From the NCBI GenBank assembly GCA_017306155.1, contig JAFKJB010000007.1, positions 62,001-126,000 of the forward strand: a stretch of DNA of 64,000 nt. The letters are read 5' to 3'. A program made the position numbers and the translations under genes. Origin of the DNA: Nitrosospira multiformis. GTDB taxonomy: Bacteria > Pseudomonadota > Gammaproteobacteria > Burkholderiales > Nitrosomonadaceae. A model generated the notes under the pieces. That model made no database searches and was not told where the DNA came from. It was given only the letters and a program-made list of their open reading frames with translations. This document shows positions 1-64,000 of the stretch, piece by piece (positions within the stretch are counted from its first letter, which is position 1; each line of letters starts with the position of its first letter).

Positions 1-110
1 GTGCAAGGGGTATAGTGCCTGGCAGAGAGAGGTCAGGAATATTGCCTGGAACGTCAGCCAAGTACCACTGCATCATAACCTTCTTTGAAATGGATGATAT
101 GGACAAAGCA
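1..110. other. Left-edge stretch with no recognisable gene
   Basis: This is the sequence just downstream of the acyltransferase-like gene. I see no open frame, hairpin or RNA signature I could defend. It may hold the spacer to the next gene of the exopolysaccharide locus. Confidence 0.4.
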
Positions 111-1052
111 TCAAATTCCAAACCTCATCATTTTTTTTAGCCTTGACTTAAGCCCGAGCTCATCAAGTTTATCGCCGATTGCATTACTGATATAGTCGAC
201 AGTCCGCTGACCATGCAGCAGAAACCTATTCTGGATGTTGTTGCGCAGAAAAAAAACATTGGCGCACTGAATGCTGTGTGTTGCAAACAGCTTTTTGTGC
301 TCGGATTGCCCCTCTGTAAAGTCAAAAAAACGGAATTTGCGCTCTTCGAATAAATACTCCAGGGCGAGCCACTGCAAAACGGTGCCGACTGAAAAATTCA
401 TATAACCGGGATCATACCCAAGAAATGCATAAATTAGCACGCCGTTTATAACAGGGCAGTAGAGATACGAGATGGGTTTATCTTGATAAAAAAGAATGAA
501 CCCACGTACCCTATCCTCGCCAGCAAGCTGTTCAACTCCCCGACAGAATTCCTCTGAATCTGGCAGCCCTTCATCAAACAATCTCTCCTGATAGCTTATT
601 CTGGACACAATGCGTGCAAGCCGAAAGAATTCGGCCATTTCGCCAGGAGATCTGTAGACTCTCCAGGAGATACTGCCACCGCAATGCTCTGTGTACTTCC
701 GTATTTTGCGGCTGATAGTCGAGCGCGTCTTAGCGGAAAACTTGCCCTTGTATTCCGCAAACGACTGCTGCATGTCGATGTAATAGCGGGGATACTGGGC
801 GGGAACATAGCACAGATATACGCCTTGCTGCCGTAGCACGGGTTGTGGTCCGGTGATGCGCAGCGATCTTATCAGGAAGCCCTGGCTTCCTTCATGCAGA
901 GGATCAGCGGGCACTATTGGCTCGGCTACGGGGAGTGCTTCATCATCAAGTCCCGCTTCCCGCACCTGCAACAATAACCGGGGGGCAAGTAGAGTCTTGT
1001 CGCCCAGTTGTATCTTTATCGGCACCTGCTGGCAATGCCATGTCTGATTCAA
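111..1052 (-). CDS. GNAT-type acyltransferase-like protein of the exopolysaccharide locus
   Basis: The protein resembles the CelD/BcsL-type acetyltransferase group (Acetyltransf_6 fold), which are cytosolic acyl transferases often linked to polysaccharide synthesis. The C-terminal half carries the family-like stretch around FFDFTEGQSEHKK; the acceptor is unknown. A longer frame runs up to 1181 but would overlap the upstream deacetylase by more than 130 bases. I prefer a TTG start at 1052, because AGGAGG lies five bases before it and the TTG overlaps the deacetylase TGA as TTGA, a typical coupled junction. That gives 313 residues. It is the last locus gene visible here. Family assignment is moderate; role in polymer decoration is inferred from position. 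Confidence 0.7.
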   Translation of the reverse strand: MNQTWHCQQVPIKIQLGDKTLLAPRLLLQVREAGLDDEALPVAEPIVPADPLHEGSQGFLIRSLRITGPQPVLRQQGVYLCYVPAQYPRYYIDMQQSFAEYKGKFSAKTRSTISRKIRKYTEHCGGSISWRVYRSPGEMAEFFRLARIVSRISYQERLFDEGLPDSEEFCRGVEQLAGEDRVRGFILFYQDKPISYLYCPVINGVLIYAFLGYDPGYMNFSVGTVLQWLALEYLFEERKFRFFDFTEGQSEHKKLFATHSIQCANVFFLRNNIQNRFLLHGQRTVDYISNAIGDKLDELGLKSRLKKMMRFGI

Positions 1053-2023
1053 CGAAGCCTCCTGAGCAAACCCTGCTCCAGCATTCTGAATCCCGTTTTC
1101 CAGACCGGTGAGGTAAGCGGAGCGGGTTGCAGGGGAGCAGACACAGGTATCAGGCCATGAAAGCCCCGTACGCGAAAACAATCCCGATGCCGGTCAAGGA
1201 AAGAGCAAAGTTTATGAAAACGCTCTATTACAATCCCGTCCGGACGGTCCATCGCCGGGTTAAGCAATTCGAAATTATGCGACAGGATGACAAAGGCTTT
1301 ACGTCCGGACTCCAGCGACTGCCAGAGCAGGCCCTCCATCTCCCGATAAGAACATGCAGTCAGTTGGGCATGCCGCAACCCGCCCAGGCCGCTGTCGAAG
1401 ACCGTCATCGGATATTCGTACACACCTTCGCATTCGACAGGCTCCACCAGTGGCATTTCAGGACTGACGCCGCTATCTTGTCCGAGCATGCTCGCGTTGT
1501 AGCTGCTGTCGAAAGTGATCTGGTTCGCCTTCAGGGCGCGCAACGTGTCCCGGTTGAAGCCAAAACCTCCCGCACGAAACGCGTTTACACGCGGCGCTCC
1601 TGCTGATTCGATCAACCGTACGCCTGCCTGTATCAGGATTGTTTGCTCTTCCAGTGAAAAATAGCGCAGATGCTGCCTTTTGCGGCTCACATTGTCGAGC
1701 AATGGCCGGTTCGATTCATCTACCCATTCGGTGTGGAGATGAAGCTGTATTTCATGATCTTCCTCCCGAATGAGAGCAAGAATCTCCGCCAGCGGCTCAC
1801 GACCAAACCGCGTCGAGAACAGGGGTTCAACAAAAAATACCCCCGTCAATCCGTAATCCCGCAACTGGCGCAACTGGTATGGCAGGCCATAATCCCCGTT
1901 AGGGGTAGAACCATAGATATACCTCCGGAAGGCTGACGGGAATTTGGCGTCGAGGTCCTCCCAGCCATTGCACCATACCTCGACGTCAACAGTAAGGAAT
2001 ACATCCAGCATCGGGCCACTCAC
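1049..2023 (-). CDS. Polysaccharide deacetylase-family protein (WalW-like)
   Basis: This is a carbohydrate esterase 4-like protein of about 324 residues. The N-terminal TVDVEVW supplies the usual catalytic/metal aspartate, and EIQLHLHTEW resembles the metal-binding His motif of this group. FRAGGFG matches a later conserved motif. It would remove acetyl groups from a sugar polymer or precursor. No signal peptide is visible, as in other exopolysaccharide-locus members. The start may be GTG at 2023 or ATG at 2011; neither has a strong ribosome-binding site. It overlaps the next gene by four bases. It is distinct from the DUF3473-type deacetylase at 9268-10113, so the locus has two deacetylases. 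Confidence 0.75.
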   Translation of the reverse strand: MSGPMLDVFLTVDVEVWCNGWEDLDAKFPSAFRRYIYGSTPNGDYGLPYQLRQLRDYGLTGVFFVEPLFSTRFGREPLAEILALIREEDHEIQLHLHTEWVDESNRPLLDNVSRKRQHLRYFSLEEQTILIQAGVRLIESAGAPRVNAFRAGGFGFNRDTLRALKANQITFDSSYNASMLGQDSGVSPEMPLVEPVECEGVYEYPMTVFDSGLGGLRHAQLTACSYREMEGLLWQSLESGRKAFVILSHNFELLNPAMDRPDGIVIERFHKLCSFLDRHRDCFRVRGFHGLIPVSAPLQPAPLTSPVWKTGFRMLEQGLLRRLR

Positions 2024-2160
2024 GGAATTTAACGGCTATCGGATATCGAACAAACAGATCAGGATGAGCCGGCGCACGAAAAGCCAGGAACGCCTGTCTG
2101 CCACAGGGTTTCCCCGTCTGCTCCGATCTGCCTGCGAATCTCGGTTCCGCCACGGCCTGC

Positions 2161-4104
2161 TCACGCAAAATGAACCAGCCTCAACCCTCGTCTGGAAGTG
2201 TGCACTTGCTCAGCATTAAGCACGTGACGCAGAAACGATTCGAACATCAACAACGACCACAGGGAAGCGCTATAGTCGCGTCGTCCCGACTGGTGCTGGT
2301 CCAGCATCTCTCTCAGAAATGCGCGGCTGAAAAACCCCGTATCCGCCAGAACCGGCCCGAGCAACGCATCATTTATCCGCTGGCGCAGGGGACCGCGAAA
2401 CCAGCTTGCGAGCGGAACCGAGAATCCCATCTTGTCGCGATAAAGAATGTCGTCTGACAGGTAGGGTTCCAGGGCCTTCTTGAATACGTATTTGCCCTCC
2501 TGCCCGCGCAGTTTGATGGATGCAGGGAGTCCCGACATCCATTCGACCAGTTCGTGATCCAGCAGGGGCACGCGTACTTCCAGGGAATGCGCCATGCTTG
2601 CGCGATCTACCTTGGTAAGAATATCACCCACCAGGTATGTTTTCATATCCAGGTATTGAACACGGGAAAGAGGATCTGTCACCGGACACTTATCCGCATG
2701 CCTGCGCAGGATCTCCACGGCTCCATACCCCTGAAGCTCGCGTCTGAAAGATTCACTGAACAACCGGCGCCTCATGCCGTCTTTCATGATCGAGACACTG
2801 TGAAAATAGCCTTCCACGGAATCTCTTGCGAGAGCTTCAAGAGTGGATTTTGCCCGCAAAACTTTCGGCGCCCAATCCGCTTTGGGATACAGGTTTCCGA
2901 GCAGGCCGAACAGGGGTTTGCGAAGCCCCAGCGGCAGAGCGGATCGCATTCTCTCCTCATAGAGGTGCCAGCGGTAACGACGATAGCCCGCAAGGTTCTC
3001 ATCACCCCCATCCCCTGACAAGACAACAGTGACCCGTTTCCTGGCCAGTTGGCAAACCCGGTAGGTGGGCATGGCCGAACTATCGGCGAAGGGCTCGTCA
3101 TACAGTGAAGCCAGTCGGTCTATCAGGTCGAAATCGTCCTGATCAACCTGACCTACCTGATGATGCGTATGATAGCGGTCCGCCACCTTTTGCGCATATT
3201 GAGATTCGTTGAAAGCAGGATCGCCAAAAGAAATGGAGCAGGTATTGACGGGTTCGTTCATGAGGCCCGCCATCATTGCTACTACTGCGCTCGAATCCAC
3301 GCCTCCGGACAGAAAAGCGCCCAAGGGCACTTCGGTCATCAAATGTACCCTCACTGACTCACGCAGTCGAACAATCAGTTCTTCCCGGGCTTCCTCCAGA
3401 CTCAGGGGAGGATGCATCGTAAATGGGACATCCCAGTAGGATTGAGGTTGAGGTACGGTTCTTGCCCGATTGAGCTTCAGAGTGTGCGCCGGTGGAAGCT
3501 TATAGGCCTGCTTGAATATGGTTTTTGGCTCCGGCACATATCCATAGGCAAAATAATCTTCAATGGCATGAACGTCCATATCCCGGATAAAACCGGGATG
3601 GGCAAGGACTCCCTTGAGTTCCGATGCAAAAATGAAGGTGCCATCCTCCAGCAGGCTGTAGTAGAGTGGCTTGATGCCAAGCCGGTCTCGCGCGAGAAAC
3701 AGGACTTCCTGATTCCGGTCCCACAAGGCGAAGGCGAACATGCCGCGGAAGCGATTCACGCAGCGTTCACCCCACTCTTCCCAGGCATGAACGATGACCT
3801 CGGTATCACAATGGGTCCGAAAGGTGTGACCCAGGCTGGAGAGTTCTTTGGCAAGCGTCTCGAAGTTATAGATTTCACCGTTGAAAACCACCACCACGCT
3901 ACCATCTTCATTGAAAAGGGGTTGTTGGCCGCTGGAAACATCCATAATCGAAAGACGACGATGACCAAAACCCAGTCCCGGCTCGATGTGAACTTCTCCT
4001 TCATCCGGACCGCGATGGACTTGAACCTGGTTCATTCCCAGAAGCAACTGCCGGTCGATTGGTCTTTTGCCGCGAGTATCGAACAGGCCAACAATTCCGC
4101 ACAT
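2161..4104 (-). CDS. Exosortase A-associated amidotransferase 1 (asparagine synthase family)
   Basis: A 647-residue glutamine-dependent amidotransferase. It begins MCGIVGLFDT, so Cys2 becomes the N-terminal glutaminase nucleophile; RGPDEG and FNGEIYNF follow as in class II glutaminase domains. The C-terminal synthetase domain has the ATP-pyrophosphatase loop LSGGVDSS. The family in exosortase A loci (eps_aminotran_1) is thought to amidate sugars or an exopolysaccharide precursor rather than make free asparagine. GGAGGG lies upstream of the ATG. It lies 20 bases after the glycosyltransferase gene, within the exopolysaccharide operon. An ordinary asparagine synthetase B is the alternative, but context favours the locus-specific form. 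Confidence 0.88.
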   Translation of the reverse strand: MCGIVGLFDTRGKRPIDRQLLLGMNQVQVHRGPDEGEVHIEPGLGFGHRRLSIMDVSSGQQPLFNEDGSVVVVFNGEIYNFETLAKELSSLGHTFRTHCDTEVIVHAWEEWGERCVNRFRGMFAFALWDRNQEVLFLARDRLGIKPLYYSLLEDGTFIFASELKGVLAHPGFIRDMDVHAIEDYFAYGYVPEPKTIFKQAYKLPPAHTLKLNRARTVPQPQSYWDVPFTMHPPLSLEEAREELIVRLRESVRVHLMTEVPLGAFLSGGVDSSAVVAMMAGLMNEPVNTCSISFGDPAFNESQYAQKVADRYHTHHQVGQVDQDDFDLIDRLASLYDEPFADSSAMPTYRVCQLARKRVTVVLSGDGGDENLAGYRRYRWHLYEERMRSALPLGLRKPLFGLLGNLYPKADWAPKVLRAKSTLEALARDSVEGYFHSVSIMKDGMRRRLFSESFRRELQGYGAVEILRRHADKCPVTDPLSRVQYLDMKTYLVGDILTKVDRASMAHSLEVRVPLLDHELVEWMSGLPASIKLRGQEGKYVFKKALEPYLSDDILYRDKMGFSVPLASWFRGPLRQRINDALLGPVLADTGFFSRAFLREMLDQHQSGRRDYSASLWSLLMFESFLRHVLNAEQVHTSRRGLRLVHFA

Positions 4105-4124
4105 GTTATTCTTCCCTCCGCCTG

Positions 4125-5342
4125 TTATGCCCGGCCCAGCACTTTGTCATAGACTTCAAGATATCCGGACATCATGGCTTCCATACTGAATCTTGCCTCG
4201 ACCTGTTTTCGGGCGGCGCAACCGTGTTCCACCAACAACCCCGGATTCCTGTAATATTCCTGCATGGCTCCTGCCAGCGCGGCTGCCGATCCTGACGGGA
4301 CCAGCATTCCTGTCATGCCTTCCTCAACCAGTTCCGCATTTCCTCCCACCCGGGTCGCGACGACGGGCAAGCCGGTGGACATTGCCTCGAGAATGGTATT
4401 GGAAATGCCCTCTCCGAGCGAAGGAAGCACAAACAGATCCATGCTGCGCATGAGTTCAGGGATATCGTTCCGTTCACCGGGAAACCAGGCAATTCCTTCG
4501 ACCCCCGCCTCACGCACTCTTTCAATACAGCGCTGCCGGGTACTTCCCGCCCCGACAATCAATAACCGAAGCCTTTCGCGAGCGGCTGGCATTTCCTTCA
4601 GTAAAAGTAAAAACGCTTCTATCAGGCCGGGATAATTCTTCACGTCTGCCATGCGGCCGACACTGCCAATGACAAATGTATTTTCCCCGAAAAATCCCGG
4701 GATCGCCCCCTGAACTGTATTGTTCTCCCAGCTTCTGCTTTTACGCGGATAAAAGCGTCGGCTGTCTACGCCATTGTAGATTTGATTGATGCGATGCGGC
4801 GCTGCCCGTACCGTATCGACAAGCCAGCTTTCGAGATCCCTGCTGACGGTAATGAAATGATCTACAAATGGACGAATGGTTTTTCTCAGTAAATTATATT
4901 TTCGGTTTTTGCCATGCAGATCGAACATATCCCGCCCGTGTTCGCCATGCACTCTTGCCCGCGCGCCCGCAAGGGCTGCAATCACCTGGCCTTCCATGGC
5001 GGCCAGATTACGCGTATGCACGATGTCAGGCTTCAAGCGCCTGAGCGCTTTGAAAAGATCGATATAAAATTTGAAATCATGTCCATCACGCTTGTTCAAC
5101 GCGATAACCTCCACGTCCTCGCTGACGATCCTGCTCCTGAAGTCCGAATACCCCTTCACGCAAACTACGACATGCCGGTAGCGATCCGATGGAATATGAT
5201 TGATGAGATTGACCACACCATTTTCCAGCCCTCCCACTCCCAGATGATAAATCACGTGAGCAATGAGAGGGGGTTGCTTGACGTGTTCCGCCGGATTCAA
5301 GCGCAACTGGCCGCTAACGATTGGCTGCATTTCGAAGCGCAC
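4125..5342 (-). CDS. PEP-CTERM/exosortase A-associated glycosyltransferase (stp2 type, GT4)
   Basis: A GT-B glycosyltransferase of the GT4 family, about 405 residues. The N-terminal YHLGVGGLENGVVNLI is characteristic of the TIGR03088 sugar transferases of exosortase A loci. The C-terminal donor-binding part includes VLPSLGEGISNTILEAMSTGLP, with the expected E-x7-E pattern. It should add a sugar to a lipid-linked repeat unit at the inner face of the membrane. It overlaps the end of xrtA; start is GTG at 5342 or ATG at 5330 (the sequence does not decide). The sugar donor cannot be read from sequence. Confidence 0.88.
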   Translation of the reverse strand: MRFEMQPIVSGQLRLNPAEHVKQPPLIAHVIYHLGVGGLENGVVNLINHIPSDRYRHVVVCVKGYSDFRSRIVSEDVEVIALNKRDGHDFKFYIDLFKALRRLKPDIVHTRNLAAMEGQVIAALAGARARVHGEHGRDMFDLHGKNRKYNLLRKTIRPFVDHFITVSRDLESWLVDTVRAAPHRINQIYNGVDSRRFYPRKSRSWENNTVQGAIPGFFGENTFVIGSVGRMADVKNYPGLIEAFLLLLKEMPAARERLRLLIVGAGSTRQRCIERVREAGVEGIAWFPGERNDIPELMRSMDLFVLPSLGEGISNTILEAMSTGLPVVATRVGGNAELVEEGMTGMLVPSGSAAALAGAMQEYYRNPGLLVEHGCAARKQVEARFSMEAMMSGYLEVYDKVLGRA

Positions 5343-6927
5343 CCGTTATTGCAGGCGTCCTGTCCATAATAAAATCCTGGAGCACTGAAGCTGCTTCATC
5401 GACGCTGTCCTCGTATCGTGTTGCCACAATGAGCTCAGCCATATCGTCGCCTCTCCCCAGGAGCTTATTCCTGGCCAGCATAAACTTTGCCCAATACGGA
5501 TTTGCGGTCTCCTCACCCCCTATCCAGTACCATCGCCACACAAGCAGCGATGCCGAAGAGGAGCGCAACCGGTTCTGTTTGACGATTTGTTCCTGCGAAC
5601 CAAGGAAGATCCTGCGCATATCTTCTCCGGCCGCATACCATTTTGATTCCTTTCCCGGCACAAGCACATTTTCGGAATTGATCAATTCAGCACCCTGCTT
5701 CTGGTCGCGGTAATAACTGATGTAAAGGTCCACCGACTGTCCGTTACTCCGGTAATTTCTCAGGAACTGAGCAGTCGAACCTATGTATATCGGTTTCCAG
5801 TCGGAAAGGAGTTCCGGACTGCCTTGCCATTTGCCGGGCGTATCGAAGATATGGATTTCCACTTCTTCCGTACCGTAGGAAATCTTCCTTTCCAGCCACT
5901 CCGCGTATATCGGCCATATGATAGCTATGGCTAAAACCGCGACAGCAGTGAAGATTGTCCTTATCCAGGCGGAATCGCCCTGTATGGCATCACTCTCCGG
6001 ACCGTGGTTATTTCCCGGCGGGACCGGCGCTGCGAGGCGGGCGCCATCAAACCTGTTCTCATCTTCACGCCAGAAAGATCCGATCCAGAATAGCACCAGC
6101 ATCACAAGACCAAAGAATATCCATCCGTAAATCAGGTGGTCGATGCCCACCGCGAGCTGCATATCGCTCAGGTGGCCGGTCATTACGATCAGATAGGCGC
6201 GGATACCGTTGGCAAGGATCGGCACGATCAGAGACAGGGCAATAAATATCAGCCGACGGGTGAGGCTCCGATAGGTCAGGTAGGCGTACAGGGTTCCCAG
6301 CGTAAAGGATGCAATCAGGTAGCGCAGGCCGCTGCAGGCTTCAACCACGGACCAGTTGCCGCTTGGAATGGTAAAAAAACTGCCTTCACGATAGACGGGG
6401 ACTCCGGTCAACTGAAGCGCTGTTACGGTAAAGTCCGCGGTAAAGTTTATCAGCGGCGGTATGAATGCATCGCCAAAAGGTACGGCAAGCAGGAGGTAGG
6501 CCAATGGAAAGGCCAGCGCCCATGCCATCTGATTTCCCAGGATGGCCCAGACAGCGGTGGAAATCATCGCTATCACCATGAATTGCGCAAATACCTGAAC
6601 ACTCGCCAGTGTTCCCAGAAGCCAGCTGAAACCGAGAATCGCAAGCACGAACAGAGCTTTGGGATTGGGGCGCGCAGAAAGAGTGGCGAGATACTTGCGC
6701 TGTCCCCAGATGAGATAGCCGCTGAACGGAAAGATCAGAAACCCATGAGCAAACGTATCCGACCTGGCCCAGGTGGAAATCATGGACCAGGTAGTCTCGT
6801 GATAAGCAACCAGAATTGCCGCAATGACACCGAGCGCAAGCAGAGCGCCCGCTTTCATCTCCTCATGCTCCAGTGTCAATGAGGGGTCTGGGACTATGCC
6901 CTGAGGGACTCCTGCATTCATATGCAT
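5314..6927 (-). CDS. xrtA: Exosortase A fused to an EpsI domain
   Basis: This is the membrane cysteine protease-transpeptidase thought to cut and sort PEP-CTERM proteins. Residues 1-290 contain about eight hydrophobic segments. The catalytic triad is visible: Cys198 in VVEACSGLRY, Arg243 in NGIRAYLIV and His264 in GIDHLIYGW. After a linker near residues 290-320 comes another membrane segment and a roughly 200-residue EpsI-type (DUF3485) domain to residue 537. EpsI is a separate gene in some loci, so this is a fused form. It sits between the two glycosyltransferase genes. No PEP-CTERM substrate is seen in this window, so targets must be encoded elsewhere. ATG at 6921 is an alternative start. 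Confidence 0.95.
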   Translation of the reverse strand: MHMNAGVPQGIVPDPSLTLEHEEMKAGALLALGVIAAILVAYHETTWSMISTWARSDTFAHGFLIFPFSGYLIWGQRKYLATLSARPNPKALFVLAILGFSWLLGTLASVQVFAQFMVIAMISTAVWAILGNQMAWALAFPLAYLLLAVPFGDAFIPPLINFTADFTVTALQLTGVPVYREGSFFTIPSGNWSVVEACSGLRYLIASFTLGTLYAYLTYRSLTRRLIFIALSLIVPILANGIRAYLIVMTGHLSDMQLAVGIDHLIYGWIFFGLVMLVLFWIGSFWREDENRFDGARLAAPVPPGNNHGPESDAIQGDSAWIRTIFTAVAVLAIAIIWPIYAEWLERKISYGTEEVEIHIFDTPGKWQGSPELLSDWKPIYIGSTAQFLRNYRSNGQSVDLYISYYRDQKQGAELINSENVLVPGKESKWYAAGEDMRRIFLGSQEQIVKQNRLRSSSASLLVWRWYWIGGEETANPYWAKFMLARNKLLGRGDDMAELIVATRYEDSVDEAASVLQDFIMDRTPAITGALRNAANR

Positions 6928-6975
6928 CGCTCCACTCGAAATTGTTTATACCAATGGCAGTACAAGGAACTCCGC

Positions 6976-8181
6976 CTAAACTGCCTGGGGTTGTGACAGG
7001 AGCCTGTCGATACGTCCCAAACCATTTTTCCAGCTGTAATCTTCCAGCACGCGCGCTCTGGCAGCACGACAAATTCCAGGATGCGCGCCATTCTGGAGAA
7101 AGGAAATGACTCGATGGGCAAAGTCCTGCTCATCAAGGGCAACCACCAGTTCCTCCTCCCTTCGTGCGTGAATGCCTTCCGCAGCTGACGGAGAGGCTAT
7201 CACGATTTTCTCCATGGCCATTGCCTCCAGGACCTTGTTTTGTATTCCACGCGCAATGCGCAACGGTGCGACCACCAGCGAGGCGTGCGCCAGATAGGGC
7301 CGGATGTCGGGCACAGATCCTGTTACCCTGATGCCTGGAAATGCCACGAGAGCTGCTACGGCACTGGACGGACGCATCCCGACGATATAGAACTCGATTT
7401 CCGGCAGCTTCGCACGGATCGCCGGAAAAACAGACTGCGCAAACCAGACGACTGCGTCAACATTGGCCCGATAATCCATCACGCCGGTGAACACAAGAAT
7501 ACGTTTCCCCTGCGGATACGGATTGGGATAGCTATTTTGCGGTGAAAAATAATTGGCATCGACGCCGTTATTGAAGTGAGTCACTTTTGCAGCAGCTTCG
7601 GGTAGCAATTGATGAAACAGATCCGCTTCGGTCTCGGAGACGAAAGTGGCGCTGTCGAACGCGCGTACGATCTCCTTTTCATAGTCCAGCAGCAATCTCG
7701 CTTCTCTTCGGTATATCCAGTTCATCGGCCAGCCTGCTGACGTCGAATATTGCACCCACTTGTCCGAATCGATATCGACAAAATCGATAATCCGCCGGAT
7801 ATGACGCACACGACTTACATATTGCGCCATTCCAGAGGAAAAGATCAGGATATTCTCGACAGGTCTTGCGCCAAGGAGGCGATTTACCCATGCTTGCAGA
7901 CGCGGATTCCAGTAATAGGGAAGGGTAAGGGGTTCCCTGCGAAGCAGCCCCGAGAGACTTCGCACCCTGGCCATGCCTGGATGAAGATTGACGAAACAGG
8001 TTTCCCCGCAGAGGTTTCTTACTTTCTCGATATATTTCCGGTCCCTCTCATCATCGATAAAGGTACCGAGATGGACGCGGTGGTGCTGTGCCAGATGTTC
8101 CAGCAGATGATAGGACCGGATCTTATCCCCCTTGTTCGGGGGATAAGGAATTCGATGGACCAGATAAAGCAATTCGCGCAT
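6976..8181 (-). CDS. PEP-CTERM/exosortase A-associated glycosyltransferase (stp1 type)
   Basis: A 401-residue GT-B glycosyltransferase of the TIGR03087 type found in exosortase A loci. The N-terminal LVHRIPYPPNKGDKIRSYH is the recognisable signature, and the C-terminal VVAPLRIARGIQNKVLEAMAM is the donor-site region with the conserved acidic residue. Likely role: assembly of the exopolysaccharide repeat unit in the cytoplasm. The ATG at 8181 lies four bases after the FemAB-like gene, so the two are probably translated from one message. The specific sugar is unknown. Confidence 0.88.
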   Translation of the reverse strand: MRELLYLVHRIPYPPNKGDKIRSYHLLEHLAQHHRVHLGTFIDDERDRKYIEKVRNLCGETCFVNLHPGMARVRSLSGLLRREPLTLPYYWNPRLQAWVNRLLGARPVENILIFSSGMAQYVSRVRHIRRIIDFVDIDSDKWVQYSTSAGWPMNWIYRREARLLLDYEKEIVRAFDSATFVSETEADLFHQLLPEAAAKVTHFNNGVDANYFSPQNSYPNPYPQGKRILVFTGVMDYRANVDAVVWFAQSVFPAIRAKLPEIEFYIVGMRPSSAVAALVAFPGIRVTGSVPDIRPYLAHASLVVAPLRIARGIQNKVLEAMAMEKIVIASPSAAEGIHARREEELVVALDEQDFAHRVISFLQNGAHPGICRAARARVLEDYSWKNGLGRIDRLLSQPQAV

Positions 8182-8185
8182 GAAT

Positions 8186-9271
8186 CTAGCCCAGATTTCT
8201 TACGATGTGCGGACCGACGAAATTTGCCAGTCCCAGTGGCAGTTTCTGCCAGGCTTTGATGAAGAGCTGATACTTGGGATTGAGGGGATTATGATCCGGC
8301 ACTGCCTTTGCCCGATGGAGCTGATACTCATAGTGCAAGGGCTGCGGTTCGAATCCCCAGTTCTTCTTGAAATCGAAAGAGCCTGATCCACGTTTGCTGC
8401 GTCCGAAGTCAAAAACCTTGTATCCCTTTTCGCACGCCCGGCGCATCAGTTCCCAATACATGAAATCATTTCCCGCCACCTCGCGTGCTTCCCCGGTACC
8501 GCCTCCATAATAGGGCAAGACTTCGTCCCGAAAATAAAAGCTCATCACCGCGGAGATGGTGCGGTTATCCTTTACGATTATCATCAGTTCGCAATCTTCC
8601 GCAAATACTTCTTTGAGCAAACGGAAATACTTTCTCGAAAAAACCGGAGTACCAAGGCGATGCACGCTGGTCGAATAAGCTGAAAAAAAACGTTCTATAT
8701 CCTGATCAACGACACTTTCCAGTTCTGCCTTGATACCTTTTCGCACCATTGCCCGCTGCTTGCGTGGAATGGCGCTCATGTTCTGTTCGACTTCGGACGC
8801 TATCTCCTTGCGGAAGGTGACATAAAGGTCCTTTCCGTGCCAGTCGGCGTGATGTGGCTTCAGATTCCTGTATTCGAGATAATCTACCTGCAACTCCTGG
8901 GCGAGTTTCTGGGCAGACCGGTCAAGTGCATCGCGGACAGCTTCCGAATTGGCAGCAATCCCCCCATACACGCAGAAGGGCAGGGAACTCAGTGAATGAC
9001 CAAACAAGCGGCTATTAATCTCCGCTAGAGGCAGCACGCCCTGAATTTCTCCCCCGGACTCCGCGTAAAGAAACCGGGTTTTATGACCAAAAGCACGTTC
9101 AATGACAGTTTGCCAACCTGCCCGGTGAAAGAAGGTCGCTTCCCGGCAGCACGATACGAAATCATCCCATCGCTTGACTTCCTTTCCGGAAAGCAGGTTT
9201 ACCGACAAAGCGCCAGTTGGATGCGGAGACTCAAAACTCACATTTGCGACCGAATACGCCTGGGAGCTCAT
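8186..9271 (-). CDS. FemAB-family exosortase A-associated protein
   Basis: A 361-residue GNAT-fold protein of the FemAB/Acetyltransf_6 group matching the TIGR03019 family found only beside exosortase A. Visible family features are the central YRNLK region and the C-terminal FDFGRSKRGSGSFDFKKNWGF. FemAB proteins transfer aminoacyl groups to peptidoglycan; in this locus the acceptor is unknown and may be polysaccharide or lipid carrier. It overlaps the deacetylase stop codon by four bases (ATGA), showing tight coupling, and is followed four bases later by the stp1-type glycosyltransferase gene. Confidence 0.88.
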   Translation of the reverse strand: MSSQAYSVANVSFESPHPTGALSVNLLSGKEVKRWDDFVSCCREATFFHRAGWQTVIERAFGHKTRFLYAESGGEIQGVLPLAEINSRLFGHSLSSLPFCVYGGIAANSEAVRDALDRSAQKLAQELQVDYLEYRNLKPHHADWHGKDLYVTFRKEIASEVEQNMSAIPRKQRAMVRKGIKAELESVVDQDIERFFSAYSTSVHRLGTPVFSRKYFRLLKEVFAEDCELMIIVKDNRTISAVMSFYFRDEVLPYYGGGTGEAREVAGNDFMYWELMRRACEKGYKVFDFGRSKRGSGSFDFKKNWGFEPQPLHYEYQLHRAKAVPDHNPLNPKYQLFIKAWQKLPLGLANFVGPHIVRNLG

Positions 9272-10113
9272 GCACCTTCCAGAAAAATTCTATCCATCCG
9301 ATCCCATCTGAAGTCGCGAGCCAATGCCCTGAGCCGGTCTTCCATCCGATGGAGGTTGTGATAGTGGCGAAAGCGCGTTTTCATGCTGATTCCCTTCTGG
9401 CGCGGTTGCTGATGGTCTATTTCCCATGGGTGGAAATAGAAGATTGCAGGACGCTCCTCGAAACGGTTCAGCCTCTGCAGAAACCAGCGGGAGACAGGGT
9501 AAGGCCATAACCGGAAGTAGCCTCCGCCACCTGCCGGGAAGTTTCTCTGGAACAGTCGTACCGTTGTAATCGGGACTTCCAGCAGCGTGTTGTTGCGGGG
9601 GTAATAGGCGAACCGGGGAGCATCAGGGACTCCATAGTGATCATGCCGGATCGGATAGATGCTGGAACTGTAACGATAGCCCGCATCTCCGAGCAGATCC
9701 AGAGCCCATTCATTCTGATGTCCTATAGAGAAACTCGGCGCCCGATAACCGAGTACGGGTTGCCCGGAAATATCTTCCAGGAACGCCTTGCTGCGGATGA
9801 TGTCCTTCTTGAATTCGTCAGGGTCCAGTTCCCAAACCCGATGGTGGCCCCACCCGTGACTCGCCAGCTCATGGCCTTCTGCAACCAGCCGCATCACCAT
9901 TGCGGGATACCGCTCCGCAATCCAGCCCAGGGTAAAGAACGTTGCTTTTACCCCTCTCTCGTCCAGCAATGAAAGAATGCGATCGATATTATTTTCCACA
10001 CGGCAGGGGATGGAGTTCCATGAATCTCTTGAGATATGCGCTGCAAAGGCGGAAACCTGGAAATAATCCTCCACGTCAATCGTCATTGCATTTCGAATGG
10101 GGTCAGGACTCAT
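9268..10113 (-). CDS. Exosortase A-associated polysaccharide deacetylase (DUF3473 type)
   Basis: A carbohydrate esterase 4 protein with the family-typical opening NAMTIDVEDYFQVSAF; its Asp and the later ELASHGWGHHRVWELD provide the metal site, and RAPSFSIG is a further conserved motif. The C-terminal YFHPWEID region matches the DUF3473 extension of TIGR03006 proteins. It probably deacetylates sugars of the exopolysaccharide. I chose ATG 10113 (281 residues), which best fits family length; a GTG at 10165-10167 preceded by GAGGGGG is a real alternative giving 18 more residues. The gene overlaps the FemAB-like gene by four bases. Confidence 0.88.
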   Translation of the reverse strand: MSPDPIRNAMTIDVEDYFQVSAFAAHISRDSWNSIPCRVENNIDRILSLLDERGVKATFFTLGWIAERYPAMVMRLVAEGHELASHGWGHHRVWELDPDEFKKDIIRSKAFLEDISGQPVLGYRAPSFSIGHQNEWALDLLGDAGYRYSSSIYPIRHDHYGVPDAPRFAYYPRNNTLLEVPITTVRLFQRNFPAGGGGYFRLWPYPVSRWFLQRLNRFEERPAIFYFHPWEIDHQQPRQKGISMKTRFRHYHNLHRMEDRLRALARDFRWDRMDRIFLEGA

Positions 10114-10260
10114 TTGAAAAGTCTCGTATAATTCGAGTAGCAATACCTGCGCCTGCAGCGAACGCACAGCCCCCTCGTAATCTCGCCGTCATGCTGATCG
10201 GCATTTCTTGATCGACCCTGCTGGGTCGCGCAGTTGAATCACACATGGGCAGATTTGCCT

Positions 10261-11265
10261 CTAGCGAAGCCGCTTGTTCACGTCAGCCAGCGAGAGTACC
10301 TGCTTGAGCAGGCCCATCAGGGAAACAACGGTTTCCTCCAGCTTGGCAACCCGGTTGCTCATCTCCTCCAGACCGGTAACGAACTGCCCTTCCTCCAAGA
10401 CGGAAGTTTTATCTCCCGGGAATAGTCCGGTTTCGACTTCAACCGTATCAAATTCCTCCTGGATGTCCCGGATCACTTCGTTCACTTCCGATACCCCGAA
10501 ATGCTGCAGCTTTTCGAGATAGCCCATCAGCAGGAGGCGATCGCACAACGCATTGATCCTCCTCGGAATACCCCCGGCATAGCGATATATGGCGTCAAAA
10601 GCATCCTCATCAAACCCGGGATTTCCGCTCCAGCCCGCAGTCTTCAATCTGTGCTCGATATAGGATTTCGTTTCCGCCAGGTCCATGGGGCCGAGGTGAT
10701 AGGTTGCAGTGATTCTTTGCCGCAACTGCTTCATGTCATTACCAAGGAGGGTTTTCCTGAACTCTGGCTGTCCGAGAAGAAATGTTTGCAGCAGAGACTT
10801 GTTATCTCCCTGAAAATTGGAAAGCATCCTCAGTTCTTCCACAGTATGGGGGGAGAGATTTTGCGCCTCATCCACCACTAAAAGCGCGCGCTTACCCTGT
10901 TGCTCGCATTGTCGGAAGAATTTTTCGAGTGCGATGAGCACAGGTGTCTTCCCCGGGTTTCCCTGCGTCAACGGCAACCCAAACGCCGCCGCGACCATCC
11001 TCAATGTGTCGTCGGAATCCAGGCTGGTATTGACAATTTGGGCAGCAACGATCTTTTCCGGCTCCAGTTGTCGAAACAGATTGCGGACCAGCATGGTTTT
11101 CCCCGCACCCACTTCTCCCGTAACGACAATGAATCCCTCCGCTTGCGCCAACCCATATTCAAGGTAGGCCATTGCGCGGTTATGTCCTTTGCTGCCGAAA
11201 AAGAAATTTGGATCCGGGCTCAGTTGAAATGGCTTGGCTTTGAGCCCATAGAATGATGTATACAC
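10261..11265 (-). CDS. Exosortase A-associated AAA ATPase (ExeA-like)
   Basis: A 334-residue cytosolic ATPase of the TIGR03015 family. It opens MYTSFYGLKAKPFQLSPDP, a strongly conserved signature of ExeA/GspA-like ATPases. Walker A is GEVGAGKTML and Walker B is ALLVVDEAQNL; a sensor-like region follows. The last 60 residues look helical. Partners are unknown, but the gene is a constant member of exosortase A exopolysaccharide loci, so a role in assembly or secretion is inferred. It begins 13 bases after the outer-membrane protein gene. Confidence 0.9.
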   Translation of the reverse strand: MYTSFYGLKAKPFQLSPDPNFFFGSKGHNRAMAYLEYGLAQAEGFIVVTGEVGAGKTMLVRNLFRQLEPEKIVAAQIVNTSLDSDDTLRMVAAAFGLPLTQGNPGKTPVLIALEKFFRQCEQQGKRALLVVDEAQNLSPHTVEELRMLSNFQGDNKSLLQTFLLGQPEFRKTLLGNDMKQLRQRITATYHLGPMDLAETKSYIEHRLKTAGWSGNPGFDEDAFDAIYRYAGGIPRRINALCDRLLLMGYLEKLQHFGVSEVNEVIRDIQEEFDTVEVETGLFPGDKTSVLEEGQFVTGLEEMSNRVAKLEETVVSLMGLLKQVLSLADVNKRLR

Positions 11266-11278
11266 TTCTTCTCTTCTG

Positions 11279-12847
11279 CTAAAAAGTCATGTTCACATAG
11301 GCTATTGCGGCGTTCTCGCGATAATTGCCCGCCTGATTGGAATCTCTCTCATTGCGCCGGTACTGGATCGTACCGCTCAGGTTAGGCAATATCTGTGGGA
11401 ATCTCCGGGTCAGACTGGCACTGATAAACCTGAGATCATCTTTCCTATCTGTACTGAGAAAAGAAAACCGGGTGTACGCGAAACTGAGATTGGCATTCGT
11501 GAACTGGGAAACCCGGTAACTCCACACCGCATTGCCGCCTGTTTGCTCTGTATGGTTGAGAAGCGCCGCATTTGCCGCGCCGATGATGTCGGCATCCACA
11601 CCTTCAGGCGAGTAGGCCTTGCGCGTCATATTGAATCCTCTCAATACCAGCGTATTCCTGGCACCATTGAAGGCAACAGAGGCCTCCATTCGCTTCTGGA
11701 GAAAGAGCCGGTTTGTAAAAAAATTGGTGGGACCAAGAAAAGAACCGGAGAAATTGGGGCCTAGCAAGAGGCCGGTATTCTGTTGGATGGTTTCCGGAGA
11801 AAGATTGGGAAACTGTACTCCAATCAGCTGGTTCAGCGAGCCCATAATGCCCGCGCCGCCACCAAGCATGGACTGCTGATTGAAGGTAGTAATATCCTGG
11901 ATATAGATGAAATTCCATGTTGTCAGGCGGGTCCGATGCGTTGCTTCGGCAAAATAAGTATCTCCGAAGAATCTTTTTCCGCCATTCGCCACTATGTTTG
12001 TTCTTTCGCTCGGCGTCCACACAAAACCTGCTGACCAAGTAGGGCTGGAAGGACTTCCCCGGATTGATAGAAAACTGTTCCTTTCGTAACCTCCTGTCGC
12101 TGTCAGACCGATCCTTGGGGTAAACATGTAACGAAGACTGCCGATAGAGCGCTCCAATTCGACGGTTCGGTCAGACCTGTCGAAATGAATCATGTTGTGA
12201 CTGTAGCTCAAACCCCAATGCAGCTTGCCGAAATCGGTGCCGCTATTCAAACGAGCAAAAAAGCTGTCGGCCTGGCTGTTTTGAAGCAGGCTTGCGTTTG
12301 AGCTGACTATGTTGTGGGCATAGCGTAATTCGGTTGAAGCAAAATTCTTGAAGCGGTGGCGAATATAGGGACTGACATTAAATGTCCTGACATCGGCCCT
12401 GTTGCCTGTGACATTCACATTATTGAGCGCTTGGGGTCCAAACAATGAGATGTTCTGCTGAGTAATATTGGCGATTCCATCCACGAAAAAAAAATCTTCC
12501 ATCAGCTCGGCAGTTCCACTCGCGTTCAGTCGCTGCCTCATTCTGGTGAAACTGGAGTTCCTGGCATAGATGAGATTATTCATCGTATAGTCGACACTTA
12601 AATTAAAACGACGCGCTGTGCCGCTCAGCAAAATACCGGGATTGATTTGAGTAATGAAATCACCTCCCCCTGAACCCAGTCTCAGATTATCGCTATACGT
12701 CTCTATCAAGTTGAGCCGCGGAAGAACTTTCCACTCCGCTGCATTCGAGCAAGAAGAATAAGACGAAAATACCAGAATGACCCCGGCTACAGTGCAAGCT
12801 GGCGATAACAAAATGCCATGCCGACACTTATTCTCAGGCACTTTCAT
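11279..12847 (-). CDS. PEP-CTERM system-associated outer-membrane protein
   Basis: A 522-residue protein with a hydrophobic N-terminal segment (about residues 12-37, ending near SCSNAAEW) and a long run of alternating polar/hydrophobic strands ending in an aromatic-phenylalanine terminus (AIAYVNMTF), as expected for a beta-barrel. It matches the TIGR03016 outer-membrane family of exosortase A loci. It may form the export pore or an adhesive surface protein; this is inferred. The ATG overlaps the end of the tyrosine kinase gene by 14 bases, so translation is coupled. Confidence 0.88.
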   Translation of the reverse strand: MKVPENKCRHGILLSPACTVAGVILVFSSYSSCSNAAEWKVLPRLNLIETYSDNLRLGSGGGDFITQINPGILLSGTARRFNLSVDYTMNNLIYARNSSFTRMRQRLNASGTAELMEDFFFVDGIANITQQNISLFGPQALNNVNVTGNRADVRTFNVSPYIRHRFKNFASTELRYAHNIVSSNASLLQNSQADSFFARLNSGTDFGKLHWGLSYSHNMIHFDRSDRTVELERSIGSLRYMFTPRIGLTATGGYERNSFLSIRGSPSSPTWSAGFVWTPSERTNIVANGGKRFFGDTYFAEATHRTRLTTWNFIYIQDITTFNQQSMLGGGAGIMGSLNQLIGVQFPNLSPETIQQNTGLLLGPNFSGSFLGPTNFFTNRLFLQKRMEASVAFNGARNTLVLRGFNMTRKAYSPEGVDADIIGAANAALLNHTEQTGGNAVWSYRVSQFTNANLSFAYTRFSFLSTDRKDDLRFISASLTRRFPQILPNLSGTIQYRRNERDSNQAGNYRENAAIAYVNMTF

Positions 12848-13727
12848 GGTAATAGTAGCCGTAGTATTCTCCGCCAGAAAATGCCTTGGTCTTGTTGTAG
12901 ATCAGGTTTACGACGTCACACGATTCAATTTGCCGCAGTGTTTCCTTGACAGCCTGCTGCGACGTCGTTTCCGCCTCAACCACAAGGACAATCTGCCCCA
13001 TCTGACTTGCCAGTACACGTGCCTCGCTGGTCAGCAGCAAGGGGGGAGAATCAAAAATAACGATGCGATCAGCATAACGTTCTGCAAGCTCCTTCAATAA
13101 TTCTTCCATACTCCGGCTGGCGAGCAGCTCGGTGGAGTGTGAGTGCCGCCTTCCTGCGGTAAGGAGTGTGAGTTTCTCGACATCAGTCTTGATCAGTACA
13201 TCCCCCAGACTGAGATTTTCCTCTACAAGGATATCCAGCAAGCCTCTTCCTGTTCCCACACCCAGGATTCTTGGGATCGAGGGTCGCGCAACATCCGCGT
13301 CAACCAGCAAAACCGTGCGATCCATCTCCATTGCAATACTCATGGCGAGGTTGACAGTGCAAAAACTTTTTCCCTCGCCAGCGAGTGCGCTGGTAACCAT
13401 GATGAGATTGCCGTTCTTGATCATGCCCGGCCCTTTATTGAAGGCATTGGTCAGTAGCGGCCGCTTGATCACGCGAAACTGCTCCGCTATTTGCGTTCTC
13501 CCCTGATCGGGGGTGACGATACCGTACTGACGCATTTTGACCAGATCAAGGTTCACCCGGTTTGATGTGAAAACCGTATTTGGCGGGGCTTTTTTTTCGA
13601 CCTCTTTTGTTTCGGGAATACCGCTATTGAGCTTCTGATCAGGATTTACCGAAACCGACGGGGGTACTTGTGCACTCGATAGCACCCCTTTTTCCAATTT
13701 TCCTACAGCCTTTTCAATTATGCTCAC
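12834..13727 (-). CDS. Exosortase A-associated tyrosine autokinase
   Basis: A 297-residue BY-kinase of the TIGR03018 type. It has the P-loop ALAGEGKSFCTVNLA, the Walker A' VLLVDADVARPS and the Walker B IVIFDSPPLLL. The C-terminus carries the tyrosine cluster EYYGYYYHE, where trans-autophosphorylation would occur. It lacks its own membrane segments, so the chain-length protein at 14033-15565 should supply the membrane activator, as in Wzz/Wzc-like pairs. It would control polymer length and export through phosphorylation cycles. About 305 bases separate it from the chain-length gene. Confidence 0.92.
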   Translation of the reverse strand: MSIIEKAVGKLEKGVLSSAQVPPSVSVNPDQKLNSGIPETKEVEKKAPPNTVFTSNRVNLDLVKMRQYGIVTPDQGRTQIAEQFRVIKRPLLTNAFNKGPGMIKNGNLIMVTSALAGEGKSFCTVNLAMSIAMEMDRTVLLVDADVARPSIPRILGVGTGRGLLDILVEENLSLGDVLIKTDVEKLTLLTAGRRHSHSTELLASRSMEELLKELAERYADRIVIFDSPPLLLTSEARVLASQMGQIVLVVEAETTSQQAVKETLRQIESCDVVNLIYNKTKAFSGGEYYGYYYHESA

Positions 13728-14032
13728 GTGTTCTCCCGTTCTGTTCCGAAATCCCCTGCGCTCTGGTTTTATGGAATTACTGCGCCTACCGGGGGAATTG
13801 TGACAGGAATGGTGGTTAAAGAGATATTAATTAAATGATTCTGCCACACTATTGAACTCTGGAATTGATTCAGTCGGCGGCCTGAAGTATTAATGAAAGA
13901 ATTGGGCCGGAACAATGCAAACTTCATCAAAATAGACTTCAGGCAACAATCAGTGAGATGAGGATCTTCCGCCGGAACAGGTTCCATCATCAATACTTCC
14001 AGCATCGGCCCGATGATCTTCCAGAGTATGAA
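13728..14032. other. 305-base spacer inside the exopolysaccharide operon
   Basis: This gap separates the chain-length gene from the kinase gene. A 78-codon minus-strand open frame (13769-14005) lies in it, but its residues show no motif, signal peptide or family resemblance. I see no clear promoter or hairpin. It may be a decayed reading frame or an untranslated spacer. Confidence 0.35.
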
Positions 14033-15565
14033 TCACGCCATCTTCAGCATAAGGACGCCGTACAAGCCTAGCAGGGACAGCAGGGATAAGCCGAATGCAT
14101 AGAGGCGCTTTCTGCGCTTTACCTTTTCCGCATCTGTCCAGATCATCGGAATTGAACCCAGTATCGGCTTGCCCGAAATTTCCCGCAGACTGATCTGGCT
14201 GTGGAAGGTAGGTCTAACCTGGCTGATAACGAAGGCCACACCGATCCCCGCCAGCAAAGAACCCAGGAAAATGATGGAGAAGAATTTTTTCCGGTCCGGG
14301 CCAATAGGTTTGTCAGAAACTGTCGGCGGATCGATGACACGGAACGACACCAAGCCTGTGGTGGAACCCAGATCTCCCGAGATTTTGGCCGATTCGCGCC
14401 GCTCGAGAAGTTTTTCGTAGTTTGCCTTGTTTACCTGGTAATCCCGGTTGAGCTGCGCCAACTCGGCTTCAACCTGGGGCACGGCATTACTCAAGGACTT
14501 GAGGCGCTCGTAGCGAGCGTTGTATTCTTCCACCCGCGCATTCATGGATGCCACGTCAGCTTCCGCGTCCGCCAGCGCCACGTTGAGTTGCTGCAACATC
14601 GGGCTATAGTTTTTGCCCGGATCCGAGCTACCCCTCGTCAGCTTGGCCTCTTCGATCTTGCGTTCCTCAAGCTGGGCAATGAGACGTTTCGCTGCAATGA
14701 TATCCGGATGCAACTCCGTGTAGTTCAGCCTGAGTGCGTCGAGATTCTTGTTCAAAGCCTGAATTCGGGAATCAAGTTCCACATTCACTATCGATGAAGC
14801 CGATCCGCTTTCGCCCTGATCCACGAGAAGGACAGGTTCATCACCCGTGATCTGACGCTTGATCGCATCTCTCGCCTGTTGCGCCTCGCGCAGTTCCAGC
14901 CTGGTTTTATTGAGATCGTCCATCGCCCGGGACAACTGTGAATAGTAGTCATTGCCTTGTTGCGGCATTATTCCAATGTTTTTCTGTTTGAATGCCTTGA
15001 GATTGTTTTCCCCTGCGATCAGCTTCTCTTCATAAGATTTAATTTGCTCATCAATGAAGCGAATGGCCGATGAAGAATCCTGGCTCTTGTTTCCAAGCCC
15101 CTCTTCAACAAAAAGGGTCAATAAAGACTGGACAATGTCTTTGGCAAGTCCTGGATTCTGATTATTGTAGGAAATAGTGAAGAGATTATCCCGTCCCGTA
15201 GTTCCCAGTTTGATCTTATCCATGAGCTCCTTCACGAGCCCTTCCTGATCCTTGGTATCTTTTGCCTTGATATCGAGATCCACCATGCGGATGACTCTCT
15301 CCACATTGGGACGGCTGATCAGGGTGCGGCTCATGATGGAGATCTGTTGCTGCGTGTCTGGCGAAACCGTCATGCCCTGCAACAACGGCTTCAACACGTT
15401 TTGCGTATCGACATAAATTCTGGCGGAAGCCTGGTAATCATCAGGGAGCTTATATACGATGACCCAGCCTGCGATTGCCACGACCCAGGCTGCCGCCACT
15501 GCGACCCAGCGATATTTCCATATCCCTTTCAGATAAACCAGGAGTTGGGTTGTCAGCTCCTCCAT
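14033..15565 (-). CDS. Exosortase A-associated polysaccharide chain-length determinant
   Basis: A 510-residue Wzz/GNVR-type inner-membrane protein of the TIGR03007 family. A first membrane segment lies at about residues 17-36 and a second pair near 430-450 and 490-507. Between them is a long periplasmic domain with heptad-rich coiled-coil regions (about residues 170-400). The proline-rich VIDPPTVSDKPIGPDRKK just before the C-terminal membrane segment is typical of polysaccharide co-polymerases. It sets polymer length and should activate the adjacent tyrosine kinase. Confidence 0.92.
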   Translation of the reverse strand: MEELTTQLLVYLKGIWKYRWVAVAAAWVVAIAGWVIVYKLPDDYQASARIYVDTQNVLKPLLQGMTVSPDTQQQISIMSRTLISRPNVERVIRMVDLDIKAKDTKDQEGLVKELMDKIKLGTTGRDNLFTISYNNQNPGLAKDIVQSLLTLFVEEGLGNKSQDSSSAIRFIDEQIKSYEEKLIAGENNLKAFKQKNIGIMPQQGNDYYSQLSRAMDDLNKTRLELREAQQARDAIKRQITGDEPVLLVDQGESGSASSIVNVELDSRIQALNKNLDALRLNYTELHPDIIAAKRLIAQLEERKIEEAKLTRGSSDPGKNYSPMLQQLNVALADAEADVASMNARVEEYNARYERLKSLSNAVPQVEAELAQLNRDYQVNKANYEKLLERRESAKISGDLGSTTGLVSFRVIDPPTVSDKPIGPDRKKFFSIIFLGSLLAGIGVAFVISQVRPTFHSQISLREISGKPILGSIPMIWTDAEKVKRRKRLYAFGLSLLSLLGLYGVLMLKMA

Positions 15566-15904
15566 ATTGTCAAACGATCCTTAGAAATGCGGTCAATGAT
15601 GGGGAGGACAAACGCACTCCCGTTGTCTTGGAATAGCCTCTAACCAGAATTTTCATTACCCCTGGCATTATCTCTTGCTGCTTCATGGGAGTTGAAAAAT
15701 ATATGGCGCTTATCGAACAGGATGAATGTCTTATCTCATGATAGCCGATGGAGGAATAGAAATCCGGGTGGAATAAGCCGCTATTTCTATCCCTGTTCCT
15801 GGAATGATTTTTCCCATTTCAACTTATCGTGCAATGAAAAACTCTTATACCTTATCGAAATGCCGTTACAGGAGAATTAAGTCCTCGCAATGGAATTCCA
15901 CAGA
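15566..15904. other. 339-base intergenic region before the chain-length gene
   Basis: No convincing gene is present; short open frames on the plus strand lack ribosome-binding sites and recognisable residues. It may hold an internal promoter. A plus-strand TGGC-TTGC pair near 15663 recalls a sigma-54 site, but its spacing is one base too long and it points away from the operon. Confidence 0.35.
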
Positions 15905-16540
15905 TCAGAAATAACTTTCCGGTATGACAAGTACATCTCCCTGCTTCATGGGTACGTTGGCCGTCACATCCCCATCCCGGATCAGGTCGTCCAGCCGCAC
16001 GCTGAACTGATGTTGCTTCCCGTCCACGTTACGTACTATCCTGGCGCGATTACCCGCGGCAAAGTCGGTCATGCCGCCTACCGCAATCAGGACATCCATC
16101 AGCGTCATTTCCTCCCGATAGGGCAATGCCTGAGGTTCGGTTGCTTCCCCTATCACCCGGATCTGCTCGGAGTACGGGCCTACAAATTCTGTCACCACAA
16201 CGGTCACGACCGGCTGCTGGATGTACTTCGACAATGCCTCCTCGATATCTCGCGCAAGCTGTGTCGAGGTCCTTCCGCTTGCCGGCAGATCCTCTACCAG
16301 GGGAGTGGTAATCTTGCCATCAGGCCGAACGGGCACTGCCATGGAAACTTCGGGATTACGCCAGACAATGATATCGACATTATCTCCCGGGCCGATCAGG
16401 TAATCGTGCGCAAGGGGTTTCTCATCTGGATTCAGGGACGGATATGTTTTGCAGCCACCAAGGGAAAGAAGGGGAAGTGCGACAGCAAGACAAGAGAACC
16501 ATGTCACAGTACGGATACTACGGATACGAAGGGCGTTCAC
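15905..16540 (-). CDS. Exosortase A-associated polysaccharide export lipoprotein
   Basis: A 211-residue Wza-like protein of the TIGR03027 family. The N-terminus is a lipoprotein signal with lipobox LSLGGC. A Poly_export domain follows (DYLIGPGDNVDIIVWRNPEVS) and then SLBB-like ligand domains (IRVIGEATEPQALPYREEMTLMD). It should sit in the outer membrane as the polysaccharide exit channel. The start is a GTG with AAGGA six bases upstream. It is the first gene of the locus in the direction of transcription, so the promoter should lie between 16541 and 16892. Confidence 0.93.
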   Translation of the reverse strand: MNALRIRSIRTVTWFSCLAVALPLLSLGGCKTYPSLNPDEKPLAHDYLIGPGDNVDIIVWRNPEVSMAVPVRPDGKITTPLVEDLPASGRTSTQLARDIEEALSKYIQQPVVTVVVTEFVGPYSEQIRVIGEATEPQALPYREEMTLMDVLIAVGGMTDFAAGNRARIVRNVDGKQHQFSVRLDDLIRDGDVTANVPMKQGDVLVIPESYF

Positions 16541-16892
16541 TGAATTTCCTTTTTTGTTGATTAGAAAATGCCTGAGCCAGGAAGGGATTATTGACCTTTA
16601 ATGCAAAATAAAGATGCTATAAGTCAATACACCTGTCAAGACAGGATTCATGTGCCCGCAAATAACAATATAACTATGCATCGTACCGTATTTCAGCCAC
16701 GCCGGAACCTGGAAGAATGCCTGCAATATCGGCGGCCGACGACCCGAACTTCTCGATTCAGCCGTTGCAATATCCTCAGGTCATCGATACGCCGGAACAT
16801 GTCGCGCATCCTATCAACTTGAGGAGCAGGAGCGAATTGGACTTTAGTACACCCTTACGGCACAGTATGTTAAATTCCGTACAAAACTCAAA
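16541..16892. other. 352-base region upstream of the exopolysaccharide locus
   Basis: This gap lies between the end of queG and the first exopolysaccharide gene, both minus strand. It is expected to contain the locus promoter. I looked for sigma-54 GG/GC elements and for paired hairpins and found none with correct spacing. Small plus-strand frames here have no support. Confidence 0.35.
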
Positions 16893-18047
16893 TTATTTTT
16901 CCGGAATCGACGCATCTTCGATAAAAAGCGACGGAGGGCGCTCCTGCTGATGCAACGCCCAGCGCACGTGTTCGCGTATCAGAGCCGAAGCGTCATCGAG
17001 ACGCGCTCGCAATGCCTGAATGACAGGTTGGGAGAATGGCGCATTCCCCAGGCCGACAGCCAGGTTGCGCAGCCATTGCTCATGGCCGATGCGCCGAATC
17101 GGACTTCCGGCAAGCCGTGCCTCAAACTCCTCTTTGCTCCATCCGAACAATTCGATCAGGGACGCGCTATCCAGACCGTTTCGCACGGAAAAATCCTCTT
17201 CATCGGTAATTGCGGCAAATTTGTTCCAGGGGCAGACGAGCTGGCAATCATCGCAGCCATATACCCGATTACCGATCAAAGGCCGCAGGGACTCGGGAAT
17301 ACTGCCCTTATGTTCGATAGTAAGATAGGAAATACAACGTCGCGCATCCAGCCGATAGGGTGCTATGATCGCCTGCGTCGGGCAGATATCGATGCACTTC
17401 GTGCAACTCCCGCAGTAATTGCCTATGGGATTGTCCACGGGCAGCGGCAGATCCGTAAACAGCTCGCCCAGAAAGAACAGGGATCCCGCGTCACGGGAAA
17501 GCAGCAGCGTATGCTTTCCGCGCCAGCCAAGGCCCGATTTTTGCGCCCATTCAACTTCCGTTACCGGCGCGCTGTCGCTGAATACACGGTAATTCAGGCG
17601 TCCTGTTTCCGCTTCGATTTTCTCCGCAAGTTTCTGCAAGCGCCCGCGCAGTACCTTGTGGTAATCCCGACCCAGAGCATAACGCGATATGAACGCGCAA
17701 GTGCCATCCCGGATGACCTCCCAGCTGTCCTTTGCGACCGGTGTATAATTCATGCGCACGGAGATCACCCGCAGCGTCCCGGGAACGAGCTCGGCAGGAC
17801 GAGTACGCCGGGTGCCGTGTCGTGCCATATAATCCATCTCCCCGTGACAACCCTGGTCCAGCCATTTGAACAGGCCTGTCTCCGCCTCCCTCATGTCCGC
17901 GCTCGCATCGGCAATGGAAACCTTCTGAAAACCGAGCTTCTTCCCCCATTCCTTGATGGATCTGGCAAGTTGTGGAAGATCGGCAGTAGAGTCAGGAAGA
18001 TCCTGCAAAGGTTCCGGGGATAGTTCGGTGGACAGGTCTTTACGCAT
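16893..18047 (-). CDS. queG: Epoxyqueuosine reductase
   Basis: It reduces epoxyqueuosine to queuosine in tRNA anticodons, using a corrinoid and two 4Fe-4S clusters. The ferredoxin-like part shows CGSCTKCIDICP and YGCDDCQLVCPW, which supply the cluster cysteines; the N-terminal half contains the cobalamin-binding DUF1730 region (SRYALGRDYHKVLR). The C-terminal HEAT-like stretch ALIREHVRWALHQ matches the family. The longest frame reaches 18191 and would overlap divergent tsaE; I chose ATG 18047, giving 384 residues, normal for QueG. It is divergent from tsaE with only 39 bases between, so both promoters must overlap the genes. Confidence 0.95.
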   Translation of the reverse strand: MRKDLSTELSPEPLQDLPDSTADLPQLARSIKEWGKKLGFQKVSIADASADMREAETGLFKWLDQGCHGEMDYMARHGTRRTRPAELVPGTLRVISVRMNYTPVAKDSWEVIRDGTCAFISRYALGRDYHKVLRGRLQKLAEKIEAETGRLNYRVFSDSAPVTEVEWAQKSGLGWRGKHTLLLSRDAGSLFFLGELFTDLPLPVDNPIGNYCGSCTKCIDICPTQAIIAPYRLDARRCISYLTIEHKGSIPESLRPLIGNRVYGCDDCQLVCPWNKFAAITDEEDFSVRNGLDSASLIELFGWSKEEFEARLAGSPIRRIGHEQWLRNLAVGLGNAPFSQPVIQALRARLDDASALIREHVRWALHQQERPPSLFIEDASIPEK

Positions 18048-18086
18048 ATTCACATCATACCGGCTCTGCCGCCATTCATCACCTTG

Positions 18087-18572
18087 ATGGCTCTTCACCA
18101 GACCTGCCATCTCGCCGATGAAGCCGCTACCCTGGCACTCGGAACCGCAATAGCTCCGGCGTTGCGTCCGGGTCTTGTTGTATTCCTGCAAGGCGAACTG
18201 GGAGCAGGCAAAACCACATTTACGCGCGGCATATTACGCGGACTTGGCTATCTTGGAAAAGTGAAAAGTCCCACCTATAATTTGATTGAACTTTATAAAA
18301 TTTCTAAGTTATACTTGTATCATTTTGATTTCTATCGTTTCAATAATCCCAACGAGTGGGAAGAAGCGGGCTTCCGGGATTACTTCAATGCAGACTCGAT
18401 CTGTCTCGTGGAATGGCCGGAAAAGGCAGACGGACTATTGCCCCAAGCCGATTTGAAATTTATATTCACGGTCGCGGAAGAACGTAATGTTGAAATTCAG
18501 GCGGATACGGAGGCCGGCAAACTGTGCGTGAAACGATGGCAAATTTCATCGAGGAACAATACGCAGCATTGA
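18087..18572 (+). CDS. tsaE: tRNA threonylcarbamoyladenosine biosynthesis ATPase TsaE
   Basis: TsaE is the small P-loop ATPase that works with TsaB and TsaD in making t6A in ANN-decoding tRNAs. The P-loop is LQGELGAGKTTF, followed by KSPTYNLIELY and CLVEWPEKAD, all family hallmarks. The ATG at 18087 directly follows an in-frame TTG; I prefer the ATG (161 residues). The gene overlaps the amidase gene by 49 bases, the classic tsaE-amiB/C arrangement. Codons from about 18265 to 18350 are unusually AT-rich compared with neighbours. Confidence 0.95.
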   Translation: MALHQTCHLADEAATLALGTAIAPALRPGLVVFLQGELGAGKTTFTRGILRGLGYLGKVKSPTYNLIELYKISKLYLYHFDFYRFNNPNEWEEAGFRDYFNADSICLVEWPEKADGLLPQADLKFIFTVAEERNVEIQADTEAGKLCVKRWQISSRNNTQH

Positions 18573-19936
18573 AGGGGGAGCGACCCTGGTCTGTTCCTTC
18601 AGTCTCACAACCCTTGAACTCAATCCGACTCTCCTCTATTCGAAACCGTCTGGCAGCGGGCGCATGCCTGTCAATCACCGCACTTCTGCTATCGTCATCC
18701 AACTCTGCCTGTGCTGAAGAAAAGATACACATCAGTTCCGCCCGTATCTGGCCATCCGAGGAATACACCCGTCTTACGCTTGAATCCACTTCCGCCATTC
18801 GCTACACCCTCACTACGATAAAAGATCCGGACCGCGTCGTCGTTGACCTTGAGGGTGTCTCACTGACACCGGAACTGAAAAAGCTGATAGACAAGGTAGA
18901 TCCTGCGGACCCCCACATTCACACCGTACGCTTCGGCCGCTTCAAACCAGACATATTGCGGCTGGTACTTGACCTGAAAACCGAAGTCGAACCCCAGGCA
19001 TTTGTCATTCAACCCGTTGGAACCTACGGACATCGACTTGTCCTGGACATCTACCCTGCCATCCCCCCTGATCCGCTGATGGCCTTTCTGAATAACAAGG
19101 ACAAAGCAGGATACATGCTGCGGGACGAGCCAAGCATTGGCAGCAGTGTCAGTTCAAGGACCGAAATCGAAACTGCCCGGAGCAGTGAAGCGGCCAGAAA
19201 AAGCGGGCCGGAAATGATCCGCCTCATCACTATCGTTATTGATCCCGGGCACGGGGGAGAAGATCCGGGCGCGATAAGCCGGCGCGGTACCAGGGAAAAG
19301 AACATCACTCTGGCCATCGCCAGAAAGCTGAAAGAAAAGATAGACAGGGAGCCGAATATGCGCGCGGCCCTCACCCGCGATGGAGATTATTATATTTCAC
19401 TGTCGCAGCGGCTGGTAAAAGCCCGCAAACTGAATGCGGACCTGTTCGTATCGGTGCACGCGGATGCCTTCAATAAACCGCATGCGCGCGGCTCGTCGGT
19501 GTTTGCTCTTTCAGAACGGGGCGCCACTTCGGCGGCTGCGGGATGGCTGGCAAGAAAAGAAAACGAGGCGGACCTGGTCGGCGGCGTCAACCTCAATATC
19601 CAGGACCCCATTCTCAAGCAGACTTTGCTGGACTTATCCCAGACAGCTACGATCAATGACAGCCTCAAACTCGGCAAGGCAGTCCTCTCCAAGATAGGCA
19701 ACATCAACCACCTGCACAAGGCGGAAGTCGAACAGGCAGGCTTTGCCGTCCTCAAGTCTCCCGACATTCCCTCGATCCTGGTCGAGACGGCATTCATCAG
19801 CAACCCGGATGAGGAAAGGAGGCTGAGAGACCACGGCTATCAGGACAAGCTGGCCTCCGCTATATTCGCAGGGATCAAACGCTACTTCGCCGACAATCCT
19901 CCCCTCGCGCGTTCGAGAATGGTTTCCCTCGATTAG
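18524..19936 (+). CDS. amiC: N-acetylmuramoyl-L-alanine amidase (AmiC-like, AMIN + Amidase_3)
   Basis: A periplasmic zinc amidase that cleaves septal peptidoglycan during cell separation. A signal region lies near residues 43-65, ending SACA. The AMIN domain occupies roughly residues 67-170 (targets septum) and Amidase_3 roughly 230-455, with zinc ligands in VIDPGHGGEDPG, the His in FVSVHADAF and the catalytic Glu in ILVETAFISN. Start: GTG 18524 has GGAGG ten bases upstream; ATG 18536 is an alternative. It overlaps tsaE, implying co-translation. AmiB is a possible symbol; no LysM domain is seen. Confidence 0.93.
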   Translation: MRETMANFIEEQYAALKGERPWSVPSVSQPLNSIRLSSIRNRLAAGACLSITALLLSSSNSACAEEKIHISSARIWPSEEYTRLTLESTSAIRYTLTTIKDPDRVVVDLEGVSLTPELKKLIDKVDPADPHIHTVRFGRFKPDILRLVLDLKTEVEPQAFVIQPVGTYGHRLVLDIYPAIPPDPLMAFLNNKDKAGYMLRDEPSIGSSVSSRTEIETARSSEAARKSGPEMIRLITIVIDPGHGGEDPGAISRRGTREKNITLAIARKLKEKIDREPNMRAALTRDGDYYISLSQRLVKARKLNADLFVSVHADAFNKPHARGSSVFALSERGATSAAAGWLARKENEADLVGGVNLNIQDPILKQTLLDLSQTATINDSLKLGKAVLSKIGNINHLHKAEVEQAGFAVLKSPDIPSILVETAFISNPDEERRLRDHGYQDKLASAIFAGIKRYFADNPPLARSRMVSLD

Positions 19937-19948
19937 CCTCCGGCCAGA

Positions 19949-20488
19949 TCATTTGGGAACGTCTTCTATGGTTCCCAAATGAAACCCGAGCTGCCCGCGG
20001 CGCCGTTCCTCGAAATAACGGTTCAGGGGTTCGCGTATGACGCGGAACGCGAGTGTATCCCAGGGGATTTCCGCTTCCTGAAAAAGTTTGACGTCGAGAC
20101 TCTCGATTCCCGGTTTGAAGTCAAGATCCAGGAGTCGCGCCCGAAACAGCACGTGCACCTGGTTGATATGCGGCAAGCTATAAATCGAATAGAGTGCTCC
20201 CATTTCCACCCGCGCGTTTGCCTCTTCCCGGGTCTCGCGTTCGGCCCCCTGCACCAGCGACTCGGAATTTTCCATGAAACCGCCGGGCAGCGTCCACAAA
20301 CCGTGACGCGGTTCAATGGCGCGCCGGCAGAGCAATATCTTATCCTCCCATTCCGGAATGCAACCCACCACAATCTTCGGGTTCTCGTAGTGAATGATAC
20401 TGCAAGCGGAACAAACATGACGCGGCAGCGTGTCGCCTTCAGGGATACGCAATTGCACACGCATGCCGCAGTTACTGCAGTATTTCAT
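19949..20488 (-). CDS. Nudix hydrolase with N-terminal zinc ribbon
   Basis: A 179-residue hydrolase of nucleoside diphosphate-linked compounds. The N-terminus has a CxxC...CxxC zinc ribbon (YCSNCG and HVCSAC). The Nudix box spans GGFMENSE to RETREEANA; the last Gly of the consensus is Asn here, but the catalytic REx2EE core is kept. It resembles NudC-like/ADP-ribose pyrophosphatases seen widely in betaproteobacteria. ATG at 20488 is used; the codon before it is TTG. It converges with the amidase gene with 12 bases between, and its last codons form part of a ten-base inverted repeat. Confidence 0.88.
   Translation of the reverse strand: MKYCSNCGMRVQLRIPEGDTLPRHVCSACSIIHYENPKIVVGCIPEWEDKILLCRRAIEPRHGLWTLPGGFMENSESLVQGAERETREEANARVEMGALYSIYSLPHINQVHVLFRARLLDLDFKPGIESLDVKLFQEAEIPWDTLAFRVIREPLNRYFEERRRGQLGFHLGTIEDVPK
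19951..19980. terminator. Candidate bidirectional hairpin between convergent genes
   Basis: ATTTGGGAAC and GTTCCCAAAT form a perfect ten-base inverted repeat with a ten-base loop, placed at the 3' end of the Nudix gene and 15 bases after the amidase stop. Position suits a shared terminator, but there is no clear T-run on either side. Confidence 0.45.
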
Positions 20489-20625
20489 CAATGCCGGTTT
20501 TAGCTAACCTGTTCAGGAAAACGTTATTTCCAAAGGACAATTTTGCATCTGAATGGGGTAAGGATGCAATCCATCGAAGAATATATTATCTGCTTCCTTC
20601 CGCATCTGCCCGCATTATCCCTGCA

Positions 20626-21837
20626 TTAATCCCTCGCATCTTTTCTGAATGGGACGCTATCCCCCAGCGCTTGGATGTAGCGATCGATGTCCTGCGTTTC
20701 CCGCTCCAGGTAGCTTCCTATTGCAGCGGCAAATTCGGGATGAGCCAGCCAATGGGCCGACCAGGTCCGCACCGGCAGGAATCCACGCGCAAGCTTATGC
20801 TCGCCCTGGGCGCCTCCCTCAAATAAAGAGAGGCCATTTATGATGCAGTACTGGATGGCTTGATAGTAGCAGGTTTCGAAATGCAGCCCCGGCACGAATT
20901 CCATCGCGCCCCAGTAGCGTCCGTACAACGTGTGCGAGTTATGGATATTGAAAGCGATGCCGACCGGCTGCCTGTTCCGCAATGCCAGGATCAACAGGAT
21001 GTTTTCCGGCATGCTTTTGCCGAGCCGGATAAAGAATTCCAGATTCAGGTAGGGCCTGGAATGGTGCTCGCGGTATGTATTGTTGTAGCAATCGATAAAG
21101 AAATCCCAGCGCTCCTCGTCCATGTCGTTTCCTGACAGCCATTCGAAGTGGATACCCAGATCCTGTACCTTGCGTCGTTCCTGCCGGATCTTCTTGCGCT
21201 TGCTGTAACTCATTCCTTCCAGAAAATCCTCGAAATTTTCATAACCTCCTCCCGGCCGGTTCTTCCAGTGAAACTGGACGCCGCATCGCAGCATCATCCC
21301 CGCTCCCTCCATTTCCCGCGCCTCCTGCTCCACGGGAAACAGGCAATGTAACGACGACACCTCTGTTCCGGCATTTCCGTTTCGCGCCATCGCAAGAGCG
21401 GCTGAAACGAGCAATGCGCGCTGTTCGGAAGTTTGCGCAAGCAGCCGCTTTCCGGTGACGGGACTGAACGGTACGGCACTCAGGAGCTTGGGGTAATAAT
21501 CATGACCGGCGCGTTCATAAGCGTTTGCCCACGCCCAGTCGAACACATACTCTCCGTAGGAGTGGTTTTTGAGATACAGTGGCATCGCGCCCTGCAAAAT
21601 GCCTCTCTCCCAGAGAGTAATGAATCGGGGCAACCATCCCGTTCCTTTTGAAGCGCATCCTGCTTCATGCAGCGCGGAAAAAAATTCATGCCGCAGGAAC
21701 GGGTCGTCGCCCGCCAGCGCATTCCAGGCGGGAGCAGATATATGCTCCGGAGAATCCGTTACTTTTATTTCCAATGTGCCAATTCCGGGCCGCTTTTCCC
21801 GCGCGGGACACGTACCCGGAGCTCGTTCTGGTATCAT
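20626..21837 (-). CDS. FemAB-like GNAT protein (DUF482/PF04339 type)
   Basis: A protein of about 403 residues of the FemAB-like acyltransferase family common in proteobacteria. Recognisable stretches are NALAGDDPFLRHEFFSALHEAG near the N-terminus, SYSKRKKIRQERRKV in the middle and GLSLFEGGAQGEHKLARGFLPV near the C-terminus. Function is not established; N-acyl or aminoacyl transfer is inferred from fold. The longest frame reaches 21927, inside divergent nadE; ATG 21837 avoids this. It is unrelated to the exopolysaccharide FemAB gene by position and sequence motif. Confidence 0.85.
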   Translation of the reverse strand: MIPERAPGTCPAREKRPGIGTLEIKVTDSPEHISAPAWNALAGDDPFLRHEFFSALHEAGCASKGTGWLPRFITLWERGILQGAMPLYLKNHSYGEYVFDWAWANAYERAGHDYYPKLLSAVPFSPVTGKRLLAQTSEQRALLVSAALAMARNGNAGTEVSSLHCLFPVEQEAREMEGAGMMLRCGVQFHWKNRPGGGYENFEDFLEGMSYSKRKKIRQERRKVQDLGIHFEWLSGNDMDEERWDFFIDCYNNTYREHHSRPYLNLEFFIRLGKSMPENILLILALRNRQPVGIAFNIHNSHTLYGRYWGAMEFVPGLHFETCYYQAIQYCIINGLSLFEGGAQGEHKLARGFLPVRTWSAHWLAHPEFAAAIGSYLERETQDIDRYIQALGDSVPFRKDARD

Positions 21838-21874
21838 GCAAGCATAAAGACAGAAAGCCCGATCGACCGTCCAA

Positions 21875-23491
21875 ATGAAGCTCGCCATTGCCCAGATCAA
21901 TTGTACAGTCGGCGACCTTGACGACAATACCCGAAAGATCCTCGATTATGCCAATCGGGCAAAAAATGCGGGAGCCAGACTGGTCGTAACCCCCGAACTC
22001 GCCTTGTCCGGATACCCCCCCGAAGACCTGCTATTGCGCGCCGGATTCCAGCATGCATGTCAGAAGGCGCTTACCGAACTGGCTGGCAAAATAAGCGACA
22101 TCACCGTCGTAGTCGGACATCCCCATCTCGCCGCGGATAAACTGTACAACGCTGCGTCGGTAATATGCAACGGTAAAATCATCGCTACGTACCTGAAGAA
22201 TCTTCTGACCAACGATACCGTGTTCGATGAGCGGCGTTACTTCGAACCAGGCTTCCGCCCCTGCGTGTTCGAGCTGGATGGAATCAGATTCGGCATCAAT
22301 ATTTGTCAGGACATCTGGCAGGAAGGTTCGGCTACACGTGCAAGAGAAGCCGGTGCGGAAGTGCTGCTGGTGCTGAATGCCTCTCCTTATCACATGAACA
22401 AACAGGCATTGCGCTACGATCTGGTTCGCAAGCGCATCGATGAAACGGGACTCTCGATTGTATATGCCAATCTTATCGGGGGCCAGGATGAACTGATATT
22501 CGATGGCGCATCTTTCGCCATGAACGCCGGAGGCGACGTGACTCATCAGTTCGATGTGCTGGTAGAAACACTCGGCGTGCTCGAATTGAAGGGAGTTGCG
22601 CCCGTAACGACAGAAATCGCACCGCTTGAAAGCCTGGAAGCGAACGTTTATAAAGCGCTTTGTCTCGGAGTAAAGGACTACATAGGGAAAAACCGCATTC
22701 CGGGCGTATTGCTGGGGTTATCAGGCGGCGTGGATTCGGCGCTTACCATGACGATTGCGGTGGACGCACTGGGGGCGGATAAAGTAAAAGCAGTGATGAT
22801 GCCCTCACAGTTCACCGCCGACATAAGCTTGCTGGATGCCCGCGCTATGGCGCAAACATTGGGAGTGCGCTATATCGAGCTTCCCATCGAACCGGTATTT
22901 GGAGAATTCAAGGATACGCTTGCCAGAGAGTTTGCCGCGCTGCCCCGTTCCGGCGTTCCGGACCTTACCGAGGAAAATCTGCAAGCCCGGATACGCGGAA
23001 CTTTGCTGATGGCGCTATCCAATAAATCCGGCGCCGTCGTGCTCATCACGGGCAATAAATCCGAAATGGCGGTGGGCTATTCCACTTTGTACGGAGATAT
23101 GGCAGGGGGTCTTGCCGTCTTGAAAGATGTCACCAAAACGATGGTATACAGGTTATGCCAGTACCGTAACGGGTCAGGAAAAGTGATTCCGGACCGCGTC
23201 CTCAGCCGCGCACCTTCAGCGGAATTACGTCCGGATCAGACTGACCAGGATAGCCTTCCGCCTTATGCAGTTCTGGATGCTATTCTGGAAGAATACGTGG
23301 AACATGATACAGCGCTTGAGGAAATTCTACGCATGGGCTATGACGAAAGGGATGTGCGTCGCGTCGTGCATTTGATCCGGCAGAATGAATACAAGCGGCG
23401 GCAGTCTCCCCCTGGCATTCGCGTGACCTCCCGCGGATTCGGCAAGGACTGGCGTTATCCCATAACAGCGCGATATCAGGACCAGTTTTAG
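21875..23491 (+). CDS. nadE: Glutamine-dependent NAD+ synthetase
   Basis: It amidates nicotinic acid adenine dinucleotide to NAD+ with glutamine nitrogen and ATP. Residues 1-260 are a nitrilase-type glutaminase with triad Glu41 (TPELALSG), Lys108 (TYLKNLLTN) and Cys144 (NICQDIW). Residues 270-538 are the synthetase with the pyrophosphatase loop LSGGVDSALT (283-291) and ITGNKSEMAVGYSTLYGDMAG. Length 538 is usual for the two-domain form. It is followed 128 bases later by glnB, a pairing common in betaproteobacteria. Confidence 0.97.
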   Translation: MKLAIAQINCTVGDLDDNTRKILDYANRAKNAGARLVVTPELALSGYPPEDLLLRAGFQHACQKALTELAGKISDITVVVGHPHLAADKLYNAASVICNGKIIATYLKNLLTNDTVFDERRYFEPGFRPCVFELDGIRFGINICQDIWQEGSATRAREAGAEVLLVLNASPYHMNKQALRYDLVRKRIDETGLSIVYANLIGGQDELIFDGASFAMNAGGDVTHQFDVLVETLGVLELKGVAPVTTEIAPLESLEANVYKALCLGVKDYIGKNRIPGVLLGLSGGVDSALTMTIAVDALGADKVKAVMMPSQFTADISLLDARAMAQTLGVRYIELPIEPVFGEFKDTLAREFAALPRSGVPDLTEENLQARIRGTLLMALSNKSGAVVLITGNKSEMAVGYSTLYGDMAGGLAVLKDVTKTMVYRLCQYRNGSGKVIPDRVLSRAPSAELRPDQTDQDSLPPYAVLDAILEEYVEHDTALEEILRMGYDERDVRRVVHLIRQNEYKRRQSPPGIRVTSRGFGKDWRYPITARYQDQF

Positions 23492-23607
23492 GAGCAATCT
23501 GGAAGAAGCGCGCAAAAGGCATGTCAGCGGATTAAAATGGCGTATGCGGTGGCAGGAAGCCGCGAAGAAAAGGCCTCTTCTGGCCTTATGATCAACATGA
23601 TGAGTAA

Positions 23608-23958
<351 letters not shown>

Positions 23959-23977
23959 ACCAATCTCTGCTCAGGAT

Positions 23978-24020
23978 GGTTCGCTTGAAGATCGAGAGTG
24001 GCCCGCTGGTTCAGCGAACC
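23978..24020 (+). terminator. Possible hairpin downstream of glnB
   Basis: GGTTCGCT and AGCGAACC are perfect eight-base arms separated by 27 bases, starting 20 bases after the glnB stop. There is no T-run, so termination is only suggested by position. Confidence 0.3.
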
Positions 24021-24256
24021 GGGATGGCAAACGGCTGTATTCTTTGCTCAGCAGGAGAGAAACCGGTGGCCGCATAACTGAAGCCAGCATGAGCCATGCA
24101 TCGGCCAGTTCCATTCATCCAGTGGATTGAATCCATCCTTGCATTCTCCCTGATTCCTGCCCCCGCCCGATCCTGCTCCTTCCACTGCATCCCGGTATAC
24201 CTCGCCCCCGCCCCTGTCACCCGGAACTTCACGTGGGAAGCAGCATCTTACCGACC

Positions 24257-25768
24257 ATGAAATTGCGCCACATAATGTTTTTTTTGCCGATACTATTCAC
24301 GGCGAGTATCCATGCCGAAGGACTGCCTGATCTTGGCGATGTATCTCAAGCAGCCATATCTCCAAGAGAAGAGCGGGAGCTCGGACTGAAAATAATGTCC
24401 GAGATCCGTTCGGACCCCAGTTACCTGGACGACGCGGAAATTGACGGCTACCTCACCCATCTCGGCAGTCGTCTGATTTCAGGCTCCAATGAAGCACGCC
24501 CCGAGCAGGAGTTCGAGTTTTTTGCCCTCCAGGACCCGGCTCTCAATGCATTTGCATTACCGGGAGGTTTCATGGGATTCAATAGCGGCCTGATTCTCGC
24601 GGCTCAGTCTGAGTCCGAGCTGGCAGGAGTGATGGCACACGAAATCGCGCATGTCACGCAGAAGCACCTGGCGCGCATGATCGCCGGGCAGAAGTACAGC
24701 ATGCTGACTTCCCTCGCCTCGATGGCGCTGGCTATCCTGGCTTCTCGCGCCAATCCCCAGGCGGGTCAGGCTATTCTCGTGGCCTCGCAGGCAGGCCAGA
24801 TCCAGAAACAATTGAACTTCACGCGGGAACATGAAAAAGAGGCGGACCGGATCGGCCTGAATATATTGACCGGCGCAGGACTTGATCCGCGGGGCATGGC
24901 CGACTTTTTCGAGCGCATGCAGAGGGCAACCCGCTTTCTTGAAAATGGCGCGCCTTCCTATCTGCGCACTCATCCCGTTACATTCGAACGCATCGCTGAT
25001 ATCGAAGGCCGCACGCAGGGCTTGCCCTACCGGCAGGTGCCGGACAGCCTGGATTTCCAGTTGGTGAGGGCCAAGTTGCGGGTATCCATAGAAAAACCCG
25101 CCGACGCAGTGAAGTATTTCGAATCGATTTTGCGTGAAAAACGATACACCAACGAGACGGTGGAACGGTACGGACTCGTAACAGCCCTGCTGCGGAGCAG
25201 GGAGTACGGGCGCGCAGACAAGGAATTGGGGCGCCTGTATGACAGCCTGCAGCCCGAGGGCGCGGGGGAGGCTCTCCGGGATCATCAACTCGGGACTTCC
25301 ATTCGGATTCAACGCAGAATGACCCCCTCCAGCCCCATGATAGAAACCCTGGCGGCCCGCGTCAAACTCGCAGCCGGGCACACTGCCGAAGCACTGGATA
25401 TTTATCAAGCCGCCCTATCGATATTCCCGCAGCACCGCGCATTGATCTACGATTACACCGAAGCGCTCCTGAGCAAAGGCAGCGCGCAGGAGGCCCTCGA
25501 CTTCATCGACCGTCAATTGCAATTCGACCCGAGCGACGTGCGCCTCTATAGATTGCAGGCGCAAAGCCATGAAGCGCTGGGAAACCTCCTGCTGCAGCAT
25601 CAGGCGCTGGCGGAAGTTTATTCACGCCAGGGTAATTACCCGGCAGCAATCGAGCAGCTGCAGATCGCGCTTAAAACAGATGATGGCGACTTCTACCAGA
25701 TGTCGAGCGTGGAAGCACGCCTCAGGGAATTGCGCGAACTGGCCGACAGCGAGTCCAAAAAGAAATAG
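24257..25768 (+). CDS. Periplasmic M48 metalloprotease with TPR repeats (BepA-like)
   Basis: A secreted zinc protease like BepA/YfgC, which degrades or helps assemble outer-membrane proteins such as LptD and BamA. From ATG 24257 the protein opens with a clear signal peptide ending ASIHAEG. The zinc site is HEIAH (residues 128-132) with third ligand in EKEAD (Glu195). The C-terminal half has TPR-like helices, ending in a charged tail SESKKK. A GTG eight codons upstream (24233) is possible but less likely. It stands alone between glnB and the aminotransferase gene. BepA function is inferred from domain order. Confidence 0.9.
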   Translation: MKLRHIMFFLPILFTASIHAEGLPDLGDVSQAAISPREERELGLKIMSEIRSDPSYLDDAEIDGYLTHLGSRLISGSNEARPEQEFEFFALQDPALNAFALPGGFMGFNSGLILAAQSESELAGVMAHEIAHVTQKHLARMIAGQKYSMLTSLASMALAILASRANPQAGQAILVASQAGQIQKQLNFTREHEKEADRIGLNILTGAGLDPRGMADFFERMQRATRFLENGAPSYLRTHPVTFERIADIEGRTQGLPYRQVPDSLDFQLVRAKLRVSIEKPADAVKYFESILREKRYTNETVERYGLVTALLRSREYGRADKELGRLYDSLQPEGAGEALRDHQLGTSIRIQRRMTPSSPMIETLAARVKLAAGHTAEALDIYQAALSIFPQHRALIYDYTEALLSKGSAQEALDFIDRQLQFDPSDVRLYRLQAQSHEALGNLLLQHQALAEVYSRQGNYPAAIEQLQIALKTDDGDFYQMSSVEARLRELRELADSESKKK

Positions 25769-25979
25769 AACGCGTCAGATTCGATTCTACTGGCCGGAAA
25801 TAGATATAGATATCCACCCCTCCCTGCCTGCCGCTGGCCTCCCTTCAGAGGATATTCCGGCAGTTCAGGGGATGCTCCTGCGGAATGGAATTCGCGGATA
25901 GCCAAACCCCCGCTCCCTTGATAAAATCGAACTCTTCCCACGCATAATCCATGGATCATCATCAAACTCAGGAACAACC

Positions 25980-27221
25980 ATGACAAGACATTTTGGCCCG
26001 ACTAAAAACATTGGCACCTTCTATCCACCGCAACGCGTCCTGATGGGTCCGGGACCTTCCGACACACATCCCCAGGTTCTCGCGGCAATGGCCCGTCCCA
26101 CGCTGGGCCATCTCGATCCGGTATTCACGGACATGATGGAAGAACTGAAAAGCCTGCTGCGATATGCCTTTCAGACTTCCAATCTCCTGACTTTCCCGGT
26201 TTCCGGCCCCGGCTCGGTCGGCATGGAAATGTGCTTCGTCAATATGGTGAGTCCTGGCGACAAGGTGATCGTATGCCGCAATGGAGTGTTTGGGGGGCGC
26301 ATGATCGAGAACGTTCAGCGCTGCGGAGGAACCGCCGTGGTGGTGGAAGACAAGTGGGGGGCCCCGGTCGATCCGCAGAAGTTGGAAGATGCCCTGAAGC
26401 AGAATCCGGATGCAAAAATCGTCGCTTTCGTTCACGCGGAAACCTCCACCGGAGCCCTGTCGGATGCCAGGACGCTTTGCGAAATCGCCCAGCGCCATAA
26501 TTGCCTGACTATCGTCGATACGGTCACCTCCCTCGGCGGCTCTCCGGTAAAGGTGGATGAATGGAAGATCGATGCCATCTACTCCGGCAGCCAGAAATGC
26601 CTGTCATGCCCCCCCGGCCTGTCGCCCATCAGTTTCTCGGAACGGGTGGTCGATCTCGTCAAAAGCCGCAAAACCAAGGTGCAAAGCTGGTTCATGGACT
26701 TGAACCTCCTGTTCGGCTACTGGGGAAGCACGCGCACCTACCACCATACCGCCCCGACCAATGCGCTCTACGCCTTGCACGAATCACTGCTGATGTTGTA
26801 TCAGGAAGGGCTGGAACATTCCTGGGCCCGTCACCAGCGCAACCATGAAGCGCTCAAGGCAGGGTTTGAAACCCTCGGGATGGAATATCTCGTGGAGGAG
26901 AAGTCTCGTCTGCCGCAGCTTAATTCGGTCCAGGTGCCGCAGGGAATCGATGAGAAAGAGGTGCGCCGCAGATTGCTCGCTGACTACAGTCTCGAAATCG
27001 GCGCGGGTCTTGGCGACTTTGCAGGCAAGATCTGGCGTTTCGGCCTCATGGGCTACTCGAGCCGGATGGAAAACGTCATGCTGTGCCTGGGTGCTTTGGA
27101 AGCGGTATTGTCCGATATGGGCATGAAAATCGAACAGGGAGCAGCGGAAGCAGCGGCGCACCAGGCTTATGCCGCTCATCCATTGCCGGTTGAAAGCAAG
27201 AAGACCGCCAAGGCAGCGTGA
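25980..27221 (+). CDS. Serine/alanine-glyoxylate aminotransferase family protein
   Basis: A class V PLP aminotransferase of 413 residues. The Schiff-base lysine is Lys206 in [13 protein letters not shown]; the N-terminal [14 protein letters not shown] and [13 protein letters not shown] bind cofactor and substrate. Such enzymes convert glyoxylate to glycine with serine or alanine as amino donor, useful for photorespiration-like recycling of phosphoglycolate in autotrophs. Donor specificity cannot be decided from sequence alone. The C-terminal Ala/Lys-rich tail looks disordered. AGGA precedes the ATG. The gene stands alone. Confidence 0.9.
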
Positions 27222-27242
27222 TTGCAGAATAGAAGGAGCGAA

Positions 27243-27274
27243 GCGCATCCCCTCCAGGATCGAGGAGGATGCGC
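27243..27274 (+). terminator. Hairpin downstream of the aminotransferase gene
   Basis: GCGCATCCCCTC pairs with GAGG-A-GGATGCGC (one bulged A) around a seven-base loop, starting 21 bases after the stop codon. A weak T-run (GTTTCC) follows a few bases later. It is probably the transcription end for this gene. Confidence 0.5.
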
Positions 27275-27430
27275 CAGGTTTCCATCGACGCCACTTACCG
27301 GATTTACTCCATTTCCAAACCGATCCCGCTTGGCCGCCGTCTTCGCTCACACCATCACGGCGCTGTCTGCACTATCTTCGTTGCTCGCTTATCAGCTTCT
27401 CGTGATCATTCGATCTGAAAAGGGGGTGAA

Positions 27431-28276
27431 CTACAGCCCCAATCTTTGCCACACAGTGGTCGTTAGTCCTGCCGAATTCAACGTGTAGAAGTGCAGTCCG
27501 GGTGCACCTGCATTCAATAGCCTGTCGCACAGATCGGTAACGACATCCAGGCCGAAGGCGCGTATGGAAGCAGAATCATCTCCATAACCTTCCAGCCGCT
27601 TTCTGATCCAGCGCGGTATTTCCGCCCCGCAGGTATCCGAGAATCGGGCAAGCTGGGAAAATTTATTGATCGGCATGATGCCGGGAACCACCGGAATGTC
27701 GATGCCCATCGCCTCACACGAATCGATAAAGTCAAAGTAGGCGTCCGCATTGTAGAAATACTGGGTTATGGCAGAATCCGCGCCGGCTTCGATCTTGCGC
27801 TTGAAATTCCTCAAATCCTCCTGAGCATTTCTGGCTTGCGGGTGGTACTCCGGGTAGGATGCCACTTCGATATGAAAGGCGCTGCCGTACTCGCGGCGAA
27901 TAAAGGCCACCAGTTCGCTGGCATAGCGGAATTCTCCTCCTTGCGCCATTCCCGAAGGCAGGTCACCCCGCAGCGCGATCAGATGGCGAATGCCGCTGCC
28001 GCGGTATTGCTCCAGCATGGCGCGGATATTTTCCCGGGTTGCGCCAATACAGGAAAGATGGGGTGCCGCGGCCAGGCCTTCTGCCTGAATTTCGAGCACG
28101 GTTTCCAGGGTACGATCGCGTGTCGATCCTCCCGCACCGAAGGTTACCGAGAAGAATTTCGGCTTGAGTTGCGCAAGCTGCCTGCGCGTGGCGCGCAGCT
28201 TCTCTACCCCTTCCGCAGTCTGCGGCGGAAAAAATTCGAAGCTGAATGTGGGAACAAATTTTTTCTGTGATTCCAT
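27431..28276 (-). CDS. metF: 5,10-methylenetetrahydrofolate reductase
   Basis: A flavin-dependent cytosolic enzyme that makes 5-methyl-THF for remethylation of homocysteine. It has the family opening TFSFEFFPPQT, the flavin-site stretch TFGAGGS and IALRGDLP, and PVVPGIMPI. The longest frame reaches 28354 from a TTG, but ATG 28276 gives 281 residues, normal for MetF. It follows ahcY by 90 bases on the same strand, so it is probably in the SAH-riboswitch-controlled message, linking SAH removal to homocysteine recycling. Confidence 0.95.
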   Translation of the reverse strand: MESQKKFVPTFSFEFFPPQTAEGVEKLRATRRQLAQLKPKFFSVTFGAGGSTRDRTLETVLEIQAEGLAAAPHLSCIGATRENIRAMLEQYRGSGIRHLIALRGDLPSGMAQGGEFRYASELVAFIRREYGSAFHIEVASYPEYHPQARNAQEDLRNFKRKIEAGADSAITQYFYNADAYFDFIDSCEAMGIDIPVVPGIMPINKFSQLARFSDTCGAEIPRWIRKRLEGYGDDSASIRAFGLDVVTDLCDRLLNAGAPGLHFYTLNSAGLTTTVWQRLGL

Positions 28277-28366
28277 GGCGAAGCGGAAAAGCGCGGGAGA
28301 GGGTAAAAAGGTGGCGGTCCAGCCACCTTTTTCCTTCGCCGCGCTAAAATCCAAACCTGAAAAAAA

Positions 28367-29818
28367 TCAATAACGATACATTGCCGGCTTGTAGGGGCCG
28401 TCGATGTCCATATTCAGATAGCTCGCCTGTTCCTCCGTCAGTCTCGTGAGTTTGGCACCCAGTTTTTTGATGTGCAATCGCGCTACTTTTTCATCCAGAT
28501 GCTTGGGCAGCACGTAAACGTTTTTCTGGTAGCTGGCGCCATTCTGCCAGAGTTCCATTTGTGCCAGAACCTGGTTGGTAAATGAAGTCGACATGACAAA
28601 GGAAGGGTGCCCTGTTGCACAGCCGAGATTCACCAGTCGTCCCTTTGCCAGCACAATGATGCGGCGGCCGGTAGGAAAAATGACGTGATCGACCTGCGGC
28701 TTGATATTTTCCCATGGGTACTTCTGAACCGAGGCAATATCGATTTCAGAATCGAAATGACCGATATTGCACACGATTGCCTGGTCTTTCATCCGCACCA
28801 TGTGATCATGGGTAATGACACGCAGATTGCCGGTGGCAGTCACGAAAATGTCCGCCTGATCGCAGGCTTCATCCAGGGTGACGACGCGATAACCTTCCAT
28901 TGCCGCTTGCAGTGCGCAAATGGGGTCAATTTCCGTTATCCATACGGTGGCTCCAAGCCCGCGCAGGGATTGCGCGCAGCCTTTGCCGACATCACCATAA
29001 CCGCACACTATCGCGATCTTTCCGGCAATCATGACGTCGGTCGCCCGCTTGATCCCGTCCACCAGGGACTCCCGGCAACCGTACAGATTGTCGAATTTGG
29101 ATTTGGTGACGGAATCATTCACGTTGAATGCCGGAAACGGCAGTTCGCCTTTCTTCTGCATTTCATACAGGCGGTGGACGCCGGTAGTGGTTTCCTCCGT
29201 CACCCCCCTGATACTCGCGCGCCGGGTGGAATACCAGTTGGGGCTGACGCTCAGGCGTTTGCGAATGGCGGCAAACAGGGCCTGCTCTTCTTCATTGGCA
29301 GGACTGTCGATGACAGATGGATCTTGTTCCGCCCTGCTGCCAAGGAGGACGAGCAAGGTGGCGTCGCCGCCATCATCCAGGATCATGTTGGGACTGCCAT
29401 CAACCGGCGAGGTATCTCCTGGCCATTCAAAAATACGGTGGGTATATTCCCAGTACTCATCGAGAGACTCGCCCTTATGGGCAAATACGGGAATGCCTTC
29501 TGCCGCAATGGCGGCCGCGGCATGGTCCTGGGTCGAGAAAATGTTGCACGAAGCCCACCGCACCTGTGCGCCCAGTGCGGTGAGTGTTTCAATCAATACC
29601 GCAGTCTGAATGGTCATGTGCAGGGAACCGGCAATGCGCGCGCCTGCAAGCGGCCTGGCACCGGCATGCTCTTCCCGTAGCGCCATCAGACCCGGCATCT
29701 CCGTCTCGGCAATGGCGATTTCCTTGCGCCCCCATTCCGCCAGGGACATGTCGGCAACTTTATAGTCGGTAAAGCCGGCGCCGGCGGATGCCGAAGCAGG
29801 ACTAAGCACAGCGTTCAT
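28367..29818 (-). CDS. ahcY: Adenosylhomocysteinase
   Basis: It hydrolyses S-adenosylhomocysteine to adenosine and homocysteine with bound NAD, relieving inhibition of methyltransferases. The NAD site is [14 protein letters not shown]; the substrate region includes [16 protein letters not shown], and the C-terminus ends YKPAMYRY as in the family. At 483 residues it is the longer bacterial form with an insertion. AGGAGA precedes the ATG. An SAH riboswitch occupies its 5' leader. metF follows downstream and metK lies upstream on the same strand. Confidence 0.98.
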
Positions 29819-29841
29819 AAGATTCTCTCCTGAAAATGAAC

Positions 29842-29910
29842 GAGCGCCGTTGTAGCGATCCTTCCCTGCCGAGCCTCGCGGGACAATGCCCGTTGCAGCG
29901 CTCCTCGGTC
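29842..29910 (-). ncRNA. S-adenosylhomocysteine (SAH) riboswitch in the ahcY leader
   Basis: Read on the minus strand, the leader contains CCGAGGAGCGCUGCAACGG, then GAGGCUCGG, then ACAACGGCGCUC, matching the known SAH riboswitch consensus almost base for base. The first helix is CCGAG with CUCGG. The pseudoknot is GAGCGC with GCGCUC. The AGGAGA ribosome-binding site of ahcY lies just after the pseudoknot. The family switches ahcY on when SAH builds up. It sits between the metK stop (29932) and the ahcY start (29818). Recognition is by eye; a covariance search would settle it. Confidence 0.93.
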
Positions 29911-29931
29911 TGGAAGGGTGAGTGAGGTGAC

Positions 29932-31131
29932 TTAAGCCTGAAGACTGACCGGTTCGGTTTCGGCGGGTTCGATTCCCGCTTCCTCGCGCAACTGTGCGGC
30001 CTTATCCGTGGATTCCCAGGTGAATTCCGGTTCATCCCGGCCAAAGTGGCCGTAGGCGGCGGTCTTCTCGTAGATGGGACGCAGCAGATCCAAGCCGTGG
30101 ATAATACCACGCGGGCGCAAGTCGAAGTGCCGCTCGATCAGTTTGACGATTTTATCGTCGGAAATTTTTCCGGTTCCATAGGTGTCGACCATCAGCGAAA
30201 CGGGTCGCGCAACTCCGATCGCATAAGCCATCTGCACCTCGCATCTGCTGGCGATGCCGGCTGCGACAAGATTCTTTGCCACATATCGTCCGGCATAAGC
30301 GGCGGAGCGGTCCACTTTGGACGGATCCTTGCCGGAGAAGGCGCCGCCGCCATGATGCGCGGTCCCCCCATAGCTGTCCACGATAATCTTCCGGCCGGTC
30401 AGTCCGCAATCTCCCATCGGTCCGCCCACGACGAAACGTCCTGTCGGGTTGATGAGGTACCGGGTTTCGCCATTCAGCATTTTTTTCGGAAGCACGGGCT
30501 TGATGACTTCCTCGATAATGGCTTCGCTCAAATCCGTGTGACCGATATCCGGATGATGCTGCGTGGAAATGACAACGGTCTCGATTCGCTGCGGCGTACC
30601 ATTCAGGTAGCGTACTGAAACCTGCGACTTTGCATCCGGACGCAGCCACGGGAGGCGTCCATCTTTCCGCAGTTCCGCCTGGCGCTCCATCAGCCGGTGG
30701 GCATAATAGATCGGCATGGGCATCAATTGCGGCGTCTCGTCGCACGCGTAGCCGAACATGAGACCCTGGTCACCCGCCCCCTGCTCCATTTCCTCTTCCT
30801 TGGTGCGGTTGACCCCTTGCGCGATATCCGGGGATTGTTTGTTGAAAGCAGTCAGCACTGCGCAGGTGTTATAGTCAAAGCCGATATCGGAACTGTTGTA
30901 CCCGATGCGCTTGACCGCCGCGCGCGCGACTTGCATGTAGTCTACATTGGCCTGGGTGGTGATTTCGCCCGACATGACGATCAGACCGGTACTGCATAAT
31001 GTTTCGCACGCTACCCGCGCATTGGGATCCTGAGCCAGGATGGCATCGAGGATGGAATCGGAAATCTGATCGGCCACCTTATCGGGATGACCTTCAGACA
31101 CGGATTCGGAAGTAAAAAGATATTCGCTCAT
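29932..31131 (-). CDS. metK: S-adenosylmethionine synthetase
   Basis: It makes SAM from methionine and [25 protein letters not shown] opens the protein and [12 protein letters not shown] and [16 protein letters not shown] are the signature motifs. The longest frame begins at 31173, but ATG 31131 gives 399 residues and the standard N-terminus. It lies 114 bases upstream of ahcY, with the SAH riboswitch between, and is divergent from dapF. No SAM riboswitch is visible in its own leader. Confidence 0.97.
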
Positions 31132-31272
31132 TTTGTCCAGCCGCTTAATCGTAAAAGGTCTGTAGAATACCAAATTACGCGCTTATTAAGAAGGTGGATA
31201 ATACAATACGGCCTGGCATGCCGATATTTCCATACCTCGGGCCGTAATTCCTGTTCTTGCGACTCTTGATGA

Positions 31273-32106
31273 ATGAAACTCAAGTTCACCAAAATGCATG
31301 GCCTCGGCAACGATTTCGTTGTCATTGACGCAGTGAGTCAGCAGATTTCGCTCTCACCGGAACAGCTGCGGCGGCTTGCGGACCGCCGCCTGGGAATAGG
31401 CTGCGACCAGATTCTGCTGATTGAAAAGGCGGAAGGCGACGCTGATTTCCGCTATCGCATTTTTAACGCCGACGGGGGAGAAGTGGAGCAATGCGGCAAT
31501 GGAGCGCGCTGCTTCGTTCGCTACGTCCACGACCATGGCATGACAGGCAAGAAGGAGATACGGATTGAAACGCTAAGCGGGGTGGTTATTCCAAAGCTTG
31601 AAGCGGACGGGAAAGTAACGGTCAACATGGGTGTACCGAAATTCGATCCCGCCGAGATTCCTTTTATCGCCGAACGGCGAGTGCTGACTTACCCACTCCG
31701 TCTGGATGACAGGCAGGTGGAAATCAGCGTTGTGTCGATGGGCAACCCTCACGCCGTCCAGGTAGTATCGGACCTGGATGACGCGCCGGTCTTGACGGAG
31801 GGTCCACTCATCGAAAATCATTCCCGTTTTCCTCAGCGGGTAAATGCCGGATATATGCAAGTTATCGATCCTCATCATATCCGGCTGAGAGTCTACGAAC
31901 GGGGTGCGGGTGAAACCCTGGCTTGCGGCACGGGTGCCTGTGCGGCGGCGGTTGCGGGAATTCAGCGGGGACTGCTCGAATCGCCCGTCAGGGTAAGCTT
32001 TTCCACTGGAGATCTGTTCATACGATGGGATGGGGAAAATCAGCCGGTCTGGATGACGGGTCCTGCCGTCGCCGTTTTTGATGGAGAGATCGAGTTGCAG
32101 TTTTAA
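31273..32106 (+). CDS. dapF: Diaminopimelate epimerase
   Basis: It interconverts LL- and meso-diaminopimelate for lysine and peptidoglycan synthesis, without cofactor. The two catalytic cysteines lie in [13 protein letters not shown] and [14 protein letters not shown]; the start [17 protein letters not shown] is standard. Length 277 is normal. It heads the common dapF-DUF484-xerC cluster. The leader carries ACGGCC...GGCCGT arms around a 27-base spacer, of unknown use. Confidence 0.97.
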
Positions 32107-32119
32107 AAAAAGAAAAGAC

Positions 32120-32779
32120 ATGAAATCAAGTTTCGAAGAGATAGCAGAGTATCTGCGTGCGCATCCGGAGTTCTTTGAAGCATATGCCGGCATGCTGGCA
32201 GACATTCAGGTGCCCAATCCCCATGACGGGAGGGCAGTTTCCTTGAGCCAGCGTCAAATCCTGGCATTGCGGAGCAAGAACCAGGTTTTGCGGGATAAGC
32301 TGGAGGAGCTGATCCTGTTCGGCAGGGAGAATGACGCTATCGCGGAAAAAATGCACCAATTGGCAGTCTCGCTCCTCACCTTCAGGCGTTTGCCCGATCT
32401 TCTGGATGGACTCGTTTTTGCGCTGCGTGAAAACTTCTCGGTGCCTCACAGCGCGCTTCGGATCTGGAACATCGGTGCTGACGAACCCCTGCCACCGGAA
32501 TTCGTACCCGTCAGCAGCGAGATTCATGCGATGGCGGAAAATTTGCAGCACCCTTATTGCGGCCCCGATGTTCCGGATGAGATCAGAAGCTGGTTCGGCG
32601 GACAGGCCGAGCATTTGCGTTCATTTGCGATGACAGCCTTGCATGGGGACCAAACCATCGGCTTACTGGTAATGGGCAGTGAAGAACCGCGACGGTTCTA
32701 TCCGGAGATGGGAACAGTCTACCTCGCGCGACTCGGTGAACTCGCCAGCGCGTCATTGAGACGTTTTCGCACCGGCTGA
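32120..32779 (+). CDS. DUF484 family protein
   Basis: A 219-residue member of the DUF484 family, which has a GAF-like fold and is nearly always encoded between dapF and xerC. The N-terminal helix with YLRAHPEFFEAY and SLSQRQILALRSKNQVLRDKL (coiled coil, about residues 38-65) is diagnostic. Function is unknown. ATG 32120 lies 13 bases after dapF; the longer frame from 32078 would start inside dapF and lacks support. xerC begins three bases after its stop. Confidence 0.9.
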   Translation: MKSSFEEIAEYLRAHPEFFEAYAGMLADIQVPNPHDGRAVSLSQRQILALRSKNQVLRDKLEELILFGRENDAIAEKMHQLAVSLLTFRRLPDLLDGLVFALRENFSVPHSALRIWNIGADEPLPPEFVPVSSEIHAMAENLQHPYCGPDVPDEIRSWFGGQAEHLRSFAMTALHGDQTIGLLVMGSEEPRRFYPEMGTVYLARLGELASASLRRFRTG

Positions 32780-32782
32780 GAA

Positions 32783-33739
32783 ATGGGAAAGAGGCGACGC
32801 CCGGAATCCTTAAGCGGCCTGAATGATTCCAGCAAGATGTCCGGAAAAGGGGAGGCCGAACTTGCCTCCGCCTATATCGCTTATCTTTCCACCGCGCGGC
32901 GGCTGTCGCCGCTCACCTGCGAAAGCTATGCCCACGACCTAGGCATACTCATGAATCTCTCGCGGGGGATCGCGCTGGAGCATTTGCAAATCCACCATAT
33001 CCGGCGTTTCCTGGCTCAGCTGCATGCACGCGGATTGTCCGGCAGGAGCCTGGCGAGGAGGCTGTCTGCATGGCGCGGACTCTACAATTACCTGATCCGG
33101 CATCACGGTCATGCATGTAATCCCTGCGCCGGAGTGCGGGCACCGAAGTCACCCAGGGCCCTGCCTCGCACTCTGTCTCCTGATGAGGCCCTGAAGCTGC
33201 TGGAGTTTGATGCTTCCGATCTGATTACCTTACGCGATAAAGCCATGTTCGAGCTCTGCTATTCTTCGGGATTGCGGCTGGCGGAACTCGTGAACCTGAA
33301 ACCTGAGGATTTAAGTCTGGAGGACGGGATCGTGCGCGTTACCGGCAAAGGGAATAAAACCCGCGATGTGCCGGTAGGAAGCAAAGCCGTGCAAGTAGTG
33401 GGAGAATGGATGAAACAACGCAATGCGCTCGCCAGGCCGGGGGAAACGGCGCTATTCCTGTCCCGGCACGGGAGGAACATCAGCCGCCGGTCGATTGATC
33501 AGCGCCTGAAAATTCAGGCAGTAAAGCAAGGAATCAGCGGGCGCATCCACCCGCACGTGCTGCGGCATTCATTTGCATCGCATGTGCTGCAATCCAGCGG
33601 CGACCTGAGAGCGGTGCAGGAAATGCTGGGGCATGCCAGCATCAGCACCACGCAGGTATATACCCATCTCGACTTCCAGCATCTGTCGAAAGTCTATGAT
33701 GCAACCCACCCGCGCGCACGAAAGAAGAACGAGCCTTGA
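32783..33739 (+). CDS. xerC: Tyrosine recombinase XerC
   Basis: It resolves chromosome dimers at dif with XerD. The N-terminal SAM-like core-binding domain includes LSPLTCESYAHDL; the catalytic domain has Arg in SSGLRLAELVNL, Lys in GKGNKTRDVP, HPHVLRHSFASH (His and Arg), His in LGHASISTTQVYTH and nucleophile Tyr in the same stretch. ATG 32783 gives 318 residues; an internal ATG at 32837 would give exactly 300, closer to typical XerC, so the true start is open. Confidence 0.95.
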   Translation: MGKRRRPESLSGLNDSSKMSGKGEAELASAYIAYLSTARRLSPLTCESYAHDLGILMNLSRGIALEHLQIHHIRRFLAQLHARGLSGRSLARRLSAWRGLYNYLIRHHGHACNPCAGVRAPKSPRALPRTLSPDEALKLLEFDASDLITLRDKAMFELCYSSGLRLAELVNLKPEDLSLEDGIVRVTGKGNKTRDVPVGSKAVQVVGEWMKQRNALARPGETALFLSRHGRNISRRSIDQRLKIQAVKQGISGRIHPHVLRHSFASHVLQSSGDLRAVQEMLGHASISTTQVYTHLDFQHLSKVYDATHPRARKKNEP

Positions 33740-33839
33740 ACCGCAGGGATGAACCGGACTACGGATTGGCGCAAACACTGTTTGCATTCTTCTCGTGAAT
33801 CGGCGTTATAATCTTCGCTCTCCAATTATCGGGCTAGAC

Positions 33840-34376
33840 ATGGCAGAATACCACGGCACAACCATACTTTCCGCCCGGCGCGGGAATCACGTCGCGCTGG
33901 GCGGCGATGGCCAGGTGACGCTGGGAGCGGTGGTGGCAAAAGCCAGCGCGCGCAAGGTGCGGCGGCTGTATCATGACAGGATCCTGGCCGGATTTGCCGG
34001 AGGGACGGCGGATGCCTTTACCTTGTTCGAACGTTTTGAAGGCAAGCTGGAAAAACATCAGGGACACCTCATGCGCTCGGCGGTGGAACTGGCAAAAGAC
34101 TGGCGCACCGACCGGATTCTGCGCAGGCTGGAAGCCATGCTTGTCGTCGCCGATCCAGCCGTTACCCTCATTATTACCGGGGCGGGAGATGTAATAGAAC
34201 CCGAGTTCGGGCTGGCGGCAATCGGCAGCGGCGGCTCCTACGCGCATTCAGCGGCACGCGCGCTTCTGGAAAACACTGATCTTGCAGCGCCGGAAATCGT
34301 CAAGAAGGCGCTTACCATAGCCGGGGATCTGTGTATCTACACCAACCAGAACCACGTCATCGAGGTTCTGGAGTAG
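33840..34376 (+). CDS. hslV: ATP-dependent protease peptidase subunit HslV
   Basis: The proteasome-like peptidase of the HslVU complex. After removal of the leader the N-terminal Thr of GTTILSARR acts as nucleophile; GGDGQVTLG and [14 protein letters not shown] are family motifs. ATG 33840 gives 178 residues, standard for the family; the longer frame from 33795 would add an unlikely leader. hslU follows after 134 bases, in the same direction. Confidence 0.96.
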
Positions 34377-34510
34377 CAGCCGGAGAAAATGAATCCCGAC
34401 AGGACAGGGCTGACCCCTCTACCCTCTATTCCGGTATAACCTTATGCTTTGTATCGTTCGTGCTGCTGCTTTGATTTCTCTCATCTTTTGCCTTTATTAC
34501 TGACCTGACC

Positions 34511-35842
34511 ATGTCTCAACTGACTCCCCGGGAAATCGTCCACGAGCTTGACAAGCACATCATAGGTCAGGATGCCGCCAAGCATTCGGTTGCCATCGCG
34601 CTCAGGAATCGCTGGCGCAGGCAGCAGGTGCAGGATCCGCTGCGCCAGGAGATTACGCCCAAGAATATTTTGATGATCGGTCCGACGGGTGTTGGCAAGA
34701 CCGAAATAGCGCGTCGGCTCGCAAAACTTGCGGATGCGCCGTTCATCAAGGTCGAGGCGACCAAATTTACCGAGGTAGGGTATGTTGGACGTGACGTGGA
34801 TTCGATCATCCGTGATCTCGTGGAAGCTGCGCTCAAGCAGGCCCGGGAGCGTGAAACGCAAAAGATGCGCGCACGCGCGGAAGACCATGCTGAGGAACGC
34901 ATACTCGATGTGCTGTTGCCCGTTGCCAGAGAAACGGGCCTGCAGGTGGAATCCACCGAGGCGGAAAGCGCTACCCGCCAGAAATTTCGAAAGAAGCTGC
35001 GCGAGGGAGAGCTCAACGATAAGGAGATCGAAATCGAGCTGGCGACCCCGCATACCCACATGGAAATCTTTGCTCCCCCTGGAATGGAAGAGCTGACGAC
35101 GCAGATTCAAGGCATGTTCCAGAATCTGGGGGCGGAAAGAAAAAGAACGCGAAAACTGAAAATCCGCGAAGCGATGAAACTCCTCGTCGATGAGGAAGCC
35201 TCGAAGCTGGTTAATGATGAGGAATTGAAGCTGCGCGCAGTACAGAATGTCGAGCAGAACGGCATCGTGTTTCTGGATGAAATCGACAAGATCACGAGTC
35301 GTGCCGAGGCTTCGGGAGCGGATGTGTCGCGCCAGGGGGTTCAGCGGGACCTGCTGCCTCTGGTGGAGGGCACCACGATTTCCACCAAATATGGCATGAT
35401 CAAGACCGATCATATTCTGTTTATCGCCAGCGGGGCGTTTCACCTCGCCAAACCTTCCGATCTGATTCCCGAGATGCAGGGCCGGTTTCCAATTCGGGTT
35501 GAACTCACCAGCCTCAGCGCCGACGATTTTGTACAAATCCTCACCAATACGGATGCCTGTTTGACACGTCAGTATGAGGCGCTGCTTGAAACTGAAGGGG
35601 TCAGGCTGGAATTTACTCCTGATGCGGTCAAGCGTCTGGCGGAGATTGCCTTTGCAGTCAACGAGAAAACAGAGAATATTGGAGCGCGGCGTCTTTATAC
35701 CGCCATGGAAAAACTGCTGGAGGATGTTTCATTCAATGCCGAAAAACACCAGGGAGACGCAGTTGTCATTGATGCCGCCTATGTGGATAAACGGCTCAGC
35801 GACCTGGCGCAGAGCGAGGATCTGGCCCGCTACGTGCTGTAA
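34511..35842 (+). CDS. hslU: ATP-dependent protease ATPase subunit HslU
   Basis: The AAA+ unfoldase partner of HslV. It has [21 protein letters not shown], Walker [16 protein letters not shown], the pore motif GYVGRDV, Walker [11 protein letters not shown] and the C-terminal EDLARYVL tail that docks into HslV. Length 443 is normal. The start has only a weak ribosome-binding site. It converges with the flavoprotein gene at 35947. Confidence 0.97.
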
Positions 35843-35946
35843 CGCGCTGAAGGCTTCTCCTCCGCCATCAGGCAATCCATCATTCCATAAGAAAGAAGGA
35901 TTATCTCTTCGCGATACAGATGCTGCACTACTGATAGAAGCTGCGG

Positions 35947-37131
35947 TTACACTGATTGCCCTGCCACATAACCCGATGACCAGGCCCACTGGAAGTTGAA
36001 ACCACCCAGTTGGCCCGTGACATCCACGACTTCCCCTACGAAATAAAGTCCGGGTACTTTCTTCGATTCCATCGTTCTGGAAGAAAGCTCGGCAGTATCG
36101 ATGCCTCCCAGTGTTACTTCCGCCTTTTTGTAACCTGCGGTGCCGTTCGGGAAAACCTGCCAGGCGTGCAATTGAGAGGCCAGTTGCTTCAAGCTCTTGT
36201 TGTCATACCGGTTTACAGGCATTTCCGGAAGCGTACTCCTCATTGCGCTCAGCCACGCTTCTGCAAACCGCCGGGGCAGATGCTGCGCCAACAGATTGGA
36301 AAGCAGCGCGCCGCTGTGCCTGCGATCGAGCAACCAGCCACATGCATCCAGCTCAGGCAGCAGGTTGATATGGATCGAATCTCCCGGTCGCCAGTAGGAG
36401 GAAATCTGGAGGATTGCAGGACCGCTCAAACCCCGATGCGTGATCAGCAGATTCTCTCGAAAATGCGCGCCGTTGCAGCTCACTATTGTATCGAGCGCAA
36501 TGCCGGAGAGCCCTGAAAAAACGGACAACTGTTCCGGCGCAAAGGTCAGCGGCACCAGGGCGGGACGCAGCGCCGTAACGTTTATGCCGAACTGCTCCGC
36601 GATGCGATAGCCGAAAGGACTGGCGCCGATTTGTGGAATGGAAAGGCCTCCGGTCGCAACTACCAGCGCCTCTGTCATCACCCTGCCGCAACTGGTTTCC
36701 AATACGAATCCAGTATCGCCGAAACCCCGCTCTATGCGGCTTACCCCGCAGGGCATTTGAAAGATGACTCCAGCAGCCTCGCATTCATTGCGCAGCATGT
36801 CAATGACTTGCCATGAAGCTTCATCGCAGAATAGCTGTCCCAGCTTTTTTTCGTGATAGCGGATGCGATGCTTTTCCACCAGTTCTATGAAGTGGCGAGG
36901 CGTGAAGCGTGCCAGCGCGGATCGACAGAAATGCGGATTCTGCGACAGAAAATTTTCCGGAGCAGTGTGACGATTCGTGAAGTTACACCGTCCACCCCCC
37001 GAGATACGGATTTTTTCTGCCAGCTTGCTGGCATGATCCAGCAGCAGCACACTCCGTCCACGCTTCCCCGCTTCCATTGCGCACATCATGCCGGCTGCGC
37101 CAGCACCTATTACGACGACATCTTTCTTCAA
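35947..37131 (-). CDS. HI0933/BaiN-type FAD-dependent flavoprotein
   Basis: A 394-residue two-dinucleotide-binding-domain flavoprotein of the HI0933-like family. The FAD site is VVVIGAGAAGMMCAMEAGKRG; RISGGGRCNFTN and LYFVGEVVDVTGQLGGFNFQWAWSSGYVAG are family hallmarks. Enzymatic role is unclear; some relatives are NAD(P)H-dependent reductases. The first codon of the open frame is a TTG at 37131; no ATG or GTG fits the conserved N-terminus, so TTG is likely. It lies 34 bases after the methyltransferase gene and may share its message. Confidence 0.88.
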   Translation of the reverse strand: MKKDVVVIGAGAAGMMCAMEAGKRGRSVLLLDHASKLAEKIRISGGGRCNFTNRHTAPENFLSQNPHFCRSALARFTPRHFIELVEKHRIRYHEKKLGQLFCDEASWQVIDMLRNECEAAGVIFQMPCGVSRIERGFGDTGFVLETSCGRVMTEALVVATGGLSIPQIGASPFGYRIAEQFGINVTALRPALVPLTFAPEQLSVFSGLSGIALDTIVSCNGAHFRENLLITHRGLSGPAILQISSYWRPGDSIHINLLPELDACGWLLDRRHSGALLSNLLAQHLPRRFAEAWLSAMRSTLPEMPVNRYDNKSLKQLASQLHAWQVFPNGTAGYKKAEVTLGGIDTAELSSRTMESKKVPGLYFVGEVVDVTGQLGGFNFQWAWSSGYVAGQSV

Positions 37132-37165
37132 TTGCGATGCTTGCGGGAAAATGAGCCTTGTGGGT

Positions 37166-37912
37166 TTACTCGCATTCTGTCACAGCCTTGCGCCATACGC
37201 TGGCGAGCCAGGGTTGTTGCTCGCGTGGAAGACCTGCCGGGCGATAGTAATGGCCAAGCTCGACGAAACCCGCGCCGGACATATGACGCCTCCAGCCGCC
37301 AATATCGTGATATACGCAATAACGCCCATGATTCCAGCCCTCCTCGTTATTCCCGCGAGGATTGGAGCTGAACAGTACTCCGCCCGGTTTCAGCGTTGCC
37401 CACAGTTCCCTTAGTATGCGCGGCAATTCACCGCTCGGCACGTGGAACAGAGAGGCATTCGCGAATATGCCATCAAAGTATTCTTCAGGCAGATCGAGCT
37501 GGAGGAAATCCTGCTGCCATATCTCGCAACCACTATGGTTAGCCGCCATTTCGACAAACCGCGTTGCCCCTTCCAGCCCGACCGCTATATGACCAAGATC
37601 GGCAAAAGATTTCAGGTCACGGCCGGGGCCGCAGCCCAGATCCAGTATCTTGAAGGGTGGAGGACTTTCGATGTGGCGCAGCAATGCAGCAATATTCTGG
37701 CTGACATCATGATCTTTGGTACCCTCCCGGAATGCTTCAGCTCTTTCGTTGTAACTGTTCAGGGTAAGATGGGAGAGTTTTCCGGGATCCGATGAATCTG
37801 TTTTCACGGCAGCTTGCACGAATAGGGTAAAGATCAGGCGGGCATTCTGTCCGTCTGTGGCGCGAATTGAGCGAAAAGAGTCGAGCGAAAAGCACTTACT
37901 CTCTGGCAACAC
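37166..37912 (-). CDS. Class I SAM-dependent methyltransferase
   Basis: A Rossmann-fold methyltransferase with motif I ILDLGCGPGRDLKSF and the downstream YFDGIFANASLFHVP and LKPGGVLFSSNPRG. Substrate is unknown. The open frame begins at a GTG (37912) overlapping the DUF2063 gene, but residues matching the family begin near TLNSYNERAEAF, so a GTG at 37807 is as likely. The close coupling to the DUF2063-DUF692 genes suggests, but does not prove, a tailoring role in that system; general metabolite methylation is the alternative. Confidence 0.82.
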   Translation of the reverse strand: MLPESKCFSLDSFRSIRATDGQNARLIFTLFVQAAVKTDSSDPGKLSHLTLNSYNERAEAFREGTKDHDVSQNIAALLRHIESPPPFKILDLGCGPGRDLKSFADLGHIAVGLEGATRFVEMAANHSGCEIWQQDFLQLDLPEEYFDGIFANASLFHVPSGELPRILRELWATLKPGGVLFSSNPRGNNEEGWNHGRYCVYHDIGGWRRHMSGAGFVELGHYYRPAGLPREQQPWLASVWRKAVTECE

Positions 37913-38654
37913 CCAGCAATGCGCCGCGAGCCTGAAGATCAGTCATGATCTTCAGGCCGCCTTGCGTCACGACTTCGGGTGAGGGATGCCTGCTTTCAAT
38001 CGTGATGATCTCAAGAGCGGCACGTCCCGTGTGCTCTTCCAGCACAAGCAGATCTATCAGACGCGCAGTAAAGGCGTTTATTTCTGAAAATTGAACCTCG
38101 TCATCCGCGTCACGAAACAGCAACAGGTAAGTTTCTGCCTGGGTGATGCGAGCGCGCGGACGAATGTGATGGACTGGCCAGTGATAGCAAAGATTGGCAA
38201 GTACCGGATTCAAAAGAGGCCGTCCCTCGAGCAGATTACCGGTGGCATCGATCATCCTCCAGTCAGGCATGCCCGTTGATGTGGACAATGCCAGTTCCAT
38301 CCATTCGTAGTGCGCGAGTTCCAGGAGAAACGCCGGGTAGCTTTCAGGGATGGCGCCTTTACTCGCCAGAAATTCAATAAACTCACCGGCTATCTGATGA
38401 AAAAGAGGAGAACGGCTGCGGTGCGCAATGAGAAAGGCGCGCACCAGCCTCGACCATTGCCGCGGTCCCAGCACATCTCGGGTCACCGGGAAGCATCTGA
38501 GAAGAAAGCCGTCGAGATTCTCGTAAACCAGCCTGCTATATATGCGCATGCGTCGCGCGTCGACTCCAGGTGGAACAGGGTTTGCCCCGGGATTGCGAAG
38601 GTGCGCAGTAAAGGCGTACTGGAAGCGCTGGAATTCAGGAAGCTGGACAGACAT
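37896..38654 (-). CDS. DUF2063 partner protein of the MNIO (BufC/HvfC-like)
   Basis: A protein of about 252 residues. The N-terminal DUF2063 domain has FQRFQYAFTAHLRNP and RMRIYSRLVYENLDGFLLRCFPVTRDVLG, typical of proteins named as putative DNA-binding but now known as partners that hold the precursor for DUF692 oxygenases. It overlaps the DUF692 gene by about 20 bases, so both should be made together. ATG 38654 is chosen; ATG 38669 is also possible. It probably binds the EF-hand precursor at 39495-39911. Confidence 0.9.
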   Translation of the reverse strand: MSVQLPEFQRFQYAFTAHLRNPGANPVPPGVDARRMRIYSRLVYENLDGFLLRCFPVTRDVLGPRQWSRLVRAFLIAHRSRSPLFHQIAGEFIEFLASKGAIPESYPAFLLELAHYEWMELALSTSTGMPDWRMIDATGNLLEGRPLLNPVLANLCYHWPVHHIRPRARITQAETYLLLFRDADDEVQFSEINAFTARLIDLLVLEEHTGRAALEIITIESRHPSPEVVTQGGLKIMTDLQARGALLGVARE

Positions 38655-39489
38655 CGCCTGAATGCGCATGCCGCGCCTGGATCAGTGCGATGCGCTGCAC
38701 TTCCCGCATCAACTGCTCGAGCGGAGGAATATTGAAATCACGCTCGAGCAAAGTCGGCACAACACTGTGCATGCCATAGGTCTGATCCAGCAGCGACCAT
38801 ACCGGATCGATTACATCGGCGCCGTGAGTGTCGATGATCAGATTCTCCGCCTCCTTATGATGCCCGGCCATGTGCATATACACGATGCGATCGGAAGGCA
38901 GAGTACGGATGAAGTCCACGGGATCGTAGTCGTGGTTAATACTGTTGACGTAAACGTTATTGACATCGAGATGAAGATCGCAGTCCGCCTCCAGCAGCAC
39001 AGCCTGGATAAAGTCCAATTCACTCATCTCGGTGGCAGGCGAAGCGACATAAAACGATGCATTTTCCAACGCGATACGCTGCCCGAGAATATCCTGTGTA
39101 CGGCGAACGCGTTCAGCGACATATTTTACCGCTTCCTCCGTAAAAGGGATCGGGAGCAGATCGTACAGATGACCATCGTCAGAGCAATAGGAAAGATGTT
39201 CCGTATAAAGAAGTATCCGGTGCTGATCGAGGAAATGGCGGATCTTTTGCAACAGCATTTCATCCAGCGGAGCGGGACCGCCGATTGAAAGAGAAAGACC
39301 ATGGCAGACAAAAGGATAGCGCTCAGTAAAAAAGCACAGATCCCGTGCCGCACCTCCGCCAAGATCGATCCAGTTCTCGGGAGCGATTTCAAAAAAATCG
39401 ATGGCGTCGGGGACGCCGCTTTTCAGCGCAGGAATGAGCTCCCGCCGGAAGCCCAGCCCCACGCGGGCGAAGCGTGGGAACTGTTGCAT
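38635..39489 (-). CDS. DUF692 multinuclear non-heme iron oxygenase (BufB/MbnB-like)
   Basis: A 284-residue TIM-barrel enzyme of the MNIO family. The expected metal ligands are visible: His63 (CHGLSLSIGG), Glu97-His98 (YTEHLSY), Glu142-Asn143 (LENAS), Asp175 and Asn177 (LHLDVNNVYVN), His206 and His210 (MHMAGHH), Asp220 and His222 (DTHG) and Glu249 (LLERD). Family members modify cysteines of ribosomal precursors to oxazolone-thioamide, thiooxazole or related groups, often for copper binding or resistance. The gene starts five bases after the EF-hand protein gene and overlaps the DUF2063 gene. Confidence 0.95.
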   Translation of the reverse strand: MQQFPRFARVGLGFRRELIPALKSGVPDAIDFFEIAPENWIDLGGGAARDLCFFTERYPFVCHGLSLSIGGPAPLDEMLLQKIRHFLDQHRILLYTEHLSYCSDDGHLYDLLPIPFTEEAVKYVAERVRRTQDILGQRIALENASFYVASPATEMSELDFIQAVLLEADCDLHLDVNNVYVNSINHDYDPVDFIRTLPSDRIVYMHMAGHHKEAENLIIDTHGADVIDPVWSLLDQTYGMHSVVPTLLERDFNIPPLEQLMREVQRIALIQARHAHSGDVCPAS

Positions 39490-39494
39490 ATCAG

Positions 39495-39911
39495 TTATTT
39501 CTTCATCTGGCCATGAGGTGCTGCCGTTGCGCCCCCGGACTTGCTTTTTGCAAAGCTGTCCGCTTCCGCCGGGTCGACGACTCCATCCTTGTTTGCGTCA
39601 ATCTTGTCGAAGATGCCTTCGTGATGCTTGATAAATTCTTCCTTGGTCACTTTATTGTCTTTATTCTTGTCCGCCAGCGACATGCCGCAATTTCCCTCCG
39701 CCGCTTTTGCGCCTGATCCATATTTGTTTGGATCCACTCTGTCGGCGTAAGCCACTACATAACGCTCGTTTAACGACTGCATGACGAAAGGATTGCTTGC
39801 CTTGCTGTCCGCCTCACTGTCGCCCGCGAAAACAATGGGAGAGGCGCTGAGGCCGGTAGCAAGGACCGACCCTATGACTGCAGAAATCCTGGATTTTTTT
39901 TTGTCTTGCAC
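39495..39911 (-). CDS. Secreted EF-hand protein with EGNCG motif, probable MNIO substrate
   Basis: A 138-residue protein. GAGGAGA lies seven bases before a GTG start. A Sec signal peptide runs to about Ala29 (SASPIVFA). The mature part has one cysteine only, Cys75, inside EGNCG, the core motif modified in MNIO substrates such as HvfA. Two canonical EF-hand loops follow: residues 81-92 (DKNKDNKVTKEE) and 105-116 (DANKDGVVDPAE). The C-terminus is Lys/Gly/Ser-rich. Position directly before the DUF692 and DUF2063 genes makes it the likely precursor. Modification, metal and role are inferred; a plain calcium-binding protein is the alternative. Confidence 0.87.
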   Translation of the reverse strand: MQDKKKSRISAVIGSVLATGLSASPIVFAGDSEADSKASNPFVMQSLNERYVVAYADRVDPNKYGSGAKAAEGNCGMSLADKNKDNKVTKEEFIKHHEGIFDKIDANKDGVVDPAEADSFAKSKSGGATAAPHGQMKK

Positions 39912-40362
39912 AGTTAGTTCTCCTCAAATCTGGAAAAAATATTATGTCACAGTTTGGCAGGAACGGGAGCCGATTCCGCTGACCCTGGGGCGCGATCGGG
40001 AACAGGAAATTTTCCCGGAGAGGCTTGCAGCAAAATAATGCATTTATTTATTTCGGGGGTATTCAAGGACTGAAAATTCTGCAAGAATTCGTGCTGCCCC
40101 ATGTGCCCTCCTATATGTTCCACAGGAGTTGAACATGAAGAGGCTGCGATTTTGTCATGAACAGGAAGGAGGATGAGAGCCTGGTTCTTAAGCTAAACTG
40201 TAGGATTTCCGTTCCTGGCGAAACCTTGGCAAGTTTCTGCCAACCGCATTGCTCTCAGAGCGCATCAACTGAACCGGAGATGAGTTATCTGTATAATGGG
40301 TTGTTTTTAAATAGCAGTTGCATTGTTACACGTCACCCAGCAATGGAAAGGAAATACTGACT
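39912..40362. other. Divergent intergenic region between the MNIO operon and dksA
   Basis: This 451-base stretch must carry promoters for both directions. On the minus strand a CATAAT-like element lies about 30 bases before the GTG start of the EF-hand gene, but I cannot pair it with a good -35 box. On the plus strand no clear box is seen. Short frames here lack support. Confidence 0.4.
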
Positions 40363-40785
40363 ATGCCGCAAGAAATGTATAAACAAACCACTCCCTACAT
40401 ACCCTTGAAGGGAGAAAGCTACATGAGTTCCAAGCAGCTTATGCATTTCCGCAATATTCTGGAAGGCATCAAGTTTGAATTGGGACAGGATATCGATCGC
40501 ACGGTTCACACTATGCAGGACGAAGCCACAATATTTGCTGATCCTAACGACCGCGCCAGCCAGGAGTCGGACATGGCGCTCGAATTAAGAAACCGTGACC
40601 GTGAACGCAAGCTGATCAAGAAGATAGATGAAACGATCTCAAAAATAGATACCGGAGATTACGGTTATTGCGAAAGCTGTGGTGTGGAAATCGGTTTAAA
40701 GCGCCTTGAAGCCCGCCCCACCGCAACACTCTGCATCGACTGCAAGACCCTGGATGAAATAAGGGAAAAGCAAGTCGCGAAATAA
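40363..40785 (+). CDS. dksA: RNA polymerase-binding transcription factor DksA
   Basis: It binds the RNA polymerase secondary channel and works with ppGpp in the stringent response. The coiled-coil contains the acidic tip residues in [25 protein letters not shown], and the four-cysteine zinc finger is [10 protein letters not shown]...LCIDCK. ATG 40363 gives 140 residues, with AAGGA ten bases upstream; the longer frame from 40318 is unlikely. Two overlapping inverted repeats lie downstream. Confidence 0.95.
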
Positions 40786-40841
40786 ACATCTATCTGCCTG
40801 CTTTTCACTCAGGTTCCGCAGGTAACGAAGTACTTCATTGT

Positions 40842-40889
40842 CTTTCTGGAATAAAAGTCCCGTTGAGAGGAGACTTTTATTCCGGAAAG
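40842..40889. terminator. Long inverted repeat downstream of dksA
   Basis: Two 18-base arms (40842-40859 and 40872-40889) match except for one T/G position, around a 12-base loop. It lies between convergent dksA and pnp and may stop both messages. There is no T-run, so this is not a classical intrinsic terminator. Its right arm overlaps the left arm of the next repeat. Confidence 0.5.
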
Positions 40890-40909
40890 TCAGTTAACTG
40901 AACTGACTT
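40887..40909. repeat. Second inverted repeat overlapping the first
   Basis: AAGTCAGTT and AACTGACTT are perfect nine-base arms around AACTG. It shares three bases with the previous hairpin, so the two structures compete. A-rich sequence follows on the plus strand. Confidence 0.45.
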
Positions 40910-41017
40910 CAAAAAACAAAAACCGAAAGAAACGGGAGACAGGGTATAGAGAGGAACCGCGTCGAGAAATTGGCGCAGCTCTGCTCCTTGTGGAAAATTC
41001 TTCTCTCTGTTCCGCCA

Positions 41018-43123
41018 TCAGGTGGTCGCGTTGTCGACCACATCGGCCGCAACCGCTTTCATGCTGAGACGCAACCTTCCCTTGTCGTCAGCTTCCAGCA
41101 CCTTTACCCGAACCATTTGTCCTTCCTTGAGGTGGTCACCAACATTGTTGACGCGCTCATTGGCGATTTGCGAGATATGCAGCAGGCCGTCCTTGCCCGG
41201 CAGGACGCTGACAATGGCGCCAAAATCCAGAAGCTTCAGCACTGTTCCGTCGTATACCCGCCCCACTTCAACCTCGGCCGTGATGTCTTCGATGCGCTTT
41301 CTCGCCAGTTCGCCACCCTCGGCGTTGACACATGCGATCATAACATTGCCATCGTCCGTAATATCGATGGTGGTGCCCGTCTCTTCAGTAAGCGCACGAA
41401 TCACTGCGCCCCCTTTCCCTATGACGTCACGTATTTTCTCGGGGTTGATTCTGATCTTGATGATGCGGGGAGCATGTTCCGAGATATCTTCGCGCCGGGC
41501 CGGCAATGCCTGCTTCATGATCGCGAGAATATGTATCCGTCCTTCCCTTGCCTGTACCAGGGCAGCATGCAGGATCTCTTTGGTGATCCCCTGAATCTTG
41601 ATATCCATCTGCAGGGCGGTAATGCCATTTTCGGTGCCCGCCACCTTGAAATCCATGTCGCCCAGGTGATCTTCATCACCCAGAATATCGCTGAGCACGG
41701 CAAACCGGTTGCCTTCCTTGATGAGTCCCATGGCAATACCCGCCACATGCCCCTTCAGGGGTACGCCGGCATCCATCAGGGCCAGGCAGCCGCCGCAAAC
41801 GGATGCCATGGAACTGGAGCCATTGGATTCGGTAATTTCAGAAACCACACGAAGCGAATAACCAAACTCTTCCGGGGAAGGCAGAACTGCAACCAGGGCG
41901 CGTTTTGCCAGCCGTCCATGCCCGATTTCACGCCGCTTGGGCGTTCCAACCCGTCCCGTCTCTCCGGTGGCATAGGGAGGCATGTTGTAGTGAAGCATGA
42001 AACGCTCGGAATAATCTCCCTGGAGAGCATCGATTTTCTGCTCATCGCGACCAGTCCCCAGCGTTGCGACTACCAGGGCCTGGGTTTCTCCGCGGGTAAA
42101 CAACGCTGAACCGTGGGTCCGCGGCAGGAGACCGGTTCGGACCGTTATTGGCCGGACGGTACGGGTATCGCGCCCATCGATGCGCGGTTCGCCATCCAGA
42201 ATCTGCGATCGCACGATTTGCGATTCCAGTGCAAAACAGGCCTCCTTCACTGCCTGCGCGTCAGGACCTTCCCCGTTCTCGACGCCGAGTTCGGTAAAGA
42301 CTCTTGTCCAGATGCTATCTATGGTCTCGGACCTTGCCTGCTTCTGCTTCTGGCGGAAAGCGGCACGCAAATCATTCTCGGCCAGTTCCGCAATTTTAAT
42401 GGCCAGCCCAGGGTCTCTTGCAGGCGGCTCCCAATCCCATGCGGTCGCGCCCGCCTCATCCGCCAGTTCATTGATGGCATCGATGGCAATCTGCATTTGC
42501 TGATGACCATAAACGATGGCGCCCAGCATGACATCCTCCGACAACTCCATTGCATCGGATTCCACCATCAGCACAGCCTGCCGGGTGCCAGCCACGACCA
42601 AATTCAGCTGTGTCTGCTTCAGGGTGCTGGTATCGGGATTCAGTACATACTCGCCATTGATGTAGCCAACCCGGGCCGCGCCAATAGGTCCGTTGAACGG
42701 GATGCCTGAGAGCACCAGCGCAGCAGATGCGCCCAGCATGGCTGGAATATCGGCATCTACTTCGTTATCGGAAGACAGGACGGTGGCTACCACCTGCACT
42801 TCGTTGTAGAAATTTTCAGGAAAAAGGGGACGGATCGGGCGATCGATCAGACGGGAGGTAAGAATTTCTTTTTCGGAGGGGCGACCTTCCCGTTTGAAAA
42901 AACTGCCGGGTATCCGGCCAGCCGCATAGCTCCTTTCCTGATAGTCCACCGTCAGGGGAAAGAAATCCTGCCCCTGCTTGGCACTTTTCGCACCTACGAC
43001 GGTAACCAGGACGACGGTATCGCCCATGCTGACCATAACGGCGGCATGGGCCTGCCTTGCTATTTCTCCGGTTTCGAATGTTAGTTGATGAGACCCGTAC
43101 GTAACACTTTTCTTGATTTTCAA
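41018..43123 (-). CDS. pnp: Polyribonucleotide nucleotidyltransferase (PNPase)
   Basis: A phosphorolytic 3'-5' exoribonuclease and degradosome partner. It has two RNase PH-like domains, then a KH domain ([20 protein letters not shown]) and an S1 domain ([29 protein letters not shown]). At 701 residues it is complete. The first codon is TTG at 43123; an in-frame TAA lies directly before it and no ATG or GTG fits the conserved N-terminus ([13 protein letters not shown]), so UUG initiation is well supported. AAGGG lies upstream. rpsO precedes it, as in many bacteria. Confidence 0.97.
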
Positions 43124-43267
43124 TTAACTGCCCTTTTCGATTAAATCATTCCGGTTTCGCTTCCAGGCACCATAGGCCGCAATCGCGCAACCGATACAAG
43201 CGGAATCCATTCCAAGCTCAAGGAAGCAATGGGTTATTCCGCTGCTATCTCAATCGGGGATTTATTT

Positions 43268-43537
43268 TTATTTACGCAGGCCGAGCCGTTCTATCAGCGC
43301 CCGATAGCTCTCCACACTGTTCTGCTTCAAATAATCGAGCAGCTTGCGCCGACGGCTTACCATCCGCAGCAAACCGCGGCGGGAGTGATGATCCTTGACA
43401 TGCGCTTTGAAATGACCGGCCAGGTCGTTGATACGGGCCGTCAGTAACGCCACCTGCACTTCGGGAGAACCCGTGTCTCCTGCAGCCCGTTGATAATCGC
43501 GCACCACCTGTGCTTTTTGATCGGTTGTGACTGCCAT
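43268..43537 (-). CDS. rpsO: 30S ribosomal protein S15
   Basis: An 89-residue primary 16S rRNA-binding protein. [17 protein letters not shown] and [29 protein letters not shown] are invariant family stretches. ATG 43537 is chosen; the frame runs four codons further upstream. It lies 144 bases before pnp in the same direction, the usual rpsO-pnp operon. Confidence 0.98.
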
Positions 43538-43677
43538 GCTATTCTCCATTACGCCTGATGCGAAAGGGCGATATTTTACTCTTTAACAGGGTGAATTCTC
43601 AAGACATTATTGGATTTCAGTGCACCGGCAGGGCGTTGCCCATTCACTATGGGCAGTTTACACGCTGATCACACGCC

Positions 43678-44451
43678 TCAAGAGCGATCAGAACCAACGA
43701 CCTGATGCCTCGCGATACATCCGCCAGGCGAAGATGCTGGCGAATGAATGGCACGCATCTCCGCACCGGCATAACGTACCACCGTCGACAGGGTAGAGCG
43801 CGCAACACGCGCGTCCGATGCCAGCCGCAGCAGTGTGCCGAGAGTCAGCGAGCGCTTCAGTAGCAGCCCCAGCAAACGAACCAGGCGAGGACTTCCGTCC
43901 GGTCGTACTGCCTCTAGCAGAACACCGGGGGGGGAGAAATCGAGGGGGTCTGAAATAGCGCGTACCGCCATGAATGGCAAGCCGGCATTCGTGGCAACTT
44001 CTGCAACTGCGCCGCTTTCCATATCTACTGCGTTCGCACCGGTGGATTCAGCCAGGTTGCGTTTTGCAGAAGTGGAGGCAAGCACTTTGCTGCTGGCAGC
44101 CAGGATTCCGCCCGCCACATCCAGGTGACCGGGCAGGCATTGCTGCAAGCGAGCGCGCCAATTCAAATCAACCGGCAGGAGACAGTCGCCCGTATGGATC
44201 GACTCGGGCAGCATCAACGCTCCAGAATTCAGGCCGGACTGCAATGCGCCTGCAAAACCGAAGCTCATCAGCGCAGTGGCTCCTGCTGTCCTCAGTCCAG
44301 TTGCGGCTGCGCCGGCTGCCTCTGCTCCCATCCCACAAAGCCAGACAGCAGTGCCATTCCCGAGATCTGTCCTTTGATTGAAGAAGAGGCGCAATGGTGT
44401 TATGCAACGCGCCTCCACCCGCATGGCGACAATGATACCGACTCCCGTCAC
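43678..44451 (-). CDS. hpnG: Hopanoid-associated phosphorylase HpnG
   Basis: A nucleoside phosphorylase-family enzyme that removes adenine from adenosylhopane to give a ribosyl hopane. Family features are GVGIIVAMRVEARC at the start, LMSFGFAGAL and NAVDMESGAVAEVA (catalytic/substrate site). The longest frame begins at 44496; I chose GTG 44451 because it overlaps the shc TGA as GTGA and has GGAAG eight bases upstream, giving 257 residues. The tight link to shc supports the hopanoid role. Confidence 0.9.
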   Translation of the reverse strand: MTGVGIIVAMRVEARCITPLRLFFNQRTDLGNGTAVWLCGMGAEAAGAAATGLRTAGATALMSFGFAGALQSGLNSGALMLPESIHTGDCLLPVDLNWRARLQQCLPGHLDVAGGILAASSKVLASTSAKRNLAESTGANAVDMESGAVAEVATNAGLPFMAVRAISDPLDFSPPGVLLEAVRPDGSPRLVRLLGLLLKRSLTLGTLLRLASDARVARSTLSTVVRYAGAEMRAIHSPASSPGGCIARHQVVGSDRS

Positions 44452-46409
44452 GCAGGGAGCTTCCGGTTCAATGCATGAAATCGGGTCAATGCCCATACCG
44501 GGAAATATTTCGTATACCCGTAGTACTTGAGGTAGAAAACCCGCGGGAAGCCGGGAGCGGTAAACCAGGGCTCATGCCAGAGCCCGTCGCCGCCCTGCTC
44601 CCGCAACAGATACGCAATTCCCCGGTGAACCTCATGACTGCGCCATTCACCGGCCCCCATCAGGGCGAGCAGTGCCCACGCGGTATGAAAAGAAGTGCTG
44701 GTATGAAACTGGCCTGCCTGCTGGGGAGAAAGGTAGCTGTCGTTACTTTCTCCCCATCCGCCATCCTCCCGCTGCACGGATTTGAGCCAGTGCACCGCGC
44801 GCCGGATGGCAGGATGACCGATATCTATCCCGGCCAGACGGAAGGCCTCCAGCACGGACCACGTTCCATAGATATAATTGCTGCCCCAGCGGCCGAACCA
44901 GGCGCCGCTGGCTTCCTGTTCATTGAAAAGGTATGCCAGGCTTCGTTCCAGCGCCTGTTCATGCCTGGACTGGCCGTACAAGGCGAGAAAACCTGCACAA
45001 CGGGCCGAAACATCACTGGTCGGAGGATCAAGGAGCGCTCCATGATCGGCGAATGGAATCTCGTTGAGATAGTAATACGTATTGTCGCTGTCGAAAGCCG
45101 CAAACCCGCCATTGCTGGACTGCATCCCTGCCAGCCAGTCGGCAGCCCGGCTGATGCTTTCCTGATAAGCCTGGGGGTCGGCCTGATACAGTGCCCACGC
45201 CACCGCAGCCGTGTCGTCGAGATCGGGATAGTGGGGATTCGTGTACTGGAAGGCCCAGCCGCCTCCCGGCAATTCGGGATGATCTTCCTGCCAGTCCGCC
45301 GGCGCATCGAGCACCTGGTAGGGAACCAGCCAGTCGAGCGCTTTCCGGATGGGTTTCTGATCGACCTCCGTATCCTCCTGGAAGGCGAGACAAGTCAGGA
45401 CGGTATCCCATACCGGGGAGACACAGGGTTGGCACCAGGTACGCTCGCCTTCATCCACCAGCAGCAGGCGCAGCGCCTTGCGGCATTGCACCCGTGCGGG
45501 ATGATCATACGGGTATCCAAGCAATGCCAGAGCTTCGCTGGCATTCACCATGGCAGGAAAGATCGCCCCCAGACCTGAGTCGCCGTTGAGCCTTTCCACG
45601 ATCCAGCTTTCCGCCCGCCGCAGCGCTAATCGGCGCACCCCTTTGGGTATGAAGGGTTCGAGCAGGGAGAGAGTGCGCTCGATCAGCAGAAACACGCGAT
45701 TGAGTGCAGTACGTACCGGAAAATAATTCCGCTCCTCCTCCGGGGGTACCGTGAACAGTTCCTGGATGCCGACTTTGCGCGGATTCGCCGCGCGCGCCCT
45801 CAGGCTGCAAAGGATAGACAGCGGAACCATTACTGTCCGCGACCAGTATGCGACCTTGCTGGTATGAAATGGAAACCACTTGGGGAACAGTATGATTTCC
45901 ACCGGCACAAATGGCACCCCCCGCCAGGGAAGCTGGTCATACATGGCAAGCAGCAGGCGTGTAAATACATTGGCTCTCGCTGCGCCGCCATGCTTCAGAA
46001 TTGCTGCACGCGCACGCACCATGTGGGGCGCGTCAGGTGAGTCACCTGCAATCTTCAGAGCATAATAGGCCTTGACCGAACAACTCAAGTCGAACTCACC
46101 ACCGTAGTAGAGCGGCCAGCCTCCGTGCGCTGCATCCTGCTTTTCACGAATAAAGCGGGCAATCCTGACCTCCAGGCCCGGATCCACTTCATCCATGAAG
46201 TGCATCATCAGTATATACTCGGCGGGAATCGTGCAATCGGCCTCCAGTGGAAAGCACCAGTGGCCGTCTTCCTTCTGCTGAGCCAACAGCGCGTCGCGTG
46301 CCGCTTGCAGTCCCGCTCTCAGCATTTTTTCGTCCATTGCGGGAGTATTGTTTGAGCTCGAGGATTGAGCTTGCAACGAAGTTCTCGCCATACCTCCGAA
46401 TTTTTTCAT
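44448..46409 (-). CDS. shc: Squalene-hopene cyclase
   Basis: A 653-residue monotopic membrane enzyme that cyclises squalene to hopene and hopanol. The protonating DxDD motif is Asp396-Leu-Asp398-Asp399 in YPDLDDTAAVAW. Several QW repeats are visible (KEDGHWCFP, MQSSNGGFAAF, REDGGWGESND, QGGDGLWHEPW). The start is ATG 46409. It is translationally coupled to hpnG. Squalene synthesis genes (hpnCDE) are not in the window. Confidence 0.97.
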   Translation of the reverse strand: MKKFGGMARTSLQAQSSSSNNTPAMDEKMLRAGLQAARDALLAQQKEDGHWCFPLEADCTIPAEYILMMHFMDEVDPGLEVRIARFIREKQDAAHGGWPLYYGGEFDLSCSVKAYYALKIAGDSPDAPHMVRARAAILKHGGAARANVFTRLLLAMYDQLPWRGVPFVPVEIILFPKWFPFHTSKVAYWSRTVMVPLSILCSLRARAANPRKVGIQELFTVPPEEERNYFPVRTALNRVFLLIERTLSLLEPFIPKGVRRLALRRAESWIVERLNGDSGLGAIFPAMVNASEALALLGYPYDHPARVQCRKALRLLLVDEGERTWCQPCVSPVWDTVLTCLAFQEDTEVDQKPIRKALDWLVPYQVLDAPADWQEDHPELPGGGWAFQYTNPHYPDLDDTAAVAWALYQADPQAYQESISRAADWLAGMQSSNGGFAAFDSDNTYYYLNEIPFADHGALLDPPTSDVSARCAGFLALYGQSRHEQALERSLAYLFNEQEASGAWFGRWGSNYIYGTWSVLEAFRLAGIDIGHPAIRRAVHWLKSVQREDGGWGESNDSYLSPQQAGQFHTSTSFHTAWALLALMGAGEWRSHEVHRGIAYLLREQGGDGLWHEPWFTAPGFPRVFYLKYYGYTKYFPVWALTRFHALNRKLPA

Positions 46410-46610
46410 GTACTTTTACCTAGCGCCTCTTTAAAGTTTCAGAAAGAACACATTGCAGGATGTGAATGCAGCTATAAAAACCATTAAAAGCATGATTTTA
46501 CTCGATTCGGTCCCGAAATCGGTACATCGTCGAGATTCACGCAGGAATATTTACCGCAGATGCAGCGCCCGTTGGACGAATGTGGAAGCAGTTGAGATTT
46601 GATTAAAATC

Positions 46611-47381
46611 TCATTGCAATGGCTCGGACGTCGCCTCGTTCTGTACGGAATCCTCATCTGCGAATTCGTCCAGGCTCTCCGGCGGCGGGTCGCCATCATA
46701 GATCAAATGCTTGCGCTGCTGTAAAAACCCTTCTCGAACAAAAAGATAAGGATCCAGGGCGGCCTGATCCCGAATACGCATGGGACCGGACAACCGCGCC
46801 CGCTTGTCGATGATACTTAAAACCGTGATTGGAGCTACAACTGCGCTGCTGGCGACAGTACCCGCATAAAACAAAAGATTGCTGAAAACGCTCACAGGAA
46901 TGCCTGGCGCATCGCGATAGCTGCTGGGACCGAGCAGAGGGACAAAAAGATAGGAGCCGGTACCAACGCCCCAGACACCGAGTGTCTGCCCGAAATCTTC
47001 ATCATGCTGCGGCAACCCCATGGGGCCTGCCATGTCGAAGAGCCCACCCAGACCGATGGTCGAATTGACCGCAAAGCGCAGGGTGTCCTGGAATCCCTGC
47101 CGTACTTTACCTTGCAGGAAGTCATTCAGAATAACATTGGGATATGCAAGGTTGTCGTAGAAATTACCGATCGAGCGCTGCATGCGGTCTGGCACATGCT
47201 TTATATAAGCATCCGCAACCGGCGCCAGAACGGCGCGGTCCACCGTGTCGGTAAAATTGTAAAACTGTCGATTGGCTCTTTCATTCGGATCGATCGTGTC
47301 GATACTCGCATCGTTCTTATGCAGCGTCGAACAACCGGTAAACAGTGAGATGCATGCCAACAACAAGAAAGAAGTTCGCAT
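46611..47381 (-). CDS. mlaA: MlaA/VacJ-family outer-membrane lipoprotein
   Basis: A lipoprotein that in the Mla pathway removes phospholipids from the outer leaflet. The lipobox is SLFTGC; IDPNERANRQFYNFTDTVDRAV and GLGGLFDMAGPMGLPQHDEDFGQTLGVWG are strongly conserved. ATG 47381 has GGTGG six bases upstream and gives 256 residues; ATG 47393 is possible. The C-terminal acidic tail is variable. Here it lies next to hpnN and hpnM rather than a full mlaFEDCB operon, suggesting lipid/hopanoid trafficking. Confidence 0.92.
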   Translation of the reverse strand: MRTSFLLLACISLFTGCSTLHKNDASIDTIDPNERANRQFYNFTDTVDRAVLAPVADAYIKHVPDRMQRSIGNFYDNLAYPNVILNDFLQGKVRQGFQDTLRFAVNSTIGLGGLFDMAGPMGLPQHDEDFGQTLGVWGVGTGSYLFVPLLGPSSYRDAPGIPVSVFSNLLFYAGTVASSAVVAPITVLSIIDKRARLSGPMRIRDQAALDPYLFVREGFLQQRKHLIYDGDPPPESLDEFADEDSVQNEATSEPLQ

Positions 47382-47504
47382 ATTTGCCACCATCCATAAA
47401 GGGAAGGCTATGCCCCTGTTAATCTGTCCGTCAGAATCAGAATCCGCATGGAATGGGAATGTCCGCAAACCGCTACAGGTGCAAAGTATACAATTATTGC
47501 CGGG

Positions 47505-50177
47505 CTAGCGCACAAATTGAGCCTTTGCCCCTGCGCCCGGCGCGCGCAGTAACGCCGGGAGTATCACCAGCGTACAGATAAGCGTAAAAGCCAATCCCAC
47601 GGTAAGCATTATTCCCATACTCGCAGTGCCCCTGTGCGATGAGAACATCAGGCTTGCGAAATCCACCAGCGCCGTCAGCGCGCTGTAAAAAATCGCACGT
47701 GCAGTGCTGGTGTGGATCAGAATCTCGCTTACCAGTTCATTATTCAGGCTGCGATGCACCATATGCAGGCTGCTATCGATCCCCAGGCCAAGCAAAAGCG
47801 GGAGGGCAATGATATTGGCAAAATTGAACGGAACATCCAGAAGGATTGTGAACGCAGCGGTGAACAGGCTGGACAGCAGCAGCGGGAGCAGGACCAGCAG
47901 CGTGTACTTTACACTGCGCAACAGCACCAGCAGGGCGACGATAATTCCAGCGAGCGCAAGCAAAAACGCCTGCGCGAATGCGTGCACCACCGCCTCGCCT
48001 GCTTCAAGGGTCACCACTGGCGCTCCCGTCACCTCGGGCGCCACTTTCTGTACGCTTCGCACGAAGCGCCGCAATGCATCATTGTCGTTCAGGTCTTCTG
48101 ACGGATAAATCGCCAGGCGATATTCCCCTGACTGGGCGTGCCAGCGACTGCTCAATGATGCCGGCAGATCCTGCTCGCCAAACAGGTTGGCTTCCGTCGC
48201 GGTGCGCAGGTTCTTCAGCGCGGCAGGTAATGTAACCAGCAGATCTCCCTCCACGGATCTCAGCAAAGCGCCCTGCTCGGCAGGGCTGGCTGTACCCAGC
48301 TGTTCAAACAGGGAACTTAAGGATGACCTGAGCTTGCGTGCGGCCGGCACTGACGCATGCTCCGGACGCGCGGCAATAAAACTGTCCAATGCGGCAGCCA
48401 ATGCGTCGAGCGCCTCACGCTGTTTCCAGATGGAACTGTCCACGTGGCGACCCTGCGCCACCATTTCGATCGGCCCCACGGTCAACGTCATTTCCTCGAT
48501 GAGTTGCAGCTTTTCTTCCTGATCCGCCGGCACGAAATCGGGCAGACTGACTACCTTCTCCACCTCGGGAAGCTTGCTCAATGCGTGCGTCAGACGCGCC
48601 AGTTCCTTCTGGTCTTCTGCCAGCACAACGGAATGCCACGGCGAAAGATCGGGCTCCGCCAGGAGCTCACGAAAGGCCTGTATCGCTTTTCCTTTCTGAT
48701 CCTGCAAATTCAGGAGATTGTAGTCGAACCGTACTTGAGGCAGCAGAAGAAGAGCGCCAATCGACGCGGCGAGCGTGACGGCGTAGGTCAGCCTGTGCCA
48801 TTTCAGGGATAACTCCAGAACTCTGCCAACCGACGCTTTCGGTGGAGCAATTGCTTTGGCTTCACGCCGGGTTGGAAGGTAGCGCAGCAGGGCAGGCGCA
48901 ACCGTAAGGGTTACCAGAAGGCTGATAATCATGCCTGTGCCGGAAATCAACCCCAATTCCGCCACGCCGCTGTAATCCGTCGGGATGAATGCGTAAAAGC
49001 CGATTGCGTTAGTGATGGTGCAAGCGGTAAGGGCGGCGCCAGCGTCCCCACCCGAAACATGCAGGGCCTCGGTAGGCGGGTTGCCGCTTTCCAGAATTTC
49101 GCGATAACGCAGCAGAAAGTGAATTGCGAAGTCGGCGCCCAGACCGATGTACAACACGGCAAACGCAATGGAGATCAGGTTGACATGTCCCACCGCGGCG
49201 GTGGCAAATGTCGCCGTTAGAATCAGGCCCATGGCGAGACACACCAGGACGTTGATGATCAGCCCGGCCGCTCGCATCGCAAAATAAAGAACCACAGCGA
49301 CCAGGATAAAGGTGATTATTCCCGCGTATTCCATACCGAGCAGCGAGCTGCTCAGTTCGTCATGCGCTAACGCCACTTCCCCGGTAATATGCAGGCGGAC
49401 TGCTCCATCCTCCGTAATTCCGGCAGCGTCTGCCGCAGCGGATAGCGCCTTGATGGCCTGCTCCCCGGGAAACATCTGATCATAATTGAGCTTCGGCGTG
49501 ACCAGGATCAGTTCCCGGTATTTGCTTTTTTGCGGTTCGCCGCTGAAGAGGGCCTGCCACGACAATGCACGCGGCGATCCTTCCAATCTCGCTCCCAGCG
49601 TATCGCTCACTGCGCCCAGCACCGGGCTGAGCTCCAGAGCGCGGCCCTTCTGTAATTCCTCTACCGCCTCCTTCAGTACATCGGCGAAAGCTGCGAGGGT
49701 AGGGTTTCCGGCAATATGGGCCATCAAAGGCTGTGCTGCCGCGACGCGATCGGTTACCTGCTGCAGTTCCGGAACGCTTTCATAGAGCAGGCCATTGCGT
49801 GTGAAGAAGTCGCCTCCCGTCGGGGAATAGACATCCTCGAAATTGAAAGTGTCTTTTTTCAGGCGCGCGGCAAGGCGTTCGGTTGCCTGACGGACCTGCT
49901 CGGGCGTCGGCGCTTCCAGCACTACCAGAAGCGTGTCGACATCCTGCGGAAATGTCTCGTTGTAGTGGGTGATATTGACACGAAACGGCAAATCCCGTGA
50001 GAGCATGTCGGTTGTGTCGGTATTGATGCCGAGATTGCGCGAGACGTAGATGCTGCATCCTGCGGAAATCAGCAGTGCTGCAAAAAGAACCCAGGCGCCA
50101 TGGCGATAGCAGACGGTGGCCCAGGCTGCAAAAATGCGGTAAACGCGGCTTTCTGAATCGTTGTTTGTCGTGGTCAT
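47505..50177 (-). CDS. hpnN: Hopanoid-associated RND transporter HpnN
   Basis: An 890-residue inner-membrane RND/MMPL-type protein of the hopanoid HpnN family. It has a first membrane helix near residue 35, a large periplasmic loop, a sterol-sensing-like group of helices (about 275-420), another loop and a second group at the C-terminus (about 735-880). HpnN moves hopanoids toward the outer membrane. TYLPTR-like and GLGADFAIHFLLRYRE and LGLGIDSSLHMVHR motifs are visible. It is flanked by mlaA- and mlaC-like genes. Confidence 0.93.
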   Translation of the reverse strand: MTTTNNDSESRVYRIFAAWATVCYRHGAWVLFAALLISAGCSIYVSRNLGINTDTTDMLSRDLPFRVNITHYNETFPQDVDTLLVVLEAPTPEQVRQATERLAARLKKDTFNFEDVYSPTGGDFFTRNGLLYESVPELQQVTDRVAAAQPLMAHIAGNPTLAAFADVLKEAVEELQKGRALELSPVLGAVSDTLGARLEGSPRALSWQALFSGEPQKSKYRELILVTPKLNYDQMFPGEQAIKALSAAADAAGITEDGAVRLHITGEVALAHDELSSSLLGMEYAGIITFILVAVVLYFAMRAAGLIINVLVCLAMGLILTATFATAAVGHVNLISIAFAVLYIGLGADFAIHFLLRYREILESGNPPTEALHVSGGDAGAALTACTITNAIGFYAFIPTDYSGVAELGLISGTGMIISLLVTLTVAPALLRYLPTRREAKAIAPPKASVGRVLELSLKWHRLTYAVTLAASIGALLLLPQVRFDYNLLNLQDQKGKAIQAFRELLAEPDLSPWHSVVLAEDQKELARLTHALSKLPEVEKVVSLPDFVPADQEEKLQLIEEMTLTVGPIEMVAQGRHVDSSIWKQREALDALAAALDSFIAARPEHASVPAARKLRSSLSSLFEQLGTASPAEQGALLRSVEGDLLVTLPAALKNLRTATEANLFGEQDLPASLSSRWHAQSGEYRLAIYPSEDLNDNDALRRFVRSVQKVAPEVTGAPVVTLEAGEAVVHAFAQAFLLALAGIIVALLVLLRSVKYTLLVLLPLLLSSLFTAAFTILLDVPFNFANIIALPLLLGLGIDSSLHMVHRSLNNELVSEILIHTSTARAIFYSALTALVDFASLMFSSHRGTASMGIMLTVGLAFTLICTLVILPALLRAPGAGAKAQFVR

Positions 50178-50333
50178 GCTTGGGAAGCAATGTCGGAGAA
50201 TCGATCCGTGCTCAGAGAATGGCTTCGGGAGTTAACAGCGAGTTAAAAAAGAATCCCGGGCGTTGGCGAGTCAGGATGCAAAAAGGAAAACTTGAAGTGG
50301 CGGTTTTCCTCGGGCCCATCAGGATGCCGTCAT

Positions 50334-50349
50334 ACCCGCGAAAGCGGGT
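50334..50349. repeat. Small GAAA-loop hairpin, REP-like
   Basis: ACCCGC-GAAA-GCGGGT makes a perfect six-base stem with a GAAA tetraloop between hpnM and hpnN. The flanks (CGTCAT before, TCAAAG after) resemble the small palindromic repeats scattered between genes in many proteobacteria. One copy is seen in this window. Confidence 0.45.
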
Positions 50350-50378
50350 TCAAAGATTTGTAGTGAGATTTGCAGTGT

Positions 50379-51005
50379 TCAGTCTTTTCCTGCCTGCTCG
50401 ATCTTCTGCTTGAGCATGTCGACAAGCTTTGGAAAACCATCACGCTGAAGAATGGCACGATACTCGACACGCTTTAATGCCAGATCGCTGACCCCGTCGG
50501 CCATAATATTCACTATATGCCATCCATCCTTTCCCTGCCGCAATATATAGTCGAACCGCACCGGCTCGCCGCTCGCCTGGATCAATTTGCTGCGTATCAT
50601 TACCTGCTCGCGGGGCATGGATTGACGCTCGAGAAATTCGAACTGCTCGCCAGCGTATTCCTTGAACTGACTTGCGTAAGTAGCTATGCTGAGCTTGCGG
50701 AAAGTATCTGTAAAGGTTCGCTGCTGTTCAGCATTCAATTGCGTCCAGTTCCCTCCCAGCGAGGTGCGCGCAATGAAGTCGAGATCATGGGTCTGATTGA
50801 TGATGGGAGCCAGCAATTCGTAGCGTCCCTCGTAGCCGAGTTCCGGGCCCTCACGCATCGCTTTGATGAGCACTTCCTGCAACTGCTCGACAACTTGCTC
50901 CGGCGTTCCCGGCTCCTGGGCCTGACTCCAGGAGGAAGATGCCAGAAGCATCAGGGTAATTATTTGAAGTTGCAGCAGTGACTTCAGTGCAGTCAGGATC
51001 TTCAT
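50379..51005 (-). CDS. hpnM: HpnM/MlaC-family periplasmic lipid-binding protein
   Basis: A 208-residue secreted protein of the Tgt2/MlaC family; hopanoid clusters carry the HpnM subtype. ATG 51005 starts a clean signal peptide (LLQLQIITLMLLASSSWSQA). Mature features include YELLAPIINQTHDLDFIARTSLGGNW, IRSKLIQASGEPVRFDYILRQGKDGW and ADGVSDLALKR. The longest frame reaches 51305 but the extra 100 residues have no family character. It should shuttle lipid between HpnN and MlaA-like lipoprotein. Confidence 0.92.
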   Translation of the reverse strand: MKILTALKSLLQLQIITLMLLASSSWSQAQEPGTPEQVVEQLQEVLIKAMREGPELGYEGRYELLAPIINQTHDLDFIARTSLGGNWTQLNAEQQRTFTDTFRKLSIATYASQFKEYAGEQFEFLERQSMPREQVMIRSKLIQASGEPVRFDYILRQGKDGWHIVNIMADGVSDLALKRVEYRAILQRDGFPKLVDMLKQKIEQAGKD

Positions 51006-51359
51006 GTTGATAATTTTATAGCAGTTCGTTTCATGCACGTGATCGACAGGGTGTCGCATCCGGCAATATTCGTTGTGATATCCGACCACGCGGTCTTGCA
51101 TCGAGCGGGACGATATTTTCCAATGCTTCGGAAATCCGACACCCCATCGTGACACTTCTATAATTACATCCACATCCCGAACCGCTTTAGCGGTTTTGCC
51201 GGGTATTTGACAGGATCGGACGGATCCAGCCATGATCCGATCGACCCGCTCCTGTAAAGTGGTCAAGTTGTCTCGACCAGACTCAGCATCAAACCCAGCG
51301 CGCATTGACTTTTATGGTTGCCGATCAACGCAGTATCGCCGTTTCGGCAACAGGCAACG
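51006..51359. other. 354-base intergenic region between hpnH and hpnM
   Basis: No gene is supported. A short perfect hairpin, AACCGC-TTTA-GCGGTT (51180-51195), lies in the middle; it has T residues after it on the plus strand only, so it does not fit a terminator for hpnH. A promoter for hpnM may lie here. Confidence 0.4.
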
Positions 51360-52469
51360 CTATCGCTCTATTTTGACCGGAATTCCTGCAAGCGTCGCCG
51401 GGGTTTTCAATTCCTCTCGCGCCCATTTCGGTGTAGGCTCCGCCACCATCGGTCCCGTTGTTTTCGGTCCCCTGATGGATGTGATCAATGCTTTCAGCGG
51501 ATGCTGCAGCATATCTTCCACCGCTGTGGCTTCATAACCGCAATGCGCCATGCATTGAGCGCACTTCGGATTGCTGCTATTGCCGTATTTATCCCACGGA
51601 GTATCATCCAGCAGTTCCTGGAAACTGGATGCATATCCTTCATCCGGAAGCAGATAGCAAGGCTTTTGCCAACCGAAAATATTGCGTGTCGGATTTCCCC
51701 AGGGCGTGCACTGATAGTTCTGGTTGCCCGCGAGAAAATCGAGATAAAGCGACGAGTGATTCAGCTTCCATTTGCGGGTCTTGCCTATCTTGAAAATGCC
51801 TCTGAAGAGATTCTTGGTATCCTTTCCTTTAATGAAGATATCCTGCCTGGGGGCGCGCTCATAACTGAAACCGGGCGCAATCGTCGCACCCTCGACCCCC
51901 AGGTCCATTGCATAGTCGAGGAATTCCGCAACATCTTCCGGTGTCTCGCCCTGGAACAAGGTGCAGTTGACGGTAACCCTGAATCCCTTTGCAACCGCCA
52001 GTTTTATAGCCTCGACCGCACGGTCGAACACCCCGTCCTGACAGACAGAAGCGTCATGCCTTTCCTTCAGGCCATCCAGATGGATGGAAAAGGTCAAATA
52101 AGGAGAAGGAGTATAGTCGTCGATCTTCTTTTTCAGCAAAAGCGCATTGGTACACAGGTAAACATATTTCCTGCGCGCAACGATGCCTCTGACGATCTCT
52201 GGCATTTCCTTATGTATCAATGGCTCCCCACCCGGGATGGAAACCATGGGCGCTCCGCACTCATCGACCGCCTCCATACATTCATCATATGACATCCGCT
52301 TGTCGAGGATGTGATCTGGGTAATCGATCTTACCGCAGCCGGCGCAGGCCAGATTACACCGGAACAGGGGTTCCAGCATCAAGACCATAGGATATTTTTT
52401 CACTCCTCCCAACTTTTGCTTGAGCAGGTAGGTGCCGATAGCTATCTGTTGACGTAAAGGAACTCCCAT
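51360..52469 (-). CDS. hpnH: Adenosylhopene-forming radical SAM enzyme HpnH
   Basis: It joins a 5'-deoxyadenosyl radical to diploptene to make adenosylhopane, the first step of side-chain extension. The radical SAM cluster motif CNLACAGC is visible in LEPLFRCNLACAGCGKIDYP, and GGEPLIH and SIHLDG follow; C-terminal cysteines lie in KCAQCMAHCGYE. ATG 52469 has GGAGG eight bases upstream and gives 369 residues; the frame extends to a TTG at 52484. It acts just before HpnG, encoded in the same region. Confidence 0.96.
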   Translation of the reverse strand: MGVPLRQQIAIGTYLLKQKLGGVKKYPMVLMLEPLFRCNLACAGCGKIDYPDHILDKRMSYDECMEAVDECGAPMVSIPGGEPLIHKEMPEIVRGIVARRKYVYLCTNALLLKKKIDDYTPSPYLTFSIHLDGLKERHDASVCQDGVFDRAVEAIKLAVAKGFRVTVNCTLFQGETPEDVAEFLDYAMDLGVEGATIAPGFSYERAPRQDIFIKGKDTKNLFRGIFKIGKTRKWKLNHSSLYLDFLAGNQNYQCTPWGNPTRNIFGWQKPCYLLPDEGYASSFQELLDDTPWDKYGNSSNPKCAQCMAHCGYEATAVEDMLQHPLKALITSIRGPKTTGPMVAEPTPKWAREELKTPATLAGIPVKIER

Positions 52470-52962
52470 GTATAAATCCTCCAAAAAACTTCCGTAAACT
52501 TTATTAAAGTCAGGTTGGGATCACCCTGATCTTTCCTGTTGTTTTGCAGGTGCTGAAGTTGTCTGAAATTGCGCCCAGGCACTTCAATCCTGGTTCGTTT
52601 TTGCGAAATCTCGAAAAAAATGATCTGGGCCCGTCACTCGAAATAGGGCAGTCAGGCGACGAGCTTTGCTGAAACCAGCTGTATTTTTCCCTTCTATTAC
52701 TTGCATCCCGTCTTTCGATCTGACAGTTATTTGTCATTCTTCCTGGCCGGATTGCTGTGATGTTTTATCCTGTAAGCATGTTAACACGTATATTTCCCAA
52801 ACTAAACTCACAACTCATCCAGGGTTAAACCGCACGGAGGACCATAACTTATGACCACTTTTCCTGGAAAGGGCTGTAATCCCAGCAAGGTTGCTCAGTG
52901 ATCGATCAACCGGGCTCATCAGAAGTCGCGGCTCGATGCAGTTGGCATTTAATCGAAGGTGG
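52470..52962. other. Intergenic region between the porin terminator and hpnH
   Basis: This 493-base gap should hold the hpnH promoter. A 16-codon plus-strand frame at 52851-52901 follows a GGAGG, but it has no recognisable features. No RNA family is recognised. Confidence 0.35.
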
Positions 52963-52991
52963 AAAAAAAGGGCGCCGAAGCGCCCTTTTTT
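52963..52991 (-). terminator. Intrinsic terminator of the porin gene
   Basis: GGGCGC-CGAA-GCGCCC is a perfect GC stem with a tetraloop, flanked by seven A and six T, 15 bases after the porin stop. It can work in both directions. Confidence 0.93.
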
Positions 52992-53005
52992 CTGTTGGAC
53001 GACAA

Positions 53006-54283
53006 TCAGAAATTGTGGCGAAGACCGATGGTGAAGGTACTCCGGTTGGCGCCGGGAGGTGCATAGCCGGGTGCGGTGTAGTTCACCGTTGCGCCGGGAG
53101 CGGTAGCCAGGTCATTTATAGCTGCGGCATTCGGATTGGTTACGTACACATGCTGATAGCCACCGAACACGCTGGTGCGCTTGCTCAGGTTGTGAATTGC
53201 GCCGACGGTAAAGCTGTCGGCCTTGCGTGCCTGCGCGTTGTTGACGCCGCCAGCGTGGGCCTTGGTCATACCGCCCTGCGCCACCAGCGTGGTGTTGCCC
53301 CATCTGTATTGGGCACTGGCAAACCAGAGATTTCCGTCTCCGCCCCAGTTCATGGCGGAGTTGCACTGACCGGAAACGAGTCCCGAATCGAGCGGATTCG
53401 CCGTCAGGGAGGCAGCAGTGCTACAAGTGGCGGCTCCCAGTGCATTGTTGACATCTTCATACTGGCCGCTCAGCTTGAAATTTTCCCAGGCCCAGGAAGC
53501 GCCGACACGCCATATTTCTTCTGATCTGAGACCCATGCTTTTCTGGAGGCCGCTGGCATTATCCCGCGAATAGCCACCAAAGATATCGAGGCCCATGCCC
53601 ATGAAATCGGCATGGTATTTGGCCGCCGCCTGTCCATCGAATTCGCCGTTGCGTCCGCCAGTATTGCCATTGCTGCCCAGGCCGCCAGGAAGGAGACCGG
53701 AAATGATGCTGCCGTTCTGGAGAGGATTGAGGGAATTGGCATCACCGGGCATCAAAATACCCGAGAAAGTGAATCCTTCGATGCTTGCGGAGTCATAACG
53801 AATGGCGCTGTTGACGAAAGTATTCGCACCGGAACCCATGCCATTGGCTGAACCGGTCATGGTACCGCCGGCGCCATTCGCTTGCAGGGTGGTGTAGGCG
53901 AACGGATCGATTGTCATACCCCCGGCAAAGTCCTTGAAGGGAGACTGGAGGCGGCCAAACCTGACATCGCCCCAATGGCTGTGGGAGAGGCCGACCCACT
54001 GCTCACGGGGGGTGGTGGCGGAACCGGAGCCGGTATTCAGCCCGAATTCGAGGCGGGCATTTGCTTTCAGGCCATTGCCCAGATCTTCTGTAACCTGCAG
54101 ACCCCAGCGGGAAGAGCGGGAATTGTCCTGGAGTGCTCCCTGGCTGGGCTGGCTGGCGAAATCAACCAGACTGTATTCAGCTTGTGCCCGACCAAAAAGC
54201 GTAACGTTTGTCCCCTGAGCGGATGCAACCACCGGGGCCGCGAGTGCACCGGCGGCGGCCAGTGCAATCAGTTTCTTTTTCAT
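53006..54283 (-). CDS. General Gram-negative porin
   Basis: A 425-residue trimeric beta-barrel porin of the betaproteobacterial OmpC/PhoE-like type (Porin_4). ATG 54283 has AAGGAGA eight bases upstream and starts the signal peptide MKKKLIALAAAGALAAPVVASA; the mature part opens QGTNVTLFGRAQAEYS and ends with the assembly signal FTIGLRHNF. Glycine-rich loops and LGNGLKANARLEFGLN are typical. It has its own terminator and is monocistronic. Substrate preference is unknown. Confidence 0.94.
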   Translation of the reverse strand: MKKKLIALAAAGALAAPVVASAQGTNVTLFGRAQAEYSLVDFASQPSQGALQDNSRSSRWGLQVTEDLGNGLKANARLEFGLNTGSGSATTPREQWVGLSHSHWGDVRFGRLQSPFKDFAGGMTIDPFAYTTLQANGAGGTMTGSANGMGSGANTFVNSAIRYDSASIEGFTFSGILMPGDANSLNPLQNGSIISGLLPGGLGSNGNTGGRNGEFDGQAAAKYHADFMGMGLDIFGGYSRDNASGLQKSMGLRSEEIWRVGASWAWENFKLSGQYEDVNNALGAATCSTAASLTANPLDSGLVSGQCNSAMNWGGDGNLWFASAQYRWGNTTLVAQGGMTKAHAGGVNNAQARKADSFTVGAIHNLSKRTSVFGGYQHVYVTNPNAAAINDLATAPGATVNYTAPGYAPPGANRSTFTIGLRHNF

Positions 54284-54529
54284 GTGGAAAATCTCCTTTA
54301 AAGTTGAAACGGTGGGGCCTCGCACCGACCCTATTTCGGTGGGAGTTTATTCCCGCTGCCTGGACCTCCCGAAAATGAGAGGGTTGAGAGATTGTGCCTA
54401 ACGTAACAACGCCTAGCAAGGAAATAAAGAGAGTTTGAGAACTGGATAAGAATATGTGTTGCTTTTTTGCAACAAAAGCACACGGGACCTATGTGGGTCG
54501 GGTGCAACCCGGACGACCGATAAATTACT

Positions 54530-55363
54530 CTACCCGAACAACCTCGTCAGCTCGGCCCCGGGATCAGGAGCACGCATGAAGGCTTCCCCTACGAGGAAGA
54601 TGTCTACTCCCTGCCCGCGCATCAGCGCCACATCGTCGGGTGTGAGTATTCCGCTTTCGGTGATGGTCATGCGGTCTGGCGAAATGCGGTCGAGCAGATG
54701 CAGGGTCGTATCCAGGCGGGTTTCAAATGTATGCAGGTTGCGGTTATTGATACCAATCAGGGGAGACCCCAGCTCCAGCGCGAGTTCCAGTTCCGCACCA
54801 TCATGAACCTCGACCAGAACGGCCATCCCGAGCACATGAGCCAGCGATTCCAGCTTGCGCATTTCCGCTACTGCTTCTTCCTCCTGGCGGTGACCCCCGA
54901 CCGAAATGAAAGGATCGCGGAAGGCGGCGACAATGATGAGGATGCAATCCGCGCCCATGAGCCGCGCCTCGGCCACCTGATATTCATTTAGCATAAAATC
55001 CTTGCGCAGGAGCGGCAGATCGCAGGCGCTTCTGGCCTGCTTCAGATATTCCGCGCTGCCACGGAAATATGGCTGGTCCGTCAGAACCGACAGACAGGCC
55101 GCGCCATGCTGGGCATAGCTCACGGCGATAGCCGCGGGGTCGAACTGTTCGCGCAACACGCCCTTGCTGGGGCTGGCCTTCTTTATTTCCGCAATGACGG
55201 CCGGCAATCCCAGGGCAAGCTTCTTGCGAAGCGCGCCAACGAAATCCCTTGGCGGCGGTAACGCCTCCGCCTGGCGAAGAAGCACGGCAAGAGAACTCCG
55301 CGCTTTCAATGCCGCAATCTCCTGTCGCTTTGTCGCCAGAATCTCCTGAAGAATATTAGCCAT
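54530..55363 (-). CDS. trpC: Indole-3-glycerol phosphate synthase
   Basis: A 277-residue TIM-barrel enzyme of tryptophan synthesis. It has [35 protein letters not shown] (catalytic lysine), [34 protein letters not shown] and [15 protein letters not shown] 55363 lies two bases after the trpD stop; the frame runs on to a TTG at 55369. It ends the trpG-trpD-trpC unit. Confidence 0.97.
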
Positions 55364-55365
55364 GA

Positions 55366-56418
55366 TCAAACGAGAGAAACCTCGCCGCGGTTCTGCCGGT
55401 TTGAGAATTCCACCAGCTCCTGCAATTTTTCCCTCGCAGCACCGCTTTCTATAACGGCATGCGCTTTTTTTACGCCTTGCGCGAGCGACTCTGCGGCACC
55501 TGCCACATAAATCGTGGCACCCGCATTCAGCAATACGATATCCCGCGGCGGGCCAGGCTGATTATTCAATACCGCTCTCAGCATCTCCGCGGACTGAGCG
55601 GTGTCATGCGCCTGTATTGTTTCAATGGCAGCTGTTTTCATGCCGAAATCTTCAGGCCTGAGGGTATATTCGAGGACCTCTCCATGCCTGAGTTCGCCTA
55701 CCAGCGTCTCGCCGGCTATCGTGATCTCATCCAGCCCGCCCTGGTTGCTGGTGCCATGAACCACCATGACGTGACGGCTGCCCAGGCGATGCAAAACGCG
55801 TGGGATGATACCCACGAGATCGGGATGAAATACGCCCAGCAGTTGATTTTTTGCTCCTGCGGGATTCGTCAGCGGCCCGAGGATATTAAACAGGGTGCGC
55901 ACCCCCAGCTCGCGCCGTACGGGGCCAGCATGTTTCATGGCACTGTGAAAATTGGGCGCGAACATGAAACCGAGACCGATTTCACTTATGTTCTCCGCTA
56001 TTTGCGCCGGTGTCTGGTCGAGGTTGACGCCCAATGCTTCGAGCACATCGGCACTTCCCGATTTGCTGGAAACAGAGCGCCCCCCATGTTTCGCCACCCG
56101 CGCGCCGGCAGCCGCGGCGACGAAAGCGGCGGTGGTGGAAATATTGAAAGTATGGGCGCTATCGCCTCCCGTTCCACATGTATCGACGAGGTGGCGGTCA
56201 TCCCGCACTTCCACACGGGTGGCAAATTCGCGCATCACCTGTGCCGCAGCAGCGATCTCGCCCACGGTTTCCTTCTTCACACGCAAGCCGGTTATAATCG
56301 CTGAAATCAACGTGGGGGAGAGTTCTCCGCGCATGATCTGCCGCATGAGCGACAGCATTTCATCATGAAAGATTTCACGGTGCTCGATGAGGCGCGTCAG
56401 TGCTTCCTGTGGGCTCAC
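55366..56418 (-). CDS. trpD: Anthranilate phosphoribosyltransferase
   Basis: It joins anthranilate to PRPP. Family motifs are [17 protein letters not shown] (PRPP site), [21 protein letters not shown] and [10 protein letters not shown]. Length 350 is normal. The ATG overlaps the trpG stop by four bases, and trpC follows with almost no gap, so the three are co-translated. Confidence 0.97.
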
Positions 56419-57050
56419 AATGGCCCGCTGCTGAGTGATACCGTCCCTTCAGCCCTTTCAGCCGTCTGGCCGGGATTCATGCTTCGTTCAGATTTCAGGA
56501 AATTCCCGAGCAATGTGTGTCCATGCTCGGTCAGAATGGATTCCGGGTGAAACTGCACCCCTTCGATGGGCAGAGTCTTGTGACGCACCCCCATGATTTC
56601 TCCGTCTTCAGTCCAGGCGGTGATTTCCAGGCAGTCGGGCAGGGTTTCCCGTTCAATGACAAGAGAGTGGTAACGGATTGCGGTGAACGGATTGGGCAAA
56701 CCACGAAACACTCCTGCCCCGTCATGAAAGATAAACGAGGTCTTGCCATGCATGGGTTGCGTTGCATGGACAATTTTGCCGCCGAAGGCCTGGCCTATGC
56801 TCTGATGACCGAGACAGACACCCAGCAGGGGAACCTGCTCATTGTAGTGCTCGATCAGGGGTATGGATATTCCAGCCTTGCTCGGCGTGCACGGGCCGGG
56901 CGAAATCACGATGCGCTCAGGCTTTAACTGTGCAACTTCCTGAGGCGTGATTTCATCGTTGCGAAACACTTTCACTTCCTCGCCCAGTTCGCCAAAATAC
57001 TGAACCAGGTTATAAGTGAAGGAATCGTAATTATCGATCATCAACAGCAT
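56415..57050 (-). CDS. trpG: Anthranilate synthase component II (glutaminase)
   Basis: A class I glutamine amidotransferase that passes ammonia to TrpE, or to PabB when shared. [18 protein letters not shown] starts the protein; the nucleophile Cys lies in [18 protein letters not shown] and the His-Glu pair in [16 protein letters not shown] 57050 gives 211 residues, slightly longer than usual at the C-terminus. trpE is not adjacent: the gene upstream is an unrelated basic protein. Confidence 0.95.
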
Positions 57051-57335
57051 AGCAAGAAACCCACCCGATGAAGTCCACCCTGACATGCAGGTGCCGCTCA
57101 TATCTTATTTTACGCTGAAGCTGGGGGGATAAAACAGGATAGCGAAGAAACTTGCATTATCTCTTCTCCCAATCCGGGAGGCAAGGCCAACAGAAAGAAG
57201 TTTGGCACGCCGACTCTTTCAAACAAAGGACCGAGCGTCCATGGGGTGGAAAGAGATAGGAAGAAATTCCCTGTTGCCCGAGTCGACGTGGGGCAGCGAT
57301 CGATGAGAAACCGCTGATGAGAAGTCGCTATGTGG

Positions 57336-57806
57336 TCACTCGATCCGTTCCATGGCAGCGAGAAGTCCGGCATCGTCCATTTGCGCCAGCACGAGAATGC
57401 CAGCCCGCAAAATCTCGCTCTTCTTCGCCGGCCGGCCCTGATCCAGGCAACGTTTCTTGAGCACGGAAATCTGCTTGTGCTCGCTCTCGGGAATAGAATA
57501 ACTGTCGCGTATCCGTTTATTTTTCTTCGGCCTCGCGGTATTGGAAAATTCTTCCGCATTCTCGCCCGTTTCCTTCTCTGATCTTGACTTTGCCGGGCGC
57601 TTCCGCGGCTTGTCCTCTTTCGGGCTGTGCGGGCTGGTCTTGTCCGATGCCGGCGATCTGCGAGGACTGACAACTTCCGCTGGTGTTCCTGTCAGAAGGA
57701 CGGGAATTTGCCCGGCGTTTTGTGATACTGCCGCTTCCTTTGCTGTCCGGCCGGTTTTTTTTGAATTCTGTGTTCTTGAATTCTGCTTGCGCGCTGCTGG
57801 CGTCAT
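57336..57806 (-). CDS. Basic protein with C-terminal RHH-like domain
   Basis: A 156-residue protein. The first 95 residues are rich in Lys, Ser, Pro and Arg and look disordered, like histone H1-type tails. The last 60 (KRIRDSYSIPESEHKQISVLKK...GRPAKKSEILRAGILVLAQM) resemble a small ribbon-helix-helix-like domain common in Burkholderia-related bacteria as a protein of unknown function. Nucleic-acid binding is inferred. AGGAG precedes the ATG. It stands between the coiled-coil gene and trpG on the same strand. Confidence 0.75.
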   Translation of the reverse strand: MTPAARKQNSRTQNSKKTGRTAKEAAVSQNAGQIPVLLTGTPAEVVSPRRSPASDKTSPHSPKEDKPRKRPAKSRSEKETGENAEEFSNTARPKKNKRIRDSYSIPESEHKQISVLKKRCLDQGRPAKKSEILRAGILVLAQMDDAGLLAAMERIE

Positions 57807-57980
57807 GATTTCTCCTGAAGAGGTTCAATGGAAATGGAATATGCAGGATATGCGCCCTAAAGTCATGAACAAACAATAGTGCTTTCCCTTGATGCAGTAT
57901 TTACTGGTCGAACACGACTGCTGACAGGTGTGGTACCTGCCTGGAACACCGGAAAACATAAGGCTCCTGTGATCGCTTTC

Positions 57981-58676
57981 CTATGGTAGCAGATGCCCGT
58001 GGATCTCGCGGCTCTCGCGGCTGATGGAAGGCTCCAGATGCCGGGTTTCAAGCTTTTCGCGATAATTTTCGAGCAGATTTTCCATTTCGACGCTCTTCAT
58101 CCCGGTGAAGGGTTCGGCCTCCAGAATCGCATTCAAAGGCCCCTTGCTGGCATACCAGTCCACCAGTTCGCGCCCGATGCGATAGAGCTCGCCGTTATTC
58201 GTTTCACACAGGTTTCTTTGCTCCCCCTCCTTTGCCAGCGACGCTGACTTGACCTTCAGGTCCTGTTCCAGCCGTTTGCGTTGGAGGTCGAGTTCCTGGT
58301 TCTGTTTCTGCGCTTCCTTGAGTTGAGCGCTCAGTTCCGCTTTTTCCCGGCCTGCCGCTTCAATGTCCTTTTCGAGCCGTGATGCCCTGGCTGCGGCACC
58401 GGCCGCAGACTTTTTATGAGACTCCGTTTCCTTGCCGGCATTCTTCAGCGTTTCTTCCAGCGCTGTCTTCTCCTGATCGAGTGCCGATTTCTGCTGCTGC
58501 ACTTCGTTCAGCTGCTGTTGCATGCGCCGCAGCATCTGCCGCTCTTTCTTCACATTCCTGTCGGTGGCGCCGCCCGCGGCGCTGGCAGAGGGGGCGGAAG
58601 GCCAGGAGCCTGCCAGCAGGGCAACGATCGTCCCCTGGGCCAGGAGCGGTAGAATCTTTTTTTTTCGACGGCTCAT
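57981..58676 (-). CDS. Periplasmic coiled-coil protein of the TonB/porin operon
   Basis: A 231-residue protein with a signal peptide ending near SAPSASAAGG, then a long coiled coil (about residues 40-150) rich in Gln, Glu and Lys, and a C-terminal part with NNGELYRIGRELVDWYASKGPLNAILEAEPFTGMKSVEMEN. The same type of protein often follows the putative porin in ExbBD-TonB operons. Function is unknown; a link between porin and the energy system is inferred. It lies 13 bases after the porin gene, with AAAGGA before the ATG. Confidence 0.82.
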   Translation of the reverse strand: MSRRKKKILPLLAQGTIVALLAGSWPSAPSASAAGGATDRNVKKERQMLRRMQQQLNEVQQQKSALDQEKTALEETLKNAGKETESHKKSAAGAAARASRLEKDIEAAGREKAELSAQLKEAQKQNQELDLQRKRLEQDLKVKSASLAKEGEQRNLCETNNGELYRIGRELVDWYASKGPLNAILEAEPFTGMKSVEMENLLENYREKLETRHLEPSISRESREIHGHLLP

Positions 58677-58689
58677 GATATTCCTTTCT

Positions 58690-60372
58690 TCAGAATCTGG
58701 CGTTCAGATCCAGATTGACGGAATCGATCGACAACGGCAATCCGCTGATATTGTCGTATGACATATAGCGAAGCCCCAGCCAGGTATTGTGGGCTATGCC
58801 ATAGAAGCCCTGGAGGGTATAACCCTTGTGATTGGTGCCGCCAAGGAGGTAATTGGAATCGGTAAAGGCGTCCAGCATCGAATCCCGCTCCGACCGGCGG
58901 TAAAACCCGAGAACCTGCCACTGATGCCGCTCGGAAATAACTGGATAACCGATAGTGAGGCGGGCCTGGTATGCGTTGATTTCCGGCCTGATATTCTGGC
59001 CGGTGCGGGCAAGAATCCTGCCCTGGTCATAACCCACATTACGCGCATAATCCAGCGTTCCGATTACATGAATCGGCTTGAACCTGGAGTAGTCCGCCAC
59101 CATGGTCGCGTTCGCGATCTTGTAATCCGCAGCCAGGGCCCATAAGTTCGTGGTCGGATCGCCATCGTTGTCGATGTTGAAAAGACTGTTGCCCTTTTGA
59201 CGGAATAACGGGGCAGTCTGGTTGAACAGGGTATCGCCAAAGTCGGGATTGCGGACACCGGCGATATTTTGAAAATCATAATAGGCTGCCCCCAGCCGGA
59301 TTTTGGTGTCGGCACCTTCCGGAGTCCACTCTACGCCTGCCTGGGCCCCATAAAACCATTTATCCTTGGCTTTGACCGTCTCGCTCTGATTCACCTTCTG
59401 CAACGGAAATATGCCTGCATTGAAGAACGGCTTGATCGCTCGCTCCTGCTTCTTCCACGGGTGGAGATTGACTGCGAGCCCCTCGAAGTTCACGTCCACG
59501 TCCCATATCAGGTCCGTATGCACCACGCCTGCGGTGGGTATGGTGTGGGGCGCTTTTCCGATGATACCGGTGTATAGATTGCCAACCGTGCCCACGAAGA
59601 AAGGATTGGCGAAACGTCCGCCGCTGACAGTCAGCCAGTCCCAGGGGGAAAGCTTGAGATAAGCCTGATCCAGCACAAAGCTGAATTTACTGTTGAAAGT
59701 ACCCAGCGTCTGCAGAGTGGAGGTGGGGGATCCGCCCATCAAGTTTCCCGTGACGGCCGGTCCGTTGACGTTACCGGTGGCCAGGCGCAATCCCATATCT
59801 ATCCCGTTCGCGACTTTGGCATTGATGCCAAGGCGCATGCGGATGCGCTCGCGGTGATGACTATCTTCGGTCGTATTGTCGATTTGCTGTCCGATCGCCT
59901 GGAAATTGGCTGCGGGCGCGTTGCGGTCACCGAAGAAATCTGCCTGCTCGCGCAGCCGTATATCCCCTTCCAGGGTAAAGCGGTCCAGCCACTCAGGAGT
60001 GGCATTGACGTTGCCCCAGCGCTCCTGCTTGGCCTGACCCACCACTTCCTCGCGCAACTGATCACGAATCTCTTTCTTGATGTGCTCGGGAACGTAGGTA
60101 ACCCGTACCTCGCCTTTTTTCGGCTCCCCGGCCTGCGGCTGCCCGCTCTGTTCCCGTGCCTGCTGAGAGGCCTTCGCCTTCAGTTCCGCTTTCCGGATCA
60201 TTTCATCAGCGACCTCCTGCTTGATGACACCCTGCTCCACCAGGAGATGAATCAGGTTCAGGGTAGTCTCATACAGGACTTCTATCTTTTCGTGCTCGTC
60301 GGTTTTTGCGTCGGCGCCGCCTATGACCGCTAGTGTCATGGCTGCGCCTGCGAGCATCGCAGGGATGTTCAT
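58690..60372 (-). CDS. Putative outer-membrane porin (Porin_5 type)
   Basis: A 560-residue protein with signal peptide (ending GGADAK), a charged helical region (about residues 25-95, typical of this family) and a large beta-barrel ending in NLDLNARF. Matches the putative porin group PF16930. Strand-rich stretches include MRLGINAKVANGIDMGLRLATGN and IRLGAAYYDFQNIAG. Uptake of a bulky substrate powered by the adjacent TonB system is inferred, though no plug domain is present. GGAG lies six bases before the ATG. Confidence 0.86.
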   Translation of the reverse strand: MNIPAMLAGAAMTLAVIGGADAKTDEHEKIEVLYETTLNLIHLLVEQGVIKQEVADEMIRKAELKAKASQQAREQSGQPQAGEPKKGEVRVTYVPEHIKKEIRDQLREEVVGQAKQERWGNVNATPEWLDRFTLEGDIRLREQADFFGDRNAPAANFQAIGQQIDNTTEDSHHRERIRMRLGINAKVANGIDMGLRLATGNVNGPAVTGNLMGGSPTSTLQTLGTFNSKFSFVLDQAYLKLSPWDWLTVSGGRFANPFFVGTVGNLYTGIIGKAPHTIPTAGVVHTDLIWDVDVNFEGLAVNLHPWKKQERAIKPFFNAGIFPLQKVNQSETVKAKDKWFYGAQAGVEWTPEGADTKIRLGAAYYDFQNIAGVRNPDFGDTLFNQTAPLFRQKGNSLFNIDNDGDPTTNLWALAADYKIANATMVADYSRFKPIHVIGTLDYARNVGYDQGRILARTGQNIRPEINAYQARLTIGYPVISERHQWQVLGFYRRSERDSMLDAFTDSNYLLGGTNHKGYTLQGFYGIAHNTWLGLRYMSYDNISGLPLSIDSVNLDLNARF

Positions 60373-60388
60373 TTCGTTCTCCGGACCA

Positions 60389-61066
60389 TCAGGCGCGCGA
60401 GGTCACACGTATTTTTAACGGCTGCGGCATATCTGCCGGCGGACCTTCGCGCAACGCCTTCAAGTTCTGCAATACATCTTCCAGCAATTCATCAACCTTC
60501 GGGTTGCCGGTTTTGTCAATCAGCGCAACCCGCGCCACTTTCCCACCGGTATCGATCCACACTTTCACGACTATCCGGTATGTCTTGTCCTTGAGCGCCT
60601 GTTCCCGCGACAGCGCATCCTGAAAGGCGGAATTCACCGCCTCGTTTACTATGGCGTCATACCAGGCCCAGGGGTTTCCCCTGGCGCCGCCTATCAGATC
60701 GGCGCCACCTTTTTTCCCGACAAGGCCGAATCCATCGCCGTCGCCCGTCCCTTCGGCATCGACACCCAGATCCGGGCCAGGCGGCGGCTCCTCCGCTTCC
60801 TTCATGGGTTCGGGGGCAGGGTCCGGCAGCTTCACCTCTTCCTTTACTACAGGTTCGGGCGGCTTCTGCTCCGGGGGCGGAGGTGGAGGAGGCGGTGGCT
60901 TGATCAGCGTGATCTGCTGTAGCGAACGCTTGGGGGGTGGCTCATCGCTTCCCAAAAGCTCCTTCAGCCATAGTCCCAGCATGATCGCCGCAGCCAGGCC
61001 AAGCACAGCAACTCCCCATCGTGCCCAGCCTGACCAAGCGGGCGAATCTGGCTTAGATGCCTCCAT
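60389..61066 (-). CDS. TonB-family energy transducer
   Basis: A 225-residue protein. A single N-terminal membrane helix (about residues 14-32) is followed by a run of nine prolines (residues about 55-63), a KPPEP-type Pro/Glu region and a Gly/Asp-rich stretch. The C-terminal domain (YRIVVKVWIDTGGKVARVALIDKTGNPKVDELL) is TonB-like. It should couple ExbB-ExbD proton flow to an outer-membrane partner, perhaps the porin downstream. It lies 14 bases after exbD. Confidence 0.88.
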   Translation of the reverse strand: MEASKPDSPAWSGWARWGVAVLGLAAAIMLGLWLKELLGSDEPPPKRSLQQITLIKPPPPPPPPPEQKPPEPVVKEEVKLPDPAPEPMKEAEEPPPGPDLGVDAEGTGDGDGFGLVGKKGGADLIGGARGNPWAWYDAIVNEAVNSAFQDALSREQALKDKTYRIVVKVWIDTGGKVARVALIDKTGNPKVDELLEDVLQNLKALREGPPADMPQPLKIRVTSRA

Positions 61067-61080
61067 CAGCCGTCATGCCA

Positions 61081-61485
61081 TTACTTCACCAGGCGCTGGG
61101 TGACGAGGCCCAGCTGCGTTATATCCAGTTGCCCGAGCAATTCGAGCACTTCCATCACCTTGCCGTACTGCACCACCGTATCTCCCTTGACTACGACCGG
61201 CAGCTCCGGGTTGGCTGCTTTCAACTGGCCCAGCCGGGTTCTCAATTCATCCAGTGTTACCGGGTAGGCATCCAGAAAAATCTGTCCACTCTCGTTGATC
61301 GTGATCGCCTTGGTTTGCGGCTTGGCCAGGCTGGGAGAATTGCTGGCCTTGGGCAGGTTGACCTTTATCCCCTGGACAGATGCTGTTGTCATGATGATGA
61401 AAATCACCAGCAAGACGTAGGCAAGATCCAGCATGGGAACGACATTGATCTCGTCGTAAAGCTCGTTTTCTTCCTGAAGCTTCAT
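61081..61485 (-). CDS. exbD: ExbD/TolR-family protein
   Basis: A 134-residue inner-membrane protein with one N-terminal helix carrying the essential Asp in NVVPMLDLAYVLLVIFIIMT, and a periplasmic domain (VNLPKASNSPSLAKPQTKAITINESGQIFLD). It forms the stator with ExbB. It starts nine bases after the exbB-like gene. Confidence 0.93.
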   Translation of the reverse strand: MKLQEENELYDEINVVPMLDLAYVLLVIFIIMTTASVQGIKVNLPKASNSPSLAKPQTKAITINESGQIFLDAYPVTLDELRTRLGQLKAANPELPVVVKGDTVVQYGKVMEVLELLGQLDITQLGLVTQRLVK

Positions 61486-61494
61486 GTCAATCCG

Positions 61495-63150
61495 TCAGCG
61501 GCTGTAGTTTTCGGCAAGCTTGGTGATGAATTCATCCACGAAAATATGCATTCTGGATACTATGGTCTTGATGCGCGAGGCAAGATAGTTGTAGCCAAAG
61601 AGGGATGGAATCGCCACGCCCATGCCGGCGACGGTTGCCGCAAGCGCGGCGGCGATGCCGGGCGCGATGGCGTTGACATTGACGTCCCCAGCTGCCGCAA
61701 TGGCCGCAAAGGTGATCATTACTCCCATCACAGTTCCCAGGAGGCCGATGAAAGGGCCGCCGGAAATGGCAATGGTCAACAGCACCATGAACCTGTTCAT
61801 GCGCTGGATTTCTTCCACCAGCCCGGCATCCAGGCTTGCACGGATGGCGTCGAGGGACTGGGGTGTCAGCGACTTGTCGGTATGCGCGGCATCGGTATCC
61901 TGGAAACGATGCGCCAGTTCAACCGCGCCAATGTGATAGATTCGATAAAGAGAGGAATGCTCGAAATCCCTTCCCAGCCCCTCGGCTTTGTCTATCATGG
62001 CCAGATCGGTCGACAGCTCGCGGAATTTATTCATGAAACGATGGTTGGACTTATCCACGCGATTGATGTAGACCGCCTTGCTGTACATCACCCATATCGC
62101 AATCAGCAGCATCACCGTCAGAAGGCCGATCGCAACCCAGCCATCCACGGTCAGCGATTTCAGGATGATGCCCATGTGCGAGGCATCGGAGCCGCCTTCG
62201 ATGGTCTCCTCTTCGCCCATCACAACCAGCTTGCCATCCGGCCCCAGCGCGGCCTGAACCGCAAACCATCCGGCTACCCGCGCAAGCCCAGACACTTGCG
62301 CCTCGTCCATCTCGCCCTTGAATCTTCCGCCCAGCGTCACGCTGCCGACAGGCAATACCACGTCCCGGGCTTCGCCAGCCGCCTTGCCATCTATATACAG
62401 GCGTAGCGCATCCGCAATCGTGAAACCGATGTGATGCCATTGTCCCGAGGTGAGAGGCTTGTCGGAGACCACGCTCGCTCCGCCTGATTGCGCCCTGATC
62501 AAGCCACCGTCAAACGAGACGCTCGCGTTATCGGACTGATAAATGATGCCGCCGGGGGAGGCAGGCTTGACCCATACGCTGAAGCTGTAACCCCCTGCTG
62601 CCTGTACCGTGGGGAGAATCAGGCTTTGTGCGCCGTCGAACCCCGCGCCTCCATTCGAAAATGATGCCGCCACATGCTGCGCAGAGGATTGTGCGTGCAG
62701 GTTGTTGGGTCCACTATCCTGAGGACTTCCCTGCGATTCGGCAAAATGATAGATCGCGCTGCCGGCATCGTACGTCCCCTTGGGATCGGCTGCCGATGTC
62801 GCATTTTCATTGCCGTAGTAGAGGAAAATCTCGGTCTGGGCCGAAAGTCCGGGTACTTTCACCCAGATGAGCGCCAGTTCGTTTGCGACATCCCATTTTT
62901 CAAAATGGAACTTGAGCTCGGTCTTGTCATCTCCCGCGATCAGGCGTATATCGCCGCCATTATCGTTTGCCGAGAAAAAATCGAAGTTGCCTGTGTGCAG
63001 ACGGATCAATACGGGTACGTCCGCTACCTCGCCTGATGGGCCTGTCAGCGTGATTTTCTTGCGGCTTGTCCAGTCCTCATTCCACCACGCGTAACTGGAA
63101 AAAGACCACGTCGACAACACAAAGGCGAGCAGAAACGGCAGAAAACGCAT
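61495..63150 (-). CDS. ExbB/MotA-TolQ channel fused to DUF2341 and LamG-like domains
   Basis: A 551-residue protein. Signal peptide ends near SSYAWW; then a DUF2341 domain (about 20-120: WTSRKKITLTGP, ANELALIWVKVPGL, EIFLYYGN) and a LamG/concanavalin-like domain (about 125-300: YSFSVWVKPASPGGIIYQS). Membrane helices follow at about 335-355, 455-490 and 500-525, with the ExbB/TolQ core ISGGPFIGLLGTVMGVMITF and IAAALAATVAGMGVAIP. The large periplasmic sugar-binding-like part is unusual for ExbB. It heads the operon. Start ATG 63150 gives the cleanest signal. Confidence 0.9.
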   Translation of the reverse strand: MRFLPFLLAFVLSTWSFSSYAWWNEDWTSRKKITLTGPSGEVADVPVLIRLHTGNFDFFSANDNGGDIRLIAGDDKTELKFHFEKWDVANELALIWVKVPGLSAQTEIFLYYGNENATSAADPKGTYDAGSAIYHFAESQGSPQDSGPNNLHAQSSAQHVAASFSNGGAGFDGAQSLILPTVQAAGGYSFSVWVKPASPGGIIYQSDNASVSFDGGLIRAQSGGASVVSDKPLTSGQWHHIGFTIADALRLYIDGKAAGEARDVVLPVGSVTLGGRFKGEMDEAQVSGLARVAGWFAVQAALGPDGKLVVMGEEETIEGGSDASHMGIILKSLTVDGWVAIGLLTVMLLIAIWVMYSKAVYINRVDKSNHRFMNKFRELSTDLAMIDKAEGLGRDFEHSSLYRIYHIGAVELAHRFQDTDAAHTDKSLTPQSLDAIRASLDAGLVEEIQRMNRFMVLLTIAISGGPFIGLLGTVMGVMITFAAIAAAGDVNVNAIAPGIAAALAATVAGMGVAIPSLFGYNYLASRIKTIVSRMHIFVDEFITKLAENYSR

Positions 63151-63232
63151 GCAAATTAACCCCAATAAACAGCGGAGAATTATCCATGCATCTGATTACA
63201 GGCATTGGTAATGAACCGTGAGCCGAACGGAT

Positions 63233-63286
63233 CATGTGACTGCCATGTGACTGCCATGTGGCGACCATATAGCGGCCAGTGGCGGC
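63233..63286. repeat. Degenerate 11-base tandem repeat
   Basis: CATGTGACTGC occurs twice in a row, then CATGTGGCGAC, CATATAGCGGC and a ten-base CAGTGGCGGC. The period equals about one DNA turn. It lies in the divergent region between the ExbB operon and the phosphodiesterase gene, where a regulator could bind on one face. Confidence 0.7.
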
Positions 63287-63412
63287 ATATGGGGAAAGTG
63301 GAGGTCATGATCCAGGTTTAACAAATCTCTCATCAAAATGAAAAGGAAGGCGGCTAACGTTTGCGCAATTCACCCCCCGGCTGAGTCCGTCCCGAAACAA
63401 AGGAGAAATGAC

Positions 63413-64000
63413 ATGATCCACCGAACATCCTTCCACCCTGTGCTGACAATCTTATTTTTCTTCCTTGCCTTACTGGTTATTGCGCCTGCCCTGGCCAGCG
63501 AAAAAAATGGCGCCACGGAAAGAACCCGGTTCCATGACGCTTCTCCTGATAATTCCAGCGGCAATATTCAACTCGGCCCTCGTCCTTTTTTCCTTGTCGA
63601 GGATATGGAGCCCGGCGAACTCAAGAGCAAGCTCGCGCGTTGCGATAGCGGTCCGTTCAGGAAAACGTCCTTCTCCATCGGTCATCGCGGCGCGCCGCTG
63701 CAGTTTCCCGAACATACGGCAGAGTCCTATCGGGCAGCCGCTCGCATGGGTGCCGGCATTCTTGAGTGCGATGTAACATTTACCAGGGACAAGGAACTGG
63801 TATGCCGCCATTCGCAGTGCGATCTGCACACCACCACGAATATTCTGGAAACGCCCCTTGCCGAAAAATGCACGCAGCCTTTTACGCCTGCCGAGTTCGA
63901 TGCTTCGGGGAACCTGATTCAGGAAGCTTCCGCCCGCTGCTGCGCGAGCGACATCACCCTGGATGAATTCAAGAGCCTGAGGGGCAAAATGGATGCCTTC
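63413..64000 (+). CDS. Glycerophosphodiester phosphodiesterase, 5' part
   Basis: The first 196 codons of a GDPD-family enzyme, cut by the right edge. AAAGGAG precedes the ATG. A signal peptide ([11 protein letters not shown]) indicates a periplasmic GlpQ-like enzyme that splits glycerophosphodiesters to glycerol 3-phosphate and an alcohol. The catalytic start is [20 protein letters not shown] with [22 protein letters not shown] (metal ligands and the two His). The insert [10 protein letters not shown]...[16 protein letters not shown] is seen in the plant/bacterial long forms. Confidence 0.92.

Follow-up and report, generated by a model that had tools for sequence, protein, structure and literature searches.

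EF-hand proteins encoded beside an MNIO (DUF692), an iron enzyme, have been described before. In 2025, EF-hand/EGKC chimaeras were reported beside MNIO/DUF2063 genes. The Buf_EGKC|EF-hand_5 chimaeras, putative precursors, have a hydrophobic N-terminal segment that is either a signal peptide or a predicted transmembrane helix, a short EGKC region and two EF-hands, and they precede MNIO genes; for these chimaeras the authors had already proposed a part in copper/Ca2+ homeostasis or signalling (PMC12452194). EfhP (PA4107) of Pseudomonas aeruginosa, a predicted periplasmic protein with two EF-hands, lies beside the DUF692/DUF2063 genes PA4106/PA4105 and binds Ca2+ with a Kd of 13.7 uM (PMC4053335, PMC9132961, PMC11559002). 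A term search of the mBio 2024 paper on EfhP returned no mention of PA4106, MNIO or DUF692. The enzymes HvfB and FonB make 5-thiooxazoles, and copper binding has been reported for these (PMC13097082, PMC13419390). The specificity/catalytic residues of FonB, of the EGxCG group, are R15, R16, D249 and F250, and FonBC modified a two-repeat, not a one-repeat, EGKCG substrate (PMC13097082).

We have analysed a related locus in a 64,000-nucleotide stretch of DNA (hereafter the window) from Nitrosospira multiformis, which belongs to a genus of soil ammonia oxidisers. Its minus strand carries, in this order, the EF-hand gene, an HvfB-type MNIO (DUF692), an HvfC-type DUF2063 partner and a methyltransferase (Table 1). 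Reading frames, Pfam and NCBIfam confirmed this cluster as the original prediction had described it, save for the abutting position of the methyltransferase (see below), and including the MNIO start five bases after the EF-hand gene (39489 against the stop of 39495-39911) and the overlap between the DUF2063 and MNIO genes, which spans 35 bases. The GTG start, the lone Cys75 in EGNCG and the two EF-hand loops claimed for the EF-hand protein (P0001) were also borne out. A GAGGAG-like ribosome site precedes the GTG, and the protein scored 36.1 bits against EF-hand_5 (cut-off 25.9) and 33.5 bits against EF-hand_1 (cut-off 25.4). Judged by eye, the N-terminus is basic, then hydrophobic up to ...VFA|GD, which is compatible with the claimed Sec signal.

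Table 1. Features of the locus and its upstream region (window positions)
Feature	Position	Strand	Remarks
Class I SAM methyltransferase	37166..37807	minus	Likeliest start GTG 37807; open frame reaches 37912
HvfC-type DUF2063/NGO1945_C partner (PME1/RRE)	37896..38669	minus	NF050145 HvfC 261 bits (cut-off 142)
HvfB-type MNIO (DUF692)	38635..39489	minus	5 bases past EF-hand stop codon
Secreted EF-hand protein P0001, 138 aa	39495..39911	minus	Class A, single-core (one Cys); starts with GTG
P0001 EF-hand loop 2, D105-E116	39564..39599	minus	12 residues past loop 1
P0001 EF-hand loop 1, D81-E92	39636..39671	minus	Starts 6 residues past Cys75
P0001 EGNCG core, residues 72-76	39684..39698	minus	Cys75 codon 39687-39689
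P0001 signal peptide, residues 1-29	39825..39911	minus	By inspection
Conserved promoter-like TGTGACATAATATTT	39937..39951	minus	Directly upstream of EF-hand gene
Conserved 44-base block, GAATTC...GAATT(C) dyad	40055..40098	minus	Upstream of EF-hand gene

The MNIO scored 343.7 bits against PF05114 and 428.5 bits against the HvfB model NF003818 (cut-off 360), and stayed below the BufB cut-off (259.8 vs 310 bits). Its R15, R16, D251 and F252 correspond to the four FonB residues when matched by motif, without a FonB alignment. The HvfB model score and a collinear alignment with PDB 3bww give indirect support for the full set of metal ligands originally predicted. Among the matches listed, this was the only MNIO of the window's genome.

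The EF gene immediately preceded an HvfB-type MNIO in 23/23 genomes of the genus, an order far above chance, and in eight of the nine genomes of the group g4; no MNIO was found among the matches listed for the ninth (G120, 74% complete). The MNIO-linked orthologue was single-core in 22 of the 23 genus genomes, the window's included. All 32 Nitrosomonadaceae EF genes that were read directly before an MNIO (23 from the genus, eight from g4 and that of G046) kept the core Cys. Loss of this residue next to the MNIO, named beforehand as the observation that would speak against the prediction, was not encountered within the family. The leader pattern [NSD]PF..[QKR].L occurred in 19/22 linked single-core proteins vs 1/7 in the sister lineage g2. 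Several g4 matches were flagged "1 TGA", and selenocysteine in the core was considered and rejected, the TGA being an ordinary stop after the EF module (frames read in G119, G121 and G123).

We have then counted the register of the cysteine over 119 distinct EF-pair proteins, taken from loci picked by search rank and not at random, with duplicates over the core/EF stretch removed and proteins without two loops 22-28 apart left out. Of the 42 distinct MNIO-adjacent proteins, 38 had the core Cys six residues ahead of loop 1 (-6), as did 7/7 tandem ones. The four exceptions (L208, L212, L271 and L279), all outside Nitrosomonadaceae, each have a Cys 3-9 residues ahead of the loop. Where the EF module is duplicated, in a paralogue from Nitrosospira (L083/L203), EGxCG stands at -6 ahead of both modules. 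Among the 70 unlinked proteins, meaning those with no MNIO in a fetched stretch of often only ~600-1500 bases per side, 31 had no EGxCG-like core, being mostly Nitrosomonas GHxC-type proteins plus seven Tyr proteins of g2. Core number varied in the wider family: in three genus genomes (L011, L013 and L019) a 3-core EF-less gene closely precedes the EF gene, and multi-core EF proteins occur elsewhere. Two EGxCG EF-hand proteins with one core each were found among the matches listed for the window's genome; the second, with EGRCG (L093), is unlinked to an MNIO. The window's MNIO probably also serves the unlinked single-core paralogue (G000:C23).

The sister lineage g2 had an EF homologue in seven of eight genomes and an HvfB-type MNIO in none of the eight, both among the matches listed, and Tyr replaced the core Cys in all seven EF-hand proteins. 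Retention of Cys beside the MNIO together with its replacement where the HvfB-type MNIO is missing supported the prediction that the MNIO likely acts on the EF-hand protein. In a tree of 78 rows (loci up to L101, leaving out L001, a copy, L095 from G017, and L097), the g2 Tyr proteins and the MNIO-linked single-core proteins formed one 28-row clade with support 100/100, and all 50 rows outside it carry Cys; the precise placement of g2 inside the linked class had moderate support (86/77). The Tyr of all seven genomes probably goes back to a single Cys-to-Tyr change. Right behind its Tyr-bearing EF gene, G004 has a DUF2063 relic in two frames (E 2e-12 and 5e-5). Searching ~3 kb behind the EF gene (~0.6 kb in G006) by tblastn with 28 MNIO/DUF2063/methyltransferase queries revealed no DUF2063 relic in the other g2 genomes, and its presence in only one of seven Tyr-bearing genomes was counted against our proposal, as were the probable single origin of the Tyr and the moderate support for the placement of g2. 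Two weak "MNIO_L044" matches (G003 and G021) were set aside because the query frame overlaps the EF gene. The median pN/pS of the EF module was 0.14 in g2 (21 pairs) and 0.16 in the linked class (226/231 pairs), pairs with pS under 0.05 being excluded, so the module looks similarly constrained in both. Since it is still constrained where the Cys is gone, it would have a role of its own. The computation thus shows gene order, homology, a fixed register of the Cys, its conservation next to MNIOs, and the coupled absence of MNIO and Cys. Two genomes of the Nitrosomonas group are counterexamples to the coupling, with no MNIO found among the matches listed: an EF protein with EGKCG occurs in Nitrosomonas mobilis (G021, L183; 99% complete, 110 contigs), and one with EAPCG, its Cys 7 residues ahead of the loop, in G017 (80% complete).

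We propose that the operon product is a single-site, MNIO-modified, exported EF-hand protein. The HvfC-type DUF2063 partner would hold the precursor in the cytoplasm via the signal peptide and the conserved NPFxxQxL segment, the HvfB-type MNIO would convert Cys75 in EGNCG oxidatively into one 5-thiooxazole, and Sec would export the modified protein. The ring would sit six residues ahead of the first Ca2+ loop, where the entering helix is normally expected, and a soft-metal ligand, probably for Cu(I), would form one module with the Ca2+-binding EF pair. An AlphaFold model of P0001 (38 rows) had a mean pLDDT of 56.9 and was confident only at about residues 80-120, with none of the confident part at or before Cys75, and Foldseek returned no match to this model under E 0.3 in the PDB; the Ca2+/ring geometry is thus one of sequence register only. 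The thiooxazole on Cys75 and its copper binding are suggested by the chemistry of related enzymes. It is our conjecture that Ca2+ affects the ring and the ring Ca2+, and that the ammonia oxidiser uses the product to sense or buffer copper. Taken as a whole, we regard the proposal as reasonably probable. Its strongest form is possible yet doubtful: here the core Cys is integral to the EF module, one 5-thiooxazole at a set distance replaces the entering helix of a Ca2+ loop, the product is a two-metal (Ca2+ and Cu(I)) sensor built by post-translational modification, not a sponge, and the MNIO, unlike FonBC, accepts a lone core.

The gradation of the family into EF-less multi-core HvfA (L011, L013 and L019, with multi-core EF proteins elsewhere) would suit an ordinary HvfA-like copper sponge (captophorin), with EF-hands that serve only to keep the protein soluble or anchored, a single core left by reduction, and a modification in which Ca2+ plays no part. 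We consider this rather unlikely, as one core per protein makes a poor sponge, the two EGxCG EF-hand proteins listed for the window's genome have one each, the EF module is constrained even without the Cys, and a mere tag would not predict the fixed -6 register. It is still less likely that Cys75 stays unmodified, with P0001 simply binding Ca2+ in the periplasm and the MNIO acting in trans, whether on the unlinked paralogue or on some other target. In favour of this reading, the same genome holds the EGRCG protein, and G021 and G017 keep the Cys though no MNIO was found there among the matches listed. FonBC, too, failed on the one-repeat substrate, so a single core may not be turned over, a point that also weighs against our own proposal. 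However, the paralogue is single-core as well and meets the same single-repeat problem, the EF gene adjoins the MNIO throughout the genus, and g2 is without both MNIO and Cys and retains a DUF2063 relic behind an EF gene.

The methyltransferase scored 58.6 bits against PF08241 (cut-off 21.2). Its long GTG reading is interrupted by a stop at residue 33 in four near relatives, whereas residue 36 is a start codon in 11 of the 12 orthologue loci checked. This makes GTG 37807 the most probable start; the alternative GTG 37819 was dropped after this comparison. The gene had been described as abutting, but its likely start lies 88 bases beyond the DUF2063 stop. Its place on the same strand, adjacent to and downstream of DUF2063 in 21/23 genus genomes, would agree with a tailoring role, the methyl group going to the modified cysteine or elsewhere on the product. 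The 88-base gap argues against such a role, as does the finding of the EF-MNIO-DUF2063 trio without the methyltransferase in the other two genomes (G103 and G112), where an HI0933-like oxidoreductase neighbour was likewise not found beside the trio. In addition, the gene was found in 0/102 other genomes of the family (E 1e-30), so it fails as a constant partner, and no RiPP methyltransferase model reached its cut-off on it. We therefore hold a tailoring role to be very unlikely; the methyltransferase is a genus-specific and probably dispensable neighbour.

A consensus scan of the region upstream of the EF-hand gene found no sigma-70-like site. The conserved upstream block was compared with the sigma-54 consensus and rejected as such a site, the spacing being off by one base, and it was rejected as a short open frame for want of a shared start codon. 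No second exact copy of it was found in the genome, and Rfam gave nothing above the gathering score.

Lanmodulin has 12 residues between successive loops and Pro at loop position 2. P0001 is likewise a secreted EF-hand protein with this spacing, but it has two loops, without Pro at position 2; its lanmodulin matches were weak (NCBIfam E 0.0038, PDB E 0.0026), and its 17.3 bits against NF053806 (cut-off 135) place it outside that family. The bufferin models of Pfam and NCBIfam (Buf1/Buf2; DUF2282 or 6/12-Cys) gave no match to P0001. P0001 also resembles the captophorins (HvfA/oxazolin, gonophorin and fontiphorin): its gene stands directly before an HvfB-type MNIO and HvfC-type partner, and these systems share an exported precursor, an EGxCG core and a probable 5-thiooxazole (PMC13097082, PMC13419390). 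Oxazolin has six cores and fontiphorin seven, against one in P0001 (PMC13097082, PMC13419390), and a term search of the available text of PMC13097082 gave no occurrence of "EF-hand". Without repeated EGKCG, P0001 had no match at E 0.1 to NF050137 (KCGExKCG_twice) or NF050188 (HvfA), whereas its relatives L240, L245 and L165 match NF050137 above the cut-off.

The claim that the locus differs in kind from known operons did not hold, as EF-hand/EGKC chimaeras (PMC12452194) and EfhP-PA4106-PA4105 (PMC4053335) are already described. P0001 fits the published wording for Buf_EGKC|EF-hand_5, with a hydrophobic segment (by eye), a short EGxCG region without 17-residue repeats and two C-terminal EF-hands, and differs in having one core, EGNCG instead of EGKC. 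EfhP, by its published description, has four EGKCG repeats against this one core. The available passages of PMC12452194 mention neither the fixed register, nor a sister lineage missing both MNIO and Cys, nor the DUF2063 relic. A single-core or Nitrosospira EF-hand/MNIO case was not found in the published literature searched, subscription papers and supplements lying outside the search. Multi-core precursors obscure what one thiooxazole does, and a natural one-core substrate reduces this to a one-residue experiment, with the Tyr-bearing lineage without HvfB-type MNIO as natural control. The one-site form and a sister lineage without enzyme and cysteine make the cysteine-enzyme link unusually easy to test. 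The case also matters for Pseudomonas EfhP, which has been investigated as a sensor of Ca2+. The kind of system is thus already known; what is new is the genus-wide pair, the -6 register, the Tyr sister lineage with its relic, and proteins with a single core only.

The MNIO of the four-gene run (P0002) scored as HvfB type (428.5 bits vs. a cut-off of 360) and the DUF2063 protein (P0003) as an HvfC-type partner (261 vs. 142 bits), and a PF05114 search returned a single MNIO in the window's genome. The EF-hand protein (P0001) carries EF-hand_5 and EF-hand_1 domains above the Pfam cut-offs, and its sole cysteine, Cys75, lies within an EGNCG motif preceding both EF loops (D81-E92 and D105-E116). 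The model search gave no match of P0001 to the HvfA repeat models, so annotation based on these would overlook it. Just 5' of its gene, TGTGACATAATATTT was invariant in eight aligned upstream regions and looks like a -10 region. A 44-base block with a GAATTC dyad (GGCAGCACGAATTCTTGCAGAATTCT....GCTTGAATACCCCC) is also conserved 5' of the operon in relatives. Among the 23 genomes of the genus, its 19-base centre is exact in 12 and the block is recognisable with 3-8 mismatches in eight more; it was not found in G103 and G112, and the G108 upstream region is a contig end. The window's genome contained no second exact copy.

Coordinates of the operon and of related features (window positions, or positions within the fetched locus)
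Feature	Location	Position	Strand	Remark
P0001-P0002-P0003-P0004	window	39911-37166	minus	four-gene run, reading of the window sequence
P0001	window		minus	first gene; EF-hand protein, 138 aa
P0002	window		minus	second gene; MNIO, 284 aa
P0003	window		minus	third gene; DUF2063 protein, 257 aa
P0004	window	start most likely GTG at 37807	minus	fourth gene; methyltransferase
TGTGACATAATATTT	window	39937-39951	minus	just 5' of EF gene
44-base block	window	40055-40098	minus	5' of operon
EF-less three-core gene	L013	2075-2308		relative
EF-less three-core gene	L019	1092-1325		relative
EF-less three-core gene	L011	2041-2331		relative
Class B paralogue	L093	1482-2069		window's genome (G000:C23)
Duplicated EF module	L083	365-1180		Nitrosospira

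The longer reading of P0004 is interrupted by a stop at residue 33 in four near relatives, and ATG, GTG or TTG stands at residue 36 in 11 of the 12 orthologue loci checked. Hence, this comparison most likely places the start at 37807, 88 bases from the DUF2063 gene, and the methyltransferase does not abut it as the original prediction had stated. The gene is present in 21 of the 23 genomes of the genus, always next to the operon, and in none of the 102 other Nitrosomonadaceae genomes; G103 and G112 lack it and retain the EF-MNIO-DUF2063 trio. The methyltransferase is best kept out of the pathway for now.

We have searched 125 Nitrosomonadaceae genomes for P0001, P0002 and PF05114. The nearest named homologues were those of N. 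multiformis (91-93% identity), which puts the window within Nitrosospira or beside it. In the comparison of DUF692 neighbours that the original prediction called for, an EF-hand gene stands directly 5' of the MNIO in 23/23 genomes of the genus (single-core in 22, multi-core in G112), in 8/9 genomes of a further group (g4) and in one Nitrosomonas genome (G046). In the ninth g4 genome (G120, 74% complete), the MNIO was not found and the EF match was partial only. Another arrangement predominates in Nitrosomonas (g3). Seven other genomes read there encode EF proteins whose core is of the ExxCG type and whose gene is not directly before an MNIO. A separate family of secreted EF-hand proteins also occurs in this genus, with a GHxC-type or similar motif preceding loop 1 and no linked MNIO found in the stretches covered (L097, L102-L104, L106-L108, L110, L111 and most of L218-L237). 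In a class-level sample of 369 genomes, HvfB exceeded the cut-off in 117 and the A1 profile matched in 108, the latter comprising both EF chimaeras and multi-core HvfA without EF-hands; linked EF forms also occurred in Thiobacillus and Hydrogenophilales records.

The sister lineage (g2) provides a natural control, as no HvfB-type MNIO was found in any of its eight genomes. One has a BufB-type enzyme (G003, 328.5 bits vs. a cut-off of 310) and another a distant MNIO of unassigned type, 32% identical to P0002, with no EF match (G002). The EF homologue was present in seven of the eight, with Tyr at the Cys position in all seven. In a tree of 78 proteins, of which only strong forks were used given its few columns, these seven and the single-core, MNIO-linked proteins (class A) formed one clade of 28 rows (support 100/100); the g2 proteins grouped together (89/81) and were placed inside class A (86/77). 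Since Cys is present in all 50 rows outside this clade, its loss in g2 is the simpler reading, and the change to Tyr was probably one event. In one of the seven genomes (G004; BJGV01000003, L172), DUF2063 remnants lie directly behind the intact EF gene in two different frames, one covering 44 C-terminal residues (E 2e-12; identity reaching 59%) and the other about 26-35 residues of the middle (best E 5e-5); PF05114 and homology searches found no MNIO there. The leader pattern occurred in 19/22 class A vs. 1/7 g2 proteins, and the median pN/pS of the EF module was 0.16 and 0.14, respectively (46 codons, several pairs saturated), indicating similar constraint. Thus, cysteine and leader go with the enzyme, whereas the EF-hands do not.

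We have then classed 47 Nitrosomonadaceae genomes encoding an EF protein of the P0001 type by Cys and by a P0002-like MNIO (at least 60% identity), leaving out genomes with only GHxC-type Nitrosomonas proteins, unread EF matches and the partial G120. Among these genomes, which are not independent points, 38 had both, seven neither, two Cys without MNIO and none MNIO without Cys. In the 32 family cases read with an EF gene directly before an MNIO, the cysteine was always kept, and the loss that would refute the original prediction was not seen within the family. The two exceptions count against the coupling: Nitrosomonas mobilis (G021; L150/L183) keeps an EGKCG EF protein, and G017 (L095) an EAPCG one with Cys one residue out of register, with no MNIO detected in either.

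Over 119 distinct EF-pair proteins, Cys precedes loop 1 by exactly six residues in 38/42 MNIO-adjacent, 7/7 tandem-upstream and 35/70 unlinked proteins. The four MNIO-adjacent exceptions (L208, L212, L271, L279), all from outside Nitrosomonadaceae, have a Cys that precedes the loop by 3-9 residues. The leader-to-first-core distance spans 19 to 73, apart from one negative value caused by the search pattern, and inter-core distances favour 5. In a Nitrosospira protein with a duplicated EF module and four loops (L083/L203), EGxCG occurs at -6 of both modules. Given this constant register, as opposed to the variable leader distance, the last core is probably a part of the EF module. AlphaFold modelled P0001 with helices at 90-104 and 114-125 only and without confident structure as far as about residue 80, which is at most compatible with a core occupying the entering-helix position. 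The two loops lie 12 residues apart (residues 93-104 of P0001 between them; start-to-start 24 in 116/119 proteins), the spacing of lanmodulin; lanmodulin matches of P0001 and homologues were weak.

Class B of the tree (20 rows) is unlinked and mostly has one EGRCG core, with long Gly/His/Arg-rich tails in the members read. Class C and kin mostly have two or three cores; in seven genomes they precede class A in tandem, and in g4, G046 and G112 they are themselves linked. In three relatives, EF-less three-core HvfA-like genes (EGKCGEGKCGEGKCG) replace the tandem gene directly upstream of the EF-hand gene. Only classes A and B were found in the window's genome (two proteins by the A1 and A3 profiles). 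Among its 25 EGxCG-like DNA matches, most of them chance since a control pattern gives 26, only those of classes A and B lie in such EF proteins. The class B paralogue combines a single EGRCG core, an EF-hand and a Gly/His/Arg-rich tail; judging by gene names assigned by reading, it is flanked by an ATPase-like gene on one side and an argJ-like gene on the other, with cytochrome bc1 genes a few kb off. Single cores should thus be the targets of the MNIO in this genome, if it acts on EGxCG proteins there. This conflicts with FonBC, which modified a two-repeat substrate and left a one-repeat substrate unmodified (PMC13097082, section 12), a real question that counts against modification as much as it adds interest.

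HvfB, which requires its partner HvfC, and FonB form 5-thiooxazoles from the cysteines of EGKCG, and copper binding has been reported for these (PMC13097082; PMC13419390). Residues R15, R16, D251 and F252 of P0002 correspond to R15, R16, D249 and F250 of FonB (FonB residues from PMC13097082). By analogy, P0002 would convert Cys75 into one 5-thiooxazole. Before the Cys, FonBC tolerates Ala, Arg and Thr and does not tolerate Phe and Glu, Asn not being among the variants named there (PMC13097082). Ca2+ binding by P0001 is predicted from its canonical loops and by reference to EfhP, which binds Ca2+ with a Kd of 13.7 uM (PMC9132961); a coupling of copper and Ca2+ in P0001 is conjecture.

The literature searches found no published single-core form, fixed register or joint MNIO/Cys absence with a relic. 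EfhP, whose gene adjoins DUF692 and DUF2063 genes (PMC4053335), carries four EGKCG repeats (PMC11559002), in contrast to the single EGNCG of P0001. Fusions of EF-hand_5 with a short Buf_EGKCG domain were described by Antoine et al. 2025, who suggest roles in copper and Ca2+ homeostasis for them and also report that some genomes combine one MNIO with several precursor genes and that precursors without MNIO occur rarely (PMC12452194). The claim that the operon differs from known ones in kind is thus not supported: judged against these fusions and the EfhP locus as described in these sources, the system is genuine and well conserved, and belongs to a known kind.
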